Part shown: in pieces, positions 1 to 64,000 of the stretch
Layout of the letters: every line of letters starts with the position of its first letter
How positions within the stretch are numbered: position 1 is the first letter of the stretch
Program-made: the position numbers and the translations under genes
The notes under the pieces: generated by a model
Told to the model about the DNA's origin: nothing
The model's database searches: none
The model's input: the letters and a program-made list of their open reading frames with translations, nothing else
DNA from: Paraburkholderia megapolitana
Lineage (GTDB): Bacteria; Pseudomonadota; Gammaproteobacteria; Burkholderiales; Burkholderiaceae
NCBI RefSeq assembly: GCF_007556815.1
Contig: NZ_CP041745.1
Span: 248,001-312,000 of the forward strand
Length of the DNA: 64,000 nucleotides
Direction: 5' to 3'

Positions 1-3000
1 GACCCGGACACGCGCGATCTGCGTCTGATTGCGCGACGCACATGGCGCTTCTTCGAGACTTTTGTCACGCCGGCTGAGAACATGCTGCCGCCCGATAATT
101 TTCAGGAAGATCCCAAGCCCGTGGTCGCTCATCGGACCTCGCCCACCAATCTCGGTCTTTATCTTCTATCGGCGGTTGCCGCACGCGATTTCGGCTGGTC
201 GGGTACGACCGAAACCGTCGAGCGCCTCGAAGCGGCGCTCGCATCGATGGAGAAACTCTCGCGTTTCAGGGGGCATTTCTATAACTGGTACGGGACGCTG
301 GATCTCAAGGCATTGGCGCCTGCGTATGTTTCGTCGGTAGATAGCGGCAATCTGGCGGGTCATTTAATCGTCCTCGCCAATGCCTGCGAAGAGTGGCTGA
401 ACGCGCTGCTCGCGCCGGCTGCGCGGGCAGGGATGATGGACAACCTGCAACTCGCGCGCGAAGCCGTCGATGCGCTGCTGGCCGCAAGCGGCGAGCGCGG
501 CAAGCAGATTACGGCGAGCTTCGACGAAATCGAAGCGCAGTTGCAGGGGCCACAGACGCTCGAAGCGCTGTCGCCGTCGCTGTCCCGTTTGACGGAGAAA
601 GCCGCGAAAGCCGCGCGCGAAATTGTGCCGACCGGCGTCGACGACAGTGCCACCGATCTCATGTTCTGGATCGATGCATTGAGAAAGAGCACTGTCGAGC
701 ATGGTCGCGACCGGCAACAATGCACCGATGCACCCGAGCTTTTGCAAGCGCGTTTGAAGTCGCTTGCCGACGCGTCGCGTGCCATGGCGCTCGGCATGGA
801 CTTCGCATTTCTGCTCGATCCGGAACGCAAGCTGCTGTCGATCGGCTATTCGCAGTCCGACAACAGCCTCGATCCCAATTGCTATGACCTGCTGGCTTCC
901 GAAGCACGGCTCGCGAGCCTGTTTGCCATCGCGAAGGGCGACGTCACGACGCGCCACTGGTTCCGGCTCGGTCGCTCTGCGACGCCGGTTGGCAACGGCT
1001 CGGCGCTGATCTCGTGGTCGGGATCGATGTTCGAATACCTGATGCCGTCGCTCGTGATGCGTGCGCCGGTCGGCAGCCTGCTCGAACAGACGAGCCGTCT
1101 GGTAGTGGAGCGGCAGGCGTCGTATGGGCGGTCGCTCGGTATTCCTTGGGGAATTTCGGAGTCGGCTTACAACGCCCGCGACATGGAATTCACCTACCAG
1201 TACTCGAATTTCGGCGTGCCGGGTCTGGGTCTCAAGCGTGGTCTTTCGGAAAATCTCGTGATCGCGCCGTATGCAACGGGGCTCGCAGCGATGGTCGATC
1301 CACAGGCTGCGCGGCAGAACTATGCGCAACTTGCCGCGCTAGGCGCGCTGGGGCGCTACGGCTTTTACGAAGCACTCGATTTCACGCGTTCGCGGCTACC
1401 CGATAACGAGACCGTGGCGATCGTGCGCAATTTCATGGCACATCATCAGGGCATGACGATCGTCTCGATCGCGAACACGCTACTCGACGCGCAGATGCGC
1501 GCGCGTTTCCATCGCGAACCGATGATCCAGGCGAGCGAGTTGCTGTTGCAGGAGCGCATGCCGCGCAATGTCGCCGTTGCGCAACCGCGTGCCGAGGAGG
1601 TGAACACATCCGCGGTTGAAGCGGGCGCCGTGCCGCCGACGGTCCGGCGCATCGTCGCACCTGCCGAGGCGGATGGCGCACCGGTGACGCACTTGCTGTC
1701 GAATGGCCGCTACGCTGTGATGCTAACGGCAACGGGAGCCGGCTACAGCCGCTGGCGCGATACGGCCGTCACGCGCTGGCGCGAAGACGCGACCCGCGAC
1801 GACTGGGGCTCGTTCATCTTCCTGCGAGATGCGCGCAGCGGCCAGGTGTGGTCGGCGGGCGCACAGCCAGTGGACAGCGAAGCGGAATATGAAGAAGTCG
1901 TGTTCGGCGAAGATCACGCTGAATTTGTGCGCCGCGACGGCTCGCTAACCACCACGATGGATGTACTGGTTTCCGGTGAAGCAGATGGCGAAGTGCGCCG
2001 TGTGTCGCTCGCGAACAGCGGACGCCGGGTACGCGAGATCGAGCTGACTTCCTACGCCGAAATCGTGCTGGCGACGTCCGCGGCCGACAACGCGCATCCT
2101 GCTTTCTCGCGGATGTTCGTTCAGACCGAGTACCTCGCCGAATTCGGTGCGCTAGTGGCAACACGTCGCCCGCGTTCGCATGACGAAAAGCAGATGTGGG
2201 CCGCGCATTTCGCGGTTGTCGACGGTGAGATCGCGGCCGATCCGCAATATGAATCGGATCGCGCGCGTTTTCTGGGGCGTGGCCGCAACGCGGGTACGGC
2301 GGACGCGATTCTCGGCGATCGGCCGCTCACCAACAGCGTTGGCACCGTACTCGATCCGGTGTTTGCGCTCAGGTATCGCGTACTGGTGCCACCGGGCAAG
2401 GTCGCGCGCGTCACGTTCTGGACCGTGGTGGCCGAGTCGCGGGCGCAGCTGCTCGATATGATCGACAAGCACCACGACCGTAACGCATTCGGTCGCGCTA
2501 AAACGCTCGCATGGACGCAAGCGCAGGTGCAGTTGCGACATCTCGATGTCGAAGCCGAAGAGGCGGCCGATTTCCAGCGCCTCGCCGCACCGCTCATTTA
2601 CGCCGACGCGCGTTTCAGGGCGCCGTCTGACACGATCGTTCGCGGGGCCGGTGCGCAGTCGGGATTGTGGCCGCACGCGATTTCCGGCGACCTGCCGATC
2701 GTGCTGCTGCGTATCGACGACGTCGAAGATATCGCGCAGGTTCGGCAACTGTTGCGGGCCCACGAGTATTGGCGCATGAAGCGGCTCGGTGTCGATCTCG
2801 TGATCGTCAACGAGCGCGCGTCTTCGTACATCCAGGAGTTGCAGGGCGCAATCGAAACAGCGGTGCGCAGTAGCCAGTCGCGGCCACACTTCGGCGAAGA
2901 ACTCGCGCAAGGAGCGGTGTATACGCTGCGCGCCGATTTGATGAGCGTCGAGGCGCGCGCGTTGCTGCAATCGGTTGCGCGTGTCGCGCTGGTCGCGCGT

Positions 3001-5595
3001 CGTGGGTCCATTGCCGATCAGCTCGCGCGCTTGCCGCAATCGCAGGGCAAGCCGTCGGCGTTGCGCCGGCAGAAGCCGCCGATGTCGTCGCTATGGCCCG
3101 CGCCGATTCGTCAGCCACGCGTGCCCTCGCCGGTTCCAGCGAAGCTCGAGTTTTTCAACGGTCTTGGCGGTTTCGATAAAGACGGTCGGGAATATGTGAC
3201 GGTGCTTGCGGCAGGCGCAACGACGCCCGCACCGTGGATCAATGTGATTGCCAATCCCGGTTTCGGTTTTCAGGTCGCCGCAGAAGGCAGCGGTTACATA
3301 TGGGCTGAAAACAGCCGTGAGAACCAGCTCACGCCGTGGTCGAACGATCCGGTCGAAGATCCCGCGGGCGAAGCCCTCTATGTACGCGACGAAGCGACCG
3401 GCGAGGTGTGGAGCGCGACCGCGCTGCCGATCCGTGACAGTGGAACCTACATCGCGCGTCATGGGCACGGCTACAGCCGCTTCGAACACGAGGCCAATGG
3501 CATCGCGCTCGACTTGCTGCAATACGTACCACTTGCCGACCCGCTGAAGATTTCCCGGCTGACCTTGCGCAATCTGTCGGGCACGCCGCGCCGACTGTCC
3601 GTGACGGCATGGCTGGAATGGGTGCTCGGTACGTCACGCGGCGCGTCGGGGCCGTTCATCGTGACGGAGATCGACTCCGCTACCGGCGCGATGCTGGCGC
3701 GCAATCCGTGGAGCACCGGGTTCGCGGGGCGCGTCGCGTTTGCCGATCTTGGTGGAGCGCAGACTGCATGGACCGCGGATCGCAGCGAGTTTCTCGGCCG
3801 CAACGGTCGCACGTCTGCGCCCGCTGCGCTGACCGGCAAGACACCGCTATCCGGTGCGACCGGTGCAGGCCTCGATCCGTGCGCGGCGTTGCAGGGCGTG
3901 ATCGAACTGGGGGTGGGTGAGGCTATCGAAGTGGTGTCGTTCGTTGGGCAATGCGCATCCGTCGAAGCGGTGCGTGCGTTGATCGCGCGTTATCGCAAGG
4001 CCGATCTCGATGCGGTCCTCGTTGAGGTGACGAACCACTGGCAGAGCGTGCTCGGCGCCGTCCAGGTGAAGACCCCCGACCGCGCGATGGACCTGATGCT
4101 AAACGGCTGGCTGCTGTATCAGACGCTTGCGTGCCGTATCTGGGCGCGCTCGGCGTTCTATCAGGCGAGCGGCGCATATGGGTTTCGCGATCAGTTGCAG
4201 GACGGCATGGCATTGACGCACGTGCAGCCGGACGAGACACGGCGGCATTTGCTGCGCACCGCGGCGCGGCAGTTCGTCGAAGGTGATTTTCAGCATTGGT
4301 GGCTGCCGCAGTCGGGACAAGGCGTGCGCACACGGATCTCCGATGACCGCGTGTGGCTCGCCTACGCAACGGCGACCTATGTTGGCTGCGCCGGCGACGT
4401 TGCGATTCTCGATGAACGTGTGCCGTTCCTCGATGGGCCGCAGCTACAACCGGGCGAGCATGACGCATTTTTTCAGCCATTGGTCGCGGACGAATCCGCA
4501 TCGCTGTTCGAACATTGCGCGCGTGGACTCGATCAATGCATCGAGCTCACCGGCGCACATGGTCTGCCGTTGATGGGCACCGGCGACTGGAACGACGGGA
4601 TGAATCGCGTCGGTGCGAACGGCAAAGGAGAGAGCGTGTGGCTTGCGTGGCTACTGTTGCGCACCATCGAGCTGTTCGCGCCACTGGCCGAGTCGCGCGA
4701 TGCCGTGTCTATCGCGCGTGCCCGGCGTTGGCGCACGCATGCGGTGTCGGTGCGCAAGGCATTGGAACGCGATGCATGGGACGGCGAGTGGTATCGCCGC
4801 GCGACGTTCGACGATGGCACGTGGCTCGGTTCGCAGCAAAGCGAGGAGTGTCAGATCGATTCGATCGCGCAATCGTGGGCGGTGCTGTCGGGCGCAGCCG
4901 ATCCGGTGCGTGCGGCGCTGGCGATGGACTCGCTGGAAAAGCATTTGATCCGTCGCGACGACGGGCTTGCGTTGCTGTTCAAACCGCCATTCGATAGAAC
5001 CGCGCACGATCCCGGCTATATCAAGGGGTATCCACCGGGACTGCGTGAAAACGGCGGGCAGTATAGCCACGCGGCGATGTGGGCGATCCTCGCGTTTGCA
5101 AAGCTACGCGATGGCAACAAGGCCGCCGCGCTGTTTGCACTGGTCAATCCTGTCAATCACGCACGCACGGCGGTAGAAGTCGAGCGCTACAAGGTCGAAC
5201 CTTATGTCGTTGCCGCCGATGTTTATTCCGTAGCACCGCATGTCGGGCGCGGTGGCTGGACCTGGTACACGGGGTCTGCGGGATGGATGTATCGCGCGGG
5301 CGTCGAAGGCATTCTGGGCATTCGTCGCGAGGGCGATGTCCTCGTCATCGATCCTTGTATTCCGGACACGTGGCCCGGATTTGCAGCGACAGTGAATGTG
5401 CGCTCGACACGGTACGACATTCGCGTCGACTCCACGGCTGGGCACCGTGTGATGCGTGCGGTACTCGACGGCGCAAGCGTCGATTGCGAGGGCGGATGTG
5501 TGCGGGTGCCGCTGGACGCCGGTTCGCACACGCTCCTGATTTCGCTGTGCCTTGCAGCGAACGAAGATGTCGATCATGGCGAACAGGTTGTGTGA
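1..5595 (+). CDS. ndvB: Cyclic beta-1,2-glucan synthase, C-terminal part (5' end outside window)
   Basis: The reading frame is open from base 1, so the first ATG at 82 is internal and about 1864 C-terminal residues are visible; family members are about 2800 aa. NdvB-type enzymes polymerise UDP-glucose into periplasmic cyclic beta-1,2-glucans, and the C-terminal GH94 phosphorylase-like domain trims chain length. The fragment begins with the conserved TPAENMLPPDNFQEDPKPVV block, followed by a glucoamylase-like domain and two carbohydrate-binding regions. The GH94 domain lies near nt 4080-5400, with GTGDWNDGMN (putative catalytic Asp, about nt 4576-4605), GYPPGLRENGGQYSHA and GGWTWYTGSAGWMYR. 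The N-terminal glycosyltransferase 84 domain and membrane segments must lie upstream. No frameshift is seen. The assignment is strong. Confidence 0.95.
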   Translation, partial: DPDTRDLRLIARRTWRFFETFVTPAENMLPPDNFQEDPKPVVAHRTSPTNLGLYLLSAVAARDFGWSGTTETVERLEAALASMEKLSRFRGHFYNWYGTLDLKALAPAYVSSVDSGNLAGHLIVLANACEEWLNALLAPAARAGMMDNLQLAREAVDALLAASGERGKQITASFDEIEAQLQGPQTLEALSPSLSRLTEKAAKAAREIVPTGVDDSATDLMFWIDALRKSTVEHGRDRQQCTDAPELLQARLKSLADASRAMALGMDFAFLLDPERKLLSIGYSQSDNSLDPNCYDLLASEARLASLFAIAKGDVTTRHWFRLGRSATPVGNGSALISWSGSMFEYLMPSLVMRAPVGSLLEQTSRLVVERQASYGRSLGIPWGISESAYNARDMEFTYQYSNFGVPGLGLKRGLSENLVIAPYATGLAAMVDPQAARQNYAQLAALGALGRYGFYEALDFTRSRLPDNETVAIVRNFMAHHQGMTIVSIANTLLDAQMRARFHREPMIQASELLLQERMPRNVAVAQPRAEEVNTSAVEAGAVPPTVRRIVAPAEADGAPVTHLLSNGRYAVMLTATGAGYSRWRDTAVTRWREDATRDDWGSFIFLRDARSGQVWSAGAQPVDSEAEYEEVVFGEDHAEFVRRDGSLTTTMDVLVSGEADGEVRRVSLANSGRRVREIELTSYAEIVLATSAADNAHPAFSRMFVQTEYLAEFGALVATRRPRSHDEKQMWAAHFAVVDGEIAADPQYESDRARFLGRGRNAGTADAILGDRPLTNSVGTVLDPVFALRYRVLVPPGKVARVTFWTVVAESRAQLLDMIDKHHDRNAFGRAKTLAWTQAQVQLRHLDVEAEEAADFQRLAAPLIYADARFRAPSDTIVRGAGAQSGLWPHAISGDLPIVLLRIDDVEDIAQVRQLLRAHEYWRMKRLGVDLVIVNERASSYIQELQGAIETAVRSSQSRPHFGEELAQGAVYTLRADLMSVEARALLQSVARVALVARRGSIADQLARLPQSQGKPSALRRQKPPMSSLWPAPIRQPRVPSPVPAKLEFFNGLGGFDKDGREYVTVLAAGATTPAPWINVIANPGFGFQVAAEGSGYIWAENSRENQLTPWSNDPVEDPAGEALYVRDEATGEVWSATALPIRDSGTYIARHGHGYSRFEHEANGIALDLLQYVPLADPLKISRLTLRNLSGTPRRLSVTAWLEWVLGTSRGASGPFIVTEIDSATGAMLARNPWSTGFAGRVAFADLGGAQTAWTADRSEFLGRNGRTSAPAALTGKTPLSGATGAGLDPCAALQGVIELGVGEAIEVVSFVGQCASVEAVRALIARYRKADLDAVLVEVTNHWQSVLGAVQVKTPDRAMDLMLNGWLLYQTLACRIWARSAFYQASGAYGFRDQLQDGMALTHVQPDETRRHLLRTAARQFVEGDFQHWWLPQSGQGVRTRISDDRVWLAYATATYVGCAGDVAILDERVPFLDGPQLQPGEHDAFFQPLVADESASLFEHCARGLDQCIELTGAHGLPLMGTGDWNDGMNRVGANGKGESVWLAWLLLRTIELFAPLAESRDAVSIARARRWRTHAVSVRKALERDAWDGEWYRRATFDDGTWLGSQQSEECQIDSIAQSWAVLSGAADPVRAALAMDSLEKHLIRRDDGLALLFKPPFDRTAHDPGYIKGYPPGLRENGGQYSHAAMWAILAFAKLRDGNKAAALFALVNPVNHARTAVEVERYKVEPYVVAADVYSVAPHVGRGGWTWYTGSAGWMYRAGVEGILGIRREGDVLVIDPCIPDTWPGFAATVNVRSTRYDIRVDSTAGHRVMRAVLDGASVDCEGGCVRVPLDAGSHTLLISLCLAANEDVDHGEQVV

Positions 5596-5665
5596 CGATC
5601 GACGTACGCCTATCGAGGCGCTGGACGAGCCGTCCGGCGCCGGAGTTTTTGAATCAGGGAAAACA

Positions 5666-6106
5666 ATGTTGGCGTGGCACTACACAACGGGCCGGAAATT
5701 GCGGTCCATCACCGCGAGCGGAATGCTGGTCCCAGGCCGCATTGGAAATGAGTCGACCGACGAACCCATACTCTGGTTCTCGCGAAATCAACACTGGGAG
5801 CAAACCGCTGGCAAGGCATGCCATGAGGCCGGACAACCGGTGCGCCGTCTGACGATGCGAGAAACCTACGCGGACGGCGAAGGACTCGTGCGCTACGGAT
5901 GTGACGTCAAGCGCCTGTACGCCGGCGAAGCGTTGCGGCGAAAAGCGTGCATCACCCACGAGGTCTGGGCGGCTTTACATGCGGCAGGGAAGTTGCAACA
6001 GGCGTATCCAGCCGCGTGGTGCGGCTCGGTCGACTCAATGCCGATTGATAGCCTGGTGGTGCATGTGATGAGCGAACGCTTCAAATGGGAGCGCTTTGAG
6101 GCTTGA
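5666..6106 (+). CDS. Hypothetical protein, possibly ADP-ribosyltransferase-like fold
   Basis: This encodes 146 aa of unknown function. I chose ATG 5666 because an upstream in-frame ATG at 5552 would overlap the glucan synthase gene, and 5666 has an AGGGAA-type ribosome site. The N-terminus reads HYTTGRKLRSITASGML and is followed by ILWFS. This H-Y-T / W-F-S pattern, with a 'first helix plus SG' segment, resembles short ART or KptA-like proteins, but the match is by eye only. There is no signal peptide or membrane segment. It is 70 bp downstream of ndvB and convergent with the DUF1488 gene. A plain hypothetical protein is the safe call. Confidence 0.6.
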   Translation: MLAWHYTTGRKLRSITASGMLVPGRIGNESTDEPILWFSRNQHWEQTAGKACHEAGQPVRRLTMRETYADGEGLVRYGCDVKRLYAGEALRRKACITHEVWAALHAAGKLQQAYPAAWCGSVDSMPIDSLVVHVMSERFKWERFEA

Positions 6107-6138
6107 TGGCACAAAAACCGCCAACACGCAGCTTGCGT

Positions 6139-6426
6139 CTAGGACAGCGAATACCGGTTCTGCGGGCCGCTCACATACCGCTTCCTCGCGATTTCGAGGA
6201 GTTTTTCACGAAACTGGTCGAATGCACCGAGTATCGATCGCTCGTCGGAGCCCGCGTCAGGTTGCAGGTTCCTCAGCATCGCATCGTCGACCTGGAAGGT
6301 GATTTCACGCGAGTTGTCATACCCCCAGAAACATACGCAATGCCTGGAGGCATCGTAACTACGGCTGGGATTGGGGAATTCGAGCGCCACGATCAGGCTT
6401 TCGTTGACGGAACTGAATAACGCCAT
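6139..6426 (-). CDS. DUF1488-family small protein
   Basis: This encodes 95 aa. The layout fits the DUF1488 family: an N-terminal strand with LEFPNPSRSYDASR, then CVCFWGYDNSREITFQVDDA, then an acidic helix with a conserved FDQFRE(K) segment and a short basic tail. The molecular role of the family is unknown. The ribosome site is weak (GCGAG just upstream of ATG at 6426). It converges with the hypothetical gene ending at 6106. A plus-strand frame at 6103-6420 covers the same DNA but has no family resemblance and is treated as a shadow. Confidence 0.7.
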   Translation of the reverse strand: MALFSSVNESLIVALEFPNPSRSYDASRHCVCFWGYDNSREITFQVDDAMLRNLQPDAGSDERSILGAFDQFREKLLEIARKRYVSGPQNRYSLS

Positions 6427-6817
6427 TTACTCGCTTTCGAATCGATCGAAGCAAAATTGGTGCGTCTCTGTTCCTCGCGCAAAGCATCTGCGGTTTCGAG
6501 GACAAGGGCGTGGGTTTTGCGTTCGCGCGTGTATGCGCTTTCGCCGCCGGCAATAGCCGTGGCTGATTTTGACTTTAATTGCATGTAGGGTACCGGAGCA
6601 GGAGGTCACGATATGTAACCCGCCTTGCCCTACTGTATACCCTTCGGGAGGTGCCAGCGTCTTTTATTACCTGACACTGATCCGGTGATTTCTGCGCCAT
6701 TTGTATCTGTCGACTGGCCATCACGTCGGGCAAAATGGCTTTCTCGACGTGCCCCTATCAATACCGGAAGGTTGTGTACGATACCCGACCGTCCGAATCA
6801 CGCGATGGAAGCGACTC
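6427..6817. other. Intergenic region (391 bp) without a convincing gene
   Basis: The region lies between the divergent DUF1488 and DinB genes and should hold both promoters. Short frames on both strands (about 60 aa) overlap one another, lack ribosome sites and resemble nothing known. A loose GTAGGG / CCCTAC inverted pair occurs around 6586-6635 with a long spacer. I see no clear sigma-70 hexamer pair and no RNA gene. Confidence 0.4.
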
Positions 6818-7330
6818 ATGACCACGACAAGAACCATCCGCATGTTGACCCGCTACAAGGCGTGGGCCAACGACCTCATCTTCTCCGCAGTGAGCGAACT
6901 GCCGTACGAAGAAGCGATCAAGCAACGAAACACCCGCTTCGGCAACATCGTGCACACGCTCAATCACGTCTACGTCATCGACGACGTGTTTCAGGCCCAC
7001 CTTCAGGGACGCGAGCACGGTTATACGGCTCGCAATACGCGTGAGCACCCGCCTCTCGACGAACTATGGCGCGCGGTCCGCACACTCGACCAGTGGTACA
7101 TCGATTACGCCGACGGGCTATCGGCCGAAGATCTGGACCGACCGATCCACTTCAACTTTATCGGTGGCGGCGAGGGTGTCATGACACGCAACGAAATGAT
7201 CCTGCATGTCGTGAATCACGGTACCTATCACCGTGGTTTTGTCAGCACGCTGATGTTCGAGGCGGGTGTTTCGCTGGCGTCTAACGATCTTCCCGTGTTC
7301 CTGCGCGACGTTCCACAAATCCCGGCGTAA
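6818..7330 (+). CDS. DinB-family protein (putative metal-dependent hydrolase / thiol S-transferase fold)
   Basis: This encodes 170 aa. An upstream in-frame ATG at 6701 exists, but ATG 6818 has a GGAAG ribosome site at the right distance and gives the normal family length. DinB/YfiT proteins are four-helix bundles with a His triad that binds a divalent metal. The triad is visible here as His50 (TLNHVY), His134 and His138 (VVNHGTYHRG). The substrate is unknown; relatives include bacillithiol transferases and stress proteins. It is a lone gene upstream of aspA. Confidence 0.85.
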   Translation: MTTTRTIRMLTRYKAWANDLIFSAVSELPYEEAIKQRNTRFGNIVHTLNHVYVIDDVFQAHLQGREHGYTARNTREHPPLDELWRAVRTLDQWYIDYADGLSAEDLDRPIHFNFIGGGEGVMTRNEMILHVVNHGTYHRGFVSTLMFEAGVSLASNDLPVFLRDVPQIPA

Positions 7331-7393
7331 GCAGGGGCGCCCTGGCTGGGTCGCCGGTTTCGATTTCAATCGCCCGTTCGCGTCGGCTCCGGC

Positions 7394-7453
7394 TATGATG
7401 ACCGCCAGGGTCTGCATGCGGAATGCCGATGCATGCAGACATCACTGCATGCA
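7394..7453 (+). promoter_or_regulatory. Candidate aspA promoter/operator with 10-bp inverted repeat
   Basis: A perfect inverted repeat, GTCTGCATGC (7410-7419) and GCATGCAGAC (7431-7440), is separated by 11 bp. A further TGCATGCA lies at 7446-7453. A TATGAT -10-like hexamer lies at 7394-7399, just upstream. The block ends about 78 bp before the aspA start. Its role as an operator is inferred from symmetry and position; no cognate regulator is adjacent. Confidence 0.45.
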
Positions 7454-7530
7454 ATTCGAAAGGATGGCAGGCGGGCCAGTCGTCGCGCATATTGCCCCTT
7501 GCCGCTCCAGCCACTCAAGGAAATCGCGCC

Positions 7531-9009
7531 ATGAATACCCCGAATTTTCGTGTCGAATATGATCTGCTGGGCGAGCGGCAGATACCGCAAGAGGCTTACT
7601 ACGGCGTGCACACGCTGCGAGCCGTCGAGAACTTTCAGATATCGGGTGTGACGATCGCGGCGTACCCCGAACTGGTGAATGCGCTTGCCTCGGTCAAGCA
7701 GGCGGCCGCTGAAGCCAACGCGGAACTCGGCCTGCTCGATCCCGCGTTGCGCGACGGCATCGTTGCCGCGTGCGTCGAAGTGCGGCAAGGCAAACTGCAC
7801 GATCAGTTTGTCGTCGACATGATCCAGGGTGGCGCCGGCACGTCGACCAACATGAACGCGAACGAAGTGATCTGCAACCGCGCGCTGGAAATCCTGGGCC
7901 ACCATCGCGGCGACTACACGTTCCTGCACCCAAACGAACACGTCAATCTCGCGCAAAGCACCAACGACGTCTACCCTACCGCGCTACGCATTGCCACCTG
8001 CTTCGCGATCGAACGCTTGCTCGATGCGATGAAGATATTGCGCGATGCGTTCGCGGCGAAAGCCGAAGAATTTGCCGGGCTGCTCAAACTCGGGCGCACG
8101 CAGTTGCAGGACGCGGTGCCGATGACGCTCGGTCAGGAGTTCTCGACGTATACGGTGATGCTCGAAGAGGACATGGCGCGGCTCGGGGAAACCTCCGCGC
8201 TGATCCGCGAAATCAATCTTGGCGCCACGGCAATCGGCACGGGCATCACCGCGCACCCCGAATACGCGGGCAAAGCGCTCATCGCGCTGAACCGGATCAC
8301 GGGGCTAGAACTGTCCACGGCCCCGAACCTGATCGAGGCAACTCAGGATTGCGGCGCGTTCGTGCAGATTTCCGGCGTGCTGAAGCGGATCGCCGTGAAG
8401 CTCTCCAAAACCTGCAACGACCTTCGGTTGCTATCGAGCGGTCCGCGCGCGGGTTTTGGCGAAATCAACCTGCCGCCGATGCAGGCCGGCTCATCGATCA
8501 TGCCCGGCAAGGTGAACCCGGTCATCCCCGAAGTCGTCAACCAGATTGCCTTCGAGGTCTTCGGCAGCGACGTGGCGATCACGTTCGCAGCAGAGGCCGG
8601 CCAGTTACAGCTGAACGCATTCGAACCCATGATCGCGGTGAGTCTGTTCCGCAGTTTCAAGCATCTGACGAATGGCTGCACGACGCTTGCCGAGCGCTGT
8701 GTGAAGGGCATCACGGCGAACCCCGAGCGTCTGCGCGAAACTATCGAACGCTCGATTGCCCTCGCCACCGCGCTCAACCCGTACATCGGCTACAAGAACG
8801 CGACCTCGGTCGCCTCCGAGGCGCACGCGAACGGCACTACGGTCCGGGAAGTCGTGCTGGCTCGAAAACTGATGACTGAGAGCGAACTCGACGACGCCTT
8901 GCGTCCCGAGGAACTGGTGCGCCCGCGCATCTACGCCGCGAAAGCCGTGGTCCCGAAGCTGAGCACCGCCGACGAACCGGCCGGCGCACCGGGCCTGCCC
9001 GCTGAGTGA
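7531..9009 (+). CDS. aspA: Aspartate ammonia-lyase
   Basis: This encodes 492 aa. It catalyses reversible deamination of L-aspartate to fumarate and ammonia in the cytosol. The fumarase/aspartase superfamily signature GSSIMPGKVNPV lies near residues 320-331, with conserved SSxxPT-type and GRTQLQDAVPMTLG segments upstream. Aspartase rather than fumarase C is favoured by YYGVHTLRAVENF at the N-terminus and by QAGQLQLNAFEPM-type wording (here EAGQLQLNAFEPM). The start at 7531 is set by AAGGAAA upstream; an in-frame ATG at 7423 would add 36 unlikely residues and cover the inverted repeat. It is monocistronic. Confidence 0.93.
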   Translation: MNTPNFRVEYDLLGERQIPQEAYYGVHTLRAVENFQISGVTIAAYPELVNALASVKQAAAEANAELGLLDPALRDGIVAACVEVRQGKLHDQFVVDMIQGGAGTSTNMNANEVICNRALEILGHHRGDYTFLHPNEHVNLAQSTNDVYPTALRIATCFAIERLLDAMKILRDAFAAKAEEFAGLLKLGRTQLQDAVPMTLGQEFSTYTVMLEEDMARLGETSALIREINLGATAIGTGITAHPEYAGKALIALNRITGLELSTAPNLIEATQDCGAFVQISGVLKRIAVKLSKTCNDLRLLSSGPRAGFGEINLPPMQAGSSIMPGKVNPVIPEVVNQIAFEVFGSDVAITFAAEAGQLQLNAFEPMIAVSLFRSFKHLTNGCTTLAERCVKGITANPERLRETIERSIALATALNPYIGYKNATSVASEAHANGTTVREVVLARKLMTESELDDALRPEELVRPRIYAAKAVVPKLSTADEPAGAPGLPAE

Positions 9010-9054
9010 CAGTACGCGGCGCAGGGGCCGCCGTCAGACCGAATGTGCCATCCG

Positions 9055-9083
9055 GGAATAAAACCGACCCGCCGGCTGTCTTA
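9055..9083 (+). promoter_or_regulatory. ECF-sigma-type promoter upstream of the sigma gene
   Basis: GGAATA (9055-9060) and GTCTTA (9078-9083) are separated by exactly 17 bp. The same arrangement, GGAATAAAACC then 17 bp then GTCT, recurs at 10466. A GGAA -35 with a GTCT-type -10 is characteristic of ECF sigma promoters. Its position 42 bp before the sigma start suggests autoregulation (inference). Confidence 0.7.
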
Positions 9084-9124
9084 TAGCTGTCGGTCCCGGA
9101 ATACGGTTACTGCAGGGTTCTTCA

Positions 9125-9664
9125 ATGGCCGATCCAATCATCGCGCAACGCTTCGCGGCACTGGTCCTGCCGCACATGAATTCGGCCTTCAACGTCGCGC
9201 GTTGGCTGACGCATAACGACCAGGATGCCCAGGACGTGGTCCAGGAGGCCTACCTGCGCGCGTTCCGTTTTTTCGACGGGTTTCGCGGCGAGGATGCGCG
9301 CGCGTGGCTATTGAGCATCGTGCGCAACACCTTCTACACCTGGCATCAGCAGAACCGCGGGCACGCGTCGCAGACGTCGAGTTTCGAGGAAGACCTGCAT
9401 AGCACCGAGGCATGTGCCGCCGAATCCGACAGTAGTCCGGAAGCGATGTTGATCCGCAGTCAAAGTCAGAAGCGGGTGCACTACGCGCTGCGCGCCCTGC
9501 GGCTGGAATACCGGGAGGTGGTCGTGCTGCGCGAGCTGGAAGAGCTGTCGTACAAGGAAATCGCGACCATCGTGGGGATTCCGATGGGTACGGTGATGTC
9601 TCGCCTCGGGCGCGGTCGCCAGCAACTCGCGGCGCTGCTCGCCCCGACGGATCGGGAGGCATGA
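9125..9664 (+). CDS. RNA polymerase sigma factor, ECF subfamily
   Basis: This encodes 179 aa. Sigma region 2 lies at about residues 25-80 (DAQDVVQEAYLRAFRFF, then AWLLSIVRNTFYTW). Region 4 lies at about 120-170, with the helix-turn-helix LSYKEIATIVGIPMGTVMSR. Region 3 is absent, as expected for ECF factors. The stop overlaps the start of the anti-sigma gene (ATGA), indicating translational coupling. The upstream ECF-type promoter suggests it transcribes its own operon. The signal sensed is not evident. Confidence 0.93.
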   Translation: MADPIIAQRFAALVLPHMNSAFNVARWLTHNDQDAQDVVQEAYLRAFRFFDGFRGEDARAWLLSIVRNTFYTWHQQNRGHASQTSSFEEDLHSTEACAAESDSSPEAMLIRSQSQKRVHYALRALRLEYREVVVLRELEELSYKEIATIVGIPMGTVMSRLGRGRQQLAALLAPTDREA

Positions 9665-10461
9665 TGGATCACGAACACGCATTCGAATTGTTGCCGGCCT
9701 ATATCGATCAGGAGCTGAGCCTGTCCGAGGCGCTCGCGTTCGAGCGGCATCTTGCGAGTTGCCAGGAATGCCAGCGCGTTTATGAGCAGCACCGTCAGGT
9801 GAGTGCGCAGCTCAAGCAGGCGGACTTGCGCGTGGATGCGCCGGCTGAACTGCTGAAGCGTATCGAAGCTGCGTTGCCGTTGCCCCGGCCGCGCTCGCTC
9901 TGGCGGAAGCTGGGTGACCGGGTTGGCGGATGGTTCGGCGGCGGTAGCTCGCCGGGTTGGGCGCCGGTCGGTGCGATGGTGTTGAGCGCGGTCGCGCTAA
10001 CGTGGAGCGCGGGGCTCTATCTATCGGTGCCGTCGAGCGAGACGCGTCTGACCCAGGAACTCGTCGATAGCCATATTCGCTCGCTGCAGTTCGATCACCT
10101 GTCCGATGTGATTTCAACCGACAAGCACACGGTCAAGCCGTGGTTCGACGGCAAGCTCGACTATGCGCCGCCGGTGGTCGATCTCGTGCAGCAAGGGTAT
10201 CCGTTGATCGGTGGGCGGCTCGATTACCTCGATGGGCGATCGGTTGCCGTGATGGTCTATCGCTACAAACTCCATCCGATCAATCTTTACGTCTGGCCGA
10301 GTAAAGATGCGGGCACTGCGCCGCCGCGTATCGTCGAACGGCAGGGCTATCACCTCGCGCACTGGACGAGCGCAGGCATGAACTACTGGGCGATCACCGA
10401 TGCCGGTGAAGCCGAGTTGAATGGCTTCGTTGCGGATCTGCTTGCGCATCCTGCGTCCTGA
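9661..10461 (+). CDS. Membrane anti-sigma factor with zinc-finger (zf-HC2)
   Basis: This encodes 266 aa. The N-terminal anti-sigma zinc motif HLASCQEC supplies His30, Cys34 and Cys37. A single membrane segment lies at about residues 101-122 (GAMVLSAVALTWSAGLYLSV), with a C-terminal domain of about 140 aa predicted to be periplasmic. Such proteins sequester the cognate ECF factor until a signal releases it. The gene overlaps the sigma gene by 4 bp, and a second ECF-type promoter begins 4 bp after its stop. Confidence 0.9.
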   Translation: MMDHEHAFELLPAYIDQELSLSEALAFERHLASCQECQRVYEQHRQVSAQLKQADLRVDAPAELLKRIEAALPLPRPRSLWRKLGDRVGGWFGGGSSPGWAPVGAMVLSAVALTWSAGLYLSVPSSETRLTQELVDSHIRSLQFDHLSDVISTDKHTVKPWFDGKLDYAPPVVDLVQQGYPLIGGRLDYLDGRSVAVMVYRYKLHPINLYVWPSKDAGTAPPRIVERQGYHLAHWTSAGMNYWAITDAGEAELNGFVADLLAHPAS

Positions 10462-10465
10462 ACGC

Positions 10466-10494
10466 GGAATAAAACCCACCACACGCCGGTCTAC
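10466..10494 (+). promoter_or_regulatory. Second ECF-type promoter, upstream of the phosphoesterase gene
   Basis: GGAATA (10466-10471), a 17-bp spacer and GTCTAC (10489-10494) match the element at 9055-9083 in hexamers, spacing and the following AAACC. It starts 4 bp past the anti-sigma stop and 102 bp before the phosphoesterase start, so the two downstream genes can be raised independently of sigma/anti-sigma (inference). Confidence 0.7.
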
Positions 10495-10567
10495 TTCACG
10501 AACCCGATCGAGCGGCCCGCAGGATGATCCTGCGGCTCACTGCTCGCATCGTCATCGTGAGGTCGCT

Positions 10568-11512
10568 ATGCCGTCACATCCTCCTGTCGATCCGTCGCGC
10601 CGCGGCGCATTGAAATGCCTCGCCTTCGGTGGCGTGGGCACGTTGTTCGTTCTGGCCGGCGGCGTGCTTGCGCCGATCGATCTCGCGCTTGCTGCGAGCG
10701 AGAAGAGCGCATCAGTCGATTCCGGCGTTCCGCTGTTTCTGCAGATCAGCGACACGCATATCGGTTTTAACAAGGAAGCCAATCCCGACGTCGCGGGCAC
10801 GCTCAAGCAGACAATCGATCTAGTCAACGCAATGCCCGTCAAACCCGCGCTGACGATCCACACCGGCGACATCACGCATCTGTCGAAGGCCGCCGAATTC
10901 GATCTTGCTGCGCAACTGCTGTCGGGCCTGAATATCACCGAGCTGCACACGGTACCGGGCGAACACGACGTGACCGATGGACCCGGCGCGGAATACTTCA
11001 GCCGCTTCGGCCAGGCATCGGACAACAAGGGCTATTACAGCTTCGATCATCAAGGCGTGCACTTCATCGCGCTCGTCAACGTGATGCACTTCAAGCCGAA
11101 CGGTTTAGGCGGGCTCGGCGACGATCAGCTCGCGTGGCTGGAAAACGATCTGAAGGGACGCTCGTCGAGCACACCGATCGTCGTCTTCGCGCACATGCCG
11201 ATGTGGACGATCTACGAACCGTGGGGTTGGGGAACCGGCGATGCCGGCCAGGCGATGAGCTATCTGAAGCGGTTCGGTTCGGTGACCGTTCTCAACGGCC
11301 ATATCCACCAGATCGTGTCAAAAGTGGAAGGCAATATCACTTTCCATACCGCGCGTTCTACGGCTTATCCGCAACCGGCTGCAGGCGAAGGGCCGGGACC
11401 GATGCCGCTGACGGTGCCGGGCGATCGCCTGCCGCACATGCTCGGTGTGACGCGCATCAGTGTCGCAAGTCATCCGCTTGCGGCGACGCTCACCGATACG
11501 ACACTCGTCTGA
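10568..11512 (+). CDS. Secreted metallophosphoesterase (Tat signal)
   Basis: This encodes 314 aa. The start at 10568 has GAGG 7 bp upstream; a longer frame from 10421 would overlap the anti-sigma gene. The N-terminus has SRRGALKCLAF followed by a hydrophobic stretch ending in LALAAS, a Tat-type signal. The calcineurin-like metal motifs are SDTH (Asp62, His64), HTGD (Asp101), GEHD (131-134, in place of the usual GNHD/E), AHMP and NGHIH. The substrate is unknown. The gene sits in the ECF-controlled unit next to a cupredoxin, so a cell-envelope stress role is likely but unproven. Confidence 0.88.
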   Translation: MPSHPPVDPSRRGALKCLAFGGVGTLFVLAGGVLAPIDLALAASEKSASVDSGVPLFLQISDTHIGFNKEANPDVAGTLKQTIDLVNAMPVKPALTIHTGDITHLSKAAEFDLAAQLLSGLNITELHTVPGEHDVTDGPGAEYFSRFGQASDNKGYYSFDHQGVHFIALVNVMHFKPNGLGGLGDDQLAWLENDLKGRSSSTPIVVFAHMPMWTIYEPWGWGTGDAGQAMSYLKRFGSVTVLNGHIHQIVSKVEGNITFHTARSTAYPQPAAGEGPGPMPLTVPGDRLPHMLGVTRISVASHPLAATLTDTTLV

Positions 11513-11548
11513 ACGAGTCGATACGTTTATTCAGCCAGGACTTGCATC

Positions 11549-11899
11549 ATGCCAACGATAATTTCTCGCCGTGCGTTTGTTGCCGCTCTCGGCGCCGTGG
11601 TGTTCAGCGCTGCTTCCGTGGGCGCTTCCATTTCCGTTGCACAAGCCGCCGAGCCCAACGCGGTCGTCATCAAGAATTTCATGTTCATGCCGATGTCGCT
11701 GACCATCAAGGCGGGCTCGACGGTGACATGGAAAAATCTCGACGGCGAACCGCATACGGTCGTGAACGACAGCGGCTTGTTTCGTTCCAGCGCGCTCGAT
11801 CAGAACGACACCTATCAATTCAAGTTCGACAAGCCCGGTACTTACAAGATATTTTGCGGCATCCATCCGAACATGAAGGCAACCATCACGGTGGAATAG
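11549..11899 (+). CDS. Small periplasmic cupredoxin
   Basis: This encodes 116 aa. A Tat-like leader (SRRAFVAALGAVVFS) ends at AQAAEP. The mature part is about 83 residues and plastocyanin/amicyanin-like. The type 1 copper ligands are His69 (GEPHTV), Cys103, His106 and Met109 (FCGIHPNM). It probably shuttles electrons or binds copper in the periplasm. It lies 36 bp after the phosphoesterase gene and is probably co-transcribed from the second ECF promoter. It might also serve as electron acceptor for the amine dehydrogenase about 4 kb away, but nothing in the sequence shows this. Confidence 0.9.
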   Translation: MPTIISRRAFVAALGAVVFSAASVGASISVAQAAEPNAVVIKNFMFMPMSLTIKAGSTVTWKNLDGEPHTVVNDSGLFRSSALDQNDTYQFKFDKPGTYKIFCGIHPNMKATITVE

Positions 11900-11931
11900 G
11901 GTGTGTCATGTGAGATGCGCCGCCCTGTCGC

Positions 11932-13014
11932 TTAAGCCAGTTTCGCGGCGATCGCCTGACCGACATCCGTCGTACTCGCTTTACCTCCAAGGTCGCCGGT
12001 ATGCGGCCCTTCAATCAACGTCGCTTCGATCGCCGCCAGAATTGCGTCATGAGCCTCGCGCTCCTTGCCCGTGTGGTTGCCGAGAAAGTCGAGCATCATC
12101 GCCGCTGACCAGATCATCGCGATCGGATTCGCGATGTTCTTGCCCGCGATATCGGGCGCCGATCCATGCACGGGCTCGAACAGCGAAGGAAACTTCCTGT
12201 CCGGATTCATGTTGGCCGACGGTGCCAGCCCGATCGTGCCGGTACAGGCCGGCCCGAGATCCGACAGGATGTCGCCGAACAGGTTGGTCGCCACGACGAC
12301 GTCGAAGCGATCGGGGTTCAGCACGAAACGCGCGCAGAGAATATCGATGTGCTGCTTGTCCCACGTGACGTCCGGATACTGTGCGGCGATGCCGGCCGCA
12401 CACTTGTCCCACCACGGCATGCTGATGGCGATGCCGTTGCTCTTCGTTGCAACGGTGATCTTCTTGCGTTCGCGCCGTTGAGCGAGATCGAAGGCGAACT
12501 TCAGCACGCGCTCGCTGCCGTGCCGCGTGAACACCGATTCCTGCAGCACGAATTCGCGCTCGGTGCCTTCGAACATCACGCCGCCCACCGACGAATATTC
12601 GCCTTCGGTGTTTTCGCGCACGATCCAGAAGTCGATGTCGCCGGCCTTGCGGCCCGCGAGCGGCGAAGGAACGCCGGCGAAAAGGCGCGCAGGCCGCAGG
12701 TTGATGTACTGGTCGAATTCGCGGCGGAATTTGAGCAGCGAACCCCACAGCGAGATGTGGTCCGGCACCGTGTCGGGCCAGCCGACTGCGCCGAACAGGA
12801 TTGCATCGGCGGATTGCAGCTGGGCCTTCCAGTCGTCCGGCATCATCTGGCCGTGCTTCGCGTAGTACGCGCAGCTCGCCCATTCGATGTGCCGGTATTC
12901 GAAGTCGATGCCGAAACGCTTGCCTACGGCGTCCAGTGTTCTGAGCGCTTCGGGCATCACTTCGACACCGATGCCGTCGCCAGGGATCACCGCAATCTGG
13001 TACTTGTTCGCCAT
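11932..13014 (-). CDS. ttuC: Tartrate dehydrogenase/decarboxylase, isocitrate/isopropylmalate dehydrogenase family
   Basis: This encodes 360 aa. It is an NAD-dependent, divalent-metal beta-decarboxylating dehydrogenase acting on tartrate or D-malate. Diagnostic blocks are VIPGDGIGVEVMPEALRTL at the N-terminus, RENTEGEYSSVGG, the metal/substrate region LFGDILSDLGPA and the nucleotide-binding FEPVHGSAPDIAGKNIANP. Length and wording favour the tartrate dehydrogenase branch over LeuB. The ribosome site is AGGAGCAGG upstream of 13014. It is divergent from a LysR regulator, the usual layout for a regulated catabolic gene. Confidence 0.88.
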   Translation of the reverse strand: MANKYQIAVIPGDGIGVEVMPEALRTLDAVGKRFGIDFEYRHIEWASCAYYAKHGQMMPDDWKAQLQSADAILFGAVGWPDTVPDHISLWGSLLKFRREFDQYINLRPARLFAGVPSPLAGRKAGDIDFWIVRENTEGEYSSVGGVMFEGTEREFVLQESVFTRHGSERVLKFAFDLAQRRERKKITVATKSNGIAISMPWWDKCAAGIAAQYPDVTWDKQHIDILCARFVLNPDRFDVVVATNLFGDILSDLGPACTGTIGLAPSANMNPDRKFPSLFEPVHGSAPDIAGKNIANPIAMIWSAAMMLDFLGNHTGKEREAHDAILAAIEATLIEGPHTGDLGGKASTTDVGQAIAAKLA

Positions 13015-13106
13015 GTTCCTGCTCCTCCATGAGTCTTCGATGGTGTGACAGTGGCTAGTCTATTCCTTCTGTTTGATCTTAAAATGGCGGCTTCAGTTAA
13101 GTCACT

Positions 13107-13123
13107 GTGCACGAATCGTGTAC
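13107..13123. promoter_or_regulatory. Palindromic site between ttuC and its LysR regulator
   Basis: GTGCACGAATCGTGTAC is nearly fully symmetric around CACGA-A-TCGTG. It lies 13 bp before the regulator start and 92 bp before the ttuC start, a position suited to autoregulation and divergent control. Binding by the LysR protein is inferred from position only. Confidence 0.5.
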
Positions 13124-13136
13124 AAAGAGATCCGCC

Positions 13137-14054
13137 ATGAATGCCGTCCCGTCACCCGATCTCGGCGATTTGCGCGTGTTTTGCGAAGTGGCGCGCAAAT
13201 CGAGTTTTAGCGCGGCAGCCGAGGCGTTGTCGGTGTCGGCGGCCTATGTCAGCAAGCGAATCAACGTGCTCGAGGCGACGCTCGGCACACGGCTGCTGCA
13301 TCGCTCGACGCGCCGCGTCGCGATCACCGAAGCCGGTGAACGCGTCTACGCATGGGCGGAAAAGATACTCGACGATGTCGAGCAGCTCGTCGAGGACGTG
13401 TCCACCACGCGGCGCATTCCGGCCGGCAAGCTGCGCATCTCGAGCAGTTTCGGCTTCGGCAGGCGGTTCGTCGCGCCCGCGCTGGCCCGTTTCTCGGAGC
13501 AGTTCCCGCAGCTCAATGTGAGGCTCGATCTGTTCGACCGGCTCGTTGACGTAGGCGGCGAAGGCTTCGACCTCGATATCCGCATCGGCGACGACATCGC
13601 GTCGCATCTGATCGCGAAGCGGCTCGCGTCGAATCACCGTGTATTGTGCGCGTCGCCCGATTATCTGGCGCAGCACGGTGCGCCGAAACAGCTGGCCGAT
13701 CTGTCGTCGCATGCGTGCCTCGCGATCAAGGAGCGTGACCATCCGTTCGGTCTCTGGCGTTTGACGGTGCGTGGCGACGTGACATCGGTCAAGGTCACCG
13801 GGCCGCTGTCGAGCAATCACGGCGAGGTGGCCGTGCAATGGGCACTGGCGGGGCGTGGCATCGTGCTGCGCTCGATGTGGGATGTGCGGCCGCTGCTCGA
13901 GAGCGGCCAGTTGCAGCAGGTGCTGCCCGACGTCACGCAACCGGCAAACCTGTGGGCCGTGTATCCGGCGCGGCTCGCGCAGTCGGCGAAGGTACGGGTG
14001 TGTGTCGATTTTCTGAGCGAGGAGTTTGCGCAGCCGCGCGCCGCAGATGACTGA
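13137..14054 (+). CDS. LysR-family transcriptional regulator
   Basis: This encodes 305 aa. The N-terminal winged helix reads DLRVFCEVARKSSFSAAAEA, then VSKRINVLEATLGTRLLHRS and TEAG. The C-terminal periplasmic-binding-protein-like effector domain starts at about residue 90. ATG 13137 is chosen over the in-frame GTG 13107 because the motif DLGDLRVF then sits at the usual distance and the palindrome remains outside the gene. It is divergent from ttuC, which it probably controls, with tartrate or malate as possible effector (inference). Confidence 0.9.
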   Translation: MNAVPSPDLGDLRVFCEVARKSSFSAAAEALSVSAAYVSKRINVLEATLGTRLLHRSTRRVAITEAGERVYAWAEKILDDVEQLVEDVSTTRRIPAGKLRISSSFGFGRRFVAPALARFSEQFPQLNVRLDLFDRLVDVGGEGFDLDIRIGDDIASHLIAKRLASNHRVLCASPDYLAQHGAPKQLADLSSHACLAIKERDHPFGLWRLTVRGDVTSVKVTGPLSSNHGEVAVQWALAGRGIVLRSMWDVRPLLESGQLQQVLPDVTQPANLWAVYPARLAQSAKVRVCVDFLSEEFAQPRAADD

Positions 14055-14091
14055 AGTGCGGCTGCGATCCTTCGATCACATCACGCACGAT

Positions 14092-15072
14092 TTACGGCGC
14101 CGCAACCGCCGGCCGGTACCGGCCCGGATTCGCACCCGATACGCGCTTCATCAAACGTCGCAGCGCCGTCGAGTCGCGGTAACCGACTGCTTCGGCGACC
14201 TGTTCGACTGTCATGCGACTCGTTTCGAGCAGAACCCGCGCCCGACGCATACGCACGCTTTGCACCAGCGCGAGCGTGCTCTTTCCGGTTGCCCGGCGCA
14301 CGTGCCGCGACAGCGTGCGCTCCGACATGCAGAATTCCTGTGCGAGCGCCGTCACGGCGGTTGGATGCGGTAGCGCACATTCGACGCGCGCCGCCAGCCG
14401 TGCCACCAGATCGTTTCCGTTAGCCATGACTTCCGGCACGATGAACGGCGCCTGAGCCTGGCGCCCATCGATTAGCAACATGCGCGACACGATATCCGCG
14501 AGCGCATTGCCGCAGCGCTCGCGGATCAGATGCAGCATCAGATCCGTTTGCGCAAACGCGGCGCCGGCCGTAACGACGGGACCGTCTGCGCACACCATCC
14601 GGTCGGCGTCGACCGTACTGTCCGGTCCCATTCTTTTCAGCAACGGCGCGAGCCACCACGACGTGGTCGCGCGCCGACCCTGCAGCAGCCCTGCCGCGTT
14701 CAGCAGAAACACCGCCGAGCACGAAGCCGCGACATGTCCGCCGGCCTTCGCGTGTCGCGCGAGCGCCTTGATCGCCCGCACCGCATCGTCGTATTCGAGC
14801 CGCTGCGTAAGCGACGCCGCTGGGCTGACGCCCAGACCCGGCACGACCCATATCGAGCGGTCTTCTCTTGGCCGCACCGGCAATCGGGATGTCTGCACCG
14901 TCAAGCCGGTTTGCAGCTGAACCGACCCGCCATCCACCGAACACAACCGCCATCGCGGTGCTACTACGCCTGCTTGCGCCGCCAGCGCCGTGGCCGCGCT
15001 GAGAACGTCGAGCGTGATGGTGACGCTGCTGGGATAGGCATCTTCCAGGACGAGAACCGTGAAATCGAACAT
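14092..15072 (-). CDS. GlxA-type transcriptional regulator (DJ-1/PfpI-like plus AraC HTH)
   Basis: This encodes 326 aa. Residues 1-190 form a class I glutamine-amidotransferase-like domain (FTVLVLEDAYPSSVTITLDVL; nucleophile-elbow region VAASCSAVFLLNAAGLL). Residues 230-325 carry two AraC helix-turn-helix motifs (LAQEFCMSERTLSRHVRRAT and MTVEQVAEAVGYRDSTALRR). Such regulators sense small metabolites in the DJ-1-like domain. It is divergent from a tautomerase-like gene 93 bp away, its likely target. Confidence 0.9.
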   Translation of the reverse strand: MFDFTVLVLEDAYPSSVTITLDVLSAATALAAQAGVVAPRWRLCSVDGGSVQLQTGLTVQTSRLPVRPREDRSIWVVPGLGVSPAASLTQRLEYDDAVRAIKALARHAKAGGHVAASCSAVFLLNAAGLLQGRRATTSWWLAPLLKRMGPDSTVDADRMVCADGPVVTAGAAFAQTDLMLHLIRERCGNALADIVSRMLLIDGRQAQAPFIVPEVMANGNDLVARLAARVECALPHPTAVTALAQEFCMSERTLSRHVRRATGKSTLALVQSVRMRRARVLLETSRMTVEQVAEAVGYRDSTALRRLMKRVSGANPGRYRPAVAAP

Positions 15073-15165
15073 GTCGGATTAAGCCCTAAAAAAGTCGAAT
15101 CGGACACTGTGATTTTGACGCGAAAAACACTTCAATACAAGCTTTCTGTTCACTTGCGTATCGAT

Positions 15166-15624
15166 ATGCCAAACATTTTTGTGAAGATTCCGAAGGGTTC
15201 GTTCGCTGGTGCGAGTCGCGTGGCACTTTCTGCGGGAATCAGCGACGCAGCGGCAGCGGTGGAACAGATTCCTGCCGATCCGGCAAAGCGGTTTCTGTGC
15301 TGGGTGTTGATCGAAGAAGTTGAAACCGGCAACTGGACTTGCGGAGGAATCGATATGACAGCGCGATTTCTTCCGTGCGTCGCGCTGGTGTACGTGCCTG
15401 CGGGTGTGCTCGATGGCGCCGCGCGTAGCCGCTATGTCGAGCTTGTGCACGCCGCGTTCAGGCAGTCGCTTCCGGCGGGCGAGACGCGCCGTCTTGAAAC
15501 CTCGGTCGTACTGCACGACGTGGCCGACGGTGCGTGGGGTGTAAGCGGTGTGGCGTGGACGCTTGCCGATTTCGCGCGTGCCGCTGGTTACGCGCATTTG
15601 CAGAACGTGATGCCCAACGCGTAG
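15166..15624 (+). CDS. Tautomerase-like family protein
   Basis: This encodes 152 aa. The N-terminus MPNIFVKIPKGSF places a proline directly after the initiator Met, as the catalytic Pro1 of the 4-oxalocrotonate tautomerase superfamily requires. Beta-alpha-beta halves are seen around residues 1-65 and 70-140. ATG 15166 is used because the reading frame upstream runs antisense through the regulator gene. It is divergent from the GlxA-type regulator. The substrate is unknown; the superfamily call rests on Pro1 and the fold-like pattern. Confidence 0.7.
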   Translation: MPNIFVKIPKGSFAGASRVALSAGISDAAAAVEQIPADPAKRFLCWVLIEEVETGNWTCGGIDMTARFLPCVALVYVPAGVLDGAARSRYVELVHAAFRQSLPAGETRRLETSVVLHDVADGAWGVSGVAWTLADFARAAGYAHLQNVMPNA

Positions 15625-15714
15625 CTGTTACACATTCCGGTCGAAATCGGATAGTGCCGAGACAGGCCACCCACCTAAGCTTCCTGCGAGATTTCCTCTA
15701 TCGAAACGAAGGTT

Positions 15715-15746
15715 GTGCGAGATCGCTGCATTCAGGCGATTCGCAC
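15715..15746 (+). promoter_or_regulatory. Imperfect inverted repeat just upstream of amine dehydrogenase genes
   Basis: GTGCGAGATCGC (15715-15726) and GCGATTCGCAC (15736-15746) pair apart from one bulged base, with a 9-bp loop. The site lies 24 bp before the heavy-chain start. It could be an operator for one of the nearby AraC or LuxR regulators, or a 5' leader hairpin. Confidence 0.4.
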
Positions 15747-15769
15747 GATTTCCACGCATGGGAGTGGTG

Positions 15770-16924
15770 ATGAGTCAAGGTGGCGTCTGGCGAATGGCGG
15801 CGACTCTGGTCGCGTTGGGAGTGTCTGCGGCAAGCGTTGCCGCGCCGCCCCTGAAGACCGAAACGCTCAGCATCGAGCCGGTTCCGAAGCCTGGGCCGCA
15901 TTGGCTCTATCTGGTCGATGCGGCCAACAGCCACATGATCGATGCACGTCTCGTGATCTACGACGCCGATCACAAGAAGATCGTCGCGCAGGTCGGCGCG
16001 GGCTCCTGGCCCGGGCTCGCTGCATCGCCCGATCGTCGCTACAGCTATGTCGCGACGAGCTACCTGTCGCGCGGCACACGCGGCGATCGCACCGATGTGC
16101 TCGAGATCACCGACAACAGCAGCTTCGAAAAGATCGCCGAAGTCGTGCTTCCGCCGAAGCACGTTCAGGTCGTCACCGCGAGCTTCGATACGTCGCTGAG
16201 TCGCGACGGCAAGTTCGCCTACGTGTCCAACATCACACCGGCGACGTCGATTACGGTGGTGGATATACAGCATCGAAAAGTCACCGGCGAGATCGATACG
16301 GCCGGCTGCGTGCTGTCCTATCCGTCGGGTAATCGCCGCGTCACGGCGCTCTGCGAGAGCGGTCGCGCGCTGACCTTCACGCTTAACGACGCCGGCAAGG
16401 AAGTCTCGCGCCAGCAAAGCGACGCATTCATCGATGTCGACAGGGACCCGCTGTACGTCAATGCGCAGCACCTCGGCGACAAGTACGTGTTCCTGTCGCA
16501 TCACGGGATGATCCGCACCGCAGATTTCTCGAAGGGCGCCGGGCAGTTCGGGCCGCCGTGGAGCTTGTTGAGCGAACCGGAGCGCGCCGCGGGCTGGCGC
16601 CCCGGTGGTAATCAACCGTTCGCGCTGCAAGAGAAAACTGGGCGGATTTACGTCGCGATGCACCAGGGTGTCGACGGTTCGCATAAGGACCCGGGCACGG
16701 AGATCTGGGTCTACGACCTCGCACGGCGGACACGCATCGCGCGCTGGAACCTCGCCGCGCTGAAAGTCGAACCGATCACATCGATCCAGGTATCGCAGGA
16801 CGACAAGCCCGTGGTGTACGGCACCGGCGGAGCCGATCTGATCGTGCTCGATGCGGCGAGCGGCAAGCTTTTGCAAAACGAAAAGCAGCTCGGCGAAAGC
16901 TTCGACGTGATGGCCGCTTTCTAG
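15770..16924 (+). CDS. aauB: TTQ amine dehydrogenase, large (heavy) subunit
   Basis: This encodes 384 aa after choosing ATG 15770, which has GGGAG upstream; ATG 15758 and an earlier ATG are in frame. A signal peptide (MAATLVALGVSAASVAAPP) exports it to the periplasm. The rest is the seven-bladed propeller of amine dehydrogenase heavy chains: PHWLYLVDAANSHMIDARL, GSWPGLAASPDRR, and C-terminal YGTGGADLIVLDAASGK. With the light chain it oxidatively deaminates primary amines to aldehydes. Gene order B-E-D-A without amicyanin and mauFGJMN looks more like aromatic amine dehydrogenase than methylamine dehydrogenase (inference), so the symbol is provisional. Confidence 0.88.
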   Translation: MSQGGVWRMAATLVALGVSAASVAAPPLKTETLSIEPVPKPGPHWLYLVDAANSHMIDARLVIYDADHKKIVAQVGAGSWPGLAASPDRRYSYVATSYLSRGTRGDRTDVLEITDNSSFEKIAEVVLPPKHVQVVTASFDTSLSRDGKFAYVSNITPATSITVVDIQHRKVTGEIDTAGCVLSYPSGNRRVTALCESGRALTFTLNDAGKEVSRQQSDAFIDVDRDPLYVNAQHLGDKYVFLSHHGMIRTADFSKGAGQFGPPWSLLSEPERAAGWRPGGNQPFALQEKTGRIYVAMHQGVDGSHKDPGTEIWVYDLARRTRIARWNLAALKVEPITSIQVSQDDKPVVYGTGGADLIVLDAASGKLLQNEKQLGESFDVMAAF

Positions 16925-16986
16925 CAGCTGCACACCATCGCGTCGTTCGAACCCGAACGGCACGCGAGTCTGTCACCGGAGAATCC

Positions 16987-17544
16987 ATGTTCGCTCTCGA
17001 TCCTGTGTTGCGCCACATCAGCGTGGCGGCTGGCGCGATCGTTTTCTTTCTGTCGGCATTGACGAAGTTTCGTAGCCTCGCGGTGTTCACTGCAGCGTTC
17101 GGCGCTTACCGGCTCGTGCCTGCGCGCTTGACGCCTTATGCGGCACCGCTCATTCCGGTTCTGGAAGCCGGGTTTGCAGTGGGGCTGCTGTACGCGCCGA
17201 TCCGTCCGTTTGCGGCACTCGGCCTGCAATGTCTGCTTGGCGTTTTCGCGGTCGCGTTGCTGATCAATCTGCTGCGCGGCAACTATGCAATCGACTGCGG
17301 CTGCGGTGGTTTCGTCGAAGCGCAATCCGCTGCGGCGTCGAGCGGTATCGGTTACTGGCACGTCGGCCGTGTTGCCGCGCTGGTTGTGTTGCTGTGGCCC
17401 GCGCTGCAGCCGGCAACGGAGCGCCAGGTATTTCTGCTCGATTACGCGACGGTGTTCTTCGCTGTGCTGTTCATCGTCGGCACGTACTACGTTGTCGATC
17501 TGCTGCTCGCAAATGCGCCGAAGCTCAAGAATCTCGGGACGTGA
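16987..17544 (+). CDS. mauE: MauE-like membrane protein for amine dehydrogenase maturation
   Basis: This encodes 185 aa with about four to five membrane segments. It carries a conserved CGCGG (Cys104, Cys106) typical of MauE/DoxX-related proteins. MauE acts with MauD in disulfide formation or stability of the cysteine-rich light chain in the periplasm. It lies 62 bp after the heavy-chain gene. Its 3' end (from 17452) is the upstream copy of a tandem duplication, see the repeat entry. Confidence 0.9.
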   Translation: MFALDPVLRHISVAAGAIVFFLSALTKFRSLAVFTAAFGAYRLVPARLTPYAAPLIPVLEAGFAVGLLYAPIRPFAALGLQCLLGVFAVALLINLLRGNYAIDCGCGGFVEAQSAAASSGIGYWHVGRVAALVVLLWPALQPATERQVFLLDYATVFFAVLFIVGTYYVVDLLLANAPKLKNLGT

Positions 17545-17797
17545 CCATGCTGAGCGTCGTACTGGTTTTTAGCCTTGTGTTGTGGATGGCAATCGCGGCA
17601 CTGCTCCTTGTGAATCACCTCATCGTGTTCTTTTCCGTTCTGCTTGTTATGGGCGTCTGCTTTGTCGTCGATCTGTGGCTATCGAACGCATCGAAACCCA
17701 AAAAACCTGAGGCATGACCATGTTGAATGCATTGCTGATTTCGAATCTGGTGTTGTGGGTCGCGACTGCGGCTCTCGTTGCGCTGTGCCTCGCGCTG
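17452..17797 (+). repeat. Diverged 173-bp tandem duplication across the mauE-mauD junction
   Basis: Copy A is about 17452-17624 and copy B about 17625-17797. Each copy contains the last 30 codons of a MauE-like gene, a stop followed by CCATG, and the first 23 or so codons of a MauD-like gene. Anchors (Val-Phe-Phe, stop, start) are all offset by exactly 173 bp. The MauE-like ends share 15 of 30 residues and the MauD-like starts share 11 of 23. The copies have diverged, so the event is not recent. Confidence 0.85.
17547..17717 (+). CDS. Small hybrid membrane ORF (MauD-like start, MauE-like end)
   Basis: This encodes 56 aa beginning 2 bp after the mauE stop. Residues 1-23 (MLSVVLVFSLVLWMAIAALL) resemble the start of MauD, and residues 27-56 (VFFSVLLVMGVCFVVDLWLS) resemble the end of MauE. 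It arises from the 173-bp tandem duplication. It keeps a start, a stop and two hydrophobic segments despite roughly 50% divergence, so it may be expressed. Function is unknown; it could equally be a decaying by-product. Confidence 0.6.
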   Translation: MLSVVLVFSLVLWMAIAALLLVNHLIVFFSVLLVMGVCFVVDLWLSNASKPKKPEA

Positions 17798-18349
17798 GCC
17801 CGGCAAATCGGCGTGCTGTACGAACGTCTGATGCCGGTCGGCGCGCTCGTGATCGACAAGGGGCCGGCGGTCGGCAGTCTCGCGCCGATGTTCGAGCTGT
17901 TCGATCTGCTCGAGCGTCCGGTGAAGATCGGCGGTCTTGACGAAGCGGGGCGCGGCACGCTGCTGTTCTTCCTGTCGCCTACTTGCCCGATCTGCAAGAA
18001 GCTGCTGCCGCTCTTGCCGTCGATCATCGCGAATGAGCGCCAGCCGTACCGCATCGTGCTCGCGAGCGACGGCGAGCGCAACGAACACAGTGCCTTCTAT
18101 CGACGTGCCGGCCTTGAAGCGCCGGTGAATGCGGTGCCCTACGTGCTGTCCCAGGAACTCGGGCAGACGTATCAGATCGGCAAGCTGCCGTACGCGGTGC
18201 TGCTCGATGAATTCGGCACGGTGCGGGCGAAGGGGCTGGTCAATACGCGCGAACACCTCGAAAGCCTGTTCGAAGCAAGGGAGCAAGGTGTCGCATCGAT
18301 TCAGGAATATTCCGGCAAGCAGCGGCAATCCGCCGCGCAAGCCTTTTGA
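17720..18349 (+). CDS. mauD: MauD-like thiol-disulfide protein for amine dehydrogenase maturation
   Basis: This encodes 209 aa. An N-terminal membrane anchor (residues 5-28) is followed by a thioredoxin-like domain with the CxxC motif SPTCPICKK (Cys89, Cys92). It is thought to form or rearrange the six disulfides of the light chain. ATG 17720 is preferred over ATG 17714 because GAGG (17709-17712) then has a normal spacing and the equivalent start in the duplicated copy has no upstream ATG. The family length is normal. Confidence 0.9.
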   Translation: MLNALLISNLVLWVATAALVALCLALARQIGVLYERLMPVGALVIDKGPAVGSLAPMFELFDLLERPVKIGGLDEAGRGTLLFFLSPTCPICKKLLPLLPSIIANERQPYRIVLASDGERNEHSAFYRRAGLEAPVNAVPYVLSQELGQTYQIGKLPYAVLLDEFGTVRAKGLVNTREHLESLFEAREQGVASIQEYSGKQRQSAAQAF

Positions 18350-18369
18350 TCACGACGCGAGGAACCGCG

Positions 18370-18909
18370 ATGAAATGGTTTGATGCAATGTTCGTTCAAT
18401 CGGCGCGCAACGTCGCGCAACGCAGCTCGCGCCGCGGTGCACTGGCGCGTCTCGGGCGCGCGGTTGCGGGGGCCGCAGCGCTGCCGTTGTTGCCATACGA
18501 CCGCGTTGCCCATGCGCAGACACCGGCCGCGACATCCGGCGCTTCCGGTACGCTGGCCGCCGGCGTCAACGACCCGAAGAGCTGTGACTACTGGAAGTAC
18601 TGCGCCGTCGACGGCTGGCTGTGCAGTTGCTGCGGCGGCACGTCGACCAGTTGCCCGCCTGGCAGCACGCCATCGCCAATCACATGGATCGGCACCTGTC
18701 GCAATCCCAACGATGGTCGCGACTACATGGTCTCGTACAACGACTGCTGCGGCACGACCAGTTGTGGGCACTGCCTGTGCAGTCGCAATGAAGGCGAGAA
18801 GCCGCTCTACAAGCTGTCACTCGACAACGATATCAACTGGTGCATGGCGAACCCCGTGTCGACGTACGTGTGTTCCGTGTCCTACATCCTTGGGGTGGCG
18901 CAGAAATGA
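18370..18909 (+). CDS. aauA: TTQ amine dehydrogenase, small (light) subunit
   Basis: This encodes 179 aa. The leader is Tat-like (SSRRGALARLGRAVAGAAAL). The mature part is cysteine-rich with CDYWKYCAVDGWLCSCCGG, PSPITWIGTC, SYNDCC and DINWCMANP. By alignment to methylamine dehydrogenase light chain, the tryptophan tryptophylquinone cofactor would form from Trp106 and Trp157 (51 residues apart, as in the family) with Asp125 as catalytic base. The ribosome site is GAGGAA before ATG 18370. Its stop overlaps the next start (ATGA), so translation is coupled to the cytochrome gene. Confidence 0.92.
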   Translation: MKWFDAMFVQSARNVAQRSSRRGALARLGRAVAGAAALPLLPYDRVAHAQTPAATSGASGTLAAGVNDPKSCDYWKYCAVDGWLCSCCGGTSTSCPPGSTPSPITWIGTCRNPNDGRDYMVSYNDCCGTTSCGHCLCSRNEGEKPLYKLSLDNDINWCMANPVSTYVCSVSYILGVAQK

Positions 18910-19394
18910 AGCGGTGGAACACGATGTTGTTCGCGCTGGCCGTCGCGTGTGCGGCCAGCCCGATGCACGCGATTCACGCGCAACAGATGAACGATCTCGG
19001 CAAGACGATCTTCGCCGCGCGCTGCGCGGTCTGTCATCAAGCAGACGGCCGTGGCATGGATGGACTCGCGCCTCCGCTTACCGACTATCCGGCGCGCTAC
19101 GTCACGGTCGCACCGGGCCGCAAGCAACTGATTCAGACCGTGCTCAACGGCATGTACGGCGATGTCGCTGTCGGTGCGAAGCACTACAACTTTCGCATGC
19201 CGTCGTTTGCGAGCTTGAGCGATTCGGACATCGCCAACGTGCTCAACTACGTCGCGTTCGATCTCGCTGCGAAGAAGGGCAGCAAGGCATTGCCGCTGCG
19301 TCCTGAGGACGTGCATGCGCTGCGTGCCGAAGCGCTCGACGGCGAGCAGGTGCGGCAGCGGCGCAACGCATTCCTGCCTTCGCTGGGACTGTAG
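18906..19394 (+). CDS. Periplasmic monoheme cytochrome c
   Basis: This encodes 162 aa. A signal peptide ends near HAIHAQQ. The heme site is CAVCH (Cys40, Cys43, His44), and the likely axial Met is in FRMPSFASL. The class I cytochrome pattern continues with LSDSDIANVLNYVAFDL. Overlap with the light-chain gene suggests it accepts electrons from the dehydrogenase or acts in its maturation. It has one heme only, so it is not a MauG-type diheme enzyme. Confidence 0.88.
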   Translation: MKRWNTMLFALAVACAASPMHAIHAQQMNDLGKTIFAARCAVCHQADGRGMDGLAPPLTDYPARYVTVAPGRKQLIQTVLNGMYGDVAVGAKHYNFRMPSFASLSDSDIANVLNYVAFDLAAKKGSKALPLRPEDVHALRAEALDGEQVRQRRNAFLPSLGL

Positions 19395-19396
19395 CG

Positions 19397-19876
19397 GTGA
19401 ATGCGCTCAGCCGTCTGGTTCGCACATTGCGACAGCACGGTCTCCCGATCCTGCTGCTCGCGTGCGGTGCGGCGAGTGCGCGTGCACAAACGATCGACAA
19501 CGCCCGCGCGCTGCAGAACTACACGCTCAACTGCATGGGTTGCCATTCGCCGACCGGTGCCGGCGTCGCGGGAAAGATCCCGCCGCTGCGCCATGCGCTG
19601 GGCTACTTCATGCATTTGCCGCAGGGGCGCGAATTTGCCGTGCGCGTGCCGGGCGCATCGAACTCGGCGCTCGACGATAGCGAACTCGCCGAAGTCGTGA
19701 ACTGGCTGCTGATCAGTTACAACCGCGAAGAGTTGCCGGCGGACTTTCGCCCGTACACCGCGGAAGAAGTTGCTCGTCTGCGTCGTCCGGCGCTTGCTGA
19801 AGTCGCGCAGCGGCGCGCGCATCTGGTCGAGATGTTGCACCGGCAGGGCATTACCGATGTGAAGCCGTCTTACTGA
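19397..19876 (+). CDS. Second periplasmic monoheme cytochrome c
   Basis: This encodes 159 aa starting with GTG 2 bp after the previous stop. A signal peptide (LPILLLACGAASARAQ) precedes NCMGCH (Cys46, Cys49, His50). The axial Met may be in GYFMHLPQG. The C-terminal LDDSELAEVVNWLL block is the usual last helix of small cytochromes c. It is the last gene of the amine dehydrogenase operon, and its end overlaps the convergent AraC gene by 7 bp. Confidence 0.85.
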   Translation: MNALSRLVRTLRQHGLPILLLACGAASARAQTIDNARALQNYTLNCMGCHSPTGAGVAGKIPPLRHALGYFMHLPQGREFAVRVPGASNSALDDSELAEVVNWLLISYNREELPADFRPYTAEEVARLRRPALAEVAQRRAHLVEMLHRQGITDVKPSY

Positions 19877-20871
19877 AACGGCCCGGCATCGTGCGCGCAA
19901 CCCGAGTGAAGGCGTCGCCAGGTCTGCGACGGTTGCTCGCCGAACATCGCGCGATAGTCGTGTGCGAAGCGGCCGAAATGCAGGAACCCCCAACGCGCCG
20001 CGGCGTCGGTCACCGACTGCGCGCTCTGCAGTTCGTGGCGTACACGGTTCAGGCGGACTGCGCGCAGGTAGTCGACGGGTTTGACGTCGAGTGCATTCTG
20101 GAACGCGTGGTAGATCGTGCGCGTCGCGACGCCGAGCTGCGCGCCGAGTTCCGCAACCGACAGCGGGCACGTATCGCTAGACTCGATCAAGTCGCGCGCG
20201 GCGGTAACCAGCGACCAGTCACGTGTGGCATTGCTCTGCGGCGGTCTGCATTCGCTGATCTCGTCTTCGAGCAGCGCCGCGAGATCCAGCACAACCGATT
20301 GCTCGTGCTGCGCGCACAACGCGCTATCCAGCAGCAGATGCGGTGCCGACGAAGCGATCTCGAACAGCGCCATGAGCCGTGCGCGGAACCTGTGCAGCAG
20401 ACTGTGATCGACGGTCAAGATGCCCGGCGATGCAGGGAGCAACGCGGCGATACGTTGCAACCCCGCGCGCGCGAGCGGGGACCCCAGCGATTCGATACGT
20501 CGCGCGTCCAGTTCGATATTGCAATCGAGGTAGCAGTCCGGCGACACCAGTTCGAATTCGCGGTCGCCGGAAAAGACATGCAGGCCGTCGGTATGACTGG
20601 TCTGTCCGCACATGCGCGCGTGGCCGCCTAGCTGAAACGGCACGCCGACAGCGATCGTGTCCGCGACGTAGCCGCGCTGGAACACGACGCGGTTCATCTT
20701 CTCGACGAGAATGCACACGCCACCGATCTCGATGACGGTCACGGAGCCGTCAAAGGTGCCGCGGGAGATCTGGCAGTACGACTGATGCCAGTTGCTGAAC
20801 AGTCCCGCCTGCTCTTCGATGTCGCGGCTGCGGCGCAATTCGATGGTGGATGGGGCAGCGATTGACATCAA
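19870..20871 (-). CDS. AraC-family transcriptional regulator
   Basis: This encodes 333 aa. The C-terminal AraC domain spans about residues 225-325, with LSVAELGAQLGVATRTIYHAFQ as the first helix-turn-helix and VTDAAARWGFLHFGRFAHDY as the second. The N-terminal 200 residues form the sensor part, resembling the EutR/AdpA-type group. It overlaps the upstream LuxR gene by 4 bp, so the two are co-translated. It converges on the amine dehydrogenase operon, which it probably controls together with the neighbouring permease and SDR (inference). Confidence 0.88.
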   Translation of the reverse strand: MMSIAAPSTIELRRSRDIEEQAGLFSNWHQSYCQISRGTFDGSVTVIEIGGVCILVEKMNRVVFQRGYVADTIAVGVPFQLGGHARMCGQTSHTDGLHVFSGDREFELVSPDCYLDCNIELDARRIESLGSPLARAGLQRIAALLPASPGILTVDHSLLHRFRARLMALFEIASSAPHLLLDSALCAQHEQSVVLDLAALLEDEISECRPPQSNATRDWSLVTAARDLIESSDTCPLSVAELGAQLGVATRTIYHAFQNALDVKPVDYLRAVRLNRVRHELQSAQSVTDAAARWGFLHFGRFAHDYRAMFGEQPSQTWRRLHSGCAHDAGPFQ

Positions 20872-21758
20872 TGCGGTACCTGGGGAAGCGCAGCGGAACG
20901 CGTCAACAGATGCTTGACGAAGCGATGAAACAGCTCCGACTGGCTGGAGATGCCGAGCTTGAAATGAATGTGCTTGCGATGATTCTTCACCGTCCCTTCG
21001 GCGATCTGCAGCGTGCGCGCAATCGACAGGCTTGAATGACCGCGCAGGATCAGACTGACGATTTCCTGTTCACGTAGCGTGAGGATATCGGTGGCGAAAT
21101 CGGCGAAGGCGGCGTGCAGGTAACCTGCCACATCGCCTTGTTGCGGCGCGCTCGATGTGCTCGCAGCGGGCGGCGCAGTCATCAGCAAGTGACGACACAG
21201 CAACGCATTCAGCAGCGGCTGGACCGCGTCAAGACAATGAATGTCTTCATCGGTAAAGCGCGTGCGACCGTTGCTGCGCATCAACGAGTAAGCCACGTAG
21301 GTATCGGGCGCAGGACTACCGATAAAAACGATTTCTTCGGCGAGCGAACCCGAGGTCATCGAAATACACGGATGCACATACGGCGAGTGGTAGTAGTCGC
21401 TGTCGAAGAATTCGTCCGGCGCCAGTTCCGCCATGCGATACAGGCCGGCCGCCACGCGCTCCATGCAAGCCGAGTAAACCGGATCGAGCAGATAGGTACC
21501 GTTCAGATAGTTGCGCATCGCATCGAGTTCGGACACGCCGTTCAGATTGTCGTGCAGCAAGGCCGGCGAATGCGAACGCACGTAGAGCAGCACGCAACTC
21601 AGATCGAACTCGACCAGCAACTGCAGCGTGTCGTCGAGCTGGCGCATGAACGTATCCTGTCCGATCAGCTCGACGAGCGTCGGCGCGGCGTTCTGCCAGG
21701 CGGCAATGTCGCTACCATCGCCAGCACGGCGCGGCCGCGATGCGGGGGAAACGCTCAT
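20868..21758 (-). CDS. LuxR-family transcriptional regulator
   Basis: This encodes 296 aa from ATG 21758, which has GAGG 8 bp upstream; an ATG at 21833 is too far upstream and unsupported. The C-terminal LuxR helix-turn-helix is at about 230-290 (LTLREQEIVSLILRGHSSLS, then IAEGTVKNHRKHIHFKLG). The N-terminal about 200 residues are a sensor-like region with no clear autoinducer signature. Stop and start overlap the AraC gene by 4 bp. It is likely a co-regulator of amine catabolism. Confidence 0.88.
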   Translation of the reverse strand: MSVSPASRPRRAGDGSDIAAWQNAAPTLVELIGQDTFMRQLDDTLQLLVEFDLSCVLLYVRSHSPALLHDNLNGVSELDAMRNYLNGTYLLDPVYSACMERVAAGLYRMAELAPDEFFDSDYYHSPYVHPCISMTSGSLAEEIVFIGSPAPDTYVAYSLMRSNGRTRFTDEDIHCLDAVQPLLNALLCRHLLMTAPPAASTSSAPQQGDVAGYLHAAFADFATDILTLREQEIVSLILRGHSSLSIARTLQIAEGTVKNHRKHIHFKLGISSQSELFHRFVKHLLTRSAALPQVPH

Positions 21759-21836
21759 GAAAATGGCCTCGGAACGATACGACGGGCGCGACTGCGCACC
21801 GAATCCAGCCATCGTATGTTGTGCCGGGGCCATGCG

Positions 21837-22616
21837 TCAAACCGCCGAAAAGCAGTTATCGACGAACAGATGCGTGCCGTTGACGAAGCTCGCATCGTCG
21901 GAGGCGAGGAACAGCGCGGCGCGCGCGACTTCCTCGGGTTCGCATAGTCTGCCCTGCTGTTCGGCAATCGCCGCTTCCGATGCCGCCACGCCCATCGCCT
22001 GCAGGTCGCGCAGTTCGCGAATGCCGTGCGGCGTGCGGATAAAACCAGGCGCTACCGCATTGCAGCGAATGCCGCGATCGCGATACTCGACTGCGATTGC
22101 GCGAGCGAACATATGACATGCACCCTTGGTCGTGTCGTACAGCACTTCGCCCGGTGTGCCGTACAGCGCGGAAATCGACGACGTGCAAACGATGCTGCCC
22201 TTGCCTTTACGCAGCATCTGCGGCAACACCGCGCGTGTCATCAGGTACATGCTCTTTACATTGACCGCCATCAACCAGTCCCACTCGGTTTCTTCGACAT
22301 CGAGAAACGGTTTGACGATCAGCGTGCCCGCGTGATTGAAGAGGATGTCCGCATCGCCGAGCAGGCGGTTGGCCGCGGCGACCGCTTCTTCAACGTCTTT
22401 GGCGCGCGACACATCCGCGGCCAGCGAGATGGCGCTGCCGCCTCCGGTGTTGATGCGCGCAGCCAGCACCTGGCCCGCGGCCGGATCGCGATCGATGATG
22501 GCGACCTGCGCGCCTTCGGCGGCGAACAGCGTTGCTGCGGCGGCACCGCAGCCACCCGCCCCGCCGCTGATGATGGCGACCTTGCCGGCGAGCCGGCCTG
22601 TCGACTGTGCATTCAT
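21837..22616 (-). CDS. Short-chain dehydrogenase/reductase (SDR)
   Basis: This encodes 259 aa from ATG 22616, with AGGG upstream. A long in-frame extension to 23504 runs antisense to the permease and is rejected. The cofactor motif is ISGGAGGCGAA, the NAG-type motif is NHAGT (Asn-His replacing Asn-Asn), and the catalytic set is Ser in TSSISALYG and YDTTK (Tyr and Lys). It probably uses NAD(P)H on an alcohol or carbonyl, perhaps the aldehyde or alcohol arising from amine oxidation (inference). Confidence 0.87.
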   Translation of the reverse strand: MNAQSTGRLAGKVAIISGGAGGCGAAAATLFAAEGAQVAIIDRDPAAGQVLAARINTGGGSAISLAADVSRAKDVEEAVAAANRLLGDADILFNHAGTLIVKPFLDVEETEWDWLMAVNVKSMYLMTRAVLPQMLRKGKGSIVCTSSISALYGTPGEVLYDTTKGACHMFARAIAVEYRDRGIRCNAVAPGFIRTPHGIRELRDLQAMGVAASEAAIAEQQGRLCEPEEVARAALFLASDDASFVNGTHLFVDNCFSAV

Positions 22617-22654
22617 GAAATTACCCTTTTCCAGTTGAGAGTCATACGGTGCGA

Positions 22655-24178
22655 TCAATCGGGCATGCCGCGCCGGCCGCCGCTTACAGCGAATGCTTCT
22701 TCGGGCGACAGCACGAGGTGATGGCGGCGATACAGTCCGAAGTAGCTCAGGCCGAGCAGATACCAGACGGCGGCGCCGAGCGCGGCCCACTTGTAGACCG
22801 GGTCGACGAACTGAAACAGCAGCGTCGCACCGGCAATCAGGATCGTCACGACCGCGCCGAAGATGCCGAACGGGCTCTTGAACGGACGCTTCAAACCCGC
22901 ATGAAGGCTCCTGAGCCGGATGTAAGAGAGGCTCTGGAAGATGTACGAGATCATCCCGGCGAACACGATCATGCTGACGAGGACACCGCCCATCAGCGCG
23001 TTGTCGCGTCGTCCGAAGGTGAACCAGAAAGCCATCAGTACGCCGAGCGCCAGTAGCGAGCCCGCGCATAGCGCGCGATTCGGCGTTTTCTTGACTGGGT
23101 GCGTGACGGAGAGTGCAGTTGGCAGATAACCCGCACGCGACAGCGAGTAGATGTTGCGACCCGCGGCGAAGCTGCCCGCGAGGAACGACGCGGCGAGACC
23201 GAGCACCGCGACACCCGCGAGTATCTTGCTGGCGGTATGGCCGAACAGCGAACGGAAACCATCGAGCAGCGGCTCGCCCGACGTGCTCAGCGCGAACGCA
23301 CCATTCGGAATGGCTGCACTGAAGAAGACGATCGACAGCGCGAGCACCGCGAGGATCAGGATGCCGAACATCAGTGCCATGGGCATGTGCTTCGTGGGGT
23401 TGTGCGCTTCCTCGGCGGTGAGCGGCAGTTGCTCGATGGCGAGAAACATGTAGACCGCGAACGGCAGCGCCAGCATGATGCCGGTCGCGCCGAACGGTAA
23501 CCACGGGCCGTGACCGGCCGGCAGTTCGACCGGTTTTCCCGCACTATCCGCGCCGAGGTTCAGCGCGAGATGCGCGAAGTCGACGTGCGGGATCGCGGCA
23601 AGACAGAAGAAGGCCAGCACCGCGACCGCTGCGATCGTCACGATCACGACGACCCGCATCGACATGCCGAGGCCGCGCATCGACAGCAGCATCATCAGCG
23701 CGTAACCGGCGATCCACCAGAGCGGCTGGGCATCGGCGGGCGTGCCGAAGATAGCGCCGAGATACGCGCCCATGAAAAACATGTTGCCGGCCGGTGCGAG
23801 CACGAACTCGATGTTTTCCGCGAGACCGGTGGTGAAGCCGCCCCACGGACCCATCGTGGTCCGCGCGAACGAATAGGCGCCGCCGGTATGCGGCAGCGCT
23901 GCGGCCATTTCACCGATCGACGAACAGAGAAAGACGTACATCACGGCGATGATCAGCGTCGCCGCGAGCATGCCACCGAAGCCCTGCGACAGACCGAGAT
24001 TCCAGCCCGAGTATTGCCCGGCGATAACCGCTCCAACGCCGAGCACCAGCAGCGTAAAGAAGCCCGCGTGGCGCTGCAGTTGGCGTTGTTCGAAATATTT
24101 GTCGCTAACGTCCTGGTAGCTGACACCGGTTGCGCTGCCTGGTGGCAGATCGGTGCTTAAAGCGCTTCTTTCCATCAC
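22655..24178 (-). CDS. APC-superfamily permease, ethanolamine/amino acid type
   Basis: This encodes 507 aa with about 12 membrane segments. The first one contains GVGAVIAGQYSGWNLGLSQG, like ethanolamine permeases, followed by GEMAAALPHTGGAYSFAR and LAENIEFVLAP. It imports an amine or amino acid by proton symport. It lies 38 bp upstream of the SDR gene on the same strand, so the two are likely co-transcribed and supply the amine locus. The substrate cannot be fixed from sequence. Confidence 0.85.
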   Translation of the reverse strand: MMERSALSTDLPPGSATGVSYQDVSDKYFEQRQLQRHAGFFTLLVLGVGAVIAGQYSGWNLGLSQGFGGMLAATLIIAVMYVFLCSSIGEMAAALPHTGGAYSFARTTMGPWGGFTTGLAENIEFVLAPAGNMFFMGAYLGAIFGTPADAQPLWWIAGYALMMLLSMRGLGMSMRVVVIVTIAAVAVLAFFCLAAIPHVDFAHLALNLGADSAGKPVELPAGHGPWLPFGATGIMLALPFAVYMFLAIEQLPLTAEEAHNPTKHMPMALMFGILILAVLALSIVFFSAAIPNGAFALSTSGEPLLDGFRSLFGHTASKILAGVAVLGLAASFLAGSFAAGRNIYSLSRAGYLPTALSVTHPVKKTPNRALCAGSLLALGVLMAFWFTFGRRDNALMGGVLVSMIVFAGMISYIFQSLSYIRLRSLHAGLKRPFKSPFGIFGAVVTILIAGATLLFQFVDPVYKWAALGAAVWYLLGLSYFGLYRRHHLVLSPEEAFAVSGGRRGMPD

Positions 24179-24324
24179 GATTTGTCTCCGTTGTATGAGG
24201 CCGTCGGTCGCCAGGGGCGCACGAAGCCGGACTCATCATGAGACGGTGGCGGAAGATTTTGAATGTCCCGAAGGGGATATGCGGAGTTGGGCCGACGGGG
24301 GCGGTTGGGCTGTTGCTTTCGTGT

Positions 24325-25641
24325 TTATGTTTCGATGGTCTCCGGCGCCGATCGGGAGGGCGTCGTTTCGCGATGTTCGGCGGCTCGCTCGCGGGCGGGT
24401 GCAGGCGCTAACGCTTCGGGTTTGAGTAGCCGGCTGATCCCCTCGCGCCGGCTCGCAAGGACCACGACCGGAACCATGATCAACATGATCGCGGCCTGCC
24501 AGAGATAAAGCTGGCGATAGAGATGATGTCCGGCACTCATCGCGACGATGCCGTAGATGGCGAGACCCGCGAGGCCATTGAGCACGTTGAAACTCGCACT
24601 CACGCGGCCTTGATAGAGCGGGTCGGCGGCGCGCTGTGCCGCGCTCAACGCAATCACACTGCTCTGAAAACTGGCGCCGAGGCCGACGTAGGTCACGAAC
24701 GCAACAACGAGGCCGCTGCATTGCGCGAACACAAGCAGACTGAGTGCCGCGACGAGGAACGCCAGCGTCAGGATGGTGCGTCTCCCGAAGCGATTCGCGA
24801 GCCGCACCACGAAGAACCCACTGACGATCGCACCGAGCGCGTACCCCGCATCGATCTTGCCAAACGCTGCGGCGCCAAGATGCAGTTCCTCGCGCACGAA
24901 CGGCGCGAGCATCGCATTGATGCCGAAGATGACGGTCAGGTTGGCGAGGATCAGCCCATAGAAGAACGCGATAGCGGGGCGTTGCGCAATGTGGCGCAGA
25001 CCGTCGCGCAGGTCGTTCAAATGCCGGCGTACGCCGCGCTCGGGCGCGTTGGGGCTCGGTTCCGTGGTGCTGGTGCCATGCATGCGGCGCGCGACGACGA
25101 AACCCGCGAGCGCCGACAGCAGATAGGTTGTACTAGCCACACCGACTGTAGCGGCCGCGCCGATGGCCGCGAGCACCACACCGGATGCGGCCGCACCGAG
25201 TATCTGTCCGGTCTGCCCGGTGACGACGGTTAGCGCATTGAGACGAAACATCTGCTCGGACGAAGCGTGGCGTGCGAGCGCGGCCCGCCACGCCAGCACC
25301 TGGATTTCATTGCCGAGTGCGATCAGAAAACTGACGAGGTACGCGATGGGCGCTGTCGCGTAGCCCGCGGCATAGAGCAGGCCGTAGCTCATCAACACGA
25401 GCCAGCGGAAGACCTCGGCCCGCCACGCGAGCTGCGCGGGCTCGCTGCGATCGACGGCGAGACCGATGAGCGGCGACAACAGCAGGCTCGGGAGAATCGT
25501 CATGACGAGCGTGATCGCCGCGCTCGACGGATGCCCGGTGATCTCGATGATCAGCCACGTGTTGATGAGGAAGAAAAAGCCTGTGCCGATTTTGGCGCTG
25601 GCGATTGCCGCTCCATAGAGGCGTACGGTCTGGGGTGTCAC
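24325..25641 (-). CDS. MFS transporter (EntS-like MFS_3 group)
   Basis: This encodes 438 aa with about 12 membrane segments and a central loop at residues 190-215 (THGTSTTEPSPNAP-type hydrophilic linker). The LSPLIGLAVDRSEP segment corresponds to the motif-A loop. The group includes exporters of siderophores, macrolides and other small molecules. The divergent Xre regulator suggests inducible expression. The substrate is unknown. The C-terminal 40 residues are hydrophilic. Confidence 0.85.
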   Translation of the reverse strand: MTPQTVRLYGAAIASAKIGTGFFFLINTWLIIEITGHPSSAAITLVMTILPSLLLSPLIGLAVDRSEPAQLAWRAEVFRWLVLMSYGLLYAAGYATAPIAYLVSFLIALGNEIQVLAWRAALARHASSEQMFRLNALTVVTGQTGQILGAAASGVVLAAIGAAATVGVASTTYLLSALAGFVVARRMHGTSTTEPSPNAPERGVRRHLNDLRDGLRHIAQRPAIAFFYGLILANLTVIFGINAMLAPFVREELHLGAAAFGKIDAGYALGAIVSGFFVVRLANRFGRRTILTLAFLVAALSLLVFAQCSGLVVAFVTYVGLGASFQSSVIALSAAQRAADPLYQGRVSASFNVLNGLAGLAIYGIVAMSAGHHLYRQLYLWQAAIMLIMVPVVVLASRREGISRLLKPEALAPAPARERAAEHRETTPSRSAPETIET

Positions 25642-25692
25642 GCGGGCCGTCCTGGGGAAACTGGATTCGGCGACGTTAAGCGCTCTGGAACA

Positions 25693-25716
25693 ATAAGAAA
25701 ATTGGATAATTCTTAT
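25693..25716. promoter_or_regulatory. AT-rich inverted repeat between MFS and Xre genes
   Basis: ATAAGAA (25693-25699) and TTCTTAT (25710-25716) are a perfect 7-bp inverted repeat in an AT-rich patch that contrasts with the GC-rich surroundings. It lies 52 bp upstream of the MFS start. It may be an operator for the divergent Xre-type regulator (inference). Confidence 0.4.
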
Positions 25717-25858
25717 CTAATGAATCTGAAAATCTGAACTATTGGGCGAGTTGGTCTCAAGTCGCTCTCGGGTTGCTCATTACCTGAGAGGTAGTTGTGT
25801 GGATTCACGCGATCGCTATGATCGAGTCATTCCCCGAACGCATAGTGAACGCCGCCCA

Positions 25859-26710
25859 ATGAATCCCACCACTACCGATACCCGCTCGCCTGCCAGCGAT
25901 CTGGGTGCGTTGATGCGCCACTGGCGGGACGTGCGCGGCACGAGCCAGCTCGATCTATCGCTCGACGCGGGTGTGTCGCAGCGACATATCAGCTTTATCG
26001 AAGGCGGGCGCAGTGTGCCGAGCCGTCAGACCTTGATGGATCTCGCCCAGGCACTCGACATTCCACTGCGCGAACGCAATACGCTGCTGCTGGCGGCCGG
26101 TTACGCCCCGATCTATCCGGAAGGCGCGTGGAATGCGCAGGAAATGCAGGGCGTAACGAGCGCGCTCGCGCGAATGCTGCGCCAGCACGAGCCGTTTCCC
26201 GCTGTGGTGATGGACCGCTACTGGAATGTGCTGATGACCAATGAATCGGCGCCGCGTTTCTTCAACTGCTTCATCGACATGTCGGCGCGCAGTAGCCCGC
26301 GCAACCTGCTGCATCTGATGTTCGATCCGCAAGGCATGCGTCCGTTTATCGCCGATTGGGAAGCGGTGGCGACGAGTTTGATCCAGCGGGTTTATCGTGA
26401 ATCGGTTGGGCGAGTGATCGATGAGAAAACGCGCGAGCTGCTCGATGCGTTGCTCGACTATCCCGATGTGCAGGCCGAGTGGAAATCGCCTAAGGCGTTG
26501 AGTGCGCTGCCGGTGTCGCCGACGATGCCGGTTATTCCGCTTGGCTTCGTCAAGGATGGGCGGGTGCTGAATTACTTCTCGATGGTGGCGACGGTGGGCA
26601 CGCCGCAAACGGTGGCTGCGCAGGAGCTGCGCATTGAATGCATGTTTCCTGCGGATGAGGCGAGTGAGGTGCGGCATGTTGCGCTGATGCGCGAAGCCGC
26701 GGCGACGTGA
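25859..26710 (+). CDS. Xre-family regulator with MmyB-like ligand-binding domain
   Basis: This encodes 283 aa. The helix-turn-helix lies at about residues 15-70 (SQLDLSLDAGVSQRHISFIE and RSVPSRQTLMDLAQALDIPL). The C-terminal MmyB-like domain contains VVMDRYWNVLMTN, typical of this group, which resembles PAS/fatty-acid sensing modules. ATG 25859 is the family start; an in-frame start at 25742 adds an unlikely leader. It is divergent from the MFS exporter and probably represses it. Confidence 0.88.
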   Translation: MNPTTTDTRSPASDLGALMRHWRDVRGTSQLDLSLDAGVSQRHISFIEGGRSVPSRQTLMDLAQALDIPLRERNTLLLAAGYAPIYPEGAWNAQEMQGVTSALARMLRQHEPFPAVVMDRYWNVLMTNESAPRFFNCFIDMSARSSPRNLLHLMFDPQGMRPFIADWEAVATSLIQRVYRESVGRVIDEKTRELLDALLDYPDVQAEWKSPKALSALPVSPTMPVIPLGFVKDGRVLNYFSMVATVGTPQTVAAQELRIECMFPADEASEVRHVALMREAAAT

Positions 26711-26771
26711 GTTAGTTCGCGTTTTTTACCCGGTGACGATTGTCAGTCGCTCTGCCGGAGACTTCCGTGGA

Positions 26772-27524
26772 CTATCGACTCAGCGCAGCCTGCGCCCGTT
26801 GCAGCCACTCGCTGTTATGTTCGCGTGCGTGGCGTGGCCAGTGCTTCCCATCGTGCACGATCTCAGCGTAAAGGTCGCGTGCACGCTGGCGATCGGCATC
26901 GTTGGGTTGCGTCGTTAGCCAGTCGGCGTACAGGCAACGGGGGGCCGCGTCGCTGGCACTGGCGAGCGCCGTCTCGAACGCGGCGCGCGTGCCAGGTGCG
27001 CCTATCGCTGCCAGGGCCCGTGCATACAGCAAGGCAGGTTCGGATTGCTGGCGGGCAGGAGGATGGACTGCGAACAGTTTTTCCAAGGTCTCTTGCGTGG
27101 CCGCAGCGTTGCCATTGGCGAACTGCGCGCGCGCCAGGCCCTGGAGTAACGCAGGATCGGATGAGAACGGTCCATTCACCGCCAGTTGGTAATGCTCCAG
27201 CGCTTCGGCTGCGTTGCCTGCATCGAGCAGCGCAGCGGCCAGCCGCATGCGATGCGCGACGGTCGGCGTGCGATCGAAATCCGTGCGCGCCTCGCGCACC
27301 GCCCGGTTGGGGTCGACAAGCTGCGAGATCGCCCGCGTTGCCGCTCGCGCGCCATGCGACTGACGCAGCGAAGGCAAGTAGATGACGAAGAAGTAGACCA
27401 GGCTGCCCAGGCCGGGGAAAAGAAACAGGATCAGTAGCCAGAACATGTTCTGCTGGGTACGCACGGCATGCACCGCAAAGAACACGGCGATGATGAGGTA
27501 AAGGCTGATTCCGAAAATGCGCAT
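26772..27524 (-). CDS. Membrane-anchored tetratricopeptide-repeat protein
   Basis: This encodes 250 aa. Two N-terminal membrane segments (residues 3-20 and 27-50, with LFLFPGLGSLVYFFVIY) resemble phospholipase-D-nuclease N-terminal anchors. TPR-like helices occupy residues 80-245 (AHRMRLAAALLDAGNAAEAL, LLQGLARAQFANGNAAATQE). It is likely a scaffold or quality-control protein at the inner membrane. It converges with the Xre gene 61 bp away. No partner is evident. Confidence 0.8.
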   Translation of the reverse strand: MRIFGISLYLIIAVFFAVHAVRTQQNMFWLLILFLFPGLGSLVYFFVIYLPSLRQSHGARAATRAISQLVDPNRAVREARTDFDRTPTVAHRMRLAAALLDAGNAAEALEHYQLAVNGPFSSDPALLQGLARAQFANGNAAATQETLEKLFAVHPPARQQSEPALLYARALAAIGAPGTRAAFETALASASDAAPRCLYADWLTTQPNDADRQRARDLYAEIVHDGKHWPRHAREHNSEWLQRAQAALSR

Positions 27525-27618
27525 TTGCGAAAACGTCAGTTGTGGTGCGTTGCCAGCGGCACGGCGGGGAAACGGCAGAGGGGTATTGTGACAGAAGCGG
27601 GCTGCCGGACCGAAGGCT

Positions 27619-28251
27619 TCACAACGGGGGCCGATTCATAGCAACCCAACGTTGAACAGACGACCTTTTCCATTGATGCGCAGCATAGTCCGCCAACCTT
27701 TGCGGCACCGTATCGCCATTCAGAACGAGTCGGTTCAACATTAGAGCAAGGTCAGCGTCGGCAATGCACCACTCGCCAAAGAGATTCGGCGAATGGTCGG
27801 TAAGCAATAACTCGCAGGCCGAAAACAGTCTTCCTGCTGCGGAAAGTGCGGCAGCCGATAAGGGCGGCGCGGAAGCGCCATAAAAGACGATTTCGGTGGA
27901 GCGTTCCTGCCTGATCGGCATGAGATCGCTTCGCAACCATGCTTGTACCTGACGTGCCCGTGCGCGCCGCATCGCATCTTTGGGGTACAGCGAGGTTCCC
28001 GGAAAAACCTCGTCGAGGTATTCAGCTATCGCCGACGATTCGGACAAAGCGAAACTGTCATGAACCAGCGTAGGTACACGCTGCGTGAGTGAACTTGCCG
28101 CGTATCCATGTTCATGGTTTGCCTTGCTGGCAAGGTCGATGGTGACAAGCTCAAACGACAGTTCTTTTTCATGAAGGGCCACGAACGCCGACATCGCATA
28201 GGGACTGGCGAATTGAGCATCGACGTAGAGGCGTAGACTGGTTGATGACAA
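27619..28251 (-). CDS. Glutathione S-transferase (YfcF-like)
   Basis: This encodes 210 aa. The thioredoxin-like N-domain begins SLRLYVDAQFASPYAMSAFV, where Ser rather than Tyr is the likely catalytic residue. The glutathione-binding block is RVPTLVHDSFALSESSAIAE. The all-alpha C-domain includes GEWCIADADLALMLNRL. YfcF-like GSTs have roles in peroxide defence. It lies 18 bp downstream of the protease gene on the same strand and may be co-transcribed. Confidence 0.88.
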   Translation of the reverse strand: MSSTSLRLYVDAQFASPYAMSAFVALHEKELSFELVTIDLASKANHEHGYAASSLTQRVPTLVHDSFALSESSAIAEYLDEVFPGTSLYPKDAMRRARARQVQAWLRSDLMPIRQERSTEIVFYGASAPPLSAAALSAAGRLFSACELLLTDHSPNLFGEWCIADADLALMLNRLVLNGDTVPQRLADYAAHQWKRSSVQRWVAMNRPPL

Positions 28252-28269
28252 GTTTCACTCCTGTATGGG

Positions 28270-30174
28270 TCACTGAATATAGTCACGCGGCCGAACACTG
28301 AAATCCAGCACCTTGCCATCCCGAAGGACGGCGAGCTTTATGAGCGCGTTATCGAAGGTTCCGAATTGCGCTTTAACGAGCGAGACCGCTTGCGCAGAGA
28401 CGGGTTTCCCATCGATCTCTATCACACGATCGCCTTGCTGCAAGCCCACCTCGGCGGCCGGGGAACCTTCCCTGACGTAGCTCACTGTTGCAACATCGCC
28501 TTGCGCATATTCGATACCGAAGCCCGCTCTGTTATAGACCGGAATCTCCGGACCGACCGGCGCATCCTGACTCGTGAGCCAGATACGATGTGAAGCGTAA
28601 TCGAACGTCAAAACGCTCGACTTAAGCAGGGGCGTACCCATATCAGCGGCAAATTCCGAATCTGTATTTAGCCCACGGTCGAAGCCCGGGAACATCGCGA
28701 TGACATCGGCGAAAGTGTTCGACCCGATGCTCAGGCGGGGAATGCGTCCGAACCTGGTTGCTCCGCTTCCGCCCACGCCGCCTAACGAACCGTTGACGTC
28801 ATAGAGCCGCTTTGGCGCAGCACCGGGATGGGCATTCATGAACGCCCGATTGACGACGAGTGCAGTATTGGCCCCGGTGTCGAGCCACAGATGATCTGCC
28901 ACGCCATCGATCTCAGCCGCTATCACCGGCACGGTGTGGTCGAGCATTAAAGGCAACGCGTGCGAATCGTCGAGTACCGTGCGATCCGGCGTCAGAGAGA
29001 GCGTGACGGTACGCCGGGGAAAATCGAAAGTCGTAGTAAAGCGCGCAAGCACTTCGTAGCCGATCAACCCGGCAGTCTGCGCGCCGACCCCGCCTGAGGC
29101 GTCGTCGAAGACGGTGGCGTATTGATCCCGCACATGCGCCGCACCTAAACGCAAATCCTTGATTCTTGCGAAGCGTGTCGTGATCGCGATTCCGGCAAAC
29201 CCTGTGTCGTGTCCTTCTCCGACCAGCTCAAGACCTGCGGCTTGCGCCGTGGTCTTCGATAGCGTGAGCGCGCTCCCCGTATCGAACAGAAAACTGAACG
29301 GACCTTTCCCATTGATGAAAACATCGACGTGAGGTTTTTCCCTCGAACTCATCGGGATCGTCGTGGTTTCTCCCCCATCGATGCCATAGTCATTCACAGC
29401 TGCATCGGGTTTGCGTGCTTTGACTGCGACGATCGCCGGATCGACTCCCGACTGTATCCGGATGTCCTTGAGATCCCATCGATTGCTGTCGCGATCCACC
29501 ATGCTTTGCTTGAATGGCACGAGTCGCTTACCGACACGACGGTAGTCGGAGTATGTCGTTGTCGCCACATCGGGTTCATCTCTGCGCGACCAGCGCAGAG
29601 GTAAATGCGTCGCGTGAGAAACCCAGGCGGTTGTCGTCTTGCCGCCCAACGGTAATACCTGAAGGACGTCGACCGCCGTACCGTTTATCCGATCGGTTCT
29701 AAGCAAGTCGATTTTCGCCGGCCAGCATCTATTCAATAGACCGCCGCCTAGCCAATACGCGTCGCTGACAATACCCGCCCGATAGCCATCGAAGTCCGCA
29801 TCTCTGACAACTCCATCCACGCCCCTGACCCACGCATGAGAGCTCGACACGCCAAAGGCGAAATTCGCAGGTCCGGCATCCGTTACCTGGATCGTCGCCA
29901 CTTGCGCTTGCGGATCGCTAGCGATCAGAAACCTACCGACGAAACCCTTTGAACTCGCCGTCCCTTCGATCAGCATAGGGCGGCAATCTGCCTGTGCGGT
30001 CGGCAGAACGATACTGCGTTGGCTACTAGCGCCTTGCGCGACATTAGATGTACTTCCTGCGACATCTGCTCGTGCAGTGCCGAAGAGAAGCCCAACCAGG
30101 ATCAACACGATCGAGCCGCAAGTGCGGGGGAGTGCGAGTGATGAGTATCGTCGGTGCAATCTGGAGGCAGGCAT
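28270..30174 (-). CDS. Double retropepsin-like aspartyl protease with C-terminal PDZ domain
   Basis: This encodes 634 aa from ATG 30174, which precedes a signal-like segment (CGSIVLILVGLLFGTARA). Two retropepsin-like DTG motifs are present, FLFDTGSALTLS (298-300) and LWLDTGANTALV (432-434). A PDZ domain fills about residues 545-634 (REGSPAAEVGLQQGDRVIEI). Such single-chain two-lobe proteins are exported peptidases or binding proteins. Residues 60-240 are an N-terminal domain I do not recognise. It lies 89 bp downstream of a LysR gene. Confidence 0.82.
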   Translation of the reverse strand: MPASRLHRRYSSLALPRTCGSIVLILVGLLFGTARADVAGSTSNVAQGASSQRSIVLPTAQADCRPMLIEGTASSKGFVGRFLIASDPQAQVATIQVTDAGPANFAFGVSSSHAWVRGVDGVVRDADFDGYRAGIVSDAYWLGGGLLNRCWPAKIDLLRTDRINGTAVDVLQVLPLGGKTTTAWVSHATHLPLRWSRRDEPDVATTTYSDYRRVGKRLVPFKQSMVDRDSNRWDLKDIRIQSGVDPAIVAVKARKPDAAVNDYGIDGGETTTIPMSSREKPHVDVFINGKGPFSFLFDTGSALTLSKTTAQAAGLELVGEGHDTGFAGIAITTRFARIKDLRLGAAHVRDQYATVFDDASGGVGAQTAGLIGYEVLARFTTTFDFPRRTVTLSLTPDRTVLDDSHALPLMLDHTVPVIAAEIDGVADHLWLDTGANTALVVNRAFMNAHPGAAPKRLYDVNGSLGGVGGSGATRFGRIPRLSIGSNTFADVIAMFPGFDRGLNTDSEFAADMGTPLLKSSVLTFDYASHRIWLTSQDAPVGPEIPVYNRAGFGIEYAQGDVATVSYVREGSPAAEVGLQQGDRVIEIDGKPVSAQAVSLVKAQFGTFDNALIKLAVLRDGKVLDFSVRPRDYIQ

Positions 30175-30263
30175 GGATAGATCGTGTGATGTCGGCGAAT
30201 AACGCATTCGAAGGTAAAGAGGATATCGCCAAGGCGCGACCGCGAGCGCATCGATCGCTTTGC

Positions 30264-31181
30264 TCATCGCACCGCTTCTTGCCACGGCACGGCTGCAAAG
30301 ATCTCTACCATCCAATCCACGAACGCGCGACTCTTGGCAGGCTCATGCTGAACGGAAGCGCGCACGACACTCACGGCGGCTTCTCCGCCCACCGTCCAGT
30401 CCGTCAACACGGGGATGAGCCGGCCGTCGGCGAGTTCGCGCGCAACGAGCCAGTCGGTCGCCATGATGACGCCCATACCGGCAAGCGCTGCGTGAACGAC
30501 AGCCTCGACATCGTCGGTCTCGAGGCGTCCCGAGATTCGCACAGCGCGGTTCTTGCCGTTGCGTTGCAGGTGCCAGACAGGGTGGGTAGTCAGTCGCGTG
30601 AAGCAAATGCAGTCGTGACGTAGCAGATCTTCTGCTTCGTTCAGCGCGGGTCGTTGGTCGAGATAGGAAGGCGCTGCGCAGATCAGTCGGCGCGTCGCCG
30701 CAATGCGACGGCCGATCAACCTGCTGTCTTTCATCTCACCGAGCCGGACCGCTGCATCGAAGCCCTCGGCGATGAGGTCGACGTACCTGTCGGTGTAGGT
30801 TGCCTCGACACGAAGCGCCGGATATCGCGCGAGGAATTCAGGCAACCGTGGCGAAATCCACCTGCGCCCGAAGGCCAAAGGGAGGCTCACGCGCAACAAA
30901 CCGGTCGGCGATGCGGCCATGGCTCTCGCTTCGTCTTCAGCGGCACGCATCATGTCCATCGCCTCATGGACCCGGGCGCGAAAACGGATGCCCGCTTCAG
31001 TCGGTGCTACACGGCGCGTCGAACGTTCCAGCAGGCGGATACCAAGACGTGCTTCGAGGGCAGCGATTCGCCGGGAGATCACCGACCCATCGCGACCCAG
31101 CTTGCGTCCCGCCGCCGAAAAACTTCCCGATTCCACCACGGCAAGGAACGCCTCGGTCTGGTCCGCTTCGTCGCTGTTCAT
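30264..31181 (-). CDS. LysR-family transcriptional regulator
   Basis: This encodes 305 aa from ATG 31181. The helix-turn-helix is ADQTEAFLAVVESGSFSAAG, then SVISRRIAALEARLGIRLLE, RSTRRVAPTEAG. The effector domain follows from residue 90 (TGLLRVSLPLAFGRRWISPR). It belongs to the CrgA/AaeR-like group. It is divergent from the oxidoreductase gene at 31275, its likely target. Confidence 0.9.
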   Translation of the reverse strand: MNSDEADQTEAFLAVVESGSFSAAGRKLGRDGSVISRRIAALEARLGIRLLERSTRRVAPTEAGIRFRARVHEAMDMMRAAEDEARAMAASPTGLLRVSLPLAFGRRWISPRLPEFLARYPALRVEATYTDRYVDLIAEGFDAAVRLGEMKDSRLIGRRIAATRRLICAAPSYLDQRPALNEAEDLLRHDCICFTRLTTHPVWHLQRNGKNRAVRISGRLETDDVEAVVHAALAGMGVIMATDWLVARELADGRLIPVLTDWTVGGEAAVSVVRASVQHEPAKSRAFVDWMVEIFAAVPWQEAVR

Positions 31182-31274
31182 TAGTGCACCACATGCATGG
31201 ATGTTGTGTTCTAGCGGTGAATTATAGCGATTGGGCGCTGCTACGATCCTCTCCATCGTGAACCGGAGATTCTG

Positions 31275-32282
31275 ATGCGCGCCTTCAACCTGACCGACCA
31301 TTCGCTGGCTTCCATAAAGCGTGTCGATATGCCGACACCGAGCCCGGCGCCTGACGAAGTGCTAATCCGTTTGCACGCCGCGAGCCTGAACTATCTCGAC
31401 CTGATGGTTGCGTGGGGGCGATTGGGGAGTCGAAGCGCGCCGTTTATTCCCGGCACTGACGGCGCGGGTGAGATCGTCGAGGTCGGCGATCGGGTGAAGG
31501 GTTGGGCCGTTGGCGACAGGGTGGTCCCCGGGTTGCTGGTCGACTGGGCTGCGGGACCGCTGACATCCGCGGTAGCGACGCGCATGCGTGGCGTCACGAT
31601 GCCGGGATCGCTGGCCGACTACGCAGTGGTTCCTGCCACGTCTCTGGTGCCGATTCCCGATCAGCTCACTTTTGCAGAAGCCGCAACGCTTCCGATTGCT
31701 GCAACAACAGCCTGGAATGCGATCGTCACGGGGCGGGTTCGTCCGGGGTCGACGGTCGTGTTGCTTGGCACCGGTGGGGTGAGCCTGTTTGCGTTGCAAT
31801 TTGCCAAGGCGGCGGGCGCGCGCGTCATCATCACATCCTCGTCGGATGAGAAACTCAAGCGTGCCCGTGCGCTGGGTGCAGATCTGACGATCAACTATCA
31901 GTCGACGCCGGCCTGGGACGACGCTGTGCTCGCGGCAACAGATGGGATCGGTGCCGACCTGATCGTCGAGACGGTCGGCGCGACCACGTTTGCGCGGTCT
32001 CTGAACGCGGCGGCTATCGCTGGAACGATTTTTGTCGTGGGTTTTGTCAGTGGCATGGATCTGTCAATTCCAATCCTGCCGATCAATCTCAAGACGTTGA
32101 GGATTGTCGGTAGCAATACGGGATCAACGGCGAATCTTGCGGATGCAGCACGGGCAATTGCGACGACGGGGATTAAGCCTGTCGTTGATCGTGTGTTTGG
32201 GTTTGAGGCTGCAGTCGACGGTTATCGGTTTCTGGAGAGTGCAGCGCATTTTGGGAAGGTCGTTATCGATCTGGATGCGTGA
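31275..32282 (+). CDS. Zinc-independent alcohol dehydrogenase / quinone oxidoreductase (MDR family)
   Basis: This encodes 335 aa. It is a medium-chain reductase with the N-terminal GroES-like fold (PDEVLIRLHAASLNYLDLMV) and PGTDGAGEIVEVGDRV. The nucleotide fold contains VVLLGTGGVSLFALQFAKAA. The Cys/His zinc ligands of classical alcohol dehydrogenases are not in place (LNYLDL region), so it is probably a zinc-free NAD(P)H-dependent reductase. The start has CCGGAG upstream. It is controlled presumably by the divergent LysR. Confidence 0.88.
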   Translation: MRAFNLTDHSLASIKRVDMPTPSPAPDEVLIRLHAASLNYLDLMVAWGRLGSRSAPFIPGTDGAGEIVEVGDRVKGWAVGDRVVPGLLVDWAAGPLTSAVATRMRGVTMPGSLADYAVVPATSLVPIPDQLTFAEAATLPIAATTAWNAIVTGRVRPGSTVVLLGTGGVSLFALQFAKAAGARVIITSSSDEKLKRARALGADLTINYQSTPAWDDAVLAATDGIGADLIVETVGATTFARSLNAAAIAGTIFVVGFVSGMDLSIPILPINLKTLRIVGSNTGSTANLADAARAIATTGIKPVVDRVFGFEAAVDGYRFLESAAHFGKVVIDLDA

Positions 32283-32426
32283 ACCATGGTTGTATTTGCT
32301 GTTGCCGCGATCGCCGTCGACATTTCGCTTCAAGCTGAAGCGTTCGACTCCAGGGTACTTGCATAATTCATCCCTGCAGGCTTGCTATGAGCCGCGTCGA
32401 TCCTGATCCAGCCACGGCGAAACGAA

Positions 32427-33368
32427 TTGTCCCAAACCTCAACGACGATGGGTGGACCAAAAGCCGCCCTTGACCTGCTTCTTCTGCTAGCGCTATCGAC
32501 ACTGTGGGGTGCTTCCTACACCTTCATCAAAATCGGTGTCGCCACTATTCCTCCGCTTACGCTCATTGCTGCGAGAACGCTGATCGCCGGCTCGGTGCTC
32601 CTGCTCTGGATGAGGGTGCAGCGTATTCCGATGCCCAGCGATCCCGCAGTGTGGCGTCGCTTCCTCGTGCAGGCGCTGTTGAACAGTGTGGTTCCTTTCA
32701 CGCTGATCGCGTGGGCGGAGCGTTCGGTTGACGCGGGCCTGGCGACGATCCTCAATTCCGCTTCACCGGTCCTTGCCTTTCTCGCAACGTGGCTTGTCAC
32801 CGGCCATGAACATCTAACGCCTCGCAAACTGTTTGGAGTCGTCGCGGGGCTTGCCGGTATATGCCTGGTCGTTGGCGTCAATGCTTTCGAAGGGTTGGGG
32901 CGGCAGCTTGTTCCTCAATTGGCGATTGTCATGGCCACGGTCTGCTATGCGGCGGCGGCAATTTATGGGCGATCTTTCAAAGGACTTCCGTCAGCCGTTC
33001 CTGCTGCAGGTTCGCTGATTGTCGGTGCGATCTTGCTTGTTCCGCTCAGTCTGACGGTCGATCGTCCGTGGACGCTTCATCCGTCATTGCAATCACTCAG
33101 CGCACTTGTAGCGCTCGCGCTCTTTTCGACGGCTATCGCGTTCGTCATTTATTTTCGATTGGTGCAAACGCTGGGGTCGGTTGGTACAACGGCGCAAGCC
33201 TACTTGCGGGTGCCCATTGGAGTCGCGATAAGCATCGTATTTCTCGGAGAGTCGCTGTCTGCGTCGGCGTGGCTGGGGCTGGGATGCGTTGTTGCAGGTG
33301 TAGCGGCGATGACGATTCCGGCACGCACAATCGAGAAACGAAGCGCAAAGGGGACTGTGGGGAATTAG
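32427..33368 (+). CDS. EamA/DMT-family transporter
   Basis: This encodes 313 aa (TTG start) or 306 aa if ATG 32448 is used; neither has a strong ribosome site. Ten membrane segments form two EamA repeats (LALSTLWGASYTFIKIGVAT and LVALALFSTAIAFVIYFRLV). RhtA/YdcZ-like members export amino acids or metabolites. The substrate is unknown. It follows the oxidoreductase gene by 144 bp on the same strand. Confidence 0.85.
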   Translation: MSQTSTTMGGPKAALDLLLLLALSTLWGASYTFIKIGVATIPPLTLIAARTLIAGSVLLLWMRVQRIPMPSDPAVWRRFLVQALLNSVVPFTLIAWAERSVDAGLATILNSASPVLAFLATWLVTGHEHLTPRKLFGVVAGLAGICLVVGVNAFEGLGRQLVPQLAIVMATVCYAAAAIYGRSFKGLPSAVPAAGSLIVGAILLVPLSLTVDRPWTLHPSLQSLSALVALALFSTAIAFVIYFRLVQTLGSVGTTAQAYLRVPIGVAISIVFLGESLSASAWLGLGCVVAGVAAMTIPARTIEKRSAKGTVGN

Positions 33369-33599
33369 ATCCACGCCGGTGGATTTGGCGAGGAAGGCGC
33401 CAACGGAACATCTGCTGCACCACCGAACGTTCTGACGATTGCCGACGATCTTCGGTGATGCGTCGGAGGTCTCAGGCTGGCCGACTACTGCCCGATAAAG
33501 CCTCCCGATTCCGACCCAGAGCAGACGATGAGGTTTGCGCACTCTCCTTTGTGTCAACATACGGTCTCACCAATTAGGCCCTCTATAAACCGGCGACCT

Positions 33600-34583
33600 A
33601 TGAACAAGATCGAAGCGACGCAACACTACCTTAGAAATCGTTCTCTTCGATCAGCCCATCCGACAAGGCGACAACCCAGGTCCGTGCCGCTCTATATCGC
33701 GCTCGCATTTCTCTTTGCGATGGGTTTTCCGCGAACGCTCCTGGCCGTTCCAATAGACATCGATCAGCTTTGGAACTGGAATTCGCCGGCGCAAAGTGAG
33801 GAACGCTTCCGCTCCGCGCTCGCAGGTGCCGATGCTAACCAGGCATTCATTCTCCAGACTCAAATCGCACGAACCTATGGTTTGCGTGGTCATTCAGCCC
33901 AGGCGCGTCAGATTCTCGACGATCTCAAACCCAAACTCGCTCACGTCTCACCGGAAGCACGCGTACGCTACCACCTGGAACGTGGCCGCACGTTTGCCTC
34001 GGCTGTCTCGACTGAGGGAGGACCGTCGCCGGAGATGCAGCGCGAAGCGCGAAATGAATATAGTGAGGCGTTTCGTCTGGCTAGCGAACAGCATCTAGAC
34101 GACCTGGCCGTGGACGCACTTCACATGATGGCCTTCGTCGATAAGGCCCCTGCGGATCAATTGCGATGGGATGATCGAGCGCTCGCAATCGCCATGAATT
34201 CTTCTGATCCCAAGGCGCAAAAGTGGGAGGCATCCCTACGCAATAATATTGGAGGCGCACTTAACGATCTCGGTCGTTCCACGGAAGCGCTCGAGCAATT
34301 CCGCATTGCGCTTGCGCTCCGTACACGCGCCGGGGGCGCAGAGAGCACACGTCAAGCATGGTGCTCCGTGGGTTGGACGCTACGTCTTTTGGGAAGAAAC
34401 AACGAAGCGCTGGCGATTCAGCAACAGTTGCTTACTGAATACGACGCTATCGGAACAACAAACCCGGATGTCCTGGATGAGCTTAGGGAAATTTATCACG
34501 CGATGGGCGACGAACAGAAAGCCGCCGTGTACGCGAGCCGTTTGCAAGCGTACCAGGCGACCCATCCCGATTCAAGTCCATGA
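33600..34583 (+). CDS. Exported tetratricopeptide-repeat protein
   Basis: This encodes 327 aa. A positively charged start is followed by the hydrophobic segment YIALAFLFAMGFPRTLLAVP (residues 31-50), a signal peptide or anchor. TPR-like helices follow (FILQTQIARTYGLRGHSAQA, SLRNNIGGALNDLGRSTEAL, EIYHAMGDEQKAAVYASRLQ). It has no enzymatic motif and probably mediates protein interactions outside the inner membrane. It has no obvious functional neighbours. Base composition is somewhat lower in GC than adjacent genes, hinting at later acquisition. Confidence 0.75.
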   Translation: MNKIEATQHYLRNRSLRSAHPTRRQPRSVPLYIALAFLFAMGFPRTLLAVPIDIDQLWNWNSPAQSEERFRSALAGADANQAFILQTQIARTYGLRGHSAQARQILDDLKPKLAHVSPEARVRYHLERGRTFASAVSTEGGPSPEMQREARNEYSEAFRLASEQHLDDLAVDALHMMAFVDKAPADQLRWDDRALAIAMNSSDPKAQKWEASLRNNIGGALNDLGRSTEALEQFRIALALRTRAGGAESTRQAWCSVGWTLRLLGRNNEALAIQQQLLTEYDAIGTTNPDVLDELREIYHAMGDEQKAAVYASRLQAYQATHPDSSP

Positions 34584-34664
34584 AGCTTAGGGCGCTGTGA
34601 CCGCACGAGCGCGTGTAGCAATGTTGACGATCTTTTGCCATTCTCGACCGACTGTCCCTAGCTG

Positions 34665-35285
34665 CTATACGCCCTTGAAGGTCACATCAATCACCGCTCT
34701 AACAGCAGCAAGCGAAGCATCAGGCTTCAGTGCAGCCTCAAACAAACCGAAATGCTCTCCCGCAGTCTCGCTTAGCGCCCGAAAACTCCGCTTCGGACCC
34801 AGGTACCACTCACCGCGAGCAGCAAAGTAATCTTCAAGCAAGGTGCACAGAAGCCAGTGACGACGATAGTTCCCCTCTACGTCCCCTTTGGCCGCTCTCT
34901 CAAGCATCTTTTCCGCCCAGACTTTTCGCACGAGCAGTTCCGCCGCAGGCACTTCCTCGGGCCCCGCGTCGAAAAGCGCCTTTGTTTCACGAAGCACTTT
35001 GTCACCAAACCCATCCGCCTGAAAGAGCACCCGCCCGCCGTTGATCCTGATCCATCCCGGTTCTACTGTATCGTTCGTCGAATGTACGAACAGATCGAGA
35101 AACACGCCGTTCCACCGTGAGGCTACGCGTTGCTGATCGCCGGCATCCCGGAAGGCAATGACGTCGATGTCGCTCGCAGCATCCCAGTCGTCACGTGCGC
35201 GCGAGCCATAGAGAATTGCTGTGTGGCAGCCGTACGTCAAACGAAGGTCTTCGGCTAGTGTGTCTATCAACTCGCTGTTAGTCAT
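34665..35285 (-). CDS. Nucleotidyltransferase-domain protein (MNT/ANT type)
   Basis: This encodes 206 aa. The polymerase-beta-type nucleotidyltransferase signature is GSRARDDWDAASDIDV, giving GS and the Asp-x-Asp metal pair, with a third carboxylate likely in FLDLFVH. The helical C-terminal half resembles aminoglycoside/streptomycin adenylyltransferase-like or HEPN-linked proteins. There is no adjacent HEPN gene, so a toxin-antitoxin role is not supported. The substrate is unknown. Confidence 0.8.
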   Translation of the reverse strand: MTNSELIDTLAEDLRLTYGCHTAILYGSRARDDWDAASDIDVIAFRDAGDQQRVASRWNGVFLDLFVHSTNDTVEPGWIRINGGRVLFQADGFGDKVLRETKALFDAGPEEVPAAELLVRKVWAEKMLERAAKGDVEGNYRRHWLLCTLLEDYFAARGEWYLGPKRSFRALSETAGEHFGLFEAALKPDASLAAVRAVIDVTFKGV

Positions 35286-35386
35286 CTTCGATAGTCTTCT
35301 GTTTGCGATCTTGCGATTGTCGCGGATTCGTCCGCTGCCGTCGAATGACTGAGATTAGCCAAACCACGGAACTACGCAATCAAGAT

Positions 35387-36388
35387 ATGAAACACCTTAC
35401 GATGCTTTGCGCTTCGGTGACGCTTTTTATCGGAATCAGTGCGCACGCTACGGGCAACGTCACCGATGCCCCGGTGTCTCGCTCAACCAGTACACCTCAA
35501 TCGGCCACGGTCCCTGCGAATAGCCACGTGTTCAAGACAAGTGACGGCGTACGTCTCTGGTACCGCGAAGCGGGGCAACCCAATGGGACGCCGGTTGTCT
35601 TTCTTCACGGAGGACCGGGAGAGGGAAGCCAGACGTTCGCACGATATGCTGGTCCTGAGTTAGAGCCGCACCTTCGAATGATCTATCTCGATCAACGCGG
35701 TAGTGGCCGATCACAACGTCCAAAAAATTCGAGTGCGTACTCCATCAATCGAATGGTGCAGGACATTGAGGAGCTGCGGCTACAACTAGGAGTGCAGCGC
35801 ATCGACATCATCGGTCATTCGTTCGGCACGATTCTCGGGCTGGAATACGCCGCCAGATATCCAGAACACGTATCACGGGTTGTTCTTGCAGCAGCAGCGA
35901 ACGACATGCCCGCGCTCATGGACAGTCAATGCAAGCGATTAGAAAGTTCGGATCCGGTCGCCTATACGCGCGCGGTCAAGGCCGTTGCTGGCGTTACGTT
36001 TCCGCGCTGCGATCCCTTCGAGGCTTACCAGGACCAGCGCGAACAGATCTACATAGATCGCAATATGTTCCCGGATATACGAGTCGCACGGATGGTTGAA
36101 GATACAGACTCGGCCGACGGACTTGGCAATTCCGGTGAGAGCTTTCAAGCGTTGCTCAACAAAGGCCTTACGCGCTACCGTTTTGTGAAGTTCGCGAGAA
36201 TTAGCATGCCGGTACTGATCATCGCCGGAGAACTTGATTTTCAAACTCCAGTTGAAGTGCAACGTGCGCTTGCGCGAAATCTGCAACAAGCGGCGCTGTT
36301 GATCTATCCGGGTAGTGGTCACTTTATGTTTGTCGAGCAGCCCACCCGTTTTGGTCGCGACGTTAGCAATTTTCTTGCAGAGCAGTAG
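35387..36388 (+). CDS. Exported alpha/beta hydrolase, proline iminopeptidase-like
   Basis: This encodes 333 aa from ATG 35387. A signal peptide (MLCASVTLFIGISAHA) suggests export. The hydrolase core has the oxyanion block FLHGGPGEG, DQRGSGRS typical of prolyl iminopeptidases, the nucleophile elbow GHSFG (Ser145), Asp284 (GELDFQ) and His312 (GSGHFMF). It would release N-terminal proline or hydrolyse esters in the periplasm. The upstream ATG at 35303 lacks support. It is convergent with the hydroxylase gene. Confidence 0.88.
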   Translation: MKHLTMLCASVTLFIGISAHATGNVTDAPVSRSTSTPQSATVPANSHVFKTSDGVRLWYREAGQPNGTPVVFLHGGPGEGSQTFARYAGPELEPHLRMIYLDQRGSGRSQRPKNSSAYSINRMVQDIEELRLQLGVQRIDIIGHSFGTILGLEYAARYPEHVSRVVLAAAANDMPALMDSQCKRLESSDPVAYTRAVKAVAGVTFPRCDPFEAYQDQREQIYIDRNMFPDIRVARMVEDTDSADGLGNSGESFQALLNKGLTRYRFVKFARISMPVLIIAGELDFQTPVEVQRALARNLQQAALLIYPGSGHFMFVEQPTRFGRDVSNFLAEQ

Positions 36389-36432
36389 AGATCAATACGC
36401 CGCGGCGTCACATGTTCATCACAGACCAACGC

Positions 36433-37620
36433 TCAAATATCTCCACGTTGATACTCACTATGCAGTCGACCCGCCGTCGATGAATCGAACAACGTATCAA
36501 GACGCGCACGGGCGATCATCTGGCGAAACGTTCCGTGCTGCGTCGCATCGCCAGCATCGTGCATCGTTTCCGTCATCCAGACACTGAATTCCTGATACTT
36601 CCAGATGTGCGGCAGAACGGTATCGGAATAACGCTCCAGCCCGGTCGTGTCGTGATGTCGCACCGCGCCTGTCAACGCTTGGGCGAGGACATCAACATCG
36701 AACAGGGCGAGATTCATTCCCTTCGCACCGGTAGGTGGCACAAGGTGTGCGGCATCGCCAGCCAGGAAAAGATTCCGGTATTGCATAGGCGCATAGACCA
36801 CGGAGCGCAGGGGGACGAAGTCCTTGTCATGCACCACGGCATTCTGGATCGTGCTGTCGCACCGTCGCAGCCGGATTTCATTCCAGAGTCGTTCATCGGG
36901 CCAGTCCCCGGGGCCATCGCTGAGTGGGCACTGGAGGTAGTACCGGCTTCTACTGGGGCCGCGAGGCAGTTGCGCGACGAAACCGTGATCGCTTACGCCC
37001 ATGATCGGTTGTCCGGTTACTGGAGCCTCGACCAGGGCAGCCAACCAAGCATAGCCAAACTCGTGACTAAACTTGCTGAGAACACCATCGGGAATCGAGG
37101 CCCGGCTAACACCGCGATCGCCGTCACACCCTACGATGTAGTCGCAAAGAATTTCGTGCGGACCGGTCGAATCGGAATAGCTGACGCTCGGTCGACAGTC
37201 CCGTTCGTTGTAGATTGCAACGTCCGCAACCGCGAAGCGGACGTCGCCGTCACCCAGGTCAATGTGTTCCTGCAACAGGTTGCCGACCAGCATCTGCTGT
37301 GTGCAAAACCGACCTTCACTGCCGTCGTCTCCTGATGTTTCAAAGATGCGGCCTACGCCATTCACGCGGTAATCAATGGTCTGCGCGACAGGGCCGCCTA
37401 GAAGCTTATCGGCCAACCGCCACCGCTCAAACATGCGCACGCCGCGCGCTTCAACGACACCGGCGCGTTGACGTACTTCGATGGTTGCACGATCGCGCCG
37501 CTCCAGTACCACGCAATTCACCCCCGCATTCTGGAGGAAGGTCGCCAGCGTCAGACCCGACACGCCAGCGCCAATGATGACAACCGAGGTTTCCTCGCGA
37601 TTTGCTTCCATGATGTTCAT
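36433..37620 (-). CDS. FAD-dependent aromatic hydroxylase, 4-hydroxybenzoate 3-monooxygenase-like
   Basis: This encodes 395 aa, the size of PobA. The FAD motif is VVIIGAGVSGLTLATFLQNA, then RQRAGVVEARGVRMFERW, the NAD(P)H-linked CDYIVGCDGDRGVSR, and GDAAHLVPPTGAKGMNLALF. The overall order matches PobA closely, including SRYYLQCPL and the C-terminal IWKYQEFSVWMTETMH. Divergence from PobA means another hydroxyaromatic may be the substrate. It is divergent from a TetR regulator, probably its repressor. Confidence 0.88.
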   Translation of the reverse strand: MNIMEANREETSVVIIGAGVSGLTLATFLQNAGVNCVVLERRDRATIEVRQRAGVVEARGVRMFERWRLADKLLGGPVAQTIDYRVNGVGRIFETSGDDGSEGRFCTQQMLVGNLLQEHIDLGDGDVRFAVADVAIYNERDCRPSVSYSDSTGPHEILCDYIVGCDGDRGVSRASIPDGVLSKFSHEFGYAWLAALVEAPVTGQPIMGVSDHGFVAQLPRGPSRSRYYLQCPLSDGPGDWPDERLWNEIRLRRCDSTIQNAVVHDKDFVPLRSVVYAPMQYRNLFLAGDAAHLVPPTGAKGMNLALFDVDVLAQALTGAVRHHDTTGLERYSDTVLPHIWKYQEFSVWMTETMHDAGDATQHGTFRQMIARARLDTLFDSSTAGRLHSEYQRGDI

Positions 37621-37628
37621 TCCGTCGT

Positions 37629-37655
37629 TTGATTTCGATGGAATCAGAATATAAT
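37629..37655 (+). promoter_or_regulatory. Putative sigma-70 promoter for the TetR gene
   Basis: A perfect TATAAT (37650-37655) lies 15 bp after TTGATT (37629-37634). It sits 46 bp upstream of the GTG start at 37701, in an AT-rich intergenic patch. Using this promoter argues against the earlier in-frame ATG at 37638. Confidence 0.5.
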
Positions 37656-37700
37656 TTTTTAGTTACATTCTCTAATCACATTGCTGGAGTCAATTGCGAC

Positions 37701-38342
37701 GTGAAGCAAAAGATAGATATCTCATTGAAAAAGCAGGCGAAACAGGGGCGGTCTATCGCGACGGTCGCCGCCATTGCGGAGGCTGCCACTTACATTTTGC
37801 GTCGTGAGGGGCCCGGCGGCTTCACGGCCAATAAGGTCTGCGACAGGGCCGGTGTCAACATCGCCTCGTTCTATCAATACTTTCCGAACAAGCAGGCTTT
37901 GCTCTTTTATGTAGCCCAGACGGCCTGGGAAAGACAGCTTGCGAAGCTATCGCCAATCCTCCAGCAATCTGGCTCCGATCACCCGAGCAAGCTACGGGAA
38001 TTTATTCGCGAGTTTTTCAGAATCGAGGCAGCGGAAGCGGACCTGCGTCAGGCATTGAAGACGGCAGCGATTGATCTCAAGCAGACGAAGGAGTTCAAGG
38101 CGCTGATTGCAGAGGGCGCAGCCCTGACAAAGGCGTTCATCAAAGACGCGCTTGAAATCGCAGATACGGAAGATCTCGACTTCGACGTCAACTTCATCGT
38201 TCTGCTGGTCACAAGCTTCGCTGAAAGAACCACGGACGAGCGAACCTCAGCGGTAAAACTTGTTCGTCAGGCCGATCTGCTCTGCAACATGCTCATCACT
38301 TACTTCGGAATTCGCGCAGGTCCGCAGACGCTGCCGGAGTGA
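37701..38342 (+). CDS. TetR-family transcriptional regulator
   Basis: This encodes 213 aa from GTG 37701, which has GGAG 10 bp upstream and lies downstream of the TATAAT box; starts at 37629/37638 add about 20 residues unlike the family. The helix-turn-helix is TANKVCDRAGVNIASFYQYF, followed by the standard NKQALLFYV. The C-terminal ligand domain is all-helical. It is divergent from the PobA-like hydroxylase and is its likely repressor. Confidence 0.85.
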   Translation: MKQKIDISLKKQAKQGRSIATVAAIAEAATYILRREGPGGFTANKVCDRAGVNIASFYQYFPNKQALLFYVAQTAWERQLAKLSPILQQSGSDHPSKLREFIREFFRIEAAEADLRQALKTAAIDLKQTKEFKALIAEGAALTKAFIKDALEIADTEDLDFDVNFIVLLVTSFAERTTDERTSAVKLVRQADLLCNMLITYFGIRAGPQTLPE

Positions 38343-38344
38343 CA

Positions 38345-39250
38345 CTAAACACCCGCCACTCCCTCCCACCGTGCCCTCAAAAAATCAATAAACAACCGCG
38401 TCCGAGCCGGCAACAACCGCGTTTCAGTAACCGCATGCACAGGCACAGGCGCGAGGCACCATTGCGGAAGCACACGCCGCAACTGTCCCGACGCAACGTC
38501 CTCGCGAGCAAGCACGTCATCCAGCACAGCGATGCCGACACCAAGCTTCGCAAACGCACGAGCCAAACCAACGCTATTCATTGCAAAACGCGTCCCGGTC
38601 ACGACCGTCACAGTTTCATCGCCACGATGCAGCGTCCTCGACCCATCCGGCTGTTTCGTCGCCCCTTGCCCGACGCACATCACGTGATACGCCAGATCGT
38701 CGGGATGTTTGAGCGTCGGCGCACCCTTCAGATAACCCGGCGACGCATAGAGATACCTCGGCAACAACCCGATAGGCCGCGCGACGAGCATAGACGGCGC
38801 AGCGGGCGGCTCGCCGATCCGGATCGCCAGATCGAACGGCTCGGTCTGTAGATCGATACGCCGCGGCGTCACGTCGAATTCGAAATCGATCAACGGATAG
38901 GTCCGCGCGAAGTCGCTGAGAATCGGCGCGAGATAGCCGGTTGCAAGATCGACCGGCATCGAAACGCGCAACGTTCCGCCCGGTTTCGTCGCCACATCGC
39001 GCAGCGCTTCGTGCGCGGAGAGCGCTTCTTCGACGATGCTCTGGCAGCGCTTGAAATACACCTCACCAGCTTCGGTGAGCTCCACCTTGCGCGTGGAGCG
39101 ATGCAAAAGCCGTAGTCCAACGGCTTTCTCGAGTTCCGCGATCTGCCGCGACAGCGTCGAGTTCGGCATCCCCAGCGCATCGGCCGCACGGCGGAAATTC
39201 CGGGTTCTCGCGACTTCGACGAACAGGCGCATGCCGTTGAGCACTTCCAT
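38345..39250 (-). CDS. LysR-family transcriptional regulator
   Basis: This encodes 301 aa. The DNA-binding part is MRLFVEVARTRNFRRAADAL, MPNSTLSRQIAELEKAVGLR and HRSTRKVELTEAG. The effector domain starts at about residue 88 (GGTLRVSMPVDLATGYLAPI). It is divergent from the ene-reductase fusion gene 104 bp away, the probable target. Its stop is 2 bp from the convergent TetR stop. Confidence 0.9.
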   Translation of the reverse strand: MEVLNGMRLFVEVARTRNFRRAADALGMPNSTLSRQIAELEKAVGLRLLHRSTRKVELTEAGEVYFKRCQSIVEEALSAHEALRDVATKPGGTLRVSMPVDLATGYLAPILSDFARTYPLIDFEFDVTPRRIDLQTEPFDLAIRIGEPPAAPSMLVARPIGLLPRYLYASPGYLKGAPTLKHPDDLAYHVMCVGQGATKQPDGSRTLHRGDETVTVVTGTRFAMNSVGLARAFAKLGVGIAVLDDVLAREDVASGQLRRVLPQWCLAPVPVHAVTETRLLPARTRLFIDFLRARWEGVAGV

Positions 39251-39354
39251 GTCGATTGCTCCATCAATGGATCAGTGTTTTCAATTATGCATGTTTAATC
39301 CAAAAATGAAGCAATGCAAGATGCCTTCATGCCGACCTAACCAGGAGAACGGAC

Positions 39355-41352
39355 ATGAGCAACGACCTCTTCAGTACCGCCCGGATCGGGCGCTATACCC
39401 TCCGCAATCGCTTCGTGATGGCCCCGATGACACGTTCCCGCGCCGATGACGACAGCGGTGTGCCGTCAGACCTCGCCGCCGTCTATTACGGTCAGCGCGC
39501 CGATGCGGGATTGATCATCACGGAAGGCACGTACCCGTCGCCGATGGGCAAGGGCTACGTCCGCACGCCGGGCATCCACTCCGCTGCGCAGATCGATGCA
39601 TGGCGCGCGGTCACCGCGGCAGTACGCGCGAAAGGCGGCCGTATCTTTCTGCAGCTCATGCATACGGGGCGCATCTCGCATCCGGATATGCTGCCTGACG
39701 GCGCCACGCCGGTTGCGCCTTCCGCGATTCGTCCAGCCGGCCAGGTATGGACCGCATCGGGGCAGCAGGATTTCGTCACACCGCGTGCGTTGTCGACTGA
39801 AGAGGTTGCTGGTGTCGTCGATGAGTATCGGCGTGCCACACGTCACGCACTCGATGCCGGCTTCGACGGCGTCGAACTGCATGCCGCGTCCGGGTATCTG
39901 CCGGAGCAGTTCCTGTCGTCGGGCACGAATCAGCGCATGGACCAGTACGGCGGCTCGCTGGCGAATCGCGCGCGCTTCATTCTGGAGGTGCTCGCCGCGA
40001 TGACTGAAGAAGCAGGCAGCGACCGCGTCGGCATCAAGATCTCGCCGGAGATGGGCTTTAACGACATCGTCGATGCCGCGCCACAGGAGACCTATCGCTA
40101 CCTGGTGGAACAGCTTGCACCGCTCAAGCTGGCCTATCTGCACGTCGCGTGGTCGAAGAGCGGGTTCGACTATCACGGTGTGTTGCAGCCGCTGTTCGAT
40201 GGCGCTTATTTGCGCGGCGGCGCGTTGACGAAAGAGACCGCCAAGGCCACGATCGCGGAAGGGACGGCGGATGCTGTCGTGTTCGGCAGCCTGTATCTGG
40301 CGAACCCCGATCTGCCGCACCGGTTTCTCGCGGACGCTCCGCTCAACGCAGCGGACCGGAATACGTTTTACTCGCCCGGTCCTGACGGCTACATCGATTA
40401 CCCGGCACTCGACGCCGGCAACGCGACGAACCGCGCGCTTCGTATTCATGCTTATGGCGGTAGTGACGCGGTACAGATCGATCGGATTGCCGAGCCAGTT
40501 GCTGCCGCAGGCGATGTGGTCGTTCGTGTGCATGCGGCGGGCGTCAACGGTCTCGACTGGAAAGTCCGCGACGGTCTGCTGCACGGCGCGTTTCCGTTGA
40601 CGTTTCCTGTCACGCTGGGTAGCGAACTTGCCGGTGAAGTGATCGCGCTCGGCGCAGGCGTGACCGGTTTTGCGATTGGCGATCGCGTGATGGGCGCGAT
40701 GGGTGGGCTCGGTGCGTACGCAGATCGGGTCGCGATTTCTGCCGCTAACCTCACACCGACGCCAGCAGATCTGGACGACGTACACGCGGCCGCTATCCCC
40801 GTAACTGCGCTGACTGCCTGGCAGGCGTTGTTCGATGCGGGCGGATTGACGGCTGGTCAAACTGTGCTGATCCACGGTGCGGCGGGTGGTGTAGGCGGAT
40901 TCGCGGTGCAGTTCGCGCGGCGAGCCGGCGCGCGCGTGGTGGTTACTGCGCGCGGTGTGCATACCGACTATCTACGCTCGCTTGGCGCGCACGACGTGAT
41001 CGACTACCGGACTATCGCATTTCACGAACATGTCGCGGATGTGGACCTCGTGCTCGATCTCGTCGGCGGCGCGGCACTAGCCGATTCGTGGCAGGTGTTG
41101 CGTGCGGGAGGCAGGATCGTCAGCACGGCCGCGCCGGATATCCTCGCGCAGATCCCGCCCGGCAAGAACGGCGTGTGGTTCCAGATGCGCCCCGACCAGG
41201 CGCAACTCGCTGACATCGTGGCGATGGTCGCGCGAGGCGACGTGAAAGTGGATATCGCTAAGGTCGCAGAAGTAGCGGACGCCGCGGATGCCATCGAGCA
41301 GAACAAGATCGGGTACGGACGCGGCAAAGGAGTGATCCGGTTTGCGCAGTAA
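39355..41352 (+). CDS. Fusion of Old Yellow Enzyme ene-reductase and quinone-oxidoreductase (MDR) domain
   Basis: This encodes 665 aa in one uninterrupted frame. Residues 1-352 are an FMN-dependent OYE barrel: NRFVMAPMTRSR, FLQLMHTGRISHP, HAASGYLPEQFLSSGTNQR and DQYGGSLANRARF, ending PDGYIDYPALD. Residues 360-665 are a zinc-free medium-chain reductase: VVVRVHAAGVNGLDWKVRDG, GSELAGEVIALG and HGAAGGVGGFAVQFARRAGA (507-526). OYEs reduce activated alkenes with NAD(P)H. The substrate-anchoring pair, normally His-x-x-Asn or His-x-x-His, is His176-Ala-Ala-Ser179. The ribosome site is AGGAG. Probably controlled by the divergent LysR. Confidence 0.9.
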   Translation: MSNDLFSTARIGRYTLRNRFVMAPMTRSRADDDSGVPSDLAAVYYGQRADAGLIITEGTYPSPMGKGYVRTPGIHSAAQIDAWRAVTAAVRAKGGRIFLQLMHTGRISHPDMLPDGATPVAPSAIRPAGQVWTASGQQDFVTPRALSTEEVAGVVDEYRRATRHALDAGFDGVELHAASGYLPEQFLSSGTNQRMDQYGGSLANRARFILEVLAAMTEEAGSDRVGIKISPEMGFNDIVDAAPQETYRYLVEQLAPLKLAYLHVAWSKSGFDYHGVLQPLFDGAYLRGGALTKETAKATIAEGTADAVVFGSLYLANPDLPHRFLADAPLNAADRNTFYSPGPDGYIDYPALDAGNATNRALRIHAYGGSDAVQIDRIAEPVAAAGDVVVRVHAAGVNGLDWKVRDGLLHGAFPLTFPVTLGSELAGEVIALGAGVTGFAIGDRVMGAMGGLGAYADRVAISAANLTPTPADLDDVHAAAIPVTALTAWQALFDAGGLTAGQTVLIHGAAGGVGGFAVQFARRAGARVVVTARGVHTDYLRSLGAHDVIDYRTIAFHEHVADVDLVLDLVGGAALADSWQVLRAGGRIVSTAAPDILAQIPPGKNGVWFQMRPDQAQLADIVAMVARGDVKVDIAKVAEVADAADAIEQNKIGYGRGKGVIRFAQ

Positions 41353-41408
41353 CCTGCTGCGCAGGCTGAATGGTAGATGTAAGTAAAGCCCGGTGACTTT
41401 ATTGAAGA

Positions 41409-41423
41409 TGAGAATCATTGTCA
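41409..41423. promoter_or_regulatory. Fur-box-like 7-1-7 inverted repeat
   Basis: TGAGAATCATTGTCA matches the Fur core TGATAAT-N-ATTATCA at 12 of 14 arm positions. It lies in the 139-bp gap between convergent genes (fusion reductase ends 41352, LysR ends 41492). No iron-uptake gene follows on either strand, so its target is unclear; an sRNA promoter or a relic are possible. Confidence 0.5.
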
Positions 41424-41491
41424 ATAAGGCCACTACGGGTAGCGCGGGTACGTATCAAGCGGCTCGCGATGGACTTGCGGTCCGGCGAACC

Positions 41492-42379
41492 TCAGCGTGC
41501 GAGCTGCGTTTTCAGCCAGCGATAGAACTGCTGGATCGTCGCTTCCCGCGGATGCCCCTCGCGCCAGGTGAAGTAGTAGTCGAGCGAAGCGGGGATTCTC
41601 ACGTGACCGAGTTGGACCAGTTCGCCGCGCTCGAGAAACGCGCGCGCCAGTTGCAGGCGCGCGGTCGCGACGCCTTGCCCGGCGACGGTCGCCTGCAGCA
41701 GCAAGCCTGCGTCGTCGAACATCGGCCCGCGGTCGGGTTCGTCAGCGGCGATGCCGGCTGCCTCGAAGAAGTCGCGCCACGAGCGCCGCGAGAAGCGCAG
41801 CAGCGGCATCTCCGGCAGGTCTTCGATGCGAAACGCCGGATAGCGCGCGAGCAGCGTCGGGCTGCACACGGCGACCACCTGGTCGTCGAGCAGCTTGCGG
41901 GCGACGAACCCCGGTTCGTCCACCCGCCGGTGCCAGATGCCGATATCGACGGAATACGGATCGGGCGGCACAACGTTCGCGTGCATGTGCAGCGACAGGT
42001 CGATCAGCGGATGAGTCTCATAGAAGTCGCCGAGCCGCGGAATCAGCCAGACCGACAGGAAGTCGGACATCCCGCTCAGTTCGAGCCGCGTCACGCCTGC
42101 CGCGCCGACACCGCGCCGCGCGGCATCGAGCGCCTCGCTCAGGTCGTCGAGGCTGTGACGCACGCGATCCGCCAGTTGGGCACCGGCGGCTGTCGGGATC
42201 ATGCGCGCGCCGGCCCGGCGGAACAGCTCGACGCCGAGCTGCGCTTCGAGCCCCCGCAGATGGTGGCTAATGGCGCTGTGCGTCAAATGAAGTTCTTCGG
42301 CAGCACGGCTGAAACTGCGGCGGCGTGCCGCCGCTTCGAGCGCACGCAGGGCCTGTAGCGGAGGAATGGGAGTCGGCAT
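41492..42379 (-). CDS. LysR-family regulator (GcvA-like)
   Basis: This encodes 295 aa. The start PPLQALRALEAAARRRSFSR and LTHSAISHHLRGLEAQLGVE is characteristic of the GcvA/TrpI group. The effector domain follows residue 90. It is divergent from the MFS transporter starting at 42484, a likely target. Confidence 0.9.
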   Translation of the reverse strand: MPTPIPPLQALRALEAAARRRSFSRAAEELHLTHSAISHHLRGLEAQLGVELFRRAGARMIPTAAGAQLADRVRHSLDDLSEALDAARRGVGAAGVTRLELSGMSDFLSVWLIPRLGDFYETHPLIDLSLHMHANVVPPDPYSVDIGIWHRRVDEPGFVARKLLDDQVVAVCSPTLLARYPAFRIEDLPEMPLLRFSRRSWRDFFEAAGIAADEPDRGPMFDDAGLLLQATVAGQGVATARLQLARAFLERGELVQLGHVRIPASLDYYFTWREGHPREATIQQFYRWLKTQLAR

Positions 42380-42483
42380 GACGTCAAATTCTACTCACAA
42401 TCGTCGTCGAAATCTCTCGCTGGCTCCGCTCACGATAGTCGCGAATAATCGAACCCTGCTATTCCACCAGGGCTGTCCGCTTC

Positions 42484-43737
42484 ATGACCTCCACCAGACT
42501 GCGCGTTTTCGCGGTATTTGCGCTCGCGTACTTCGTCTCGTACCTGTACCGCGGCGTGAATCTCGGCTTCGCGCCGTTCCTGATGCACGACCTCGGTTTC
42601 TCCGCCACCGATCTCGGCACACTGACGAGCCTCTACTTCCTCGGCTTTGCCGGCGCGCAGATTCCGGCGGGCGTGCTGCTCGATCATTTCGGACCGCGCC
42701 GCGTGACCGCCTGCGTGATGCTGATCGCCGCCGTCGGTGTGCTGATCTTCGGCATCGGACACACGCTACCGACGATGATGATCGGCCGCGCCCTGATCGG
42801 CGTCGGCGTATCGGTATGCCTGGGCGGCGCGTTCAAGGCGACCGCGCAGCATTTTCCGGCGGCGCAATTGACGCTCGTCAACGGTCTCGTGATGGCGGTC
42901 GGCGGGCTGGGCGGCGTCGTGGTCGGCACGCCGCTGTCGTGGCTGCTCACCGTGGCGAGCTGGCGCACCATCTGCATCGGGCTCGCGATCTTCACGACGA
43001 TCGTCGCGGCAAACCTGTATGTGTTCGCACCGAACGTGCGCGACACGCATCGCCAGGCCGGGGTGCTCGAACAGTTCAAGGGCACGTTGCACATCCTGAA
43101 GAGTCGCGCGTTCTGGAAGCTGGCCATGTTCTCCGGGCTCACGCAGAGCGTGTTCTATGCCATGCAGTCGCTGTGGGTCGGCGCGTTTCTGCGCGATGTC
43201 GTGATGCCGGCGTCGCCGGGCAATGCGGCTGCAGGCGCCGCGTTTCTCGTGTCGGTGCTGGGGGCGGCGTTTATCGTCGGCAATGTCGGTTTCGGTGCGC
43301 TGGCTCGCACGCTCGAGCGGCGCGGCGTTAGCGTGCAGATGTTTTCCGGCCTGACGATGCTGTCGTTCGTGCTCGTGCAGGCGGCGATCGCCGCACGCGT
43401 GCCGTTGCCCGAACCGGTGTTGTGGGCCGCTTACGGTGCGCTCGGCGGCACGGGCATCCTGACCTATACGGTGCTCGCGCGGCACTTTCCGGTGCGGATG
43501 GTCGGTCGCGTCAACACGACTTTTACGCTGGTGATCTTTCTCGCGATCTTCGTGCTGCAGGTCGTGATCGGCGCGGCGCTCGGTCACTGGCCCGCGCACG
43601 ACGGTCACTATCCGCCCGTTGCGCATCAGAGCGTTTGGGCGGTGCTGATCGTGATGCAGGTGGCGTGCGCCGTGTGGTATTTCATGCCGGCGCGTGGGCT
43701 GCGGGTGACGACGCAACCTCTCGAGTCGCAGGCGTAG
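42484..43737 (+). CDS. MFS transporter
   Basis: This encodes 417 aa with 12 predicted membrane segments. The motif-A loop is GVLLDHFGPRRV (about residues 64-75). The second half starts near residue 205 (ILKSRAFWKLAMFSGLTQSV). Its opening AYFVSYLYRGVNLGFAPFLM resembles sugar-phosphate/nitrate-nitrite-type MFS members, but the substrate is not predictable. It has no adjacent enzyme on its strand; the divergent GcvA-like LysR may control it. Confidence 0.87.
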   Translation: MTSTRLRVFAVFALAYFVSYLYRGVNLGFAPFLMHDLGFSATDLGTLTSLYFLGFAGAQIPAGVLLDHFGPRRVTACVMLIAAVGVLIFGIGHTLPTMMIGRALIGVGVSVCLGGAFKATAQHFPAAQLTLVNGLVMAVGGLGGVVVGTPLSWLLTVASWRTICIGLAIFTTIVAANLYVFAPNVRDTHRQAGVLEQFKGTLHILKSRAFWKLAMFSGLTQSVFYAMQSLWVGAFLRDVVMPASPGNAAAGAAFLVSVLGAAFIVGNVGFGALARTLERRGVSVQMFSGLTMLSFVLVQAAIAARVPLPEPVLWAAYGALGGTGILTYTVLARHFPVRMVGRVNTTFTLVIFLAIFVLQVVIGAALGHWPAHDGHYPPVAHQSVWAVLIVMQVACAVWYFMPARGLRVTTQPLESQA

Positions 43738-43811
43738 CGAACCTGCATATTGACCGGCGAGCCTGAGGCGCGTCGCGTCGCGTCACGGAAAGGAAACCCA
43801 CGCACGTGCCG

Positions 43812-45275
43812 TTACGTTTCGTTCCGTCGAGCGGCGCGCGCCCACAGCAATCCGCCAAGATGCCTCCCGGGCAGCGTGAGATCGTCGTCGCGCATCTGCT
43901 CCGGCAACCCATGCCACGCGACATCCGGGTTGCGGTGATGCTGAAGGTGCAGGTTGATGTGATACGGCCAGACGAAGATCCGGCCGAGCCAGCTGACCCG
44001 CCAGGAGTAGGTCCAGTCGAGCCAACCCGGCGTCGCACCCGGGCCACCACTATGCTCTGCGAAACTGCGTAGCTTTTGCAGCAGTACGCCGATCGTGAAG
44101 AGCGGTCCGAACCACAACACGGCCAGGATGATCAACGTACGCACGGGGCATAGCCACACGAGCACTGCGCCCGCTGCGGTCCACACCAGAAGCGCCGCAA
44201 TGAGCGGCATGGTCGGTCGTGGAGCCTTACCGCCGGCTGCGCGGTAAGCACGCATCGTGCGCAACGTGTTGATAAAGAGCGCGTCGCCAAGCAGTTGCCG
44301 AACGAGCGGCACCGTGTCTAGCGGCCGGAATTGCCATAACTGATTCTGATAGAGAAAGCGGCGCTCGGGGTCGAGCGCTGTGCCGACATGCCGATGATGC
44401 GCGAGATGGAGCGGACGGTAGAACTCGACCGGCACGGTACCGGGCACGCCGATCGCCACGTTGATCAGAAAGTCGTTGAGGCTGCGGCGTCGCGTGAGGT
44501 GGTAGTGCGTGGCGTCGTGATACAGGATGAAGAGCGCGTGCTGGCGTGTCGCAATGACGACAACGGCGAGCGCATCGTACCAGCCGTTGCCGAGCAGAAG
44601 CGCGAATCGCAAGGTGACGACGATGCACAGCCATTCGAGCAGGATCATTGCCATCGAGCGCAGATTCACGCGCGAGCGCGCCAGCATGACGGTCACTGCG
44701 CCGGCCAGCAGGCCGACCGCGCAGCCCCATAATGTATCGACAAGGAAATGCTGCCCGGTCGTCAGCACGGTCGCTATCAACACGACGCTCCACACCGCGA
44801 ACACGCTAGCGATCCGCTGTCGCTGTGCCGCGAGCACGATCGTAATCGCCACCGGCAGCGCAACATGCCCGCTGGGAGACGCCGCGAGCGGCGAGTCGAT
44901 CCGGTGCAGCCACGCAAGCCATCCTGTATCGGCGGCAGGCCGCACGATCTCTGTTGGCCAGAACAGATGGAACACAAGACAGATGCCGGTTGCGAGTGCA
45001 CCGGCGAAGAACGCGGGTAGCAACCACGGACGTGCCCGGCCGAGCCAGACCAGTACGGGCATCACGAGCAGGTAGCTCAGATACAGCGGGACGGTAGCGG
45101 GCAGGATCGGCACGGCGGCATCGATCGCACTGGGCTGGATGAGGCGCACGGTGCCGAGCGCGACATGTGTGACGAGAAAGTACAGCGCGCCCGATACGCA
45201 CAGATAGGCGACGAGCCACCTCAGTGGCCTCGCCATGAGCGCGCTATCTGTGGAGCTGGACGACAGTGTCTGCAT
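43812..45275 (-). CDS. Fusion of PAP2-type phosphatase/phosphotransferase and fatty acid desaturase
   Basis: This encodes 487 aa with about 10 membrane segments. Residues 20-200 are a PAP2 domain with SPSGHVALP (His137) and GQHFLVDTLWG (His176, Asp180), the two catalytic motifs. The usual KxxxxxxRP motif is not evident, as in the PAP2_3/inositolphosphoceramide-synthase-like group. Residues 205-487 are a membrane desaturase with diiron histidine boxes HDATH (253-257), HLAHHRH (290-296) and HLQHH (443-447). It opens a cluster with two more desaturases, GH3 and Rieske genes, and is divergent from the first acyltransferase-like gene. Function is inferred as lipid modification. Confidence 0.85.
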   Translation of the reverse strand: MQTLSSSSTDSALMARPLRWLVAYLCVSGALYFLVTHVALGTVRLIQPSAIDAAVPILPATVPLYLSYLLVMPVLVWLGRARPWLLPAFFAGALATGICLVFHLFWPTEIVRPAADTGWLAWLHRIDSPLAASPSGHVALPVAITIVLAAQRQRIASVFAVWSVVLIATVLTTGQHFLVDTLWGCAVGLLAGAVTVMLARSRVNLRSMAMILLEWLCIVVTLRFALLLGNGWYDALAVVVIATRQHALFILYHDATHYHLTRRRSLNDFLINVAIGVPGTVPVEFYRPLHLAHHRHVGTALDPERRFLYQNQLWQFRPLDTVPLVRQLLGDALFINTLRTMRAYRAAGGKAPRPTMPLIAALLVWTAAGAVLVWLCPVRTLIILAVLWFGPLFTIGVLLQKLRSFAEHSGGPGATPGWLDWTYSWRVSWLGRIFVWPYHINLHLQHHRNPDVAWHGLPEQMRDDDLTLPGRHLGGLLWARAARRNET

Positions 45276-45340
45276 GGGCGGCGAATGCGCGGAACGGGTC
45301 GAGTATCATAACAACGTGTTCAGCCACGCAGAAGCCACCC

Positions 45341-46063
45341 ATGCGCCTTCGCGCTACGCCCGTCGAGTGCAGCACCTTGAGCACACATGACATCGACCGC
45401 ATGTTCATGCTCTACGCCGCTTCGTACTGCGATGCGCAGCGCGATCTGTTCGACCGCGACCTCGCGGACAAAACCCACTGCGTCGTGCTGCGCGACGACG
45501 ATTCGATTCAAGGGTTCTCGACACTCAAGCTATACACCACGACCTGGCGTGACAAGCCGCTACGCGTTGTGTTTTCCGGCGATACGATCATCGATCCGCA
45601 GCATTGGGGCAGCCAGCAACTTGCTTTCACGTGGATACGTCTTGCCGGCGAGCTCTACCGGCAATCTCCCGACGTGCCGCTTTACTGGTTTCTGATCTGC
45701 AAGGGGCATCGCACGTATCGGTATCTGCGTGCGTTTGCGTGCGACTACGCGCCGCGTGTCGACGCCGAAACGCCCGCGACTACCGCGGCATTGATGGACT
45801 ACCTTGCACGCGAGCGTTTCGGCGCCGCGTATGGCGCGGATAGCGGCGTGCTGTCGTTCGAGCGTCCGCAGGGCCGGCTTGCTCCAGAGCTGGCAGAAGT
45901 GTCGGAGGCGCATCGCCGGTTGCCGGACGTGGCGTATTTCCTCGCGCGCAATCCGCACTACGCGCGCGGCGACGAACTCGTCTGCCTGTGCGAACTCGCA
46001 CCGGCCAACCTGCGGCCGATGGCGCAGCGCCTCTTCAGCGGCGTCCAGGCCGAGCAATGCTGA
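45341..46063 (+). CDS. Acyltransferase-like (GNAT-fold) protein of unknown substrate
   Basis: This encodes 240 aa from ATG 45341. Visible elements are RDDDSIQGFSTLKLYTTTWR, VVFSGDTIIDPQHWGSQQLA and WFLICKGHRTYRYLRAFACD, which look like the core strands of a GNAT/N-acyl-transferase fold, although the classical acetyl-CoA loop is not clear. It has no membrane segment. It overlaps the following gene by 7 bp and begins the rightward arm of the desaturase/GH3 cluster. It could make an N-acyl or O-acyl lipid precursor (inference). Fold call is tentative. Confidence 0.6.
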   Translation: MRLRATPVECSTLSTHDIDRMFMLYAASYCDAQRDLFDRDLADKTHCVVLRDDDSIQGFSTLKLYTTTWRDKPLRVVFSGDTIIDPQHWGSQQLAFTWIRLAGELYRQSPDVPLYWFLICKGHRTYRYLRAFACDYAPRVDAETPATTAALMDYLARERFGAAYGADSGVLSFERPQGRLAPELAEVSEAHRRLPDVAYFLARNPHYARGDELVCLCELAPANLRPMAQRLFSGVQAEQC

Positions 46064-47184
46064 TCCGGCGCGCGCAGACCGGGGACAACCTGCGCATCCT
46101 CGACTTCCACGCACGGCATCCGATGCAGGGCGCGCTGCCGCTGCGCTTCGATCGTTCACCCGATTACTTCGCGCTGCATCGCTGTCATGCGGACGATCAC
46201 CGCACATGGATTGCAGAGGATGCGCAGGGGGACTTGAAGGGCATCGCGAGTCTGGTCGTGCGCGACGGTTATCTGGCGAAGCGTGTCGAACCGGTCGCCT
46301 ATCTCGGCGATCTGCGCGTGATGCCGGACCGGCATCTGTCGCGCAACTGGACGGACGAGGTACGCCGCCGTCTTGCCGATCTCGAACACGAGGCCGGAGT
46401 GCGATACGCGTACTGCGCGATGATCCGCGACAACCGGCTCGCTACGCAATCGCTGCTCGGCGCGCGGCGGGCGGGACGGCTTGGATTCGAACACTGGCGC
46501 GGCTACAGCAACGTGTCGGTGTATGGCCAGCGTGGGCTGCGCAGCGCACCGCGTGCCGTGCCGGGTGTGCGTGTCGTGCAGGCGCAGCCGCGTCATGCCG
46601 ATGCACTGCGTGCTTTTCTCGACGCTGAATCGATGGGTCAGCCGTTCGGCTGCGTCTTCTCCACCGATGAGTTCGCGCGCCGGCTGCAGAGCTGGCCGGA
46701 CTTCGGCATCGAATCGTTTCTGCTGGCGCTCGACGCCCATGACAATCTGCTCGGTTGCGTTGCGCCCTGGGACGCGGGGCGTATCAAGCGGATCGTGCTG
46801 GAAGGTCTGCCGCGTTCTATCGAGGCGATCCGTGTGGCGTTCAACGCGGTGGCACCGGTGTTCGGTCGTCCGCGGATCGCAGCGGCCGGGGAGGTGCTGA
46901 AGGATGTGTATCTGACGCATCTGCAGGCGCGGCAGCGCGACCCGGCGGTGTTCGCCGTGTTGCTCGATGCTGCGTGGCTGCAGGTGCGCAGCCGCTATGC
47001 GTTGATGCAACTGTGCCTGTATGACGACGATCCGCTGTGGCCGGCCGTGGCGCGCTATCGCTACACGCGTGTGCCGATGGATCTGTACACACTGTCGGGT
47101 CCGGGTGCTGCGCCGGCACTCGGCCGCGACTCAGCTGCTTGCCCGGATACCTGCATCCCCGGCTTCGAAATCTACCTCGTTTGA
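46057..47184 (+). CDS. GNAT-family acyltransferase (two-domain)
   Basis: This encodes 375 aa from ATG 46057, overlapping the previous gene by 7 bp. The N-terminal half begins LIRRAQTGDNLRILDFHARH with EPVAYLGDLRVMPDRHLSRN, a GNAT strand 4/helix 3 region. A second GNAT-like half starts near residue 170 (GVRVVQAQPRHADALRAFLD). It is probably an acyl-transfer enzyme in the lipid cluster. Its 3' end overlaps the convergent hydrolase by 54 bp. Confidence 0.72.
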   Translation: MLIRRAQTGDNLRILDFHARHPMQGALPLRFDRSPDYFALHRCHADDHRTWIAEDAQGDLKGIASLVVRDGYLAKRVEPVAYLGDLRVMPDRHLSRNWTDEVRRRLADLEHEAGVRYAYCAMIRDNRLATQSLLGARRAGRLGFEHWRGYSNVSVYGQRGLRSAPRAVPGVRVVQAQPRHADALRAFLDAESMGQPFGCVFSTDEFARRLQSWPDFGIESFLLALDAHDNLLGCVAPWDAGRIKRIVLEGLPRSIEAIRVAFNAVAPVFGRPRIAAAGEVLKDVYLTHLQARQRDPAVFAVLLDAAWLQVRSRYALMQLCLYDDDPLWPAVARYRYTRVPMDLYTLSGPGAAPALGRDSAACPDTCIPGFEIYLV

Positions 47185-48195
47185 ACGGTACGGTTCACCT
47201 GCCGATGTGGGCCGGCTCGCATGCAGCAGATCCGCGAGCGCGAGCCAGAAGCGTCCAGAGTCGAAACCGAGTCCGCCGAGCACCGGCTGACCATGATCGA
47301 GCCGCGGCAGACAGATCTGCGGCAGGCCCGCAAGCGCCTGATCTTCGAGGTAGAACTGGCCGTCGTGCGCGCAGCCGGGCCGGCGGGCGTCGAGCCGTGC
47401 GTGAAACGTATCAAAGCGCGAACTGCGCTCGATCGACCAGCTGATCGCATGCACGCTGTGCAGACCATGTGGCAGGTTCGCGAGCATCGTGGCGACGCGC
47501 GGGTCGCGCCGGCTGCTGATATCGCGTGTGCCGTCGGCGAGCCAGCGGCTGCGTAGTAACGGGCGGCCGATGCGGTCGTGCCAGGGTCTCTCTGTGCGCG
47601 GCGTTGGCGAAGTGGATGTCGTCGGGCACGTGCTGGCCGGAGTTGCTGGCGCCTGCGTCGCCGGGCTCCGGGTGCCTGGCGTTGTCGACATCGCTTCCGC
47701 CGGCCCCCAACCCAGTATCTCATCGACGACCAATGCCGGCCCGACCGGCGGCTGAACCAACGCGATGCCATCGCATCGTTCGCACAGTGCAGGGTCGGCC
47801 GCGAGCGCGGCCAGCGTATCGATACCGCCCTTGCTGTGCGTGAGCGCGATAAAACGCTGCCCGTCCGACAGATGCGCGCGCAACGTTGCGCCGATGTGCG
47901 TCGCCTGCGTCATCACGCCGCGCGACGACCGCACGGGTATCCGCAACACCCGATAGCCCGCGCCGCGCAGTGCGCGGGCTGCGTCACGGTGGCAGCGTGG
48001 CAGCCATTCCGAGTACAGCCCCGAGACGAGTACGACGACGGTGTCGCGCGGCAACCGCAGCGCAGGGCGCTCCCAGCACGCGATAAAACGCGCAGTCCAG
48101 TCGAGCTCGCCAGCCGGTTGCGCAAACGGCGTCGACGGAAAATGACGACGCCAGTCGTCGAAGCCGTGCGGTGTCCACGCGAGCGACGGCGTCAT
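47131..48195 (-). CDS. Alpha/beta hydrolase with Thr/Pro-rich insert
   Basis: This encodes 354 aa from ATG 48195. The fold begins TVVVLVSGLYSEWLPRCHRD, with the nucleophile elbow LTHSKGGIDT (Ser in THSKG). A low-complexity stretch of about 36 residues rich in Thr, Pro and Ser follows LGWGPAEA and looks like an insertion in a surface loop. The likely catalytic His is in the C-terminal PRLDHGQPVLGG. It may be an esterase/thioesterase or acyltransferase releasing a lipid product (inference). It lies antiparallel inside the cluster. Confidence 0.72.
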   Translation of the reverse strand: MTPSLAWTPHGFDDWRRHFPSTPFAQPAGELDWTARFIACWERPALRLPRDTVVVLVSGLYSEWLPRCHRDAARALRGAGYRVLRIPVRSSRGVMTQATHIGATLRAHLSDGQRFIALTHSKGGIDTLAALAADPALCERCDGIALVQPPVGPALVVDEILGWGPAEAMSTTPGTRSPATQAPATPASTCPTTSTSPTPRTERPWHDRIGRPLLRSRWLADGTRDISSRRDPRVATMLANLPHGLHSVHAISWSIERSSRFDTFHARLDARRPGCAHDGQFYLEDQALAGLPQICLPRLDHGQPVLGGLGFDSGRFWLALADLLHASRPTSAGEPYRSNEVDFEAGDAGIRASS

Positions 48196-48392
48196 GGTTC
48201 GATTGCAACTTCGGAGAAAGGCGTGGTCGGCAGGGCAGACGTTCCAGTACGTCCCGACACGCGGACGAAGAACGCCATGAAAACAGTCCCACGAGCGTTC
48301 AGCAAACGCGAAGCGACCGGGCGTCGCTGCCGATTGGATAAACCCGAGGCATCCGATGTATCCTTCGCGTACATCCCGTCTGGATCTCCTGT

Positions 48393-49331
48393 ATGCGCAC
48401 ATCGAACGAGCCGGATAGCGTCATGCGAACCGCCCGCCTCGACCTGGCCAATCTTTTCGTGCTGGTGCTGCAAAGCGCCGCATGGGCCGGCATGCTGACG
48501 TGGCTCTCGAACACCGCCGCCGGACCGCTGAAGTGGCTGGCGCTGATTCCGTTCTGCCTCATCATGCAGGGCGTGTTCTCGATGATGCACGAGTCGTTTC
48601 ATGGCTCTGCACATCGCGTCGCGTCCGTGAATTATATGATGCGGTGGTGGGCTTCCACGATGTTCGGTGCCTCCGGTACGCTGATCCATATCAACCATCT
48701 CGGGCATCACGTACGCAACCGCACGCGCTCGGAGCGCGCGGATTTCGCCACGGCGGGCGAGTCGCTAGTGCGCAAACGGATCGAATACTATGCCGCGGTG
48801 CTAGGCGGTATCTGGTTAGGCGGATTTGTCGGCAGTGTCGTGCTCGTGTTACTGCCCGCAGGCTTCGCGAACCGCTGGGCGAAGCGCGGTGAAGACAATA
48901 CCTACGCCGCGGCCTTCAAGGATTTTTCACTGCGCGATTTTCAGCGCATCCGTTTCGAAGTGATCGCGAGTGTGGCCGCGTGGCTGCTGTGCGGCTGGCT
49001 GCTGCACTGGCAATTGCATGTCGTCGCGATCGCGTATGTCGCATTCGCGTTTTCGTGGTCGTCGCTGCAGTGGGTCAATCACATGCGCGCACCGCTCGAT
49101 GTTGTCGAGGGGACCTATAACATGCGGGCCCCGCTTCTCGTGCGCTGGGCGTTCCTGAACTTCAACTACAACCTCACACACCACCGGCAGCCGCATTTGC
49201 GCTGGCAACAATTGCATATGCTGTCGAACGCACGCGAAACGCGCCCCTTGTGGTTCGGCTGGCTGCAGATTTTCGTGCCGCCGCAGCGACTGCCGGGCGA
49301 TCTCCGGCAACTCGACAAGACCTACTTCTGA
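48393..49331 (+). CDS. Membrane fatty acid desaturase
   Basis: This encodes 312 aa with four membrane segments. Histidine boxes are HESFH (66-70), HINHLGHH (99-106) and the C-terminal NLTHHRQPHLRW (HH at 263-264, His268), which bind the diiron centre. ATG 48393 is used; ATG 48423 is an alternative. Its stop overlaps the GH3 start by 1 bp (TGATG), so the two are translationally coupled. The acyl substrate and double-bond position are unknown. Confidence 0.88.
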   Translation: MRTSNEPDSVMRTARLDLANLFVLVLQSAAWAGMLTWLSNTAAGPLKWLALIPFCLIMQGVFSMMHESFHGSAHRVASVNYMMRWWASTMFGASGTLIHINHLGHHVRNRTRSERADFATAGESLVRKRIEYYAAVLGGIWLGGFVGSVVLVLLPAGFANRWAKRGEDNTYAAAFKDFSLRDFQRIRFEVIASVAAWLLCGWLLHWQLHVVAIAYVAFAFSWSSLQWVNHMRAPLDVVEGTYNMRAPLLVRWAFLNFNYNLTHHRQPHLRWQQLHMLSNARETRPLWFGWLQIFVPPQRLPGDLRQLDKTYF

Positions 49332-50929
49332 TGAACCCGCCCGTGAGCGGCACGCGCGACGCGTGGCGAACTTTTGCCGACGCGGCGGCTCCGACGCTCG
49401 CCGCGTGGCAGCGCGTGCTCGACGATCCGGCCGCGACGCAGCGGCAACGACTCGCGCAGATCCTCGACACGAATCGCGACACGGCGTTTGGCCGCGCGCA
49501 CGGCTTTGCGCAGATCGCCGACGCCGCGCAGTATCGCGAGCGCGTCTCCGTGCACAGCTATGCGGAGCTCGAACCGTGGATCGAACGGGCGCAGCGCGAC
49601 ACCCAGCCGGTGCTCACCGCGCAGCCGCCGCTGTTCTTCGAGCGCACGAGCGGCAATAGCGCGCAGCAGAAGCGGATTCCCTACACGGCTGCATTTCTCG
49701 GCGAGCTTCAGCATGCGCTGACGATCTGGCTGGCCGACCTCTACCGCCGCGTGCCGGAGATCGGCGAAGGCCGTGCCTACTGGTCGATATCGCCGCCGCT
49801 GCAGGCACCGGGCCGCGCGCCGAACGGCATCCCGATCGGTTCGGAGAGCGACTTCGCGTACCTCGACGGCAGCATCGTTGCGGGGCTCGCTGCGACGCTG
49901 ATCGTTCCGCGGCTCGCGAGCGATGCGAGCGACGACACGTCCGCGTGGCGCAGGCAGACCCTGCTTGCGCTCATCGAAGCCGCCGACCTGGCGTTCATCA
50001 GCGTATGGAGCCCGACGTTCCTGACGAGCCTGCTGCGCCCGCTGTTCGATGCCGACGATCCCACGCATCGCGACACGCTCGCATGGCTCGAAGCGGCACT
50101 GCCCGCGCCGCGCCGCGCGGCGTTACGGCATGCGCTCGAAGCGGGGTCCTGCGACGCGCTATGGCCGCGACTGGCCGCAGTGAGTTGCTGGATGGACGGA
50201 CCGAGCCGCGACTATGCAGCTACGTTGCAGGCCCGCTTTCCGCAAGCACGCTGGTTACCGAAAAGCCTGTTCGCCACCGAAGCCATAGTGAGCGTGCCGT
50301 TCGGCGATGACGAAGGGTGTCCGCTTGCGGTCGCGGGGCATTACTTCGAATGCATTTTCGATGACGGAACCGTGCGCGAAACGCACGAACTCGCACCGGG
50401 CGACATCGTGCAGATCGTCGTCACGACCGGCGGCGGCCTGTACCGCTATGCGCTCGGCGATCGCGTGCGAGTAGTCTGCATGACGGACCGTACGCCGCGT
50501 ATCGAGTTCGTTGGAAGGGTAGGTGCGCACAGCGATCTGGTCGGCGAGAAGCTCGATGAAGCCGGTGTCGCGTCGGTGCTTGCCGCATGCATCGCGGCGG
50601 GCGACAGTGCATGTCTCGTGCCGTGCGCGGCAGCGGACCCACCGCACTATGTGCTGCTCGTCGCGAGCGAGGTACCGTGCGATCGGGACGCGTTGAGTGT
50701 GGCCGTCGAAAGCGGTCTTGCGCGTTCGTTCCACTATGCGCATGCGCGCCGTTTCGCACAGTTAGGACCGGTGCGCGTGCGGCATCTCGCGGGTTCGCCT
50801 GCGCGACTTGCCGACCTGCTGCAACAGGCGGCCGAGCAGACCGGCGTCCGTGCCGGCGACGTGAAACCGCGCGCGCTCGTCAACCGCCTCGTGACCGCCG
50901 ACGCGTTGCTCGCGTTGACGCAGCGCTGA
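49331..50929 (+). CDS. GH3-family acyl-acid amido synthetase
   Basis: This encodes 532 aa. GH3 enzymes are adenylating enzymes that join a carboxylic acid to an amino acid or amine. The ATP-loop equivalent is FFERTSGNSAQQKRIPYT, followed by RWLPKSLFATEAIVSVPFG, GGLYRYALGDRVRVV and FVGRVGAHSDLVGEKLDE, which line the nucleotide site in plant GH3 proteins. Length fits the family. Start ATG overlaps the desaturase stop; the Rieske gene follows 4 bp later, so desaturase-GH3-Rieske form one operon. The acid and amine partners are unknown. Confidence 0.85.
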   Translation: MNPPVSGTRDAWRTFADAAAPTLAAWQRVLDDPAATQRQRLAQILDTNRDTAFGRAHGFAQIADAAQYRERVSVHSYAELEPWIERAQRDTQPVLTAQPPLFFERTSGNSAQQKRIPYTAAFLGELQHALTIWLADLYRRVPEIGEGRAYWSISPPLQAPGRAPNGIPIGSESDFAYLDGSIVAGLAATLIVPRLASDASDDTSAWRRQTLLALIEAADLAFISVWSPTFLTSLLRPLFDADDPTHRDTLAWLEAALPAPRRAALRHALEAGSCDALWPRLAAVSCWMDGPSRDYAATLQARFPQARWLPKSLFATEAIVSVPFGDDEGCPLAVAGHYFECIFDDGTVRETHELAPGDIVQIVVTTGGGLYRYALGDRVRVVCMTDRTPRIEFVGRVGAHSDLVGEKLDEAGVASVLAACIAAGDSACLVPCAAADPPHYVLLVASEVPCDRDALSVAVESGLARSFHYAHARRFAQLGPVRVRHLAGSPARLADLLQQAAEQTGVRAGDVKPRALVNRLVTADALLALTQR

Positions 50930-50933
50930 CATC

Positions 50934-52040
50934 ATGTCGACCGCCGAATCTCACCAAACGCCAAACGTCGTCGATCAGGCCGCCGCCGATGGTCTGCACG
51001 ACCAGTGGTTCGTCGCGTGTACTGGTAGCGAACTGCGCAACGGCAAACCGCGCGGCGTAAAAATTCTCGGGCTGGGCGTTGTCCTGTTTCGTCAGCGCAG
51101 CGGAGAAGTCGTTGCGCTGATCGACCAGTGCGTGCACCGCGGCACGCGCCTGTCGGCCGGCAAGCTCGCGGACGATTGCCTCGTGTGTCCGTATCACGGC
51201 TGGCGCTACGACGGGCAAGGGCAGGTGGTGCACATTCCGACTATCGACGGTGCACAGCCCGCTGCGACGCCCGGCGACTACCCGTTTCGCCAGCGGCGTT
51301 TGCCGGTGCGCGAGCAGGATGGCCTGATCTGGGTCTATCGCGGCGACGACAGCGCAGTGGCTGACTCCGTGCCGATCTTCCGCATGCCGTTCCATTGCGA
51401 GAAGCCGTGGCAGTCGTACTACATGGTGAACACGTTCGACGGCGATATCGGCATGCTCGCGCAGAACTTCATGGACGTGCCGCATACCGTCTTCGTCCAC
51501 GACGGCATTTTCCGTTCGAGCCGCGGCAAAGCAATGGAAGCCACGGTCGCGCTCAACGCACAGAGCGTCGAGGTGACGTATCACGACGGCTCGGACAAGA
51601 TCGGCATGATGGACTGGCTGACCAATCCGCATCACGAGCCGCTCGTGCACACCGACCGCTTCTTCGCGCCCAACGTGACGCGCTGCGACTATCGATGGGG
51701 CAGCCTGTCGGGTTTTTTGATCGTGAGCCAGATCACGCCAATCGATGCACGCTCGTCGCGCGTCTATACCTACATCGCGTACCGCTTTCCGCTGCCGCGC
51801 TGGGTGCTGCGTGCGTTGCGACCGCTGCTGCATCTGTACACGCACATCGTGATCCAGCAGGACGTACGGATCATGCGCGCGCATCGCGAGGGGCTCGACA
51901 ATGCGCCGGGATTCGAGGTGCACAACGTGCGCGCCGATGTCGTGCATGTGGGTATCGAGAGGCTGCTTGCCGCGGTGCGGCGTGGAGAGAGTCTGCCGGA
52001 GGCGCAGCGCGGCGAGAAGCCGATGCGCTTCGAGCTTTAG
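50934..52040 (+). CDS. Rieske-type non-heme iron oxygenase
   Basis: This encodes 368 aa. The [2Fe-2S] ligands are Cys66 and His68 (QCVHRG) and Cys85 and His88 (CPYHGW). The mononuclear iron site is NFMDVPHTVFVH (Asp181, His184, His189). The architecture resembles pheophorbide/choline-monooxygenase-like Rieske enzymes. It is the third gene of the desaturase-GH3 operon and would hydroxylate or otherwise oxidise the acyl intermediate (inference). No dedicated reductase is nearby. Its stop overlaps the convergent desaturase by 4 bp. Confidence 0.9.
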   Translation: MSTAESHQTPNVVDQAAADGLHDQWFVACTGSELRNGKPRGVKILGLGVVLFRQRSGEVVALIDQCVHRGTRLSAGKLADDCLVCPYHGWRYDGQGQVVHIPTIDGAQPAATPGDYPFRQRRLPVREQDGLIWVYRGDDSAVADSVPIFRMPFHCEKPWQSYYMVNTFDGDIGMLAQNFMDVPHTVFVHDGIFRSSRGKAMEATVALNAQSVEVTYHDGSDKIGMMDWLTNPHHEPLVHTDRFFAPNVTRCDYRWGSLSGFLIVSQITPIDARSSRVYTYIAYRFPLPRWVLRALRPLLHLYTHIVIQQDVRIMRAHREGLDNAPGFEVHNVRADVVHVGIERLLAAVRRGESLPEAQRGEKPMRFEL

Positions 52041-52993
52041 GCGGGGTGGTTGCTGGATGTGGCGGGGTTGGCCCGGTCGCGCGCCGCGGCCTGCAACCGA
52101 TCGAGCAGGAAGCGATGCACAGCCGGCAGATGTTCGAGCGCGAGCGCCGGGTACACATGGTGCACCTGATGAAAGCCGATATTGCGCGGGAACAGGATCA
52201 GTTTGCCGGCCCAGCCGTAGTGCCACGTATGGGTCATGGCCCAGACCGCTTCCTGCGTGCGTTCGCCCGATTCGACGTGATCGTGTTCGATCAGCACGCG
52301 GTTCGCGTTCATGATGCCGCCGACGATCCACGGCAAGCCGTAATACGTAAAGAACGGCAGATGCCAGACCAGCACTGCGGCGATCGCGAGCAGATAGGCG
52401 GCGCAGTGCGGCAGGTCGGCGCGGATGCACGCAAGGACCTCGGGATGACGGCGCAGATCGTGCTTCGAGCGGTCCTGCATGAAGCCGCGTGCGTACCACG
52501 GACGAAAGGCCGGCCAGACCAGAGCGAGCGGCGCCATCAGCGCGCGTAGCGGCCACCAGATCGGCAGCAGCGCACCGCGTACCATCATCGCGCGTTTGAC
52601 CCAGCCGCCGTGGGCGGCGAGCCGATGCAGATAGGGATCTTCAGGGGTGCATACCGCACGGTGATGGCGCAGGTGGTGATAGCGCATCGCGGCAACCGTC
52701 GAACCGATCGGCCAGCCCGCCAGCGCCTCGACGACAACGAGCGGGAACGTGCGGCGGCGCGACGGCAGATGGCATGCGTCATGCAGGATCACGCCGAGCG
52801 CCTGCAGCCGTCCCGCGATCAGCAGCACGCCCGCGACATAGACGAGCGGATGCGCGAAGCGGCTCATCGCGATCCAGCACGCGACAATGACGAGCCAGTC
52901 GACGCACGCATAGCGGACCAGTCGCCACGGCCTGGCCGGAGCGGTGAACGGGAGCATCAGCCTGAGTTCGGCCGGTGTCGGGAAGGTGGACAT
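52037..52993 (-). CDS. Membrane fatty acid desaturase
   Basis: This encodes 318 aa from ATG 52993; the upstream ATG at 53053 is not supported. Histidine boxes are HDACH (71-75), HHLRHH (106-111) and HQVHH (275-279). Several membrane segments are present. It is convergent with the Rieske gene and closes the cluster. It is distinct from the two other desaturases here by box wording, so the three are not recent duplicates. Fatty acyl or related lipid substrate is inferred. Confidence 0.88.
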   Translation of the reverse strand: MSTFPTPAELRLMLPFTAPARPWRLVRYACVDWLVIVACWIAMSRFAHPLVYVAGVLLIAGRLQALGVILHDACHLPSRRRTFPLVVVEALAGWPIGSTVAAMRYHHLRHHRAVCTPEDPYLHRLAAHGGWVKRAMMVRGALLPIWWPLRALMAPLALVWPAFRPWYARGFMQDRSKHDLRRHPEVLACIRADLPHCAAYLLAIAAVLVWHLPFFTYYGLPWIVGGIMNANRVLIEHDHVESGERTQEAVWAMTHTWHYGWAGKLILFPRNIGFHQVHHVYPALALEHLPAVHRFLLDRLQAAARDRANPATSSNHPA

Positions 52994-53116
52994 GACGGGC
53001 GATGGCGGTGGAACGGCGCGATGGCGCGCAGAGCGTAGTGGGTCGACGCGCACATGGTAGCCGAGGTCGTTACTGTCCGCTTGGTTGAATGGCGGTGACC
53101 CGTCTGGGTGCCGCGT

Positions 53117-53506
53117 TCAGAATGAGCATCTGCTTCGATACGCGTCGACCTTGCTTGTATGGCAAGCAGGTTGTCCGAATTCTCGAACCAGTCCTTCGAC
53201 GTTGGGCGCGACGACGCGTAACGCGATGTCGCCGATCAAGCCCGCACACACGAGTAGTGCGAAGAAGCGGCGGCTGCCGCGAAGATAGCGCCATGCGAGC
53301 CATCCCGCGACGAAACAGCACAACAGCGGTATGGCGACCAACGCCCAACCCTGCAGTCCATAGTCCGCGAGGAGTTCTCTCGCCAGGTCGTCGGCGTAGA
53401 CGATCAGACCGACTCCCATACGGGCGAAGATAACCACGATCACGATGGCGATGACAATCCAGGCGATGATGCTGACGATATTTCTCGGTGTGATGTCCTC
53501 TTTCAT
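53117..53506 (-). CDS. Small membrane protein of unknown function
   Basis: This encodes 129 aa from ATG 53506. Three hydrophobic stretches are visible (IVSIIAWIVIAIVIVVIFAR, GWALVAIPLLCCFVAGWLAW, FFALLVCAGLIGDIALRV). It has no recognised motif. It lies alone between the lipid cluster and a GNAT gene. The longer frame to 53794 is rejected because it would cover the divergent GNAT start. Confidence 0.65.
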   Translation of the reverse strand: MKEDITPRNIVSIIAWIVIAIVIVVIFARMGVGLIVYADDLARELLADYGLQGWALVAIPLLCCFVAGWLAWRYLRGSRRFFALLVCAGLIGDIALRVVAPNVEGLVREFGQPACHTSKVDAYRSRCSF

Positions 53507-53714
53507 ACACTCGTCGAATTGATGGAACGGGATGGAGACAGTCGGATGAGGGCAATGATGGACATGCGGCCCATGATTGTCGTAGCGTACTACGCTGGCG
53601 TACAACGGGTAGCCACACGCAAATGCTATCCTGCGCTCCCGCAGCAGACGCTGCGCATATTTTTTCAGCGCCTTTCTAAGGCATCTTTTCCGGCATCCGA
53701 CGCCGCTTGAATTC

Positions 53715-54281
53715 ATGACCCGTGCTTCTCTCACACCACCTTCTTTCACTCTCCGCGAACTGCAACGCGAGGAACTGGTGCGGGTCTGGACCATCGATCG
53801 CAGCGAGGTGATCCACCATCTGTACCGTTTGAAAGACGGGCGGCTGGAACGTTACCCCGAGTTCTACGACATGCACGGCTGGCCCGAAGGCGAGGCGGAG
53901 CATTACACGCCGATACTGCTCGATTGCTGCGACCGTGGTGGGTGGTGCGCGGGTCTTTTCGATGGCGAGCGGCTGATTGGCGCGACGATCATCGATAGTC
54001 GGCGGCTCGGTGCGAACGCAGACATGCTGCAACTGAAGTTCCTGCACGTGAGCTGCGCGTATCGCGGCCGCGGCGCGGGCATGCAGTTGTATCGCGCGGC
54101 ACAGGCGCATGCGGCACAGGTCGGCGCGCGGCGCCTCTACGTGTCGGCGACGCCTTCCGTGAGCACGATAGATTTCTATCTGCGCCTCGGCTTCGTGGTG
54201 AGCCAGCAGCCGGACTCACAGCTGTTCGCGCTGGAGCCCGAAGACATCCACATGGAAGGCCCGTCGCTCACACCGTGTTGA
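53715..54281 (+). CDS. GNAT-family N-acetyltransferase
   Basis: This encodes 188 aa. The acetyl-CoA loop is seen as LHVSCAYRGRGAGMQLYRAA (R-G-x-G-x), followed by GARRLYVSATPSVSTIDFYL and FYLRLGFVV. The target is unknown. Its C-terminal end overlaps the convergent SDR by 14 bp. Confidence 0.88.
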   Translation: MTRASLTPPSFTLRELQREELVRVWTIDRSEVIHHLYRLKDGRLERYPEFYDMHGWPEGEAEHYTPILLDCCDRGGWCAGLFDGERLIGATIIDSRRLGANADMLQLKFLHVSCAYRGRGAGMQLYRAAQAHAAQVGARRLYVSATPSVSTIDFYLRLGFVVSQQPDSQLFALEPEDIHMEGPSLTPC

Positions 54282-55059
54282 GCATCCCGCCGTCGACGAA
54301 GTACGTCGAACCGACGCTATAGCTCGCGCGCTCCGAGCACAGAAAGACGATGAAGTCCGCCAGCTCGGCTGGCGTGGCGAAGCGCCGGATCGGCGCGTGA
54401 TGGTCGGCGACCTGCTGCAGGTGACCTTCCCAGTCGCCGCCCGAATCGCTCGTGAGCTGCTTCGCCGTCTTGATCCAGTCGGGTGTCAGCACGAGGCCCG
54501 GGTTGATCGTGTTGACGCGGATGTTGTCGCCGATCAGCTCGTTCGCGAGATTCTTCGAGAACATCATCAATGCGGCTTTGGTGACGTTGTAGATTGGCTC
54601 GTAGCCGAGCGGCTGCACGGCGCAGATCGATGCGTTGTGCAGGATCGCACCGCCGCCGCGCTGCTTCATCGACGGGACGAGACCGCGCGCGAGCCGTACG
54701 GCGGCCATCACGTGCAGGTCCCAGTACGCCTGCCATTTTTCGTCCGGCGCATTCATGATCGTTTCGTTGCTGCCGGTGCCTGCGTTGTTGAACAGGATGT
54801 CCGTGCCGCCGAATGCGTCTACGGTTGCCTGCACGAGGCGGTCGACGCCTTCGACCGTCGCGACATCGCAGGCGACCGGGACGGTCTGCACGCCGTGCTG
54901 CGTCGCGATCTGTGCGGCGGCGGCTTCGAGGCGGTCGGCGGTGCGCGCGGCGAGCACGAGGTTCACGCCTTCTGCTGCGAAGCTCTCGGCTACCGCGAGT
55001 CCGATGCCGACGCTGGCGCCGGTTAGTACGGCGACTTTTCCTCGTAGATGCAGGTCCAT
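54268..55059 (-). CDS. Short-chain dehydrogenase/reductase
   Basis: This encodes 263 aa from ATG 55059, with AAAGGAGA upstream. The cofactor motif is LTGASVGIGLAV, the NNAG motif is present, and the catalytic residues are Ser in LHNASICAV, with YNVTK. The C-terminal VGSTYFVDGG is typical. Substrate unknown. Convergent with the GNAT gene. Confidence 0.9.
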   Translation of the reverse strand: MDLHLRGKVAVLTGASVGIGLAVAESFAAEGVNLVLAARTADRLEAAAAQIATQHGVQTVPVACDVATVEGVDRLVQATVDAFGGTDILFNNAGTGSNETIMNAPDEKWQAYWDLHVMAAVRLARGLVPSMKQRGGGAILHNASICAVQPLGYEPIYNVTKAALMMFSKNLANELIGDNIRVNTINPGLVLTPDWIKTAKQLTSDSGGDWEGHLQQVADHHAPIRRFATPAELADFIVFLCSERASYSVGSTYFVDGGMLNTV

Positions 55060-55240
55060 TGGTGTCTCCTTTCGTGTTTGAGTTGCGCGATGGCGCAATG
55101 TCGTGCTTGCCCATCATAGGACATGCCGATATTGCCGCGAAACGGTACGAGGTGCGCAGTGCGTGGTGAGGCGCGCAACAGCAGAACGCCGCTGGACAGA
55201 GAACAGAGAGGGAAGTACGAGAAGAAACCCTTTGCGGCGA

Positions 55241-55274
55241 AACGGTCTGCGCAGCGTTCGCTGCGCAGACCGTT
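55241..55274 (-). terminator. Long perfect hairpin downstream of the TTG-start acetyltransferase
   Basis: AACGGTCTGCGCAGCG (55241-55256) and CGCTGCGCAGACCGTT (55259-55274) are perfect 16-bp inverted repeats with a 2-base centre (about 4-base loop in practice). It begins 5 bp beyond the stop of the acetyltransferase gene read on the minus strand. The following minus-strand bases are only weakly T-rich, so an intrinsic terminator or mRNA-end stabiliser is likely. Confidence 0.6.
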
Positions 55275-55279
55275 GCTGG

Positions 55280-56020
55280 TTAATCGGCCGTATCGTCCGC
55301 AGCAGAACGCCGCGCCGCAATCAAATCAGCGAGCCGCGCGACCTGCTGTCCTTCGGCAGTGAAATTATCGGCGGCGAGCCAATCCTCGAAGCCTTGCCGG
55401 ATGGCCGGCCACTCGCGATCGATGATCGAGAACCACGCCGTGTCGCGGTTGCGCCCCCGGTAGACGACCACCTGCCGGAACAACCCCTCGTACGTGAACC
55501 CATACCGCGCGGCGGCGACGCGCGACGGCGCATTCAGCGCGTCGCATTTCCATTCGAAGCGGCGGTTGCCGAGGTCTTCGAACACGTGCTTCATCGTCAG
55601 ATACATCGCGTCGGTTGCGGTGCGGCTCTTCTGTAACAGTGGCGAGTAGGTGACGTGGCCGACCTCGATCGAACCGTTCGCACTATCGATGCGCATCAGC
55701 GCCAGCGTGCCGACCGCCTTGCCGCTCGCCAGATCGATCACCGCGAAATGCAGCGGATCGGTGAGCGTGGTCATCTTCGTGAAGTGCGCCTTCCAGGCTT
55801 CGAACGAATCGAACGGGCCCGCGGCGAGGTAGGTCCAGATACGCCCGTCAGCGGCTTTGGCGTGCGCCTCGTACAGGTCGCGCGCGTGACGCTCGACGTT
55901 CACCGGTTCGAGACGCGCATAACGCCCAGTGAGCGTGACGTGTGCGGGCGTCCGTGCGCCTTGCCAGTTCGGCACAGGCGCGCCGATCGACTGGCCGTAT
56001 TCGTTTTGCAGCGGTTTCAA
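55280..56020 (-). CDS. RimJ/RimL-like GNAT acetyltransferase (TTG start)
   Basis: This encodes 246 aa. The family normally starts close to a QYGQPIG-type motif, here NEYGQSIGAPVPNWQGAR. TTG 56020 is chosen because AAGGAG lies 6 bp upstream and the motif then falls at residues 7-13; ATG starts at 56065 and 56203 have no such site. GNAT elements are ASGKAVGTLALMRID, SIEVGHVTYSPLLQKS, RRFEWKCDALNAPSRVAAAR and GFTYEGLFRQ. Acts on an amino group of unknown acceptor. Confidence 0.85.
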   Translation of the reverse strand: MKPLQNEYGQSIGAPVPNWQGARTPAHVTLTGRYARLEPVNVERHARDLYEAHAKAADGRIWTYLAAGPFDSFEAWKAHFTKMTTLTDPLHFAVIDLASGKAVGTLALMRIDSANGSIEVGHVTYSPLLQKSRTATDAMYLTMKHVFEDLGNRRFEWKCDALNAPSRVAAARYGFTYEGLFRQVVVYRGRNRDTAWFSIIDREWPAIRQGFEDWLAADNFTAEGQQVARLADLIAARRSAADDTAD

Positions 56021-56271
56021 GCGTAGCTCCTTGTGGTGTGTCGGCGAACCGGCGGACGGTTTCATTGAGACCGTGCCATCGGCTCGCCGCATGAGACCGC
56101 CTGAAGGCCCGCGAAGCGGGATGTGCGGTCGTGCGTCAACAGCATACGGCCATCGCGAGTGCGGTTTTAGAGCCAATCGGTGGAGGCGCGCTGGGGCCAG
56201 CACCAGCTACTTCCTGGTCGATGCAACGCTGCACGTGCCGGTCGTCGACACAAATTGCTATGGCATCTTTT

Positions 56272-56288
56272 TTATACCCGGGTATAAT
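56272..56288 (+). promoter_or_regulatory. Palindromic operator overlapping a TATAAT box for the DUF2239 gene
   Basis: TTATACCCGGGTATAA (56272-56287) is a perfect 16-bp palindrome, and TATAAT (56283-56288) overlaps its right arm. It lies 32 bp upstream of the GTG start. A DNA-binding protein here would block the -10 region. A clear -35 is not seen. Confidence 0.55.
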
Positions 56289-56319
56289 TCGGCGCAATCG
56301 ATGGCTAAAGGAGCGGTAC

Positions 56320-56943
56320 GTGAATCGACAGGTAACAACGTGTACGGCGTTCGAAGGCGTGCGAAGGGTTGCGGCGGGCAGCCGGCAAGAGGTGGCTGTT
56401 GCGCTGAAACGGTTGGCAGAGATGGGCGAGCAGGGTGAGCAGCCGCCCATCCTGGTCTTCGATGACCTGACCAGCGAGCCCGTCGAGTTCGATCTGCGCG
56501 GCACCGTCGACGACGTGCGCGCAAGACTCGCCGGCACGGAGCCGGAGGTCGAGTCGTCCGCAAACGCGGATCAGGAGCCCGCCGACGCGACACCGCGCGG
56601 CCGCGGCCGGCCGAAGCTCGGTGTGGTGGCGCGCGAGATCACGCTGCTGCCGCGTCACTGGGACTGGCTCAATGAGCAGTCGGGCGGCGCATCGGTGGCG
56701 CTGCGCAAACTCGTCGATGCCGCGCGGCTCGCGAGCGAAGACAAGGACCGCAGGCGCGCTGCGCAGGAATCGGCCTACCGGTTCATGACTGCGCTGGCCG
56801 GCAATCTGCCTGGCTACGAAGAGGCGACGCGAGCGCTGTATGCGAATGACCGCGCACGTTTCGACAAGCTGATTGCAGTGTGGCCGGCCGATGTGCGGGA
56901 GCATGCGGGACGGCTGGCGGACGGTGCGTTCGACGTGCGTTGA
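56320..56943 (+). CDS. DUF2239-family protein
   Basis: This encodes 207 aa from GTG 56320, with AAGGAG 6 bp upstream; ATG 56131 lies upstream of the operator and is rejected. Family features include CTAFEGVRRVAAGSRQEVAV, VFDDLTSEPVEFDLRGT and the GRGRPKLGVVAREITLLPRH block, an AT-hook-like GRGRPK followed by a helix pattern (WDWLNEQSGGASVALRKLVD). The role is unknown; the basic GRGRPK and palindromic promoter could mean autoregulation (inference). Confidence 0.82.
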   Translation: MNRQVTTCTAFEGVRRVAAGSRQEVAVALKRLAEMGEQGEQPPILVFDDLTSEPVEFDLRGTVDDVRARLAGTEPEVESSANADQEPADATPRGRGRPKLGVVAREITLLPRHWDWLNEQSGGASVALRKLVDAARLASEDKDRRRAAQESAYRFMTALAGNLPGYEEATRALYANDRARFDKLIAVWPADVREHAGRLADGAFDVR

Positions 56944-57184
56944 GAGGCGCACCAAAACGCACGCCGAAACGCACACAGGAAAACACACTGAAACACCGCA
57001 GCGCAGTCATTGCAAACCACCGCCACCACCGACCAGAAACCCCCACATCCCCAGGACATCAACCCGATTCCCCCCAGCTTGTCAGCACCATTCTCACTCC
57101 GTACACTCGCGCGTAATTCAGAACAGCGCCGTCTTCACGACGCTGCCCAGGATCATCCCGCGTATAAAAAGGAGACCTCCCGCC

Positions 57185-58492
57185 GTGGCCAATACCTATT
57201 TCCCGCGCTGGCGCGCACAACCCAATGCCGCCGCGGGCCGCATCGTCGGTCCCGACGAGCGGCTGCCCTGGCCGCAGATGGTCGCCATGGGCATCCAGCA
57301 CGTCGTCGCGATGTTCGGCTCGACGGTGCTTGCCCCGCTCTTGATGGGCTTCGATCCGAACCTGTGCATCTTCATGTCGGGCATCGGCACGTTGCTGTTC
57401 TTCGTGATGGTAGGCGGCAGGGTGCCGAGCTATCTCGGTTCGAGCTTCGCGTTCATCGGGCTCGTGATTGCGATCACCGGCTATGCGGGACACGGCCCGA
57501 ACGCGAACATTGGGCTCGCGCTGGGCGGGATCATCGCGTGCGGCGTGGTGTACGCGATCATCGGCGCGATCGTGTCGGCGATCGGCACGACGTGGATTGA
57601 AACCTTGCTGCCGCCGGTCGTGACCGGGGCGATCGTCGCGGTGATCGGGCTGAACCTCGCACCGATCGCCGTGCACGGCGTAAGCGGCAGCGCGTTCGAA
57701 TCGTGGATGGCGCTCGTAACCGTGCTGTGCGTGGGCGGTGTCGCGGTGTTTGCACGCGGCATGCTGCAACGTCTGCTGATTCTCGTCGGCCTGCTGATCG
57801 CATACGCGATCTACGCGGTCGTGACGAACGGCCTCGGTTTCGGCAAGCCCATCGATTTCTCGATCGTCGCGCAGGCCGCCTGGTTCGGCATGCCGCATTT
57901 CACGGCACCGGTGTTCAACGCACAGGCGATGACCCTGCTCGCCCCGGTCGCCGTGATCCTCGTCGCCGAAAACCTCGGACACATCAAGGCAGTCAGCGCG
58001 ATGACCGGCCACAATCTCGATCGCTATGTCGGCCGGGCGTTTATCGGCGATGGCCTTGCAACGGTCGTGTCCGGCTTCGCAGGCGGTACGGGTGTCACGA
58101 CCTACGCGGAAAACATCGGTGTGATGGCCGTGACGAAAATCTATTCGACGCTGGTGTTCGTCGTCGCTGCGGTGATCGCGCTGATTCTCGGCTTCTCGCC
58201 GAAATTCGGCGCGGTGATCCAGACGATTCCGGGACCGGTGCTCGGTGGGGTGTCGATCGTGGTGTTCGGGCTGATCGCGGTGACGGGTGCGCGCATCTGG
58301 GTCGTCAACAAGGTCGACTTCTCCGACAACCGCAACCTGATCGTGGCCGCGGTCACGCTCGTGCTCGGCGCGGGAGATTTCTCGTTGAAGCTGGGTGGCT
58401 TCGCGCTCGGTGGTATCGGGACGGCGACGTTCGGCGCGATCGTGCTGTATGCGCTGCTGCGTCGTAAGCCTGCGCAGGACTCCGTCGTGTGA
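57185..58492 (+). CDS. NCS2-family nucleobase (uracil/xanthine) permease
   Basis: This encodes 435 aa from GTG 57185, with AAAAAGGAG upstream. About 12-14 membrane segments occur. NCS2 hallmarks are QMVAMGIQHVVAMFGSTVLA, GSSFAFI, VAENLGHIKAVSAMTG and GGTGVTTYAENIGVMAVTKI. Wording favours the UraA/RutG uracil group over xanthine/urate permeases. It is a proton-coupled importer. It is monocistronic. Confidence 0.9.
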   Translation: MANTYFPRWRAQPNAAAGRIVGPDERLPWPQMVAMGIQHVVAMFGSTVLAPLLMGFDPNLCIFMSGIGTLLFFVMVGGRVPSYLGSSFAFIGLVIAITGYAGHGPNANIGLALGGIIACGVVYAIIGAIVSAIGTTWIETLLPPVVTGAIVAVIGLNLAPIAVHGVSGSAFESWMALVTVLCVGGVAVFARGMLQRLLILVGLLIAYAIYAVVTNGLGFGKPIDFSIVAQAAWFGMPHFTAPVFNAQAMTLLAPVAVILVAENLGHIKAVSAMTGHNLDRYVGRAFIGDGLATVVSGFAGGTGVTTYAENIGVMAVTKIYSTLVFVVAAVIALILGFSPKFGAVIQTIPGPVLGGVSIVVFGLIAVTGARIWVVNKVDFSDNRNLIVAAVTLVLGAGDFSLKLGGFALGGIGTATFGAIVLYALLRRKPAQDSVV

Positions 58493-58510
58493 CGGACCGC
58501 ACTACATCGT

Positions 58511-60175
58511 TCAGCCTTTACCGCGGTTACGGCTCGTCAGCGCCGTTTCCGCGAGGTCCACTTCCCGCATCAGTTTGTTCAACGTTTCGTCGTTGATCTC
58601 CTGCGTGCTGCGCAACCCGAGCAGCGTCGCGCGTTCCGCGCGCATCGCGGTCAGCTTCATACGGAACTCAAGCGCTTCGGCCGTGCGCGCGGCTTCGCTC
58701 GTTTCCTTTTCGTCGGTGAGCGTGGCGAGCCGGCGCCGGTAGATGTCCATCACGCGCGCGGTGACGTCGGTGCAGTAAGCCGCCGCCGATTCGTCGAGAT
58801 CGGCGGTAGCGGTTTCATGCAGATCGTCGACCGCGCGGATGGCCGCCTGCGCGCCGCGCGTACGCGCGAGGCGCTCCTCGGCCGCATTCGGATCGCGCCC
58901 GCGCCGCCAGCCGCTCAGCAGCAGCGGCAACGCGATCACCGCCACCAGCAGCGACAGCAGTATGACGCCCGATGCGATGAAGATCGCAGTGTCGCGCCCC
59001 GGCAGCGCAGAGCCGTCGTCGAGCGCGACCGGCAGCGACAGAACGCCTGCCAGCGTCACGGCCCCGCGCACACCGGCCACCGTCGTCACCGTGACGGTGC
59101 GCAGCCCCGGCACCGCGCTTTCGACACCGCGTTTCGCCGCCCCGCGGCTCGCAAACCAGCGCAACAGCCACACCCACACGAAGCGCATCGCGTAGAGCGC
59201 GAGCGCTACCGCCGCAACATAGCCGAGCAGTTTCCACACCTGTGCGTTACTGGTGTGATGCGCATCGAGCAGCGCGCGGCCGAGCACGTGCGGAAACTGC
59301 AGCCCGAGCAGAATGAACACCATGCCGTTGAACACGAAATCGATCATCGTCCACGTGCTCGCCATGCGCATGCGCGTCGCGACAGCGGCGGCCTCGGCGA
59401 GCTTCGTGTAGTTCATCATCATGCCCGCCGAGACAGCCGCGAGAATGCCCGAACACTCGAAGTGCTCGGCGAACAGATAGGCGGCGAACGGAATCAGCAG
59501 TGTCATGACCACGCCGGGCGCCGGGTCGCCTTCAGCCGCCAGGTTCAGAAAATGCGCCGATATGAAGCTGAAGAGCCAGGTGACGGCAATGCCCGTCGCG
59601 AGTCCGCCGGAGGCGATCAACACGAAACTGATCGACGCTTCGCGTAACGAGAACACGCCGGTCAGCGCGGCCGCGACTGCGAACTTGAGCGCGACGAGAC
59701 CCGACGCGTCGTTCATCAGCGCTTCGCCTTCGAGGATGTGCATCAGTTGTGCCGGAAGCTTGTTCTTGCCCGCGATACCGGTCAATGCCACTGCATCGGT
59801 TGGCGACAACACTGCGGCGAGCGCGAAGGCAACCGGCAGCGAAATCTCCGGCACCAGTGCATGGATGAAGTAGCCCACCGCGAACACCGTCATGAACACG
59901 AGCCCGAGCGCGAGCATCAGGATCGCGCGACGCTGCATGAAGAATTCGCGCTTCGGGATGCGCCAGCCGTCCGCGAACAGCAGCGGCGGAATGAACAGCA
60001 GCATGAAGATCTCGGGATCGAACGTGACATGCAGGCCGAGTACGGGCCACGCGAGCACGGCGCCGATCGCGATCTGCACCAGCGGAAGCGGCAGCGAAAA
60101 CGGTAAGAGCCGGACCGCGATGCCGGAGACGGCGACCGCCAGCAGCAGGATCAGAACGGTAAAGACAATTTCCAT
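58511..60175 (-). CDS. CPA1-family Na+/H+ antiporter
   Basis: This encodes 554 aa from ATG 60175. It has 12 or so membrane segments with the ND motif in ALMNDASGLVALKFAVAAAL and LSPTDAVALTGIAGKNK. The C-terminal cytosolic region (about 440-554) is helical and charged (ATADLDESAAAYCTDVTARV). It exports Na+ in exchange for H+ to control pH and salt. It is divergent from the EAL gene, and is convergent with the permease 18 bp away. Confidence 0.9.
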   Translation of the reverse strand: MEIVFTVLILLLAVAVSGIAVRLLPFSLPLPLVQIAIGAVLAWPVLGLHVTFDPEIFMLLFIPPLLFADGWRIPKREFFMQRRAILMLALGLVFMTVFAVGYFIHALVPEISLPVAFALAAVLSPTDAVALTGIAGKNKLPAQLMHILEGEALMNDASGLVALKFAVAAALTGVFSLREASISFVLIASGGLATGIAVTWLFSFISAHFLNLAAEGDPAPGVVMTLLIPFAAYLFAEHFECSGILAAVSAGMMMNYTKLAEAAAVATRMRMASTWTMIDFVFNGMVFILLGLQFPHVLGRALLDAHHTSNAQVWKLLGYVAAVALALYAMRFVWVWLLRWFASRGAAKRGVESAVPGLRTVTVTTVAGVRGAVTLAGVLSLPVALDDGSALPGRDTAIFIASGVILLSLLVAVIALPLLLSGWRRGRDPNAAEERLARTRGAQAAIRAVDDLHETATADLDESAAAYCTDVTARVMDIYRRRLATLTDEKETSEAARTAEALEFRMKLTAMRAERATLLGLRSTQEINDETLNKLMREVDLAETALTSRNRGKG

Positions 60176-60560
60176 GGGCGAATTCGGAAGCGACCGTTTA
60201 ACGGAACGCCGCGCGCGGGCGGCCAGTGAAATTGAAAGGCGATGGAGCAGGCAGTGTAGCCCGATGCGACGGCGGTCCGGTGCAAAACACACATGGCGTC
60301 ACAGCCCGGTGATCACGGAAGCGAACAACGCGCATACGGACCACAATAATCGTTGCGCACTGTTGCGGTGCAGTGAACGCCCTCACGCGACGCACGAACC
60401 TTACGGTCGGTGCAGGCTTCATTGCAAATTTCGCCAACGCGTGGTCCGCTGTGCGCATGGAGCTTGCTTAACCTGTATCGATGACGCACATTTCGAGAAC
60501 AGACGCCGTGCCCCGTTTCATGCGGACTGCATCGGCGCTGCTCTCGCTCGAGAGGAATGC
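60176..60560. other. Intergenic region (385 bp) without a gene
   Basis: This gap separates the divergent antiporter and EAL genes and should hold both promoters. Short frames (for example minus strand 60198-60458) have no ribosome site or recognisable family. The EAL ribosome site AGAGGAA is at the right edge (60551-60557). I see no other element. Confidence 0.4.
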
Positions 60561-61838
60561 ATGACGATTGCGCAACAGGAAAGGACGGCCGTTGGGCCGC
60601 ACGGCTTCGAGCTTTCGGTGACCTCGGGGTTCGAACGCTACTCGGTGCACCACGGCGAGCTCACGCTGACCAGCGTATTTCAACCGATCTTCAGTCTGTC
60701 GCATATGCGGGCAGTCGGTTATGAAGGATTGCTGCGCGCGCACGATGCACTCGATCGCCCCGTGTCGCCGCTCGATGTGTTCGGCCAGGCCGCGCGTCTT
60801 GGCGAAGTGCTGCAGGTGGACCGGCTCGCCCAGGCGCTGCACCTCGAAAACTTCAAGGTGCTCGGTGCCGAGCGCGAGTGGCTGTTTCTCAACGTGCATC
60901 CCGGTGCGCTCACGGATCCCTATCATTCGGCCGCGCTGCTCGCGAATCTGCGGCGGCTCGATATCTCGCCGCGCCGTATCGTGCTCGAAGTGCTCGAGCA
61001 ACGGGCCGAAGACATCGAACGTCTGGCCGATGCCGTGCGGCAGTTCCGCGAGCGCGGCTTCCTGATCGCACTCGACGATTTCGGCGCGGGACACTCGAAC
61101 GTCGAACGCATCTGGCAGTTGAATCCCGACATCGTGAAGCTCGACCGGGTCATGCTGTCGCACGCCGCGCATCGCGCGGACATGGCGGCGATCCTGCCTG
61201 GGCTCGTTGCGCTGCTGCACGAAGCGGGCAAGCTCGTGTTGATCGAAGGTGTCGAGACCGAGCATGAAGCGCAGATGGCGCTCGCGTGCAACGCGGATTT
61301 CGTGCAGGGCTTTTTCTTCGGCCGACCGAATCCCGGTGTGGCGGACAGCGTGCAGGCCGCGCAGTGCATCGGCGAGCTGACCGATCGCCACCGCATACAG
61401 ACCGAAGCGCGCGAGCGGCAGAACGCGGCGCGCCTCGCGCCGTATGTACGCGCTTTCGAACGGGCCGCCGAGCGTCTGAGTGCCGGCGAAGCGCTCGACG
61501 AGGTGTGCTGGAATTTTCTCGCGCTCGACCACGCGGCACGCTGCTTCCTGCTTGATGCGAACGGCCGGCAGTCGGGGAGCAACGTCGTGCTGCGCGCGGA
61601 CCGTGCCGCGCACGAGACGCGTTTTCTGCCGCTCGCCGATGCACAGGGCGCAAACTGGCTGCGTCGGCCGTACTTCCGTGCGGCGATCGCGGCGCCCGAG
61701 CGCGTGCATGTGACGCGGCCGTATCTGTCGATCAACGAGGCGATGCCGTGCGTGACGCTGTCGGTGGTGACGCGGATCGGCGGCGAGACCTGCGTGCTGT
61801 GCGGCGATATCGACTGGCTCGATGAGGAGCGCATCTGA
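60561..61838 (+). CDS. EAL-domain cyclic-di-GMP phosphodiesterase
   Basis: This encodes 425 aa from ATG 60561, with AGAGGAA upstream. EAL residues are complete though the motif is EGLLR: Glu55, Asn111 (FLNVHP), Glu143 (VLEVLE), Asp172-Asp173 (LDDFGAGHSN), Lys193 (VKLDR), Glu229 and Glu232 (EGVET) and Gln249 (FVQGFFFGRP). It should hydrolyse c-di-GMP. Residues 290-425 form a C-terminal sensor-like domain of uncertain type. No GGDEF is present. Fourth base-pair neighbours suggest no operon. Confidence 0.88.
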   Translation: MTIAQQERTAVGPHGFELSVTSGFERYSVHHGELTLTSVFQPIFSLSHMRAVGYEGLLRAHDALDRPVSPLDVFGQAARLGEVLQVDRLAQALHLENFKVLGAEREWLFLNVHPGALTDPYHSAALLANLRRLDISPRRIVLEVLEQRAEDIERLADAVRQFRERGFLIALDDFGAGHSNVERIWQLNPDIVKLDRVMLSHAAHRADMAAILPGLVALLHEAGKLVLIEGVETEHEAQMALACNADFVQGFFFGRPNPGVADSVQAAQCIGELTDRHRIQTEARERQNAARLAPYVRAFERAAERLSAGEALDEVCWNFLALDHAARCFLLDANGRQSGSNVVLRADRAAHETRFLPLADAQGANWLRRPYFRAAIAAPERVHVTRPYLSINEAMPCVTLSVVTRIGGETCVLCGDIDWLDEERI

Positions 61839-61877
61839 GATCATGTCGTCTTTCTGTTTCGAAGACGACGATCCACC

Positions 61878-62585
61878 ATGCCCGCTTCCCCTGTTCTGCT
61901 CGAAGTCATTGCGACGGCCGTCGCCGACGCGCGGCTCGCCGCGCAGGCCGGTGCCGACCGGCTCGAAATCGTTACCGCGATGGGCGAAGGCGGTCTCACG
62001 CCGAGCATCGGATTGATCGAAGCGGTAGTCGACGCCGTGCCGATTCCGGTGAACGTGATCGTGCGCCCGCATAGCCGTTCGTTTGTTTTCGATGCGCACG
62101 ATCTTGCCGTGATGACGCGCGACGTTCGCGCGATCGTTGCAGCAGGCGCGCATGGCATCGTGACCGGTATGTTGACCGAGGCGCGTGAGATCGATTGCGA
62201 GGGGCTGGCGCGGTTGATCGATGTCGCCGGTGATCTGGCTATTACGTTTCATCGCGCGTTCGACGAAGCGCGCGATCTTCACGAAGCGTTCGATACGCTG
62301 CTCGGCTTCGAAGCCGTGACGAACGTGCTGACATCGGGCGGCAAACCTTCGGTACTGGATGCCGCCGATACGATCCGGCTGCTCGTGCAGCAATCAGCGG
62401 GATCGCACTGCACGGTGCTTGCGGGCGCGGGGCTGACTGTGGATGCGATTGCCGGTTTCGTGCGCGCGACCGGTGTCGCGGCGGTGCACTTCGGTTCGGG
62501 CGTGCGGATCGGCGGCAATGGTCTTGCGCCGGTCGATCCGCTGCAGGTGGCGCGCGTCAGGGTGCTGCTCGACGCGTTAGCCTGA
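61878..62585 (+). CDS. cutC: CutC family protein (copper homeostasis)
   Basis: This encodes 235 aa with a TIM-barrel pattern: LEVIATAVADARLAAQAGAD, RLEIVTAMGEGGLTPSIG, VNVIVRPHSRSFVF, ITFHRAFDEARDL, VLTSGGKPSVLDA. CutC was named from copper-sensitive mutants, but a direct metal role is disputed. It lies 39 bp downstream of the EAL gene and may be co-transcribed. Confidence 0.9.
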   Translation: MPASPVLLEVIATAVADARLAAQAGADRLEIVTAMGEGGLTPSIGLIEAVVDAVPIPVNVIVRPHSRSFVFDAHDLAVMTRDVRAIVAAGAHGIVTGMLTEAREIDCEGLARLIDVAGDLAITFHRAFDEARDLHEAFDTLLGFEAVTNVLTSGGKPSVLDAADTIRLLVQQSAGSHCTVLAGAGLTVDAIAGFVRATGVAAVHFGSGVRIGGNGLAPVDPLQVARVRVLLDALA

Positions 62586-62638
62586 TTAACATCACATGAA
62601 AGCGGGCGCCATGGGTTGCACGGCGCACGCCTTCGCGG

Positions 62639-64000
62639 TTACTTCGCCACAACCACCGGAATACCACGCAACGTACCCGCGCCTTTCACCTCAGCGAGCG
62701 CCTGCTGAACCACCGCTGACGTCACCGCATCGATCTGCAACTGCGCAGCCAGATCGCGCTCGCTGCGCTTCACGCCCGCGAGATTCGCAAGCTTCACGTG
62801 GCCATAACCGCGCACACGTGCATGCAGATCGGCGAGCTTCGCGACGACTTCGGCGGTATCGGGCTGCAACACGGCGAAGGCTCGCAGCAGGGTGTTTTCG
62901 TAGTCGCCAGCAAGCGCGCGTTCCATGCGCCGTTCAAGCGATTTGCCGAACGGATCGAGCATCGTGCCGCGCAGTCCACGCCACTTTGCAAGCATGCCGA
63001 GCACGGGCCACATCCACTGTCCGAACGTCAATTTGCGCGGCACTTCACCGTGCTTCGAACGCGCAAGTCCCGGTGGTGCGAGATTGAATTTCACGCCGAA
63101 ATCTTTACCCGCTACGCCTTCGAATTGCGCTTCGAGTGCTTCGCGAAACGCCTTGTCCGTATGCAGGCGACCGACCTCGTACTCGTCCTTCACAGCAAGC
63201 AGACGATAGAACGTGGTCGCGACGGCGCGTGCGATACGGTCGTCGTTGGCGCCGCCTTCGGCCTTGCGTGCCGCATCGACGAGCGTGCGATAACGCTTCA
63301 CGTACGCTGCGCCGCCATAGGTTGCGAGACGCGTTTCGCGATCGGCGATCAACTGGTCGAGCGTGTCGAGATTCACCGCCGGTTTGGCCGAATGACGCGC
63401 CTGCCACAGCGTTTCGAGCGCTGCCGGATCGGCGGCAGCGAGACGGCCGACTGCGAACGCGAGCTGGTTCATCGGCACGGCCACGTTATTGAGTTCGATT
63501 GCGCGCATCAACGCGCCTAGCGAGACCGGCACGAGCCCGAGTTGCCACGCAAAGCCGAGCATCAGGATGTTCGCGCCAATCGTGTCGCCGAGAAAGCGCG
63601 TGGCCAGCGATTGCGCATCGCAGGCGGACATGCGTTCGTCGCCGGCCGCGTGGCGCATCTTTTCGTACAACGCGTCTGCGTGCAGGTTGGCGTCGGGGTT
63701 CTGCACGAACGTCGCATTCGGAATCGCATGCGTGTTCACAACGATGCGGGTGCGGCCATGACGCACGGTTTGCAACGCGTCGGCGCCCGCGCCGACCACC
63801 ATATCGCAGGCGAGCAATACGTCGGCCTGTTGCGTGTCGATGCGCACCTGGTTCAGCCATTCGTCGCGCGCAGCGAAGCGCACGAACGACAGCACCGAAC
63901 CGCCCTTCTGCGCAAAGCCCATGAAGTCGAGTACCGACGCGCTCTTGCCTTCGAGGTGCGCGGCCATGCTGATCAATGCGCCCACCGTCACGACGCCGGT
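62639..64000 (-). CDS. Indolepyruvate ferredoxin oxidoreductase, C-terminal part (5' end outside window)
   Basis: The frame is open to the window edge, so about 454 C-terminal residues are visible; the full enzyme is about 1190 aa. It decarboxylates aryl pyruvates from aromatic amino-acid transamination to acyl-CoA. Visible blocks are the gamma-like region MAAHLEGKSASVLDFMGFAQ, KGGSVLSFVRF, and DMVVGAGADALQTV. The TPP/Fe-S parts must lie upstream. The ORF start at 63991 is only an internal GTG. Confidence 0.9.
   Translation of the reverse strand, partial: TGVVTVGALISMAAHLEGKSASVLDFMGFAQKGGSVLSFVRFAARDEWLNQVRIDTQQADVLLACDMVVGAGADALQTVRHGRTRIVVNTHAIPNATFVQNPDANLHADALYEKMRHAAGDERMSACDAQSLATRFLGDTIGANILMLGFAWQLGLVPVSLGALMRAIELNNVAVPMNQLAFAVGRLAAADPAALETLWQARHSAKPAVNLDTLDQLIADRETRLATYGGAAYVKRYRTLVDAARKAEGGANDDRIARAVATTFYRLLAVKDEYEVGRLHTDKAFREALEAQFEGVAGKDFGVKFNLAPPGLARSKHGEVPRKLTFGQWMWPVLGMLAKWRGLRGTMLDPFGKSLERRMERALAGDYENTLLRAFAVLQPDTAEVVAKLADLHARVRGYGHVKLANLAGVKRSERDLAAQLQIDAVTSAVVQQALAEVKGAGTLRGIPVVVAK

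Follow-up and report, generated by a model that had tools for sequence, protein, structure and literature searches.

An acquired gene island of Paraburkholderia megapolitana that joins a GH3-type ligase to GNAT-like proteins, and a possible amide-linked product

Eight contiguous genes in the genome of the soil bacterium Paraburkholderia megapolitana raise the question of what compound, if any, they make together. They occupy positions 43812-52993 of the window, by which we mean the whole 64,000-nucleotide stretch analysed (contig NZ_CP041745.1, positions 248,001 to 312,000), and had been described from the letters alone as an undescribed lipid-type cluster. All eight open reading frames are intact and open at the following positions.

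43738..53161, no strand assigned: acquired island of 9,424 bp with no counterpart in the nearest relative found (blastn)
43812..45275, minus strand: A, PAP2-like domain fused to a membrane di-iron desaturase, 487 aa (FA_desaturase 96.5 bits)
45341..46063, plus strand: B (GNAT1), small GNAT-like protein, 240 aa, a regular partner of this GH3 clade
46057..47184, plus strand: C (GNAT2), 375 aa, overlapping B
47131..48195, minus strand: D, alpha/beta-hydrolase-like protein, 354 aa, with a conserved HSKGG-type motif
48393..49331, plus strand: E, membrane di-iron desaturase-family enzyme, 312 aa (FA_desaturase 80.9 bits)
49331..50929, plus strand: F, GH3 acyl-acid amido synthetase-like ligase, 532 aa (Pfam GH3 and GH3_M)
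50934..52040, plus strand: G, Rieske non-heme iron oxygenase of the VanA/DdmC type, 368 aa (Rieske 86.4, VanA_C 36.7 bits)
52037..52993, minus strand: H, accessory membrane di-iron desaturase-family enzyme, 318 aa (FA_desaturase 101.1 bits, scored on the ORF 52037-53053)

The tight packing claimed by the sequence-only reading was verified at each junction: GNAT1 (45341-46063) and GNAT2 (46057-47184) overlap by 7 bp, the letters TGATG at 49329-49333 both end desaturase E and start the GH3 gene, which fixes the latter at 49331-50929, and 4 bp (50930-50933) separate GH3 from the Rieske gene. The strands alternate (A minus, B-C plus, D minus, E-F-G plus, H minus) and so define five transcription units rather than one operon, with divergent starts at A/B and D/E and convergent overlapping ends at C/D (54 bp) and G/H (4 bp). 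The start of D, previously placed at 48402, is more likely at 48195 because related ORFs in loci L007, L011 and L031 begin close by. As had been claimed, a domain search reported no ACP, PKS, NRPS or fatty acyl-AMP ligase domain in the island proteins or in ten flanking ORFs.

The interval 43738-53161 is a biosynthetic island, whole or nearly so, that was acquired by horizontal transfer. Against the nearest relative found (G379), blastn homology to the window runs up to 43737 and picks up again at 53162, with 151 bp separating the two parts, and a second genome (G402) is likewise empty, with breakpoints 43705/53712 and 127 bp between. Neither the flanking MFS protein nor the products of 53117-53794 and 53715-54281 had a match of at least 45 bits listed for the other loci, indicating that the island edges coincide with the conserved block. 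Flanks differ between most of the carriers compared (ten loci and the window), which gave eight matching pairs; three of them join members of a related pair (L111/L112, L114/L115), and the other five pair the left flank of one carrier with the right flank of another, including L114 against the left flank of the window. The cluster has evidently spread between Paraburkholderia and distant Burkholderia and Pseudomonas. In all, 33 full clusters were listed, with L113, L114 and L115 taken as duplicates of L023, L027 and L025; a quick tree of 29 loci and the window, calculated without bootstrap after dropping these three together with L002 and the partial L001 and L003, places L031 on a long branch.

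Of 75 other loci found with GH3 as bait, 26 have genes A to G in the order and orientation of the window, a conservation not attributable to chance, and L031 is a twenty-seventh that lacks E only; the carriers belong to Cupriavidus, Burkholderia, Paraburkholderia, Robbsia and Pseudomonas, and within Paraburkholderia the cluster was found in 5 of 143 other genomes. The families thus co-occur strongly in relatives, and their failure to do so, which the sequence-only reading had named as grounds for giving up the cluster, is not what we see. Of the 27 clusters obtained with the GH3 bait, 11 carry H. A PF10118-type gene lies between D and E in 22 of the same 27 and is absent from the window, which may therefore make a variant or need help in trans. 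D went undetected in the other 48 of the 75 loci, some of them truncated by contig ends, and is thus not a core partner.

The most constant partner of GH3 is GNAT1, detected by tblastn with the window protein in 67 of the 75 loci; several of the eight without a detected copy (L034, L070, L071, L073, L076, L077, L079 and L080) have a boundary close to the GH3 match or hold a weakly related GH3. When GNAT1 served as an independent bait in 321 genomes of the class, some of which may also be rows of A1 or A2, its nine carriers were exactly the nine with GH3 at E <1e-50, and eight genomes with weaker GH3 had no GNAT1; the threshold was picked after the scores had been seen, and dropping it leaves all nine GNAT1 genomes among 17 with GH3. 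GNAT1 adjoins GH3 in six of the eight GNAT1-carrying genomes other than the window's own. Adjacency is not universal, for in G359 (L103) the two are on different contigs and GNAT1 lies in the middle of its contig, next to two genes of the B12-radical-SAM type. In G225 each of the two is at the start of a contig. GNAT2 was counted in 62 of the 75 loci, a profile count that is partly in-sample because profiles A2 and A3 were built partly from loci then counted, and was not found in the three Bdellovibrio-type loci L049, L059 and L066.

GH3 enzymes are best known as ligases of plant hormones. F belongs to the GH3 superfamily (PF03321/PF23571/PF23572) by both domains and motif residues, scoring 133.2 bits for GH3 and 46.5 for GH3_M (cut-off 23.6 each) and 21.0 for GH3_C, under 23.6; its earlier description as PF13450-like was mistaken, as the families are PF03321/PF23571 and PF13450 is NAD_binding_8. 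Residues G108, K114, T316, E317, R372 and D377, which we take to be nucleotide-binding motif positions, are kept in at least 95% of 71 rows. F resembles plant GH3 acyl-acid amido synthetases (JAR1, GH3.12 and others) in these retained positions and in matching their structures by profile (E 2e-25), and differs from them as a bacterial gene within a gene cluster. G is a Rieske oxygenase with DdmC as its nearest PDB entry (E 9e-26), followed by SxtDIOX and SxtT; C66/H68/C85/H88 and D181/H184/H189/D335, presumably the ligands of the Rieske cluster and the mononuclear iron, are kept in at least 95% of 36 rows. D, which matches no Pfam or NCBIfam family, is predicted to be a hydrolase or acyltransferase: H120-S121-K122-G123 is invariant across 10 rows, and the best PDB match is a weak one to carboxylesterase MGS0156 (E 0.038).

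The GNAT label given to B and C held in part. No Pfam family was found in the window's own two proteins, and PDB profile searches with GNAT1 and GNAT2 returned nothing usable (best E 1.2 and 0.16). In other members weak matches appear at E up to 0.5: Acetyltransf_9 in 3 of 41 GNAT1 members (best 1e-4) and 7 of 26 GNAT2 members, and Acetyltransf_1 in 8 of 26 GNAT2 members (best 1e-5). The two profiles match each other at E 5e-6, with a match probability of 86%. The fold assignment of both thus comes from profiles, and that of B as a GNAT protein is a weak prediction.

A, E and H are indeed three desaturases in the family sense, as had been proposed; each has both the score and the histidine boxes of PF00487, the membrane di-iron family. 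In A the boxes H253/H257, H290/H293/H294 and H443/H446/H447 and the PAP2 residue H176 are kept in at least 95% of 33 rows, and in E H66/H70, H102/H105/H106 and H263/H264 in at least 95% of 30. The PAP2-like part of A lies slightly below the Pfam cut-offs (PAP2_3 26.5 bits against 27, PAP2 26.1 against 27.2). PAP2 and desaturase, one fused protein in the window, are separate adjoining genes in L107 of the same class, where the stand-alone PAP2 protein (L107:42-692) scores above the cut-off at 38.8 bits, and likewise on a Citrobacter plasmid (L128). The model for GntB, an arginine hydroxylase, gives A 69.9 and H 32.6 bits (cut-off 380).

To our knowledge, no product or activity has been described for any relative. 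Polyyne clusters (caryoynencin, cepacin) contain several desaturase genes and a hydrolase/thioesterase together with a fatty acyl-AMP ligase and an acyl carrier protein. The island likewise groups several desaturase genes with a hydrolase, but neither of the latter two domains was reported in its proteins or the ten flanking ORFs, and we do not count it among polyyne clusters. The Burkholderia AFC-BC11 pathway shares with it a membrane desaturase-family enzyme and acyl tailoring, but encodes a fatty acyl-AMP ligase, an adenylation domain and a carrier protein as well, and the main text of that paper mentions neither GH3 nor Rieske; identity with the afc cluster was rejected because the gene set described there differs (PMC12186527). 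A "Rieske" and a "fatty acid desaturase" named in Pseudomonas syringae pv. actinidiae concern, in the relevant part of that report, an unrelated sugar region and the phaseolotoxin cluster (PMC3223175). A word search of the open-access literature found no description of the island's layout, in keeping with the earlier view of the cluster as undescribed.

The closest precedent is Singulisphaera acidiphila, for which the text describes a GH3-fold ATP-dependent ligase, OlsH, near an alpha/beta-hydrolase-type gene, OlsI, and reports that the two reconstitute ornithine lipid synthesis in E. coli cell-free extract (PMC12493201). The likeness suggests that amide formation is likely here too. Unlike OlsH/OlsI, the island adds two GNAT-like proteins, a Rieske oxygenase, desaturases and PAP2, and F scores 44.3 bits with the OlsH lyso-ornithine lipid synthetase model NF052613 (equivalog cut-off 620), a score on which we rejected F as OlsH itself.

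Our preferred reading, to which we give an even chance, is that GH3 amide formation, GNAT acylation and tailoring by the PAP2, desaturase and Rieske proteins yield an oxygenated, amide-linked, amino-lipid-like amphiphile. F would use ATP to activate a carboxylic acid and join it to an amine as OlsH does; GNAT1 and GNAT2 might attach more acyl groups or make the amine or the acid ready for coupling; a phosphate on a membrane-bound intermediate could be removed or moved by the PAP2 domain of A; the fused desaturase of A, with E, H and the Rieske enzyme, would dehydrogenate or hydroxylate the product; and D may cleave or transfer an ester. The term "lipid-type" derives mainly from the PAP2-desaturase link and from OlsH. 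With A and H weakly matching GntB, and with AfcC, the putative desaturase of the AFC-BC11 pathway, in fact dehydrogenating lysine and not a fatty chain according to its published description (PMC12186527), we regard the term as plausible, though unproven; the polyunsaturated, hydroxylated fatty-acyl amide or phospholipid conjugate proposed from the letters alone is still hypothetical. Features that suit a lipid are the membership of A, E and H in a membrane enzyme family and the PAP2-desaturase pairing, fused here and neighbouring in L107 and L128. Less suited to the preferred amphiphile are the distance of F from OlsH, the PAP2 scores under the cut-offs, the weak GNAT call of B, the scope for A, E and H to take a small molecule, such as an amino acid, as substrate, and the lack of a PF10118-type gene and, among the Pfam domains of the island proteins, of a Rieske reductase.

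A rather unlikely but serious alternative is that the island makes a polar, non-lipid small molecule such as an alkaloid, a polyamine or a modified amino acid: the desaturase-family enzymes would introduce hydroxyl groups or double bonds into an amino-acid part, the Rieske enzyme act on a nitrogen-rich scaffold, and GH3 couple small acids and amines. The GntB matches, the lysine activity of AfcC and the DdmC, SxtDIOX and SxtT relatives of G fit it, as does an Acinetobacter record (L129) in which GNAT1-GH3-GNAT2 accompany genes annotated as hlyD, emrB and TolC-like, an arrangement that would suit export of the compound. Against it, the pairing of a desaturase with a PAP2-like domain, whether fused or adjacent, suggests a membrane substrate, and the bacterial GH3 precedent described in PMC12493201 is a lipid enzyme. 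We consider it improbable that the island is a remote version of the OlsH/OlsI pathway, with GH3 forming an N-acyl amino acid and D as O-acyltransferase. The pairing of GH3 with an alpha/beta-hydrolase-like protein, whose likeness to OlsI is by description, and the reconstitution with OlsH and OlsI argue for it; the 44 bits of F, the absence of any family match for D and its patchy detection argue against it, and the operon as published holds only OlsH, OlsG (a methyltransferase) and OlsI (PMC12493201), with no OlsG-like methyltransferase domain found by Pfam among the island proteins. Very unlikely is a detoxification or catabolic set combining Rieske demethylation with GH3 conjugation of an aromatic acid or auxin-like plant compound: G is closest to dicamba demethylase, the profile-matched plant GH3 structures conjugate auxin, jasmonate or benzoates by their names, and the island is accessory and horizontally spread, but such a set would not be expected to include a pair of GNAT-like proteins, a PAP2 domain and three membrane di-iron enzymes, the Pfam domains of the island include no ring-cleavage or uptake gene, and relatives carrying B12-radical-SAM genes appear biosynthetic. 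That the genes are chance neighbours without a common task is scarcely credible, for despite mixed strands and no single operon, their order is conserved in Burkholderiaceae and Pseudomonas, they are jointly absent at the empty site, and flanks differ among most carriers compared.

If the amphiphile reading is true, the cluster family, which ranges over Burkholderia, Paraburkholderia, Cupriavidus, Pseudomonas, a Citrobacter plasmid and several uncultured lineages, makes a compound undescribed in the open-access literature searched, without in-cluster carrier proteins. GNAT1 and GNAT2 offer a defined partner set for probing the roles of other bacterial GH3 enzymes, and because the island is discrete and its empty site exists in nature, the product question can be tested directly. 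Tentatively, and with somewhat less than even confidence, we propose that a broad class of carrier-free biosynthetic pathways to an amide-linked, probably membrane-associated product has gone unrecognised, with GNAT1-GH3 and usually also GNAT2 at its core, and that it reaches from Proteobacteria to Acidobacteria, Planctomycetes, Verrucomicrobia and Bdellovibrio relatives. Its oxidation kits would be interchangeable between lineages (Rieske plus di-iron, a B12-radical-SAM pair, or AurF-like di-iron), the Burkholderia/Pseudomonas version being a travelling, ready-made cassette. With no PKS, NRPS or ACP in them, clusters of this class may escape standard cluster finders. The B12-radical-SAM pair is added or substituted in distant relatives; 20 of 58 loci match both queries, and two separate genes of this kind occur in 18 of the 58, the query locus L069 included; in L063 and L108 both query matches fall on one gene, and L105 has one weak match.

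The eight packed genes that the sequence-only reading had placed at 43812-52993 all proved to be open reading frames, packed as it had claimed. The genome comprises 7.63 Mb in three contigs, with the window at G000:C3:248001-312000. The GH3 protein shares 98% identity with one labelled Paraburkholderia megapolitana, so the source is likely this species or a near relative.

Genes at 43812-52993 in order, with strand and, where obtained, Pfam assignment
A, (-), PAP2-like and desaturase (Pfam)
B, (+), GNAT1 (GNAT-like)
C, (+), GNAT2 (GNAT-like)
D, (-), alpha/beta-hydrolase-like
E, (+), desaturase (Pfam)
F, (+), GH3 (Pfam)
G, (+), Rieske and VanA_C (Pfam)
H, (-), desaturase (Pfam)

The pairs A/B and D/E start divergently, and C/D and G/H converge with overlapping ends. 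Pfam and NCBIfam searches found no family for B, C or D, and the GNAT call for B and C was made only via a profile match between the two and via other members, at E values of up to 0.5. In alignments with relatives, at least 95% of rows retain the histidine boxes of A, E and H (33, 30 and 23 rows, respectively), the Rieske and iron-ligand positions of G (36 rows) and the nucleotide-motif positions of F (71 rows). The catalytic residues of these five proteins are intact. D carries an HSKG motif present in all 10 aligned rows, and a T/P/S/A-rich insert of ~31 residues (47587-47679) that is missing from the nine aligned relatives.

The observation of a gene cluster was confirmed and strengthened. 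With the GH3 alignment A1 as bait and one genome per species we obtained 75 loci, in which cluster genes were counted by tblastn with the window's proteins as queries. A, B, C, D, F and G occur in the window's order and orientation in 27 of them, from Cupriavidus basilensis, several Burkholderia, Paraburkholderia, Robbsia andropogonis, 11 Pseudomonas records and one gammaproteobacterial MAG (L031), the last with 38-54% identity to the window proteins, E missing and an A-type match to the desaturase part only. H is present in 11 of the 27 clusters and was not found in the 11 Pseudomonas and four Burkholderia loci within the locus sequence covered. Between D and E, 22 of the 27 have a gene matching L008:8018-8896, identified as a PF10118 'metal-dependent hydrolase' by Pfam on the L008 protein alone. 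Such genes share 55-82% identity between the clusters compared; the type is absent from the D-E slot of the window, and five PF10118 matches elsewhere in the same genome have just 30-41% identity to the cluster gene. In Pseudomonas kilonensis (L011) a 4HBT thioesterase gene lies immediately 3' of the Rieske gene. GNAT2 of C. basilensis OR16 (L006:5426-6537) shows up as two overlapping pieces, perhaps owing to a frameshift.

GNAT1 and GH3 may form a wider core, with GNAT1 present in 67/75 GH3-bait loci (tblastn, window protein). As an independent bait, GNAT1 matched nine of 321 genomes of the class, the window's included; GH3 matched 17 genomes in a 321-genome sample with the same handles as the GNAT1 sample among those listed. 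All nine GNAT1 genomes fall within these 17 and are exactly those with GH3 E < 1e-50, a threshold set after the scores were known, and the remaining eight (E 1.7e-27 or worse) lack GNAT1. For a random draw of nine from 321 genomes, such exact coincidence would have p ~1e-17, a value that is indicative only given relatedness and the after-the-fact threshold. The two genes adjoin in six of the eight non-window GNAT1 genomes and are on separate contigs in two, one of which has both genes at contig starts.

Tailoring in the GH3/GNAT1 loci appears in three styles. Burkholderia and Pseudomonas loci have a Rieske protein and desaturases, and the radical-SAM pair had no match in any of the 27 clusters of this type. 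In the second style, two separate B12-type radical SAM genes occur in 18 of 58 other loci, including the acidobacterial query locus L069, to whose genes those of other loci have 36-87% identity. Several of these loci still hold a desaturase, Rieske or PAP2-type match, so the oxidation kits overlap and do not exclude each other. In L069 itself, two radical SAM genes are followed by GNAT2, GNAT1, a gene for an A-like protein (26% identity across 89% of A) and GH3, with an H-type desaturase on the opposite strand. A mobilizable IncF plasmid of Citrobacter portucalensis isolated from Larus michahellis (L128:11220-23315) encodes five radical SAM proteins along with GNAT1, GH3, GNAT2, PAP2 and a desaturase. 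The third style, in Acinetobacter and Alkanindiges loci, consists of GNAT1, GH3, GNAT2 and few other recognisable parts. In one Acinetobacter record (L129:1320-8990) these genes are flanked or interrupted by genes named hlyD, emrB and TolC-like, which suggests that the product is exported; the contig is labelled Acinetobacter phage, a label that looks doubtful. In a Bdellovibrionaceae locus (L059:4618-14755), GH3 and GNAT1 are surrounded by three Rieske-type matches, a fatty acid hydroxylase, an SDR and two weakly AurF-like proteins (below cut-off). At L103:9156-15269, two radical SAM-type genes come after GNAT1, along with a desaturase and a weakly AurF-like gene; GH3 of this genome is on a different contig. 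Proteins of ~905 aa adjoin GNAT2 at L104:12768-15503 and L106:7017-9728, the former combining an RnfD-like membrane part, FG-GAP repeats and an ASPIC/UnbV domain.

Within the genus the cluster is rare: GH3 matched seven of 144 genomes including the window's (one match being a 53-residue fragment), and five genomes besides the window's carry the cluster. Both island flanks were searched for in 141 genomes of the genus, and in two (G379 and G402) they lie close on one contig with the island missing. In G379, which has no GH3 match, the flanks have 93% and 90% identity, and homology stops at window position 43737 and restarts at 53162 with 151 bp in between; the junction in G402 is likewise empty (127 bp). 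Therefore, 43738-53161 was either gained in the lineage of the window or lost more than once, the latter being less likely because few relatives carry the island. Its G+C content is 65.0% versus 61.6% in the remaining window, and a Pfam domain search of the island proteins found no transposase or integrase. Flanks are unlike each other in most carriers compared (ten loci and the window). The exceptions are eight matching pairs: three within the related pairs L111/L112 and L114/L115, and five in which the left flank of one carrier matches the right flank of another, including L114 with the window's left flank. A quick tree built from six concatenated proteins places the window in one group (SH-aLRT 95) with Cupriavidus and two further genomes of the genus, other Paraburkholderia cluster with Robbsia (94) and with one Burkholderia group (100), and Burkholderia is split into two separate groups. 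Rare carriers, empty sites, G+C content, differing flanks and the tree together fit spread by horizontal transfer.

F is the sole recognisable ATP-dependent coupling enzyme of the island. A bacterial GH3 precedent is OlsH, described as forming N-acyl ornithine in an ATP-dependent manner, after which the alpha/beta-hydrolase OlsI adds an O-acyl group (PMC12493201); its authors consider that OlsH homologues beyond planctomycetes may take other amino acids (PMC12493201). By analogy with this pair, F would form an amide, B and C would be acyltransferases, and oxidation of the product would fall to A, E, G and H; D may act on an ester, by cleaving or transferring it. The product envisaged from the sequence, a polyunsaturated, hydroxylated fatty-acyl amide or phospholipid-linked conjugate, is supported in part only: we infer a lipid-like substrate, which the PAP2 link and the nature of A, E and H as membrane enzymes favour, and the main rival reading is a polar product. 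We rate the cluster as a variant form of GH3-dependent amide synthesis, a known kind, and there is a fair chance that it stands for a broad unrecognised pathway class. A word search of open-access papers found no account of this cluster in the titles and abstracts returned, which does not prove its absence from print, and the words 'desaturase' and 'gene cluster' never occur in the main text of the OlsH paper (PMC12493201). Elsewhere in the window, 39355-41352 (+) encodes a 665-aa protein with Oxidored_FMN, ADH_N and ADH_zinc_N domains, which looks like an unusual fusion of an NADH:flavin oxidoreductase (old yellow enzyme type) and a zinc-type alcohol dehydrogenase.
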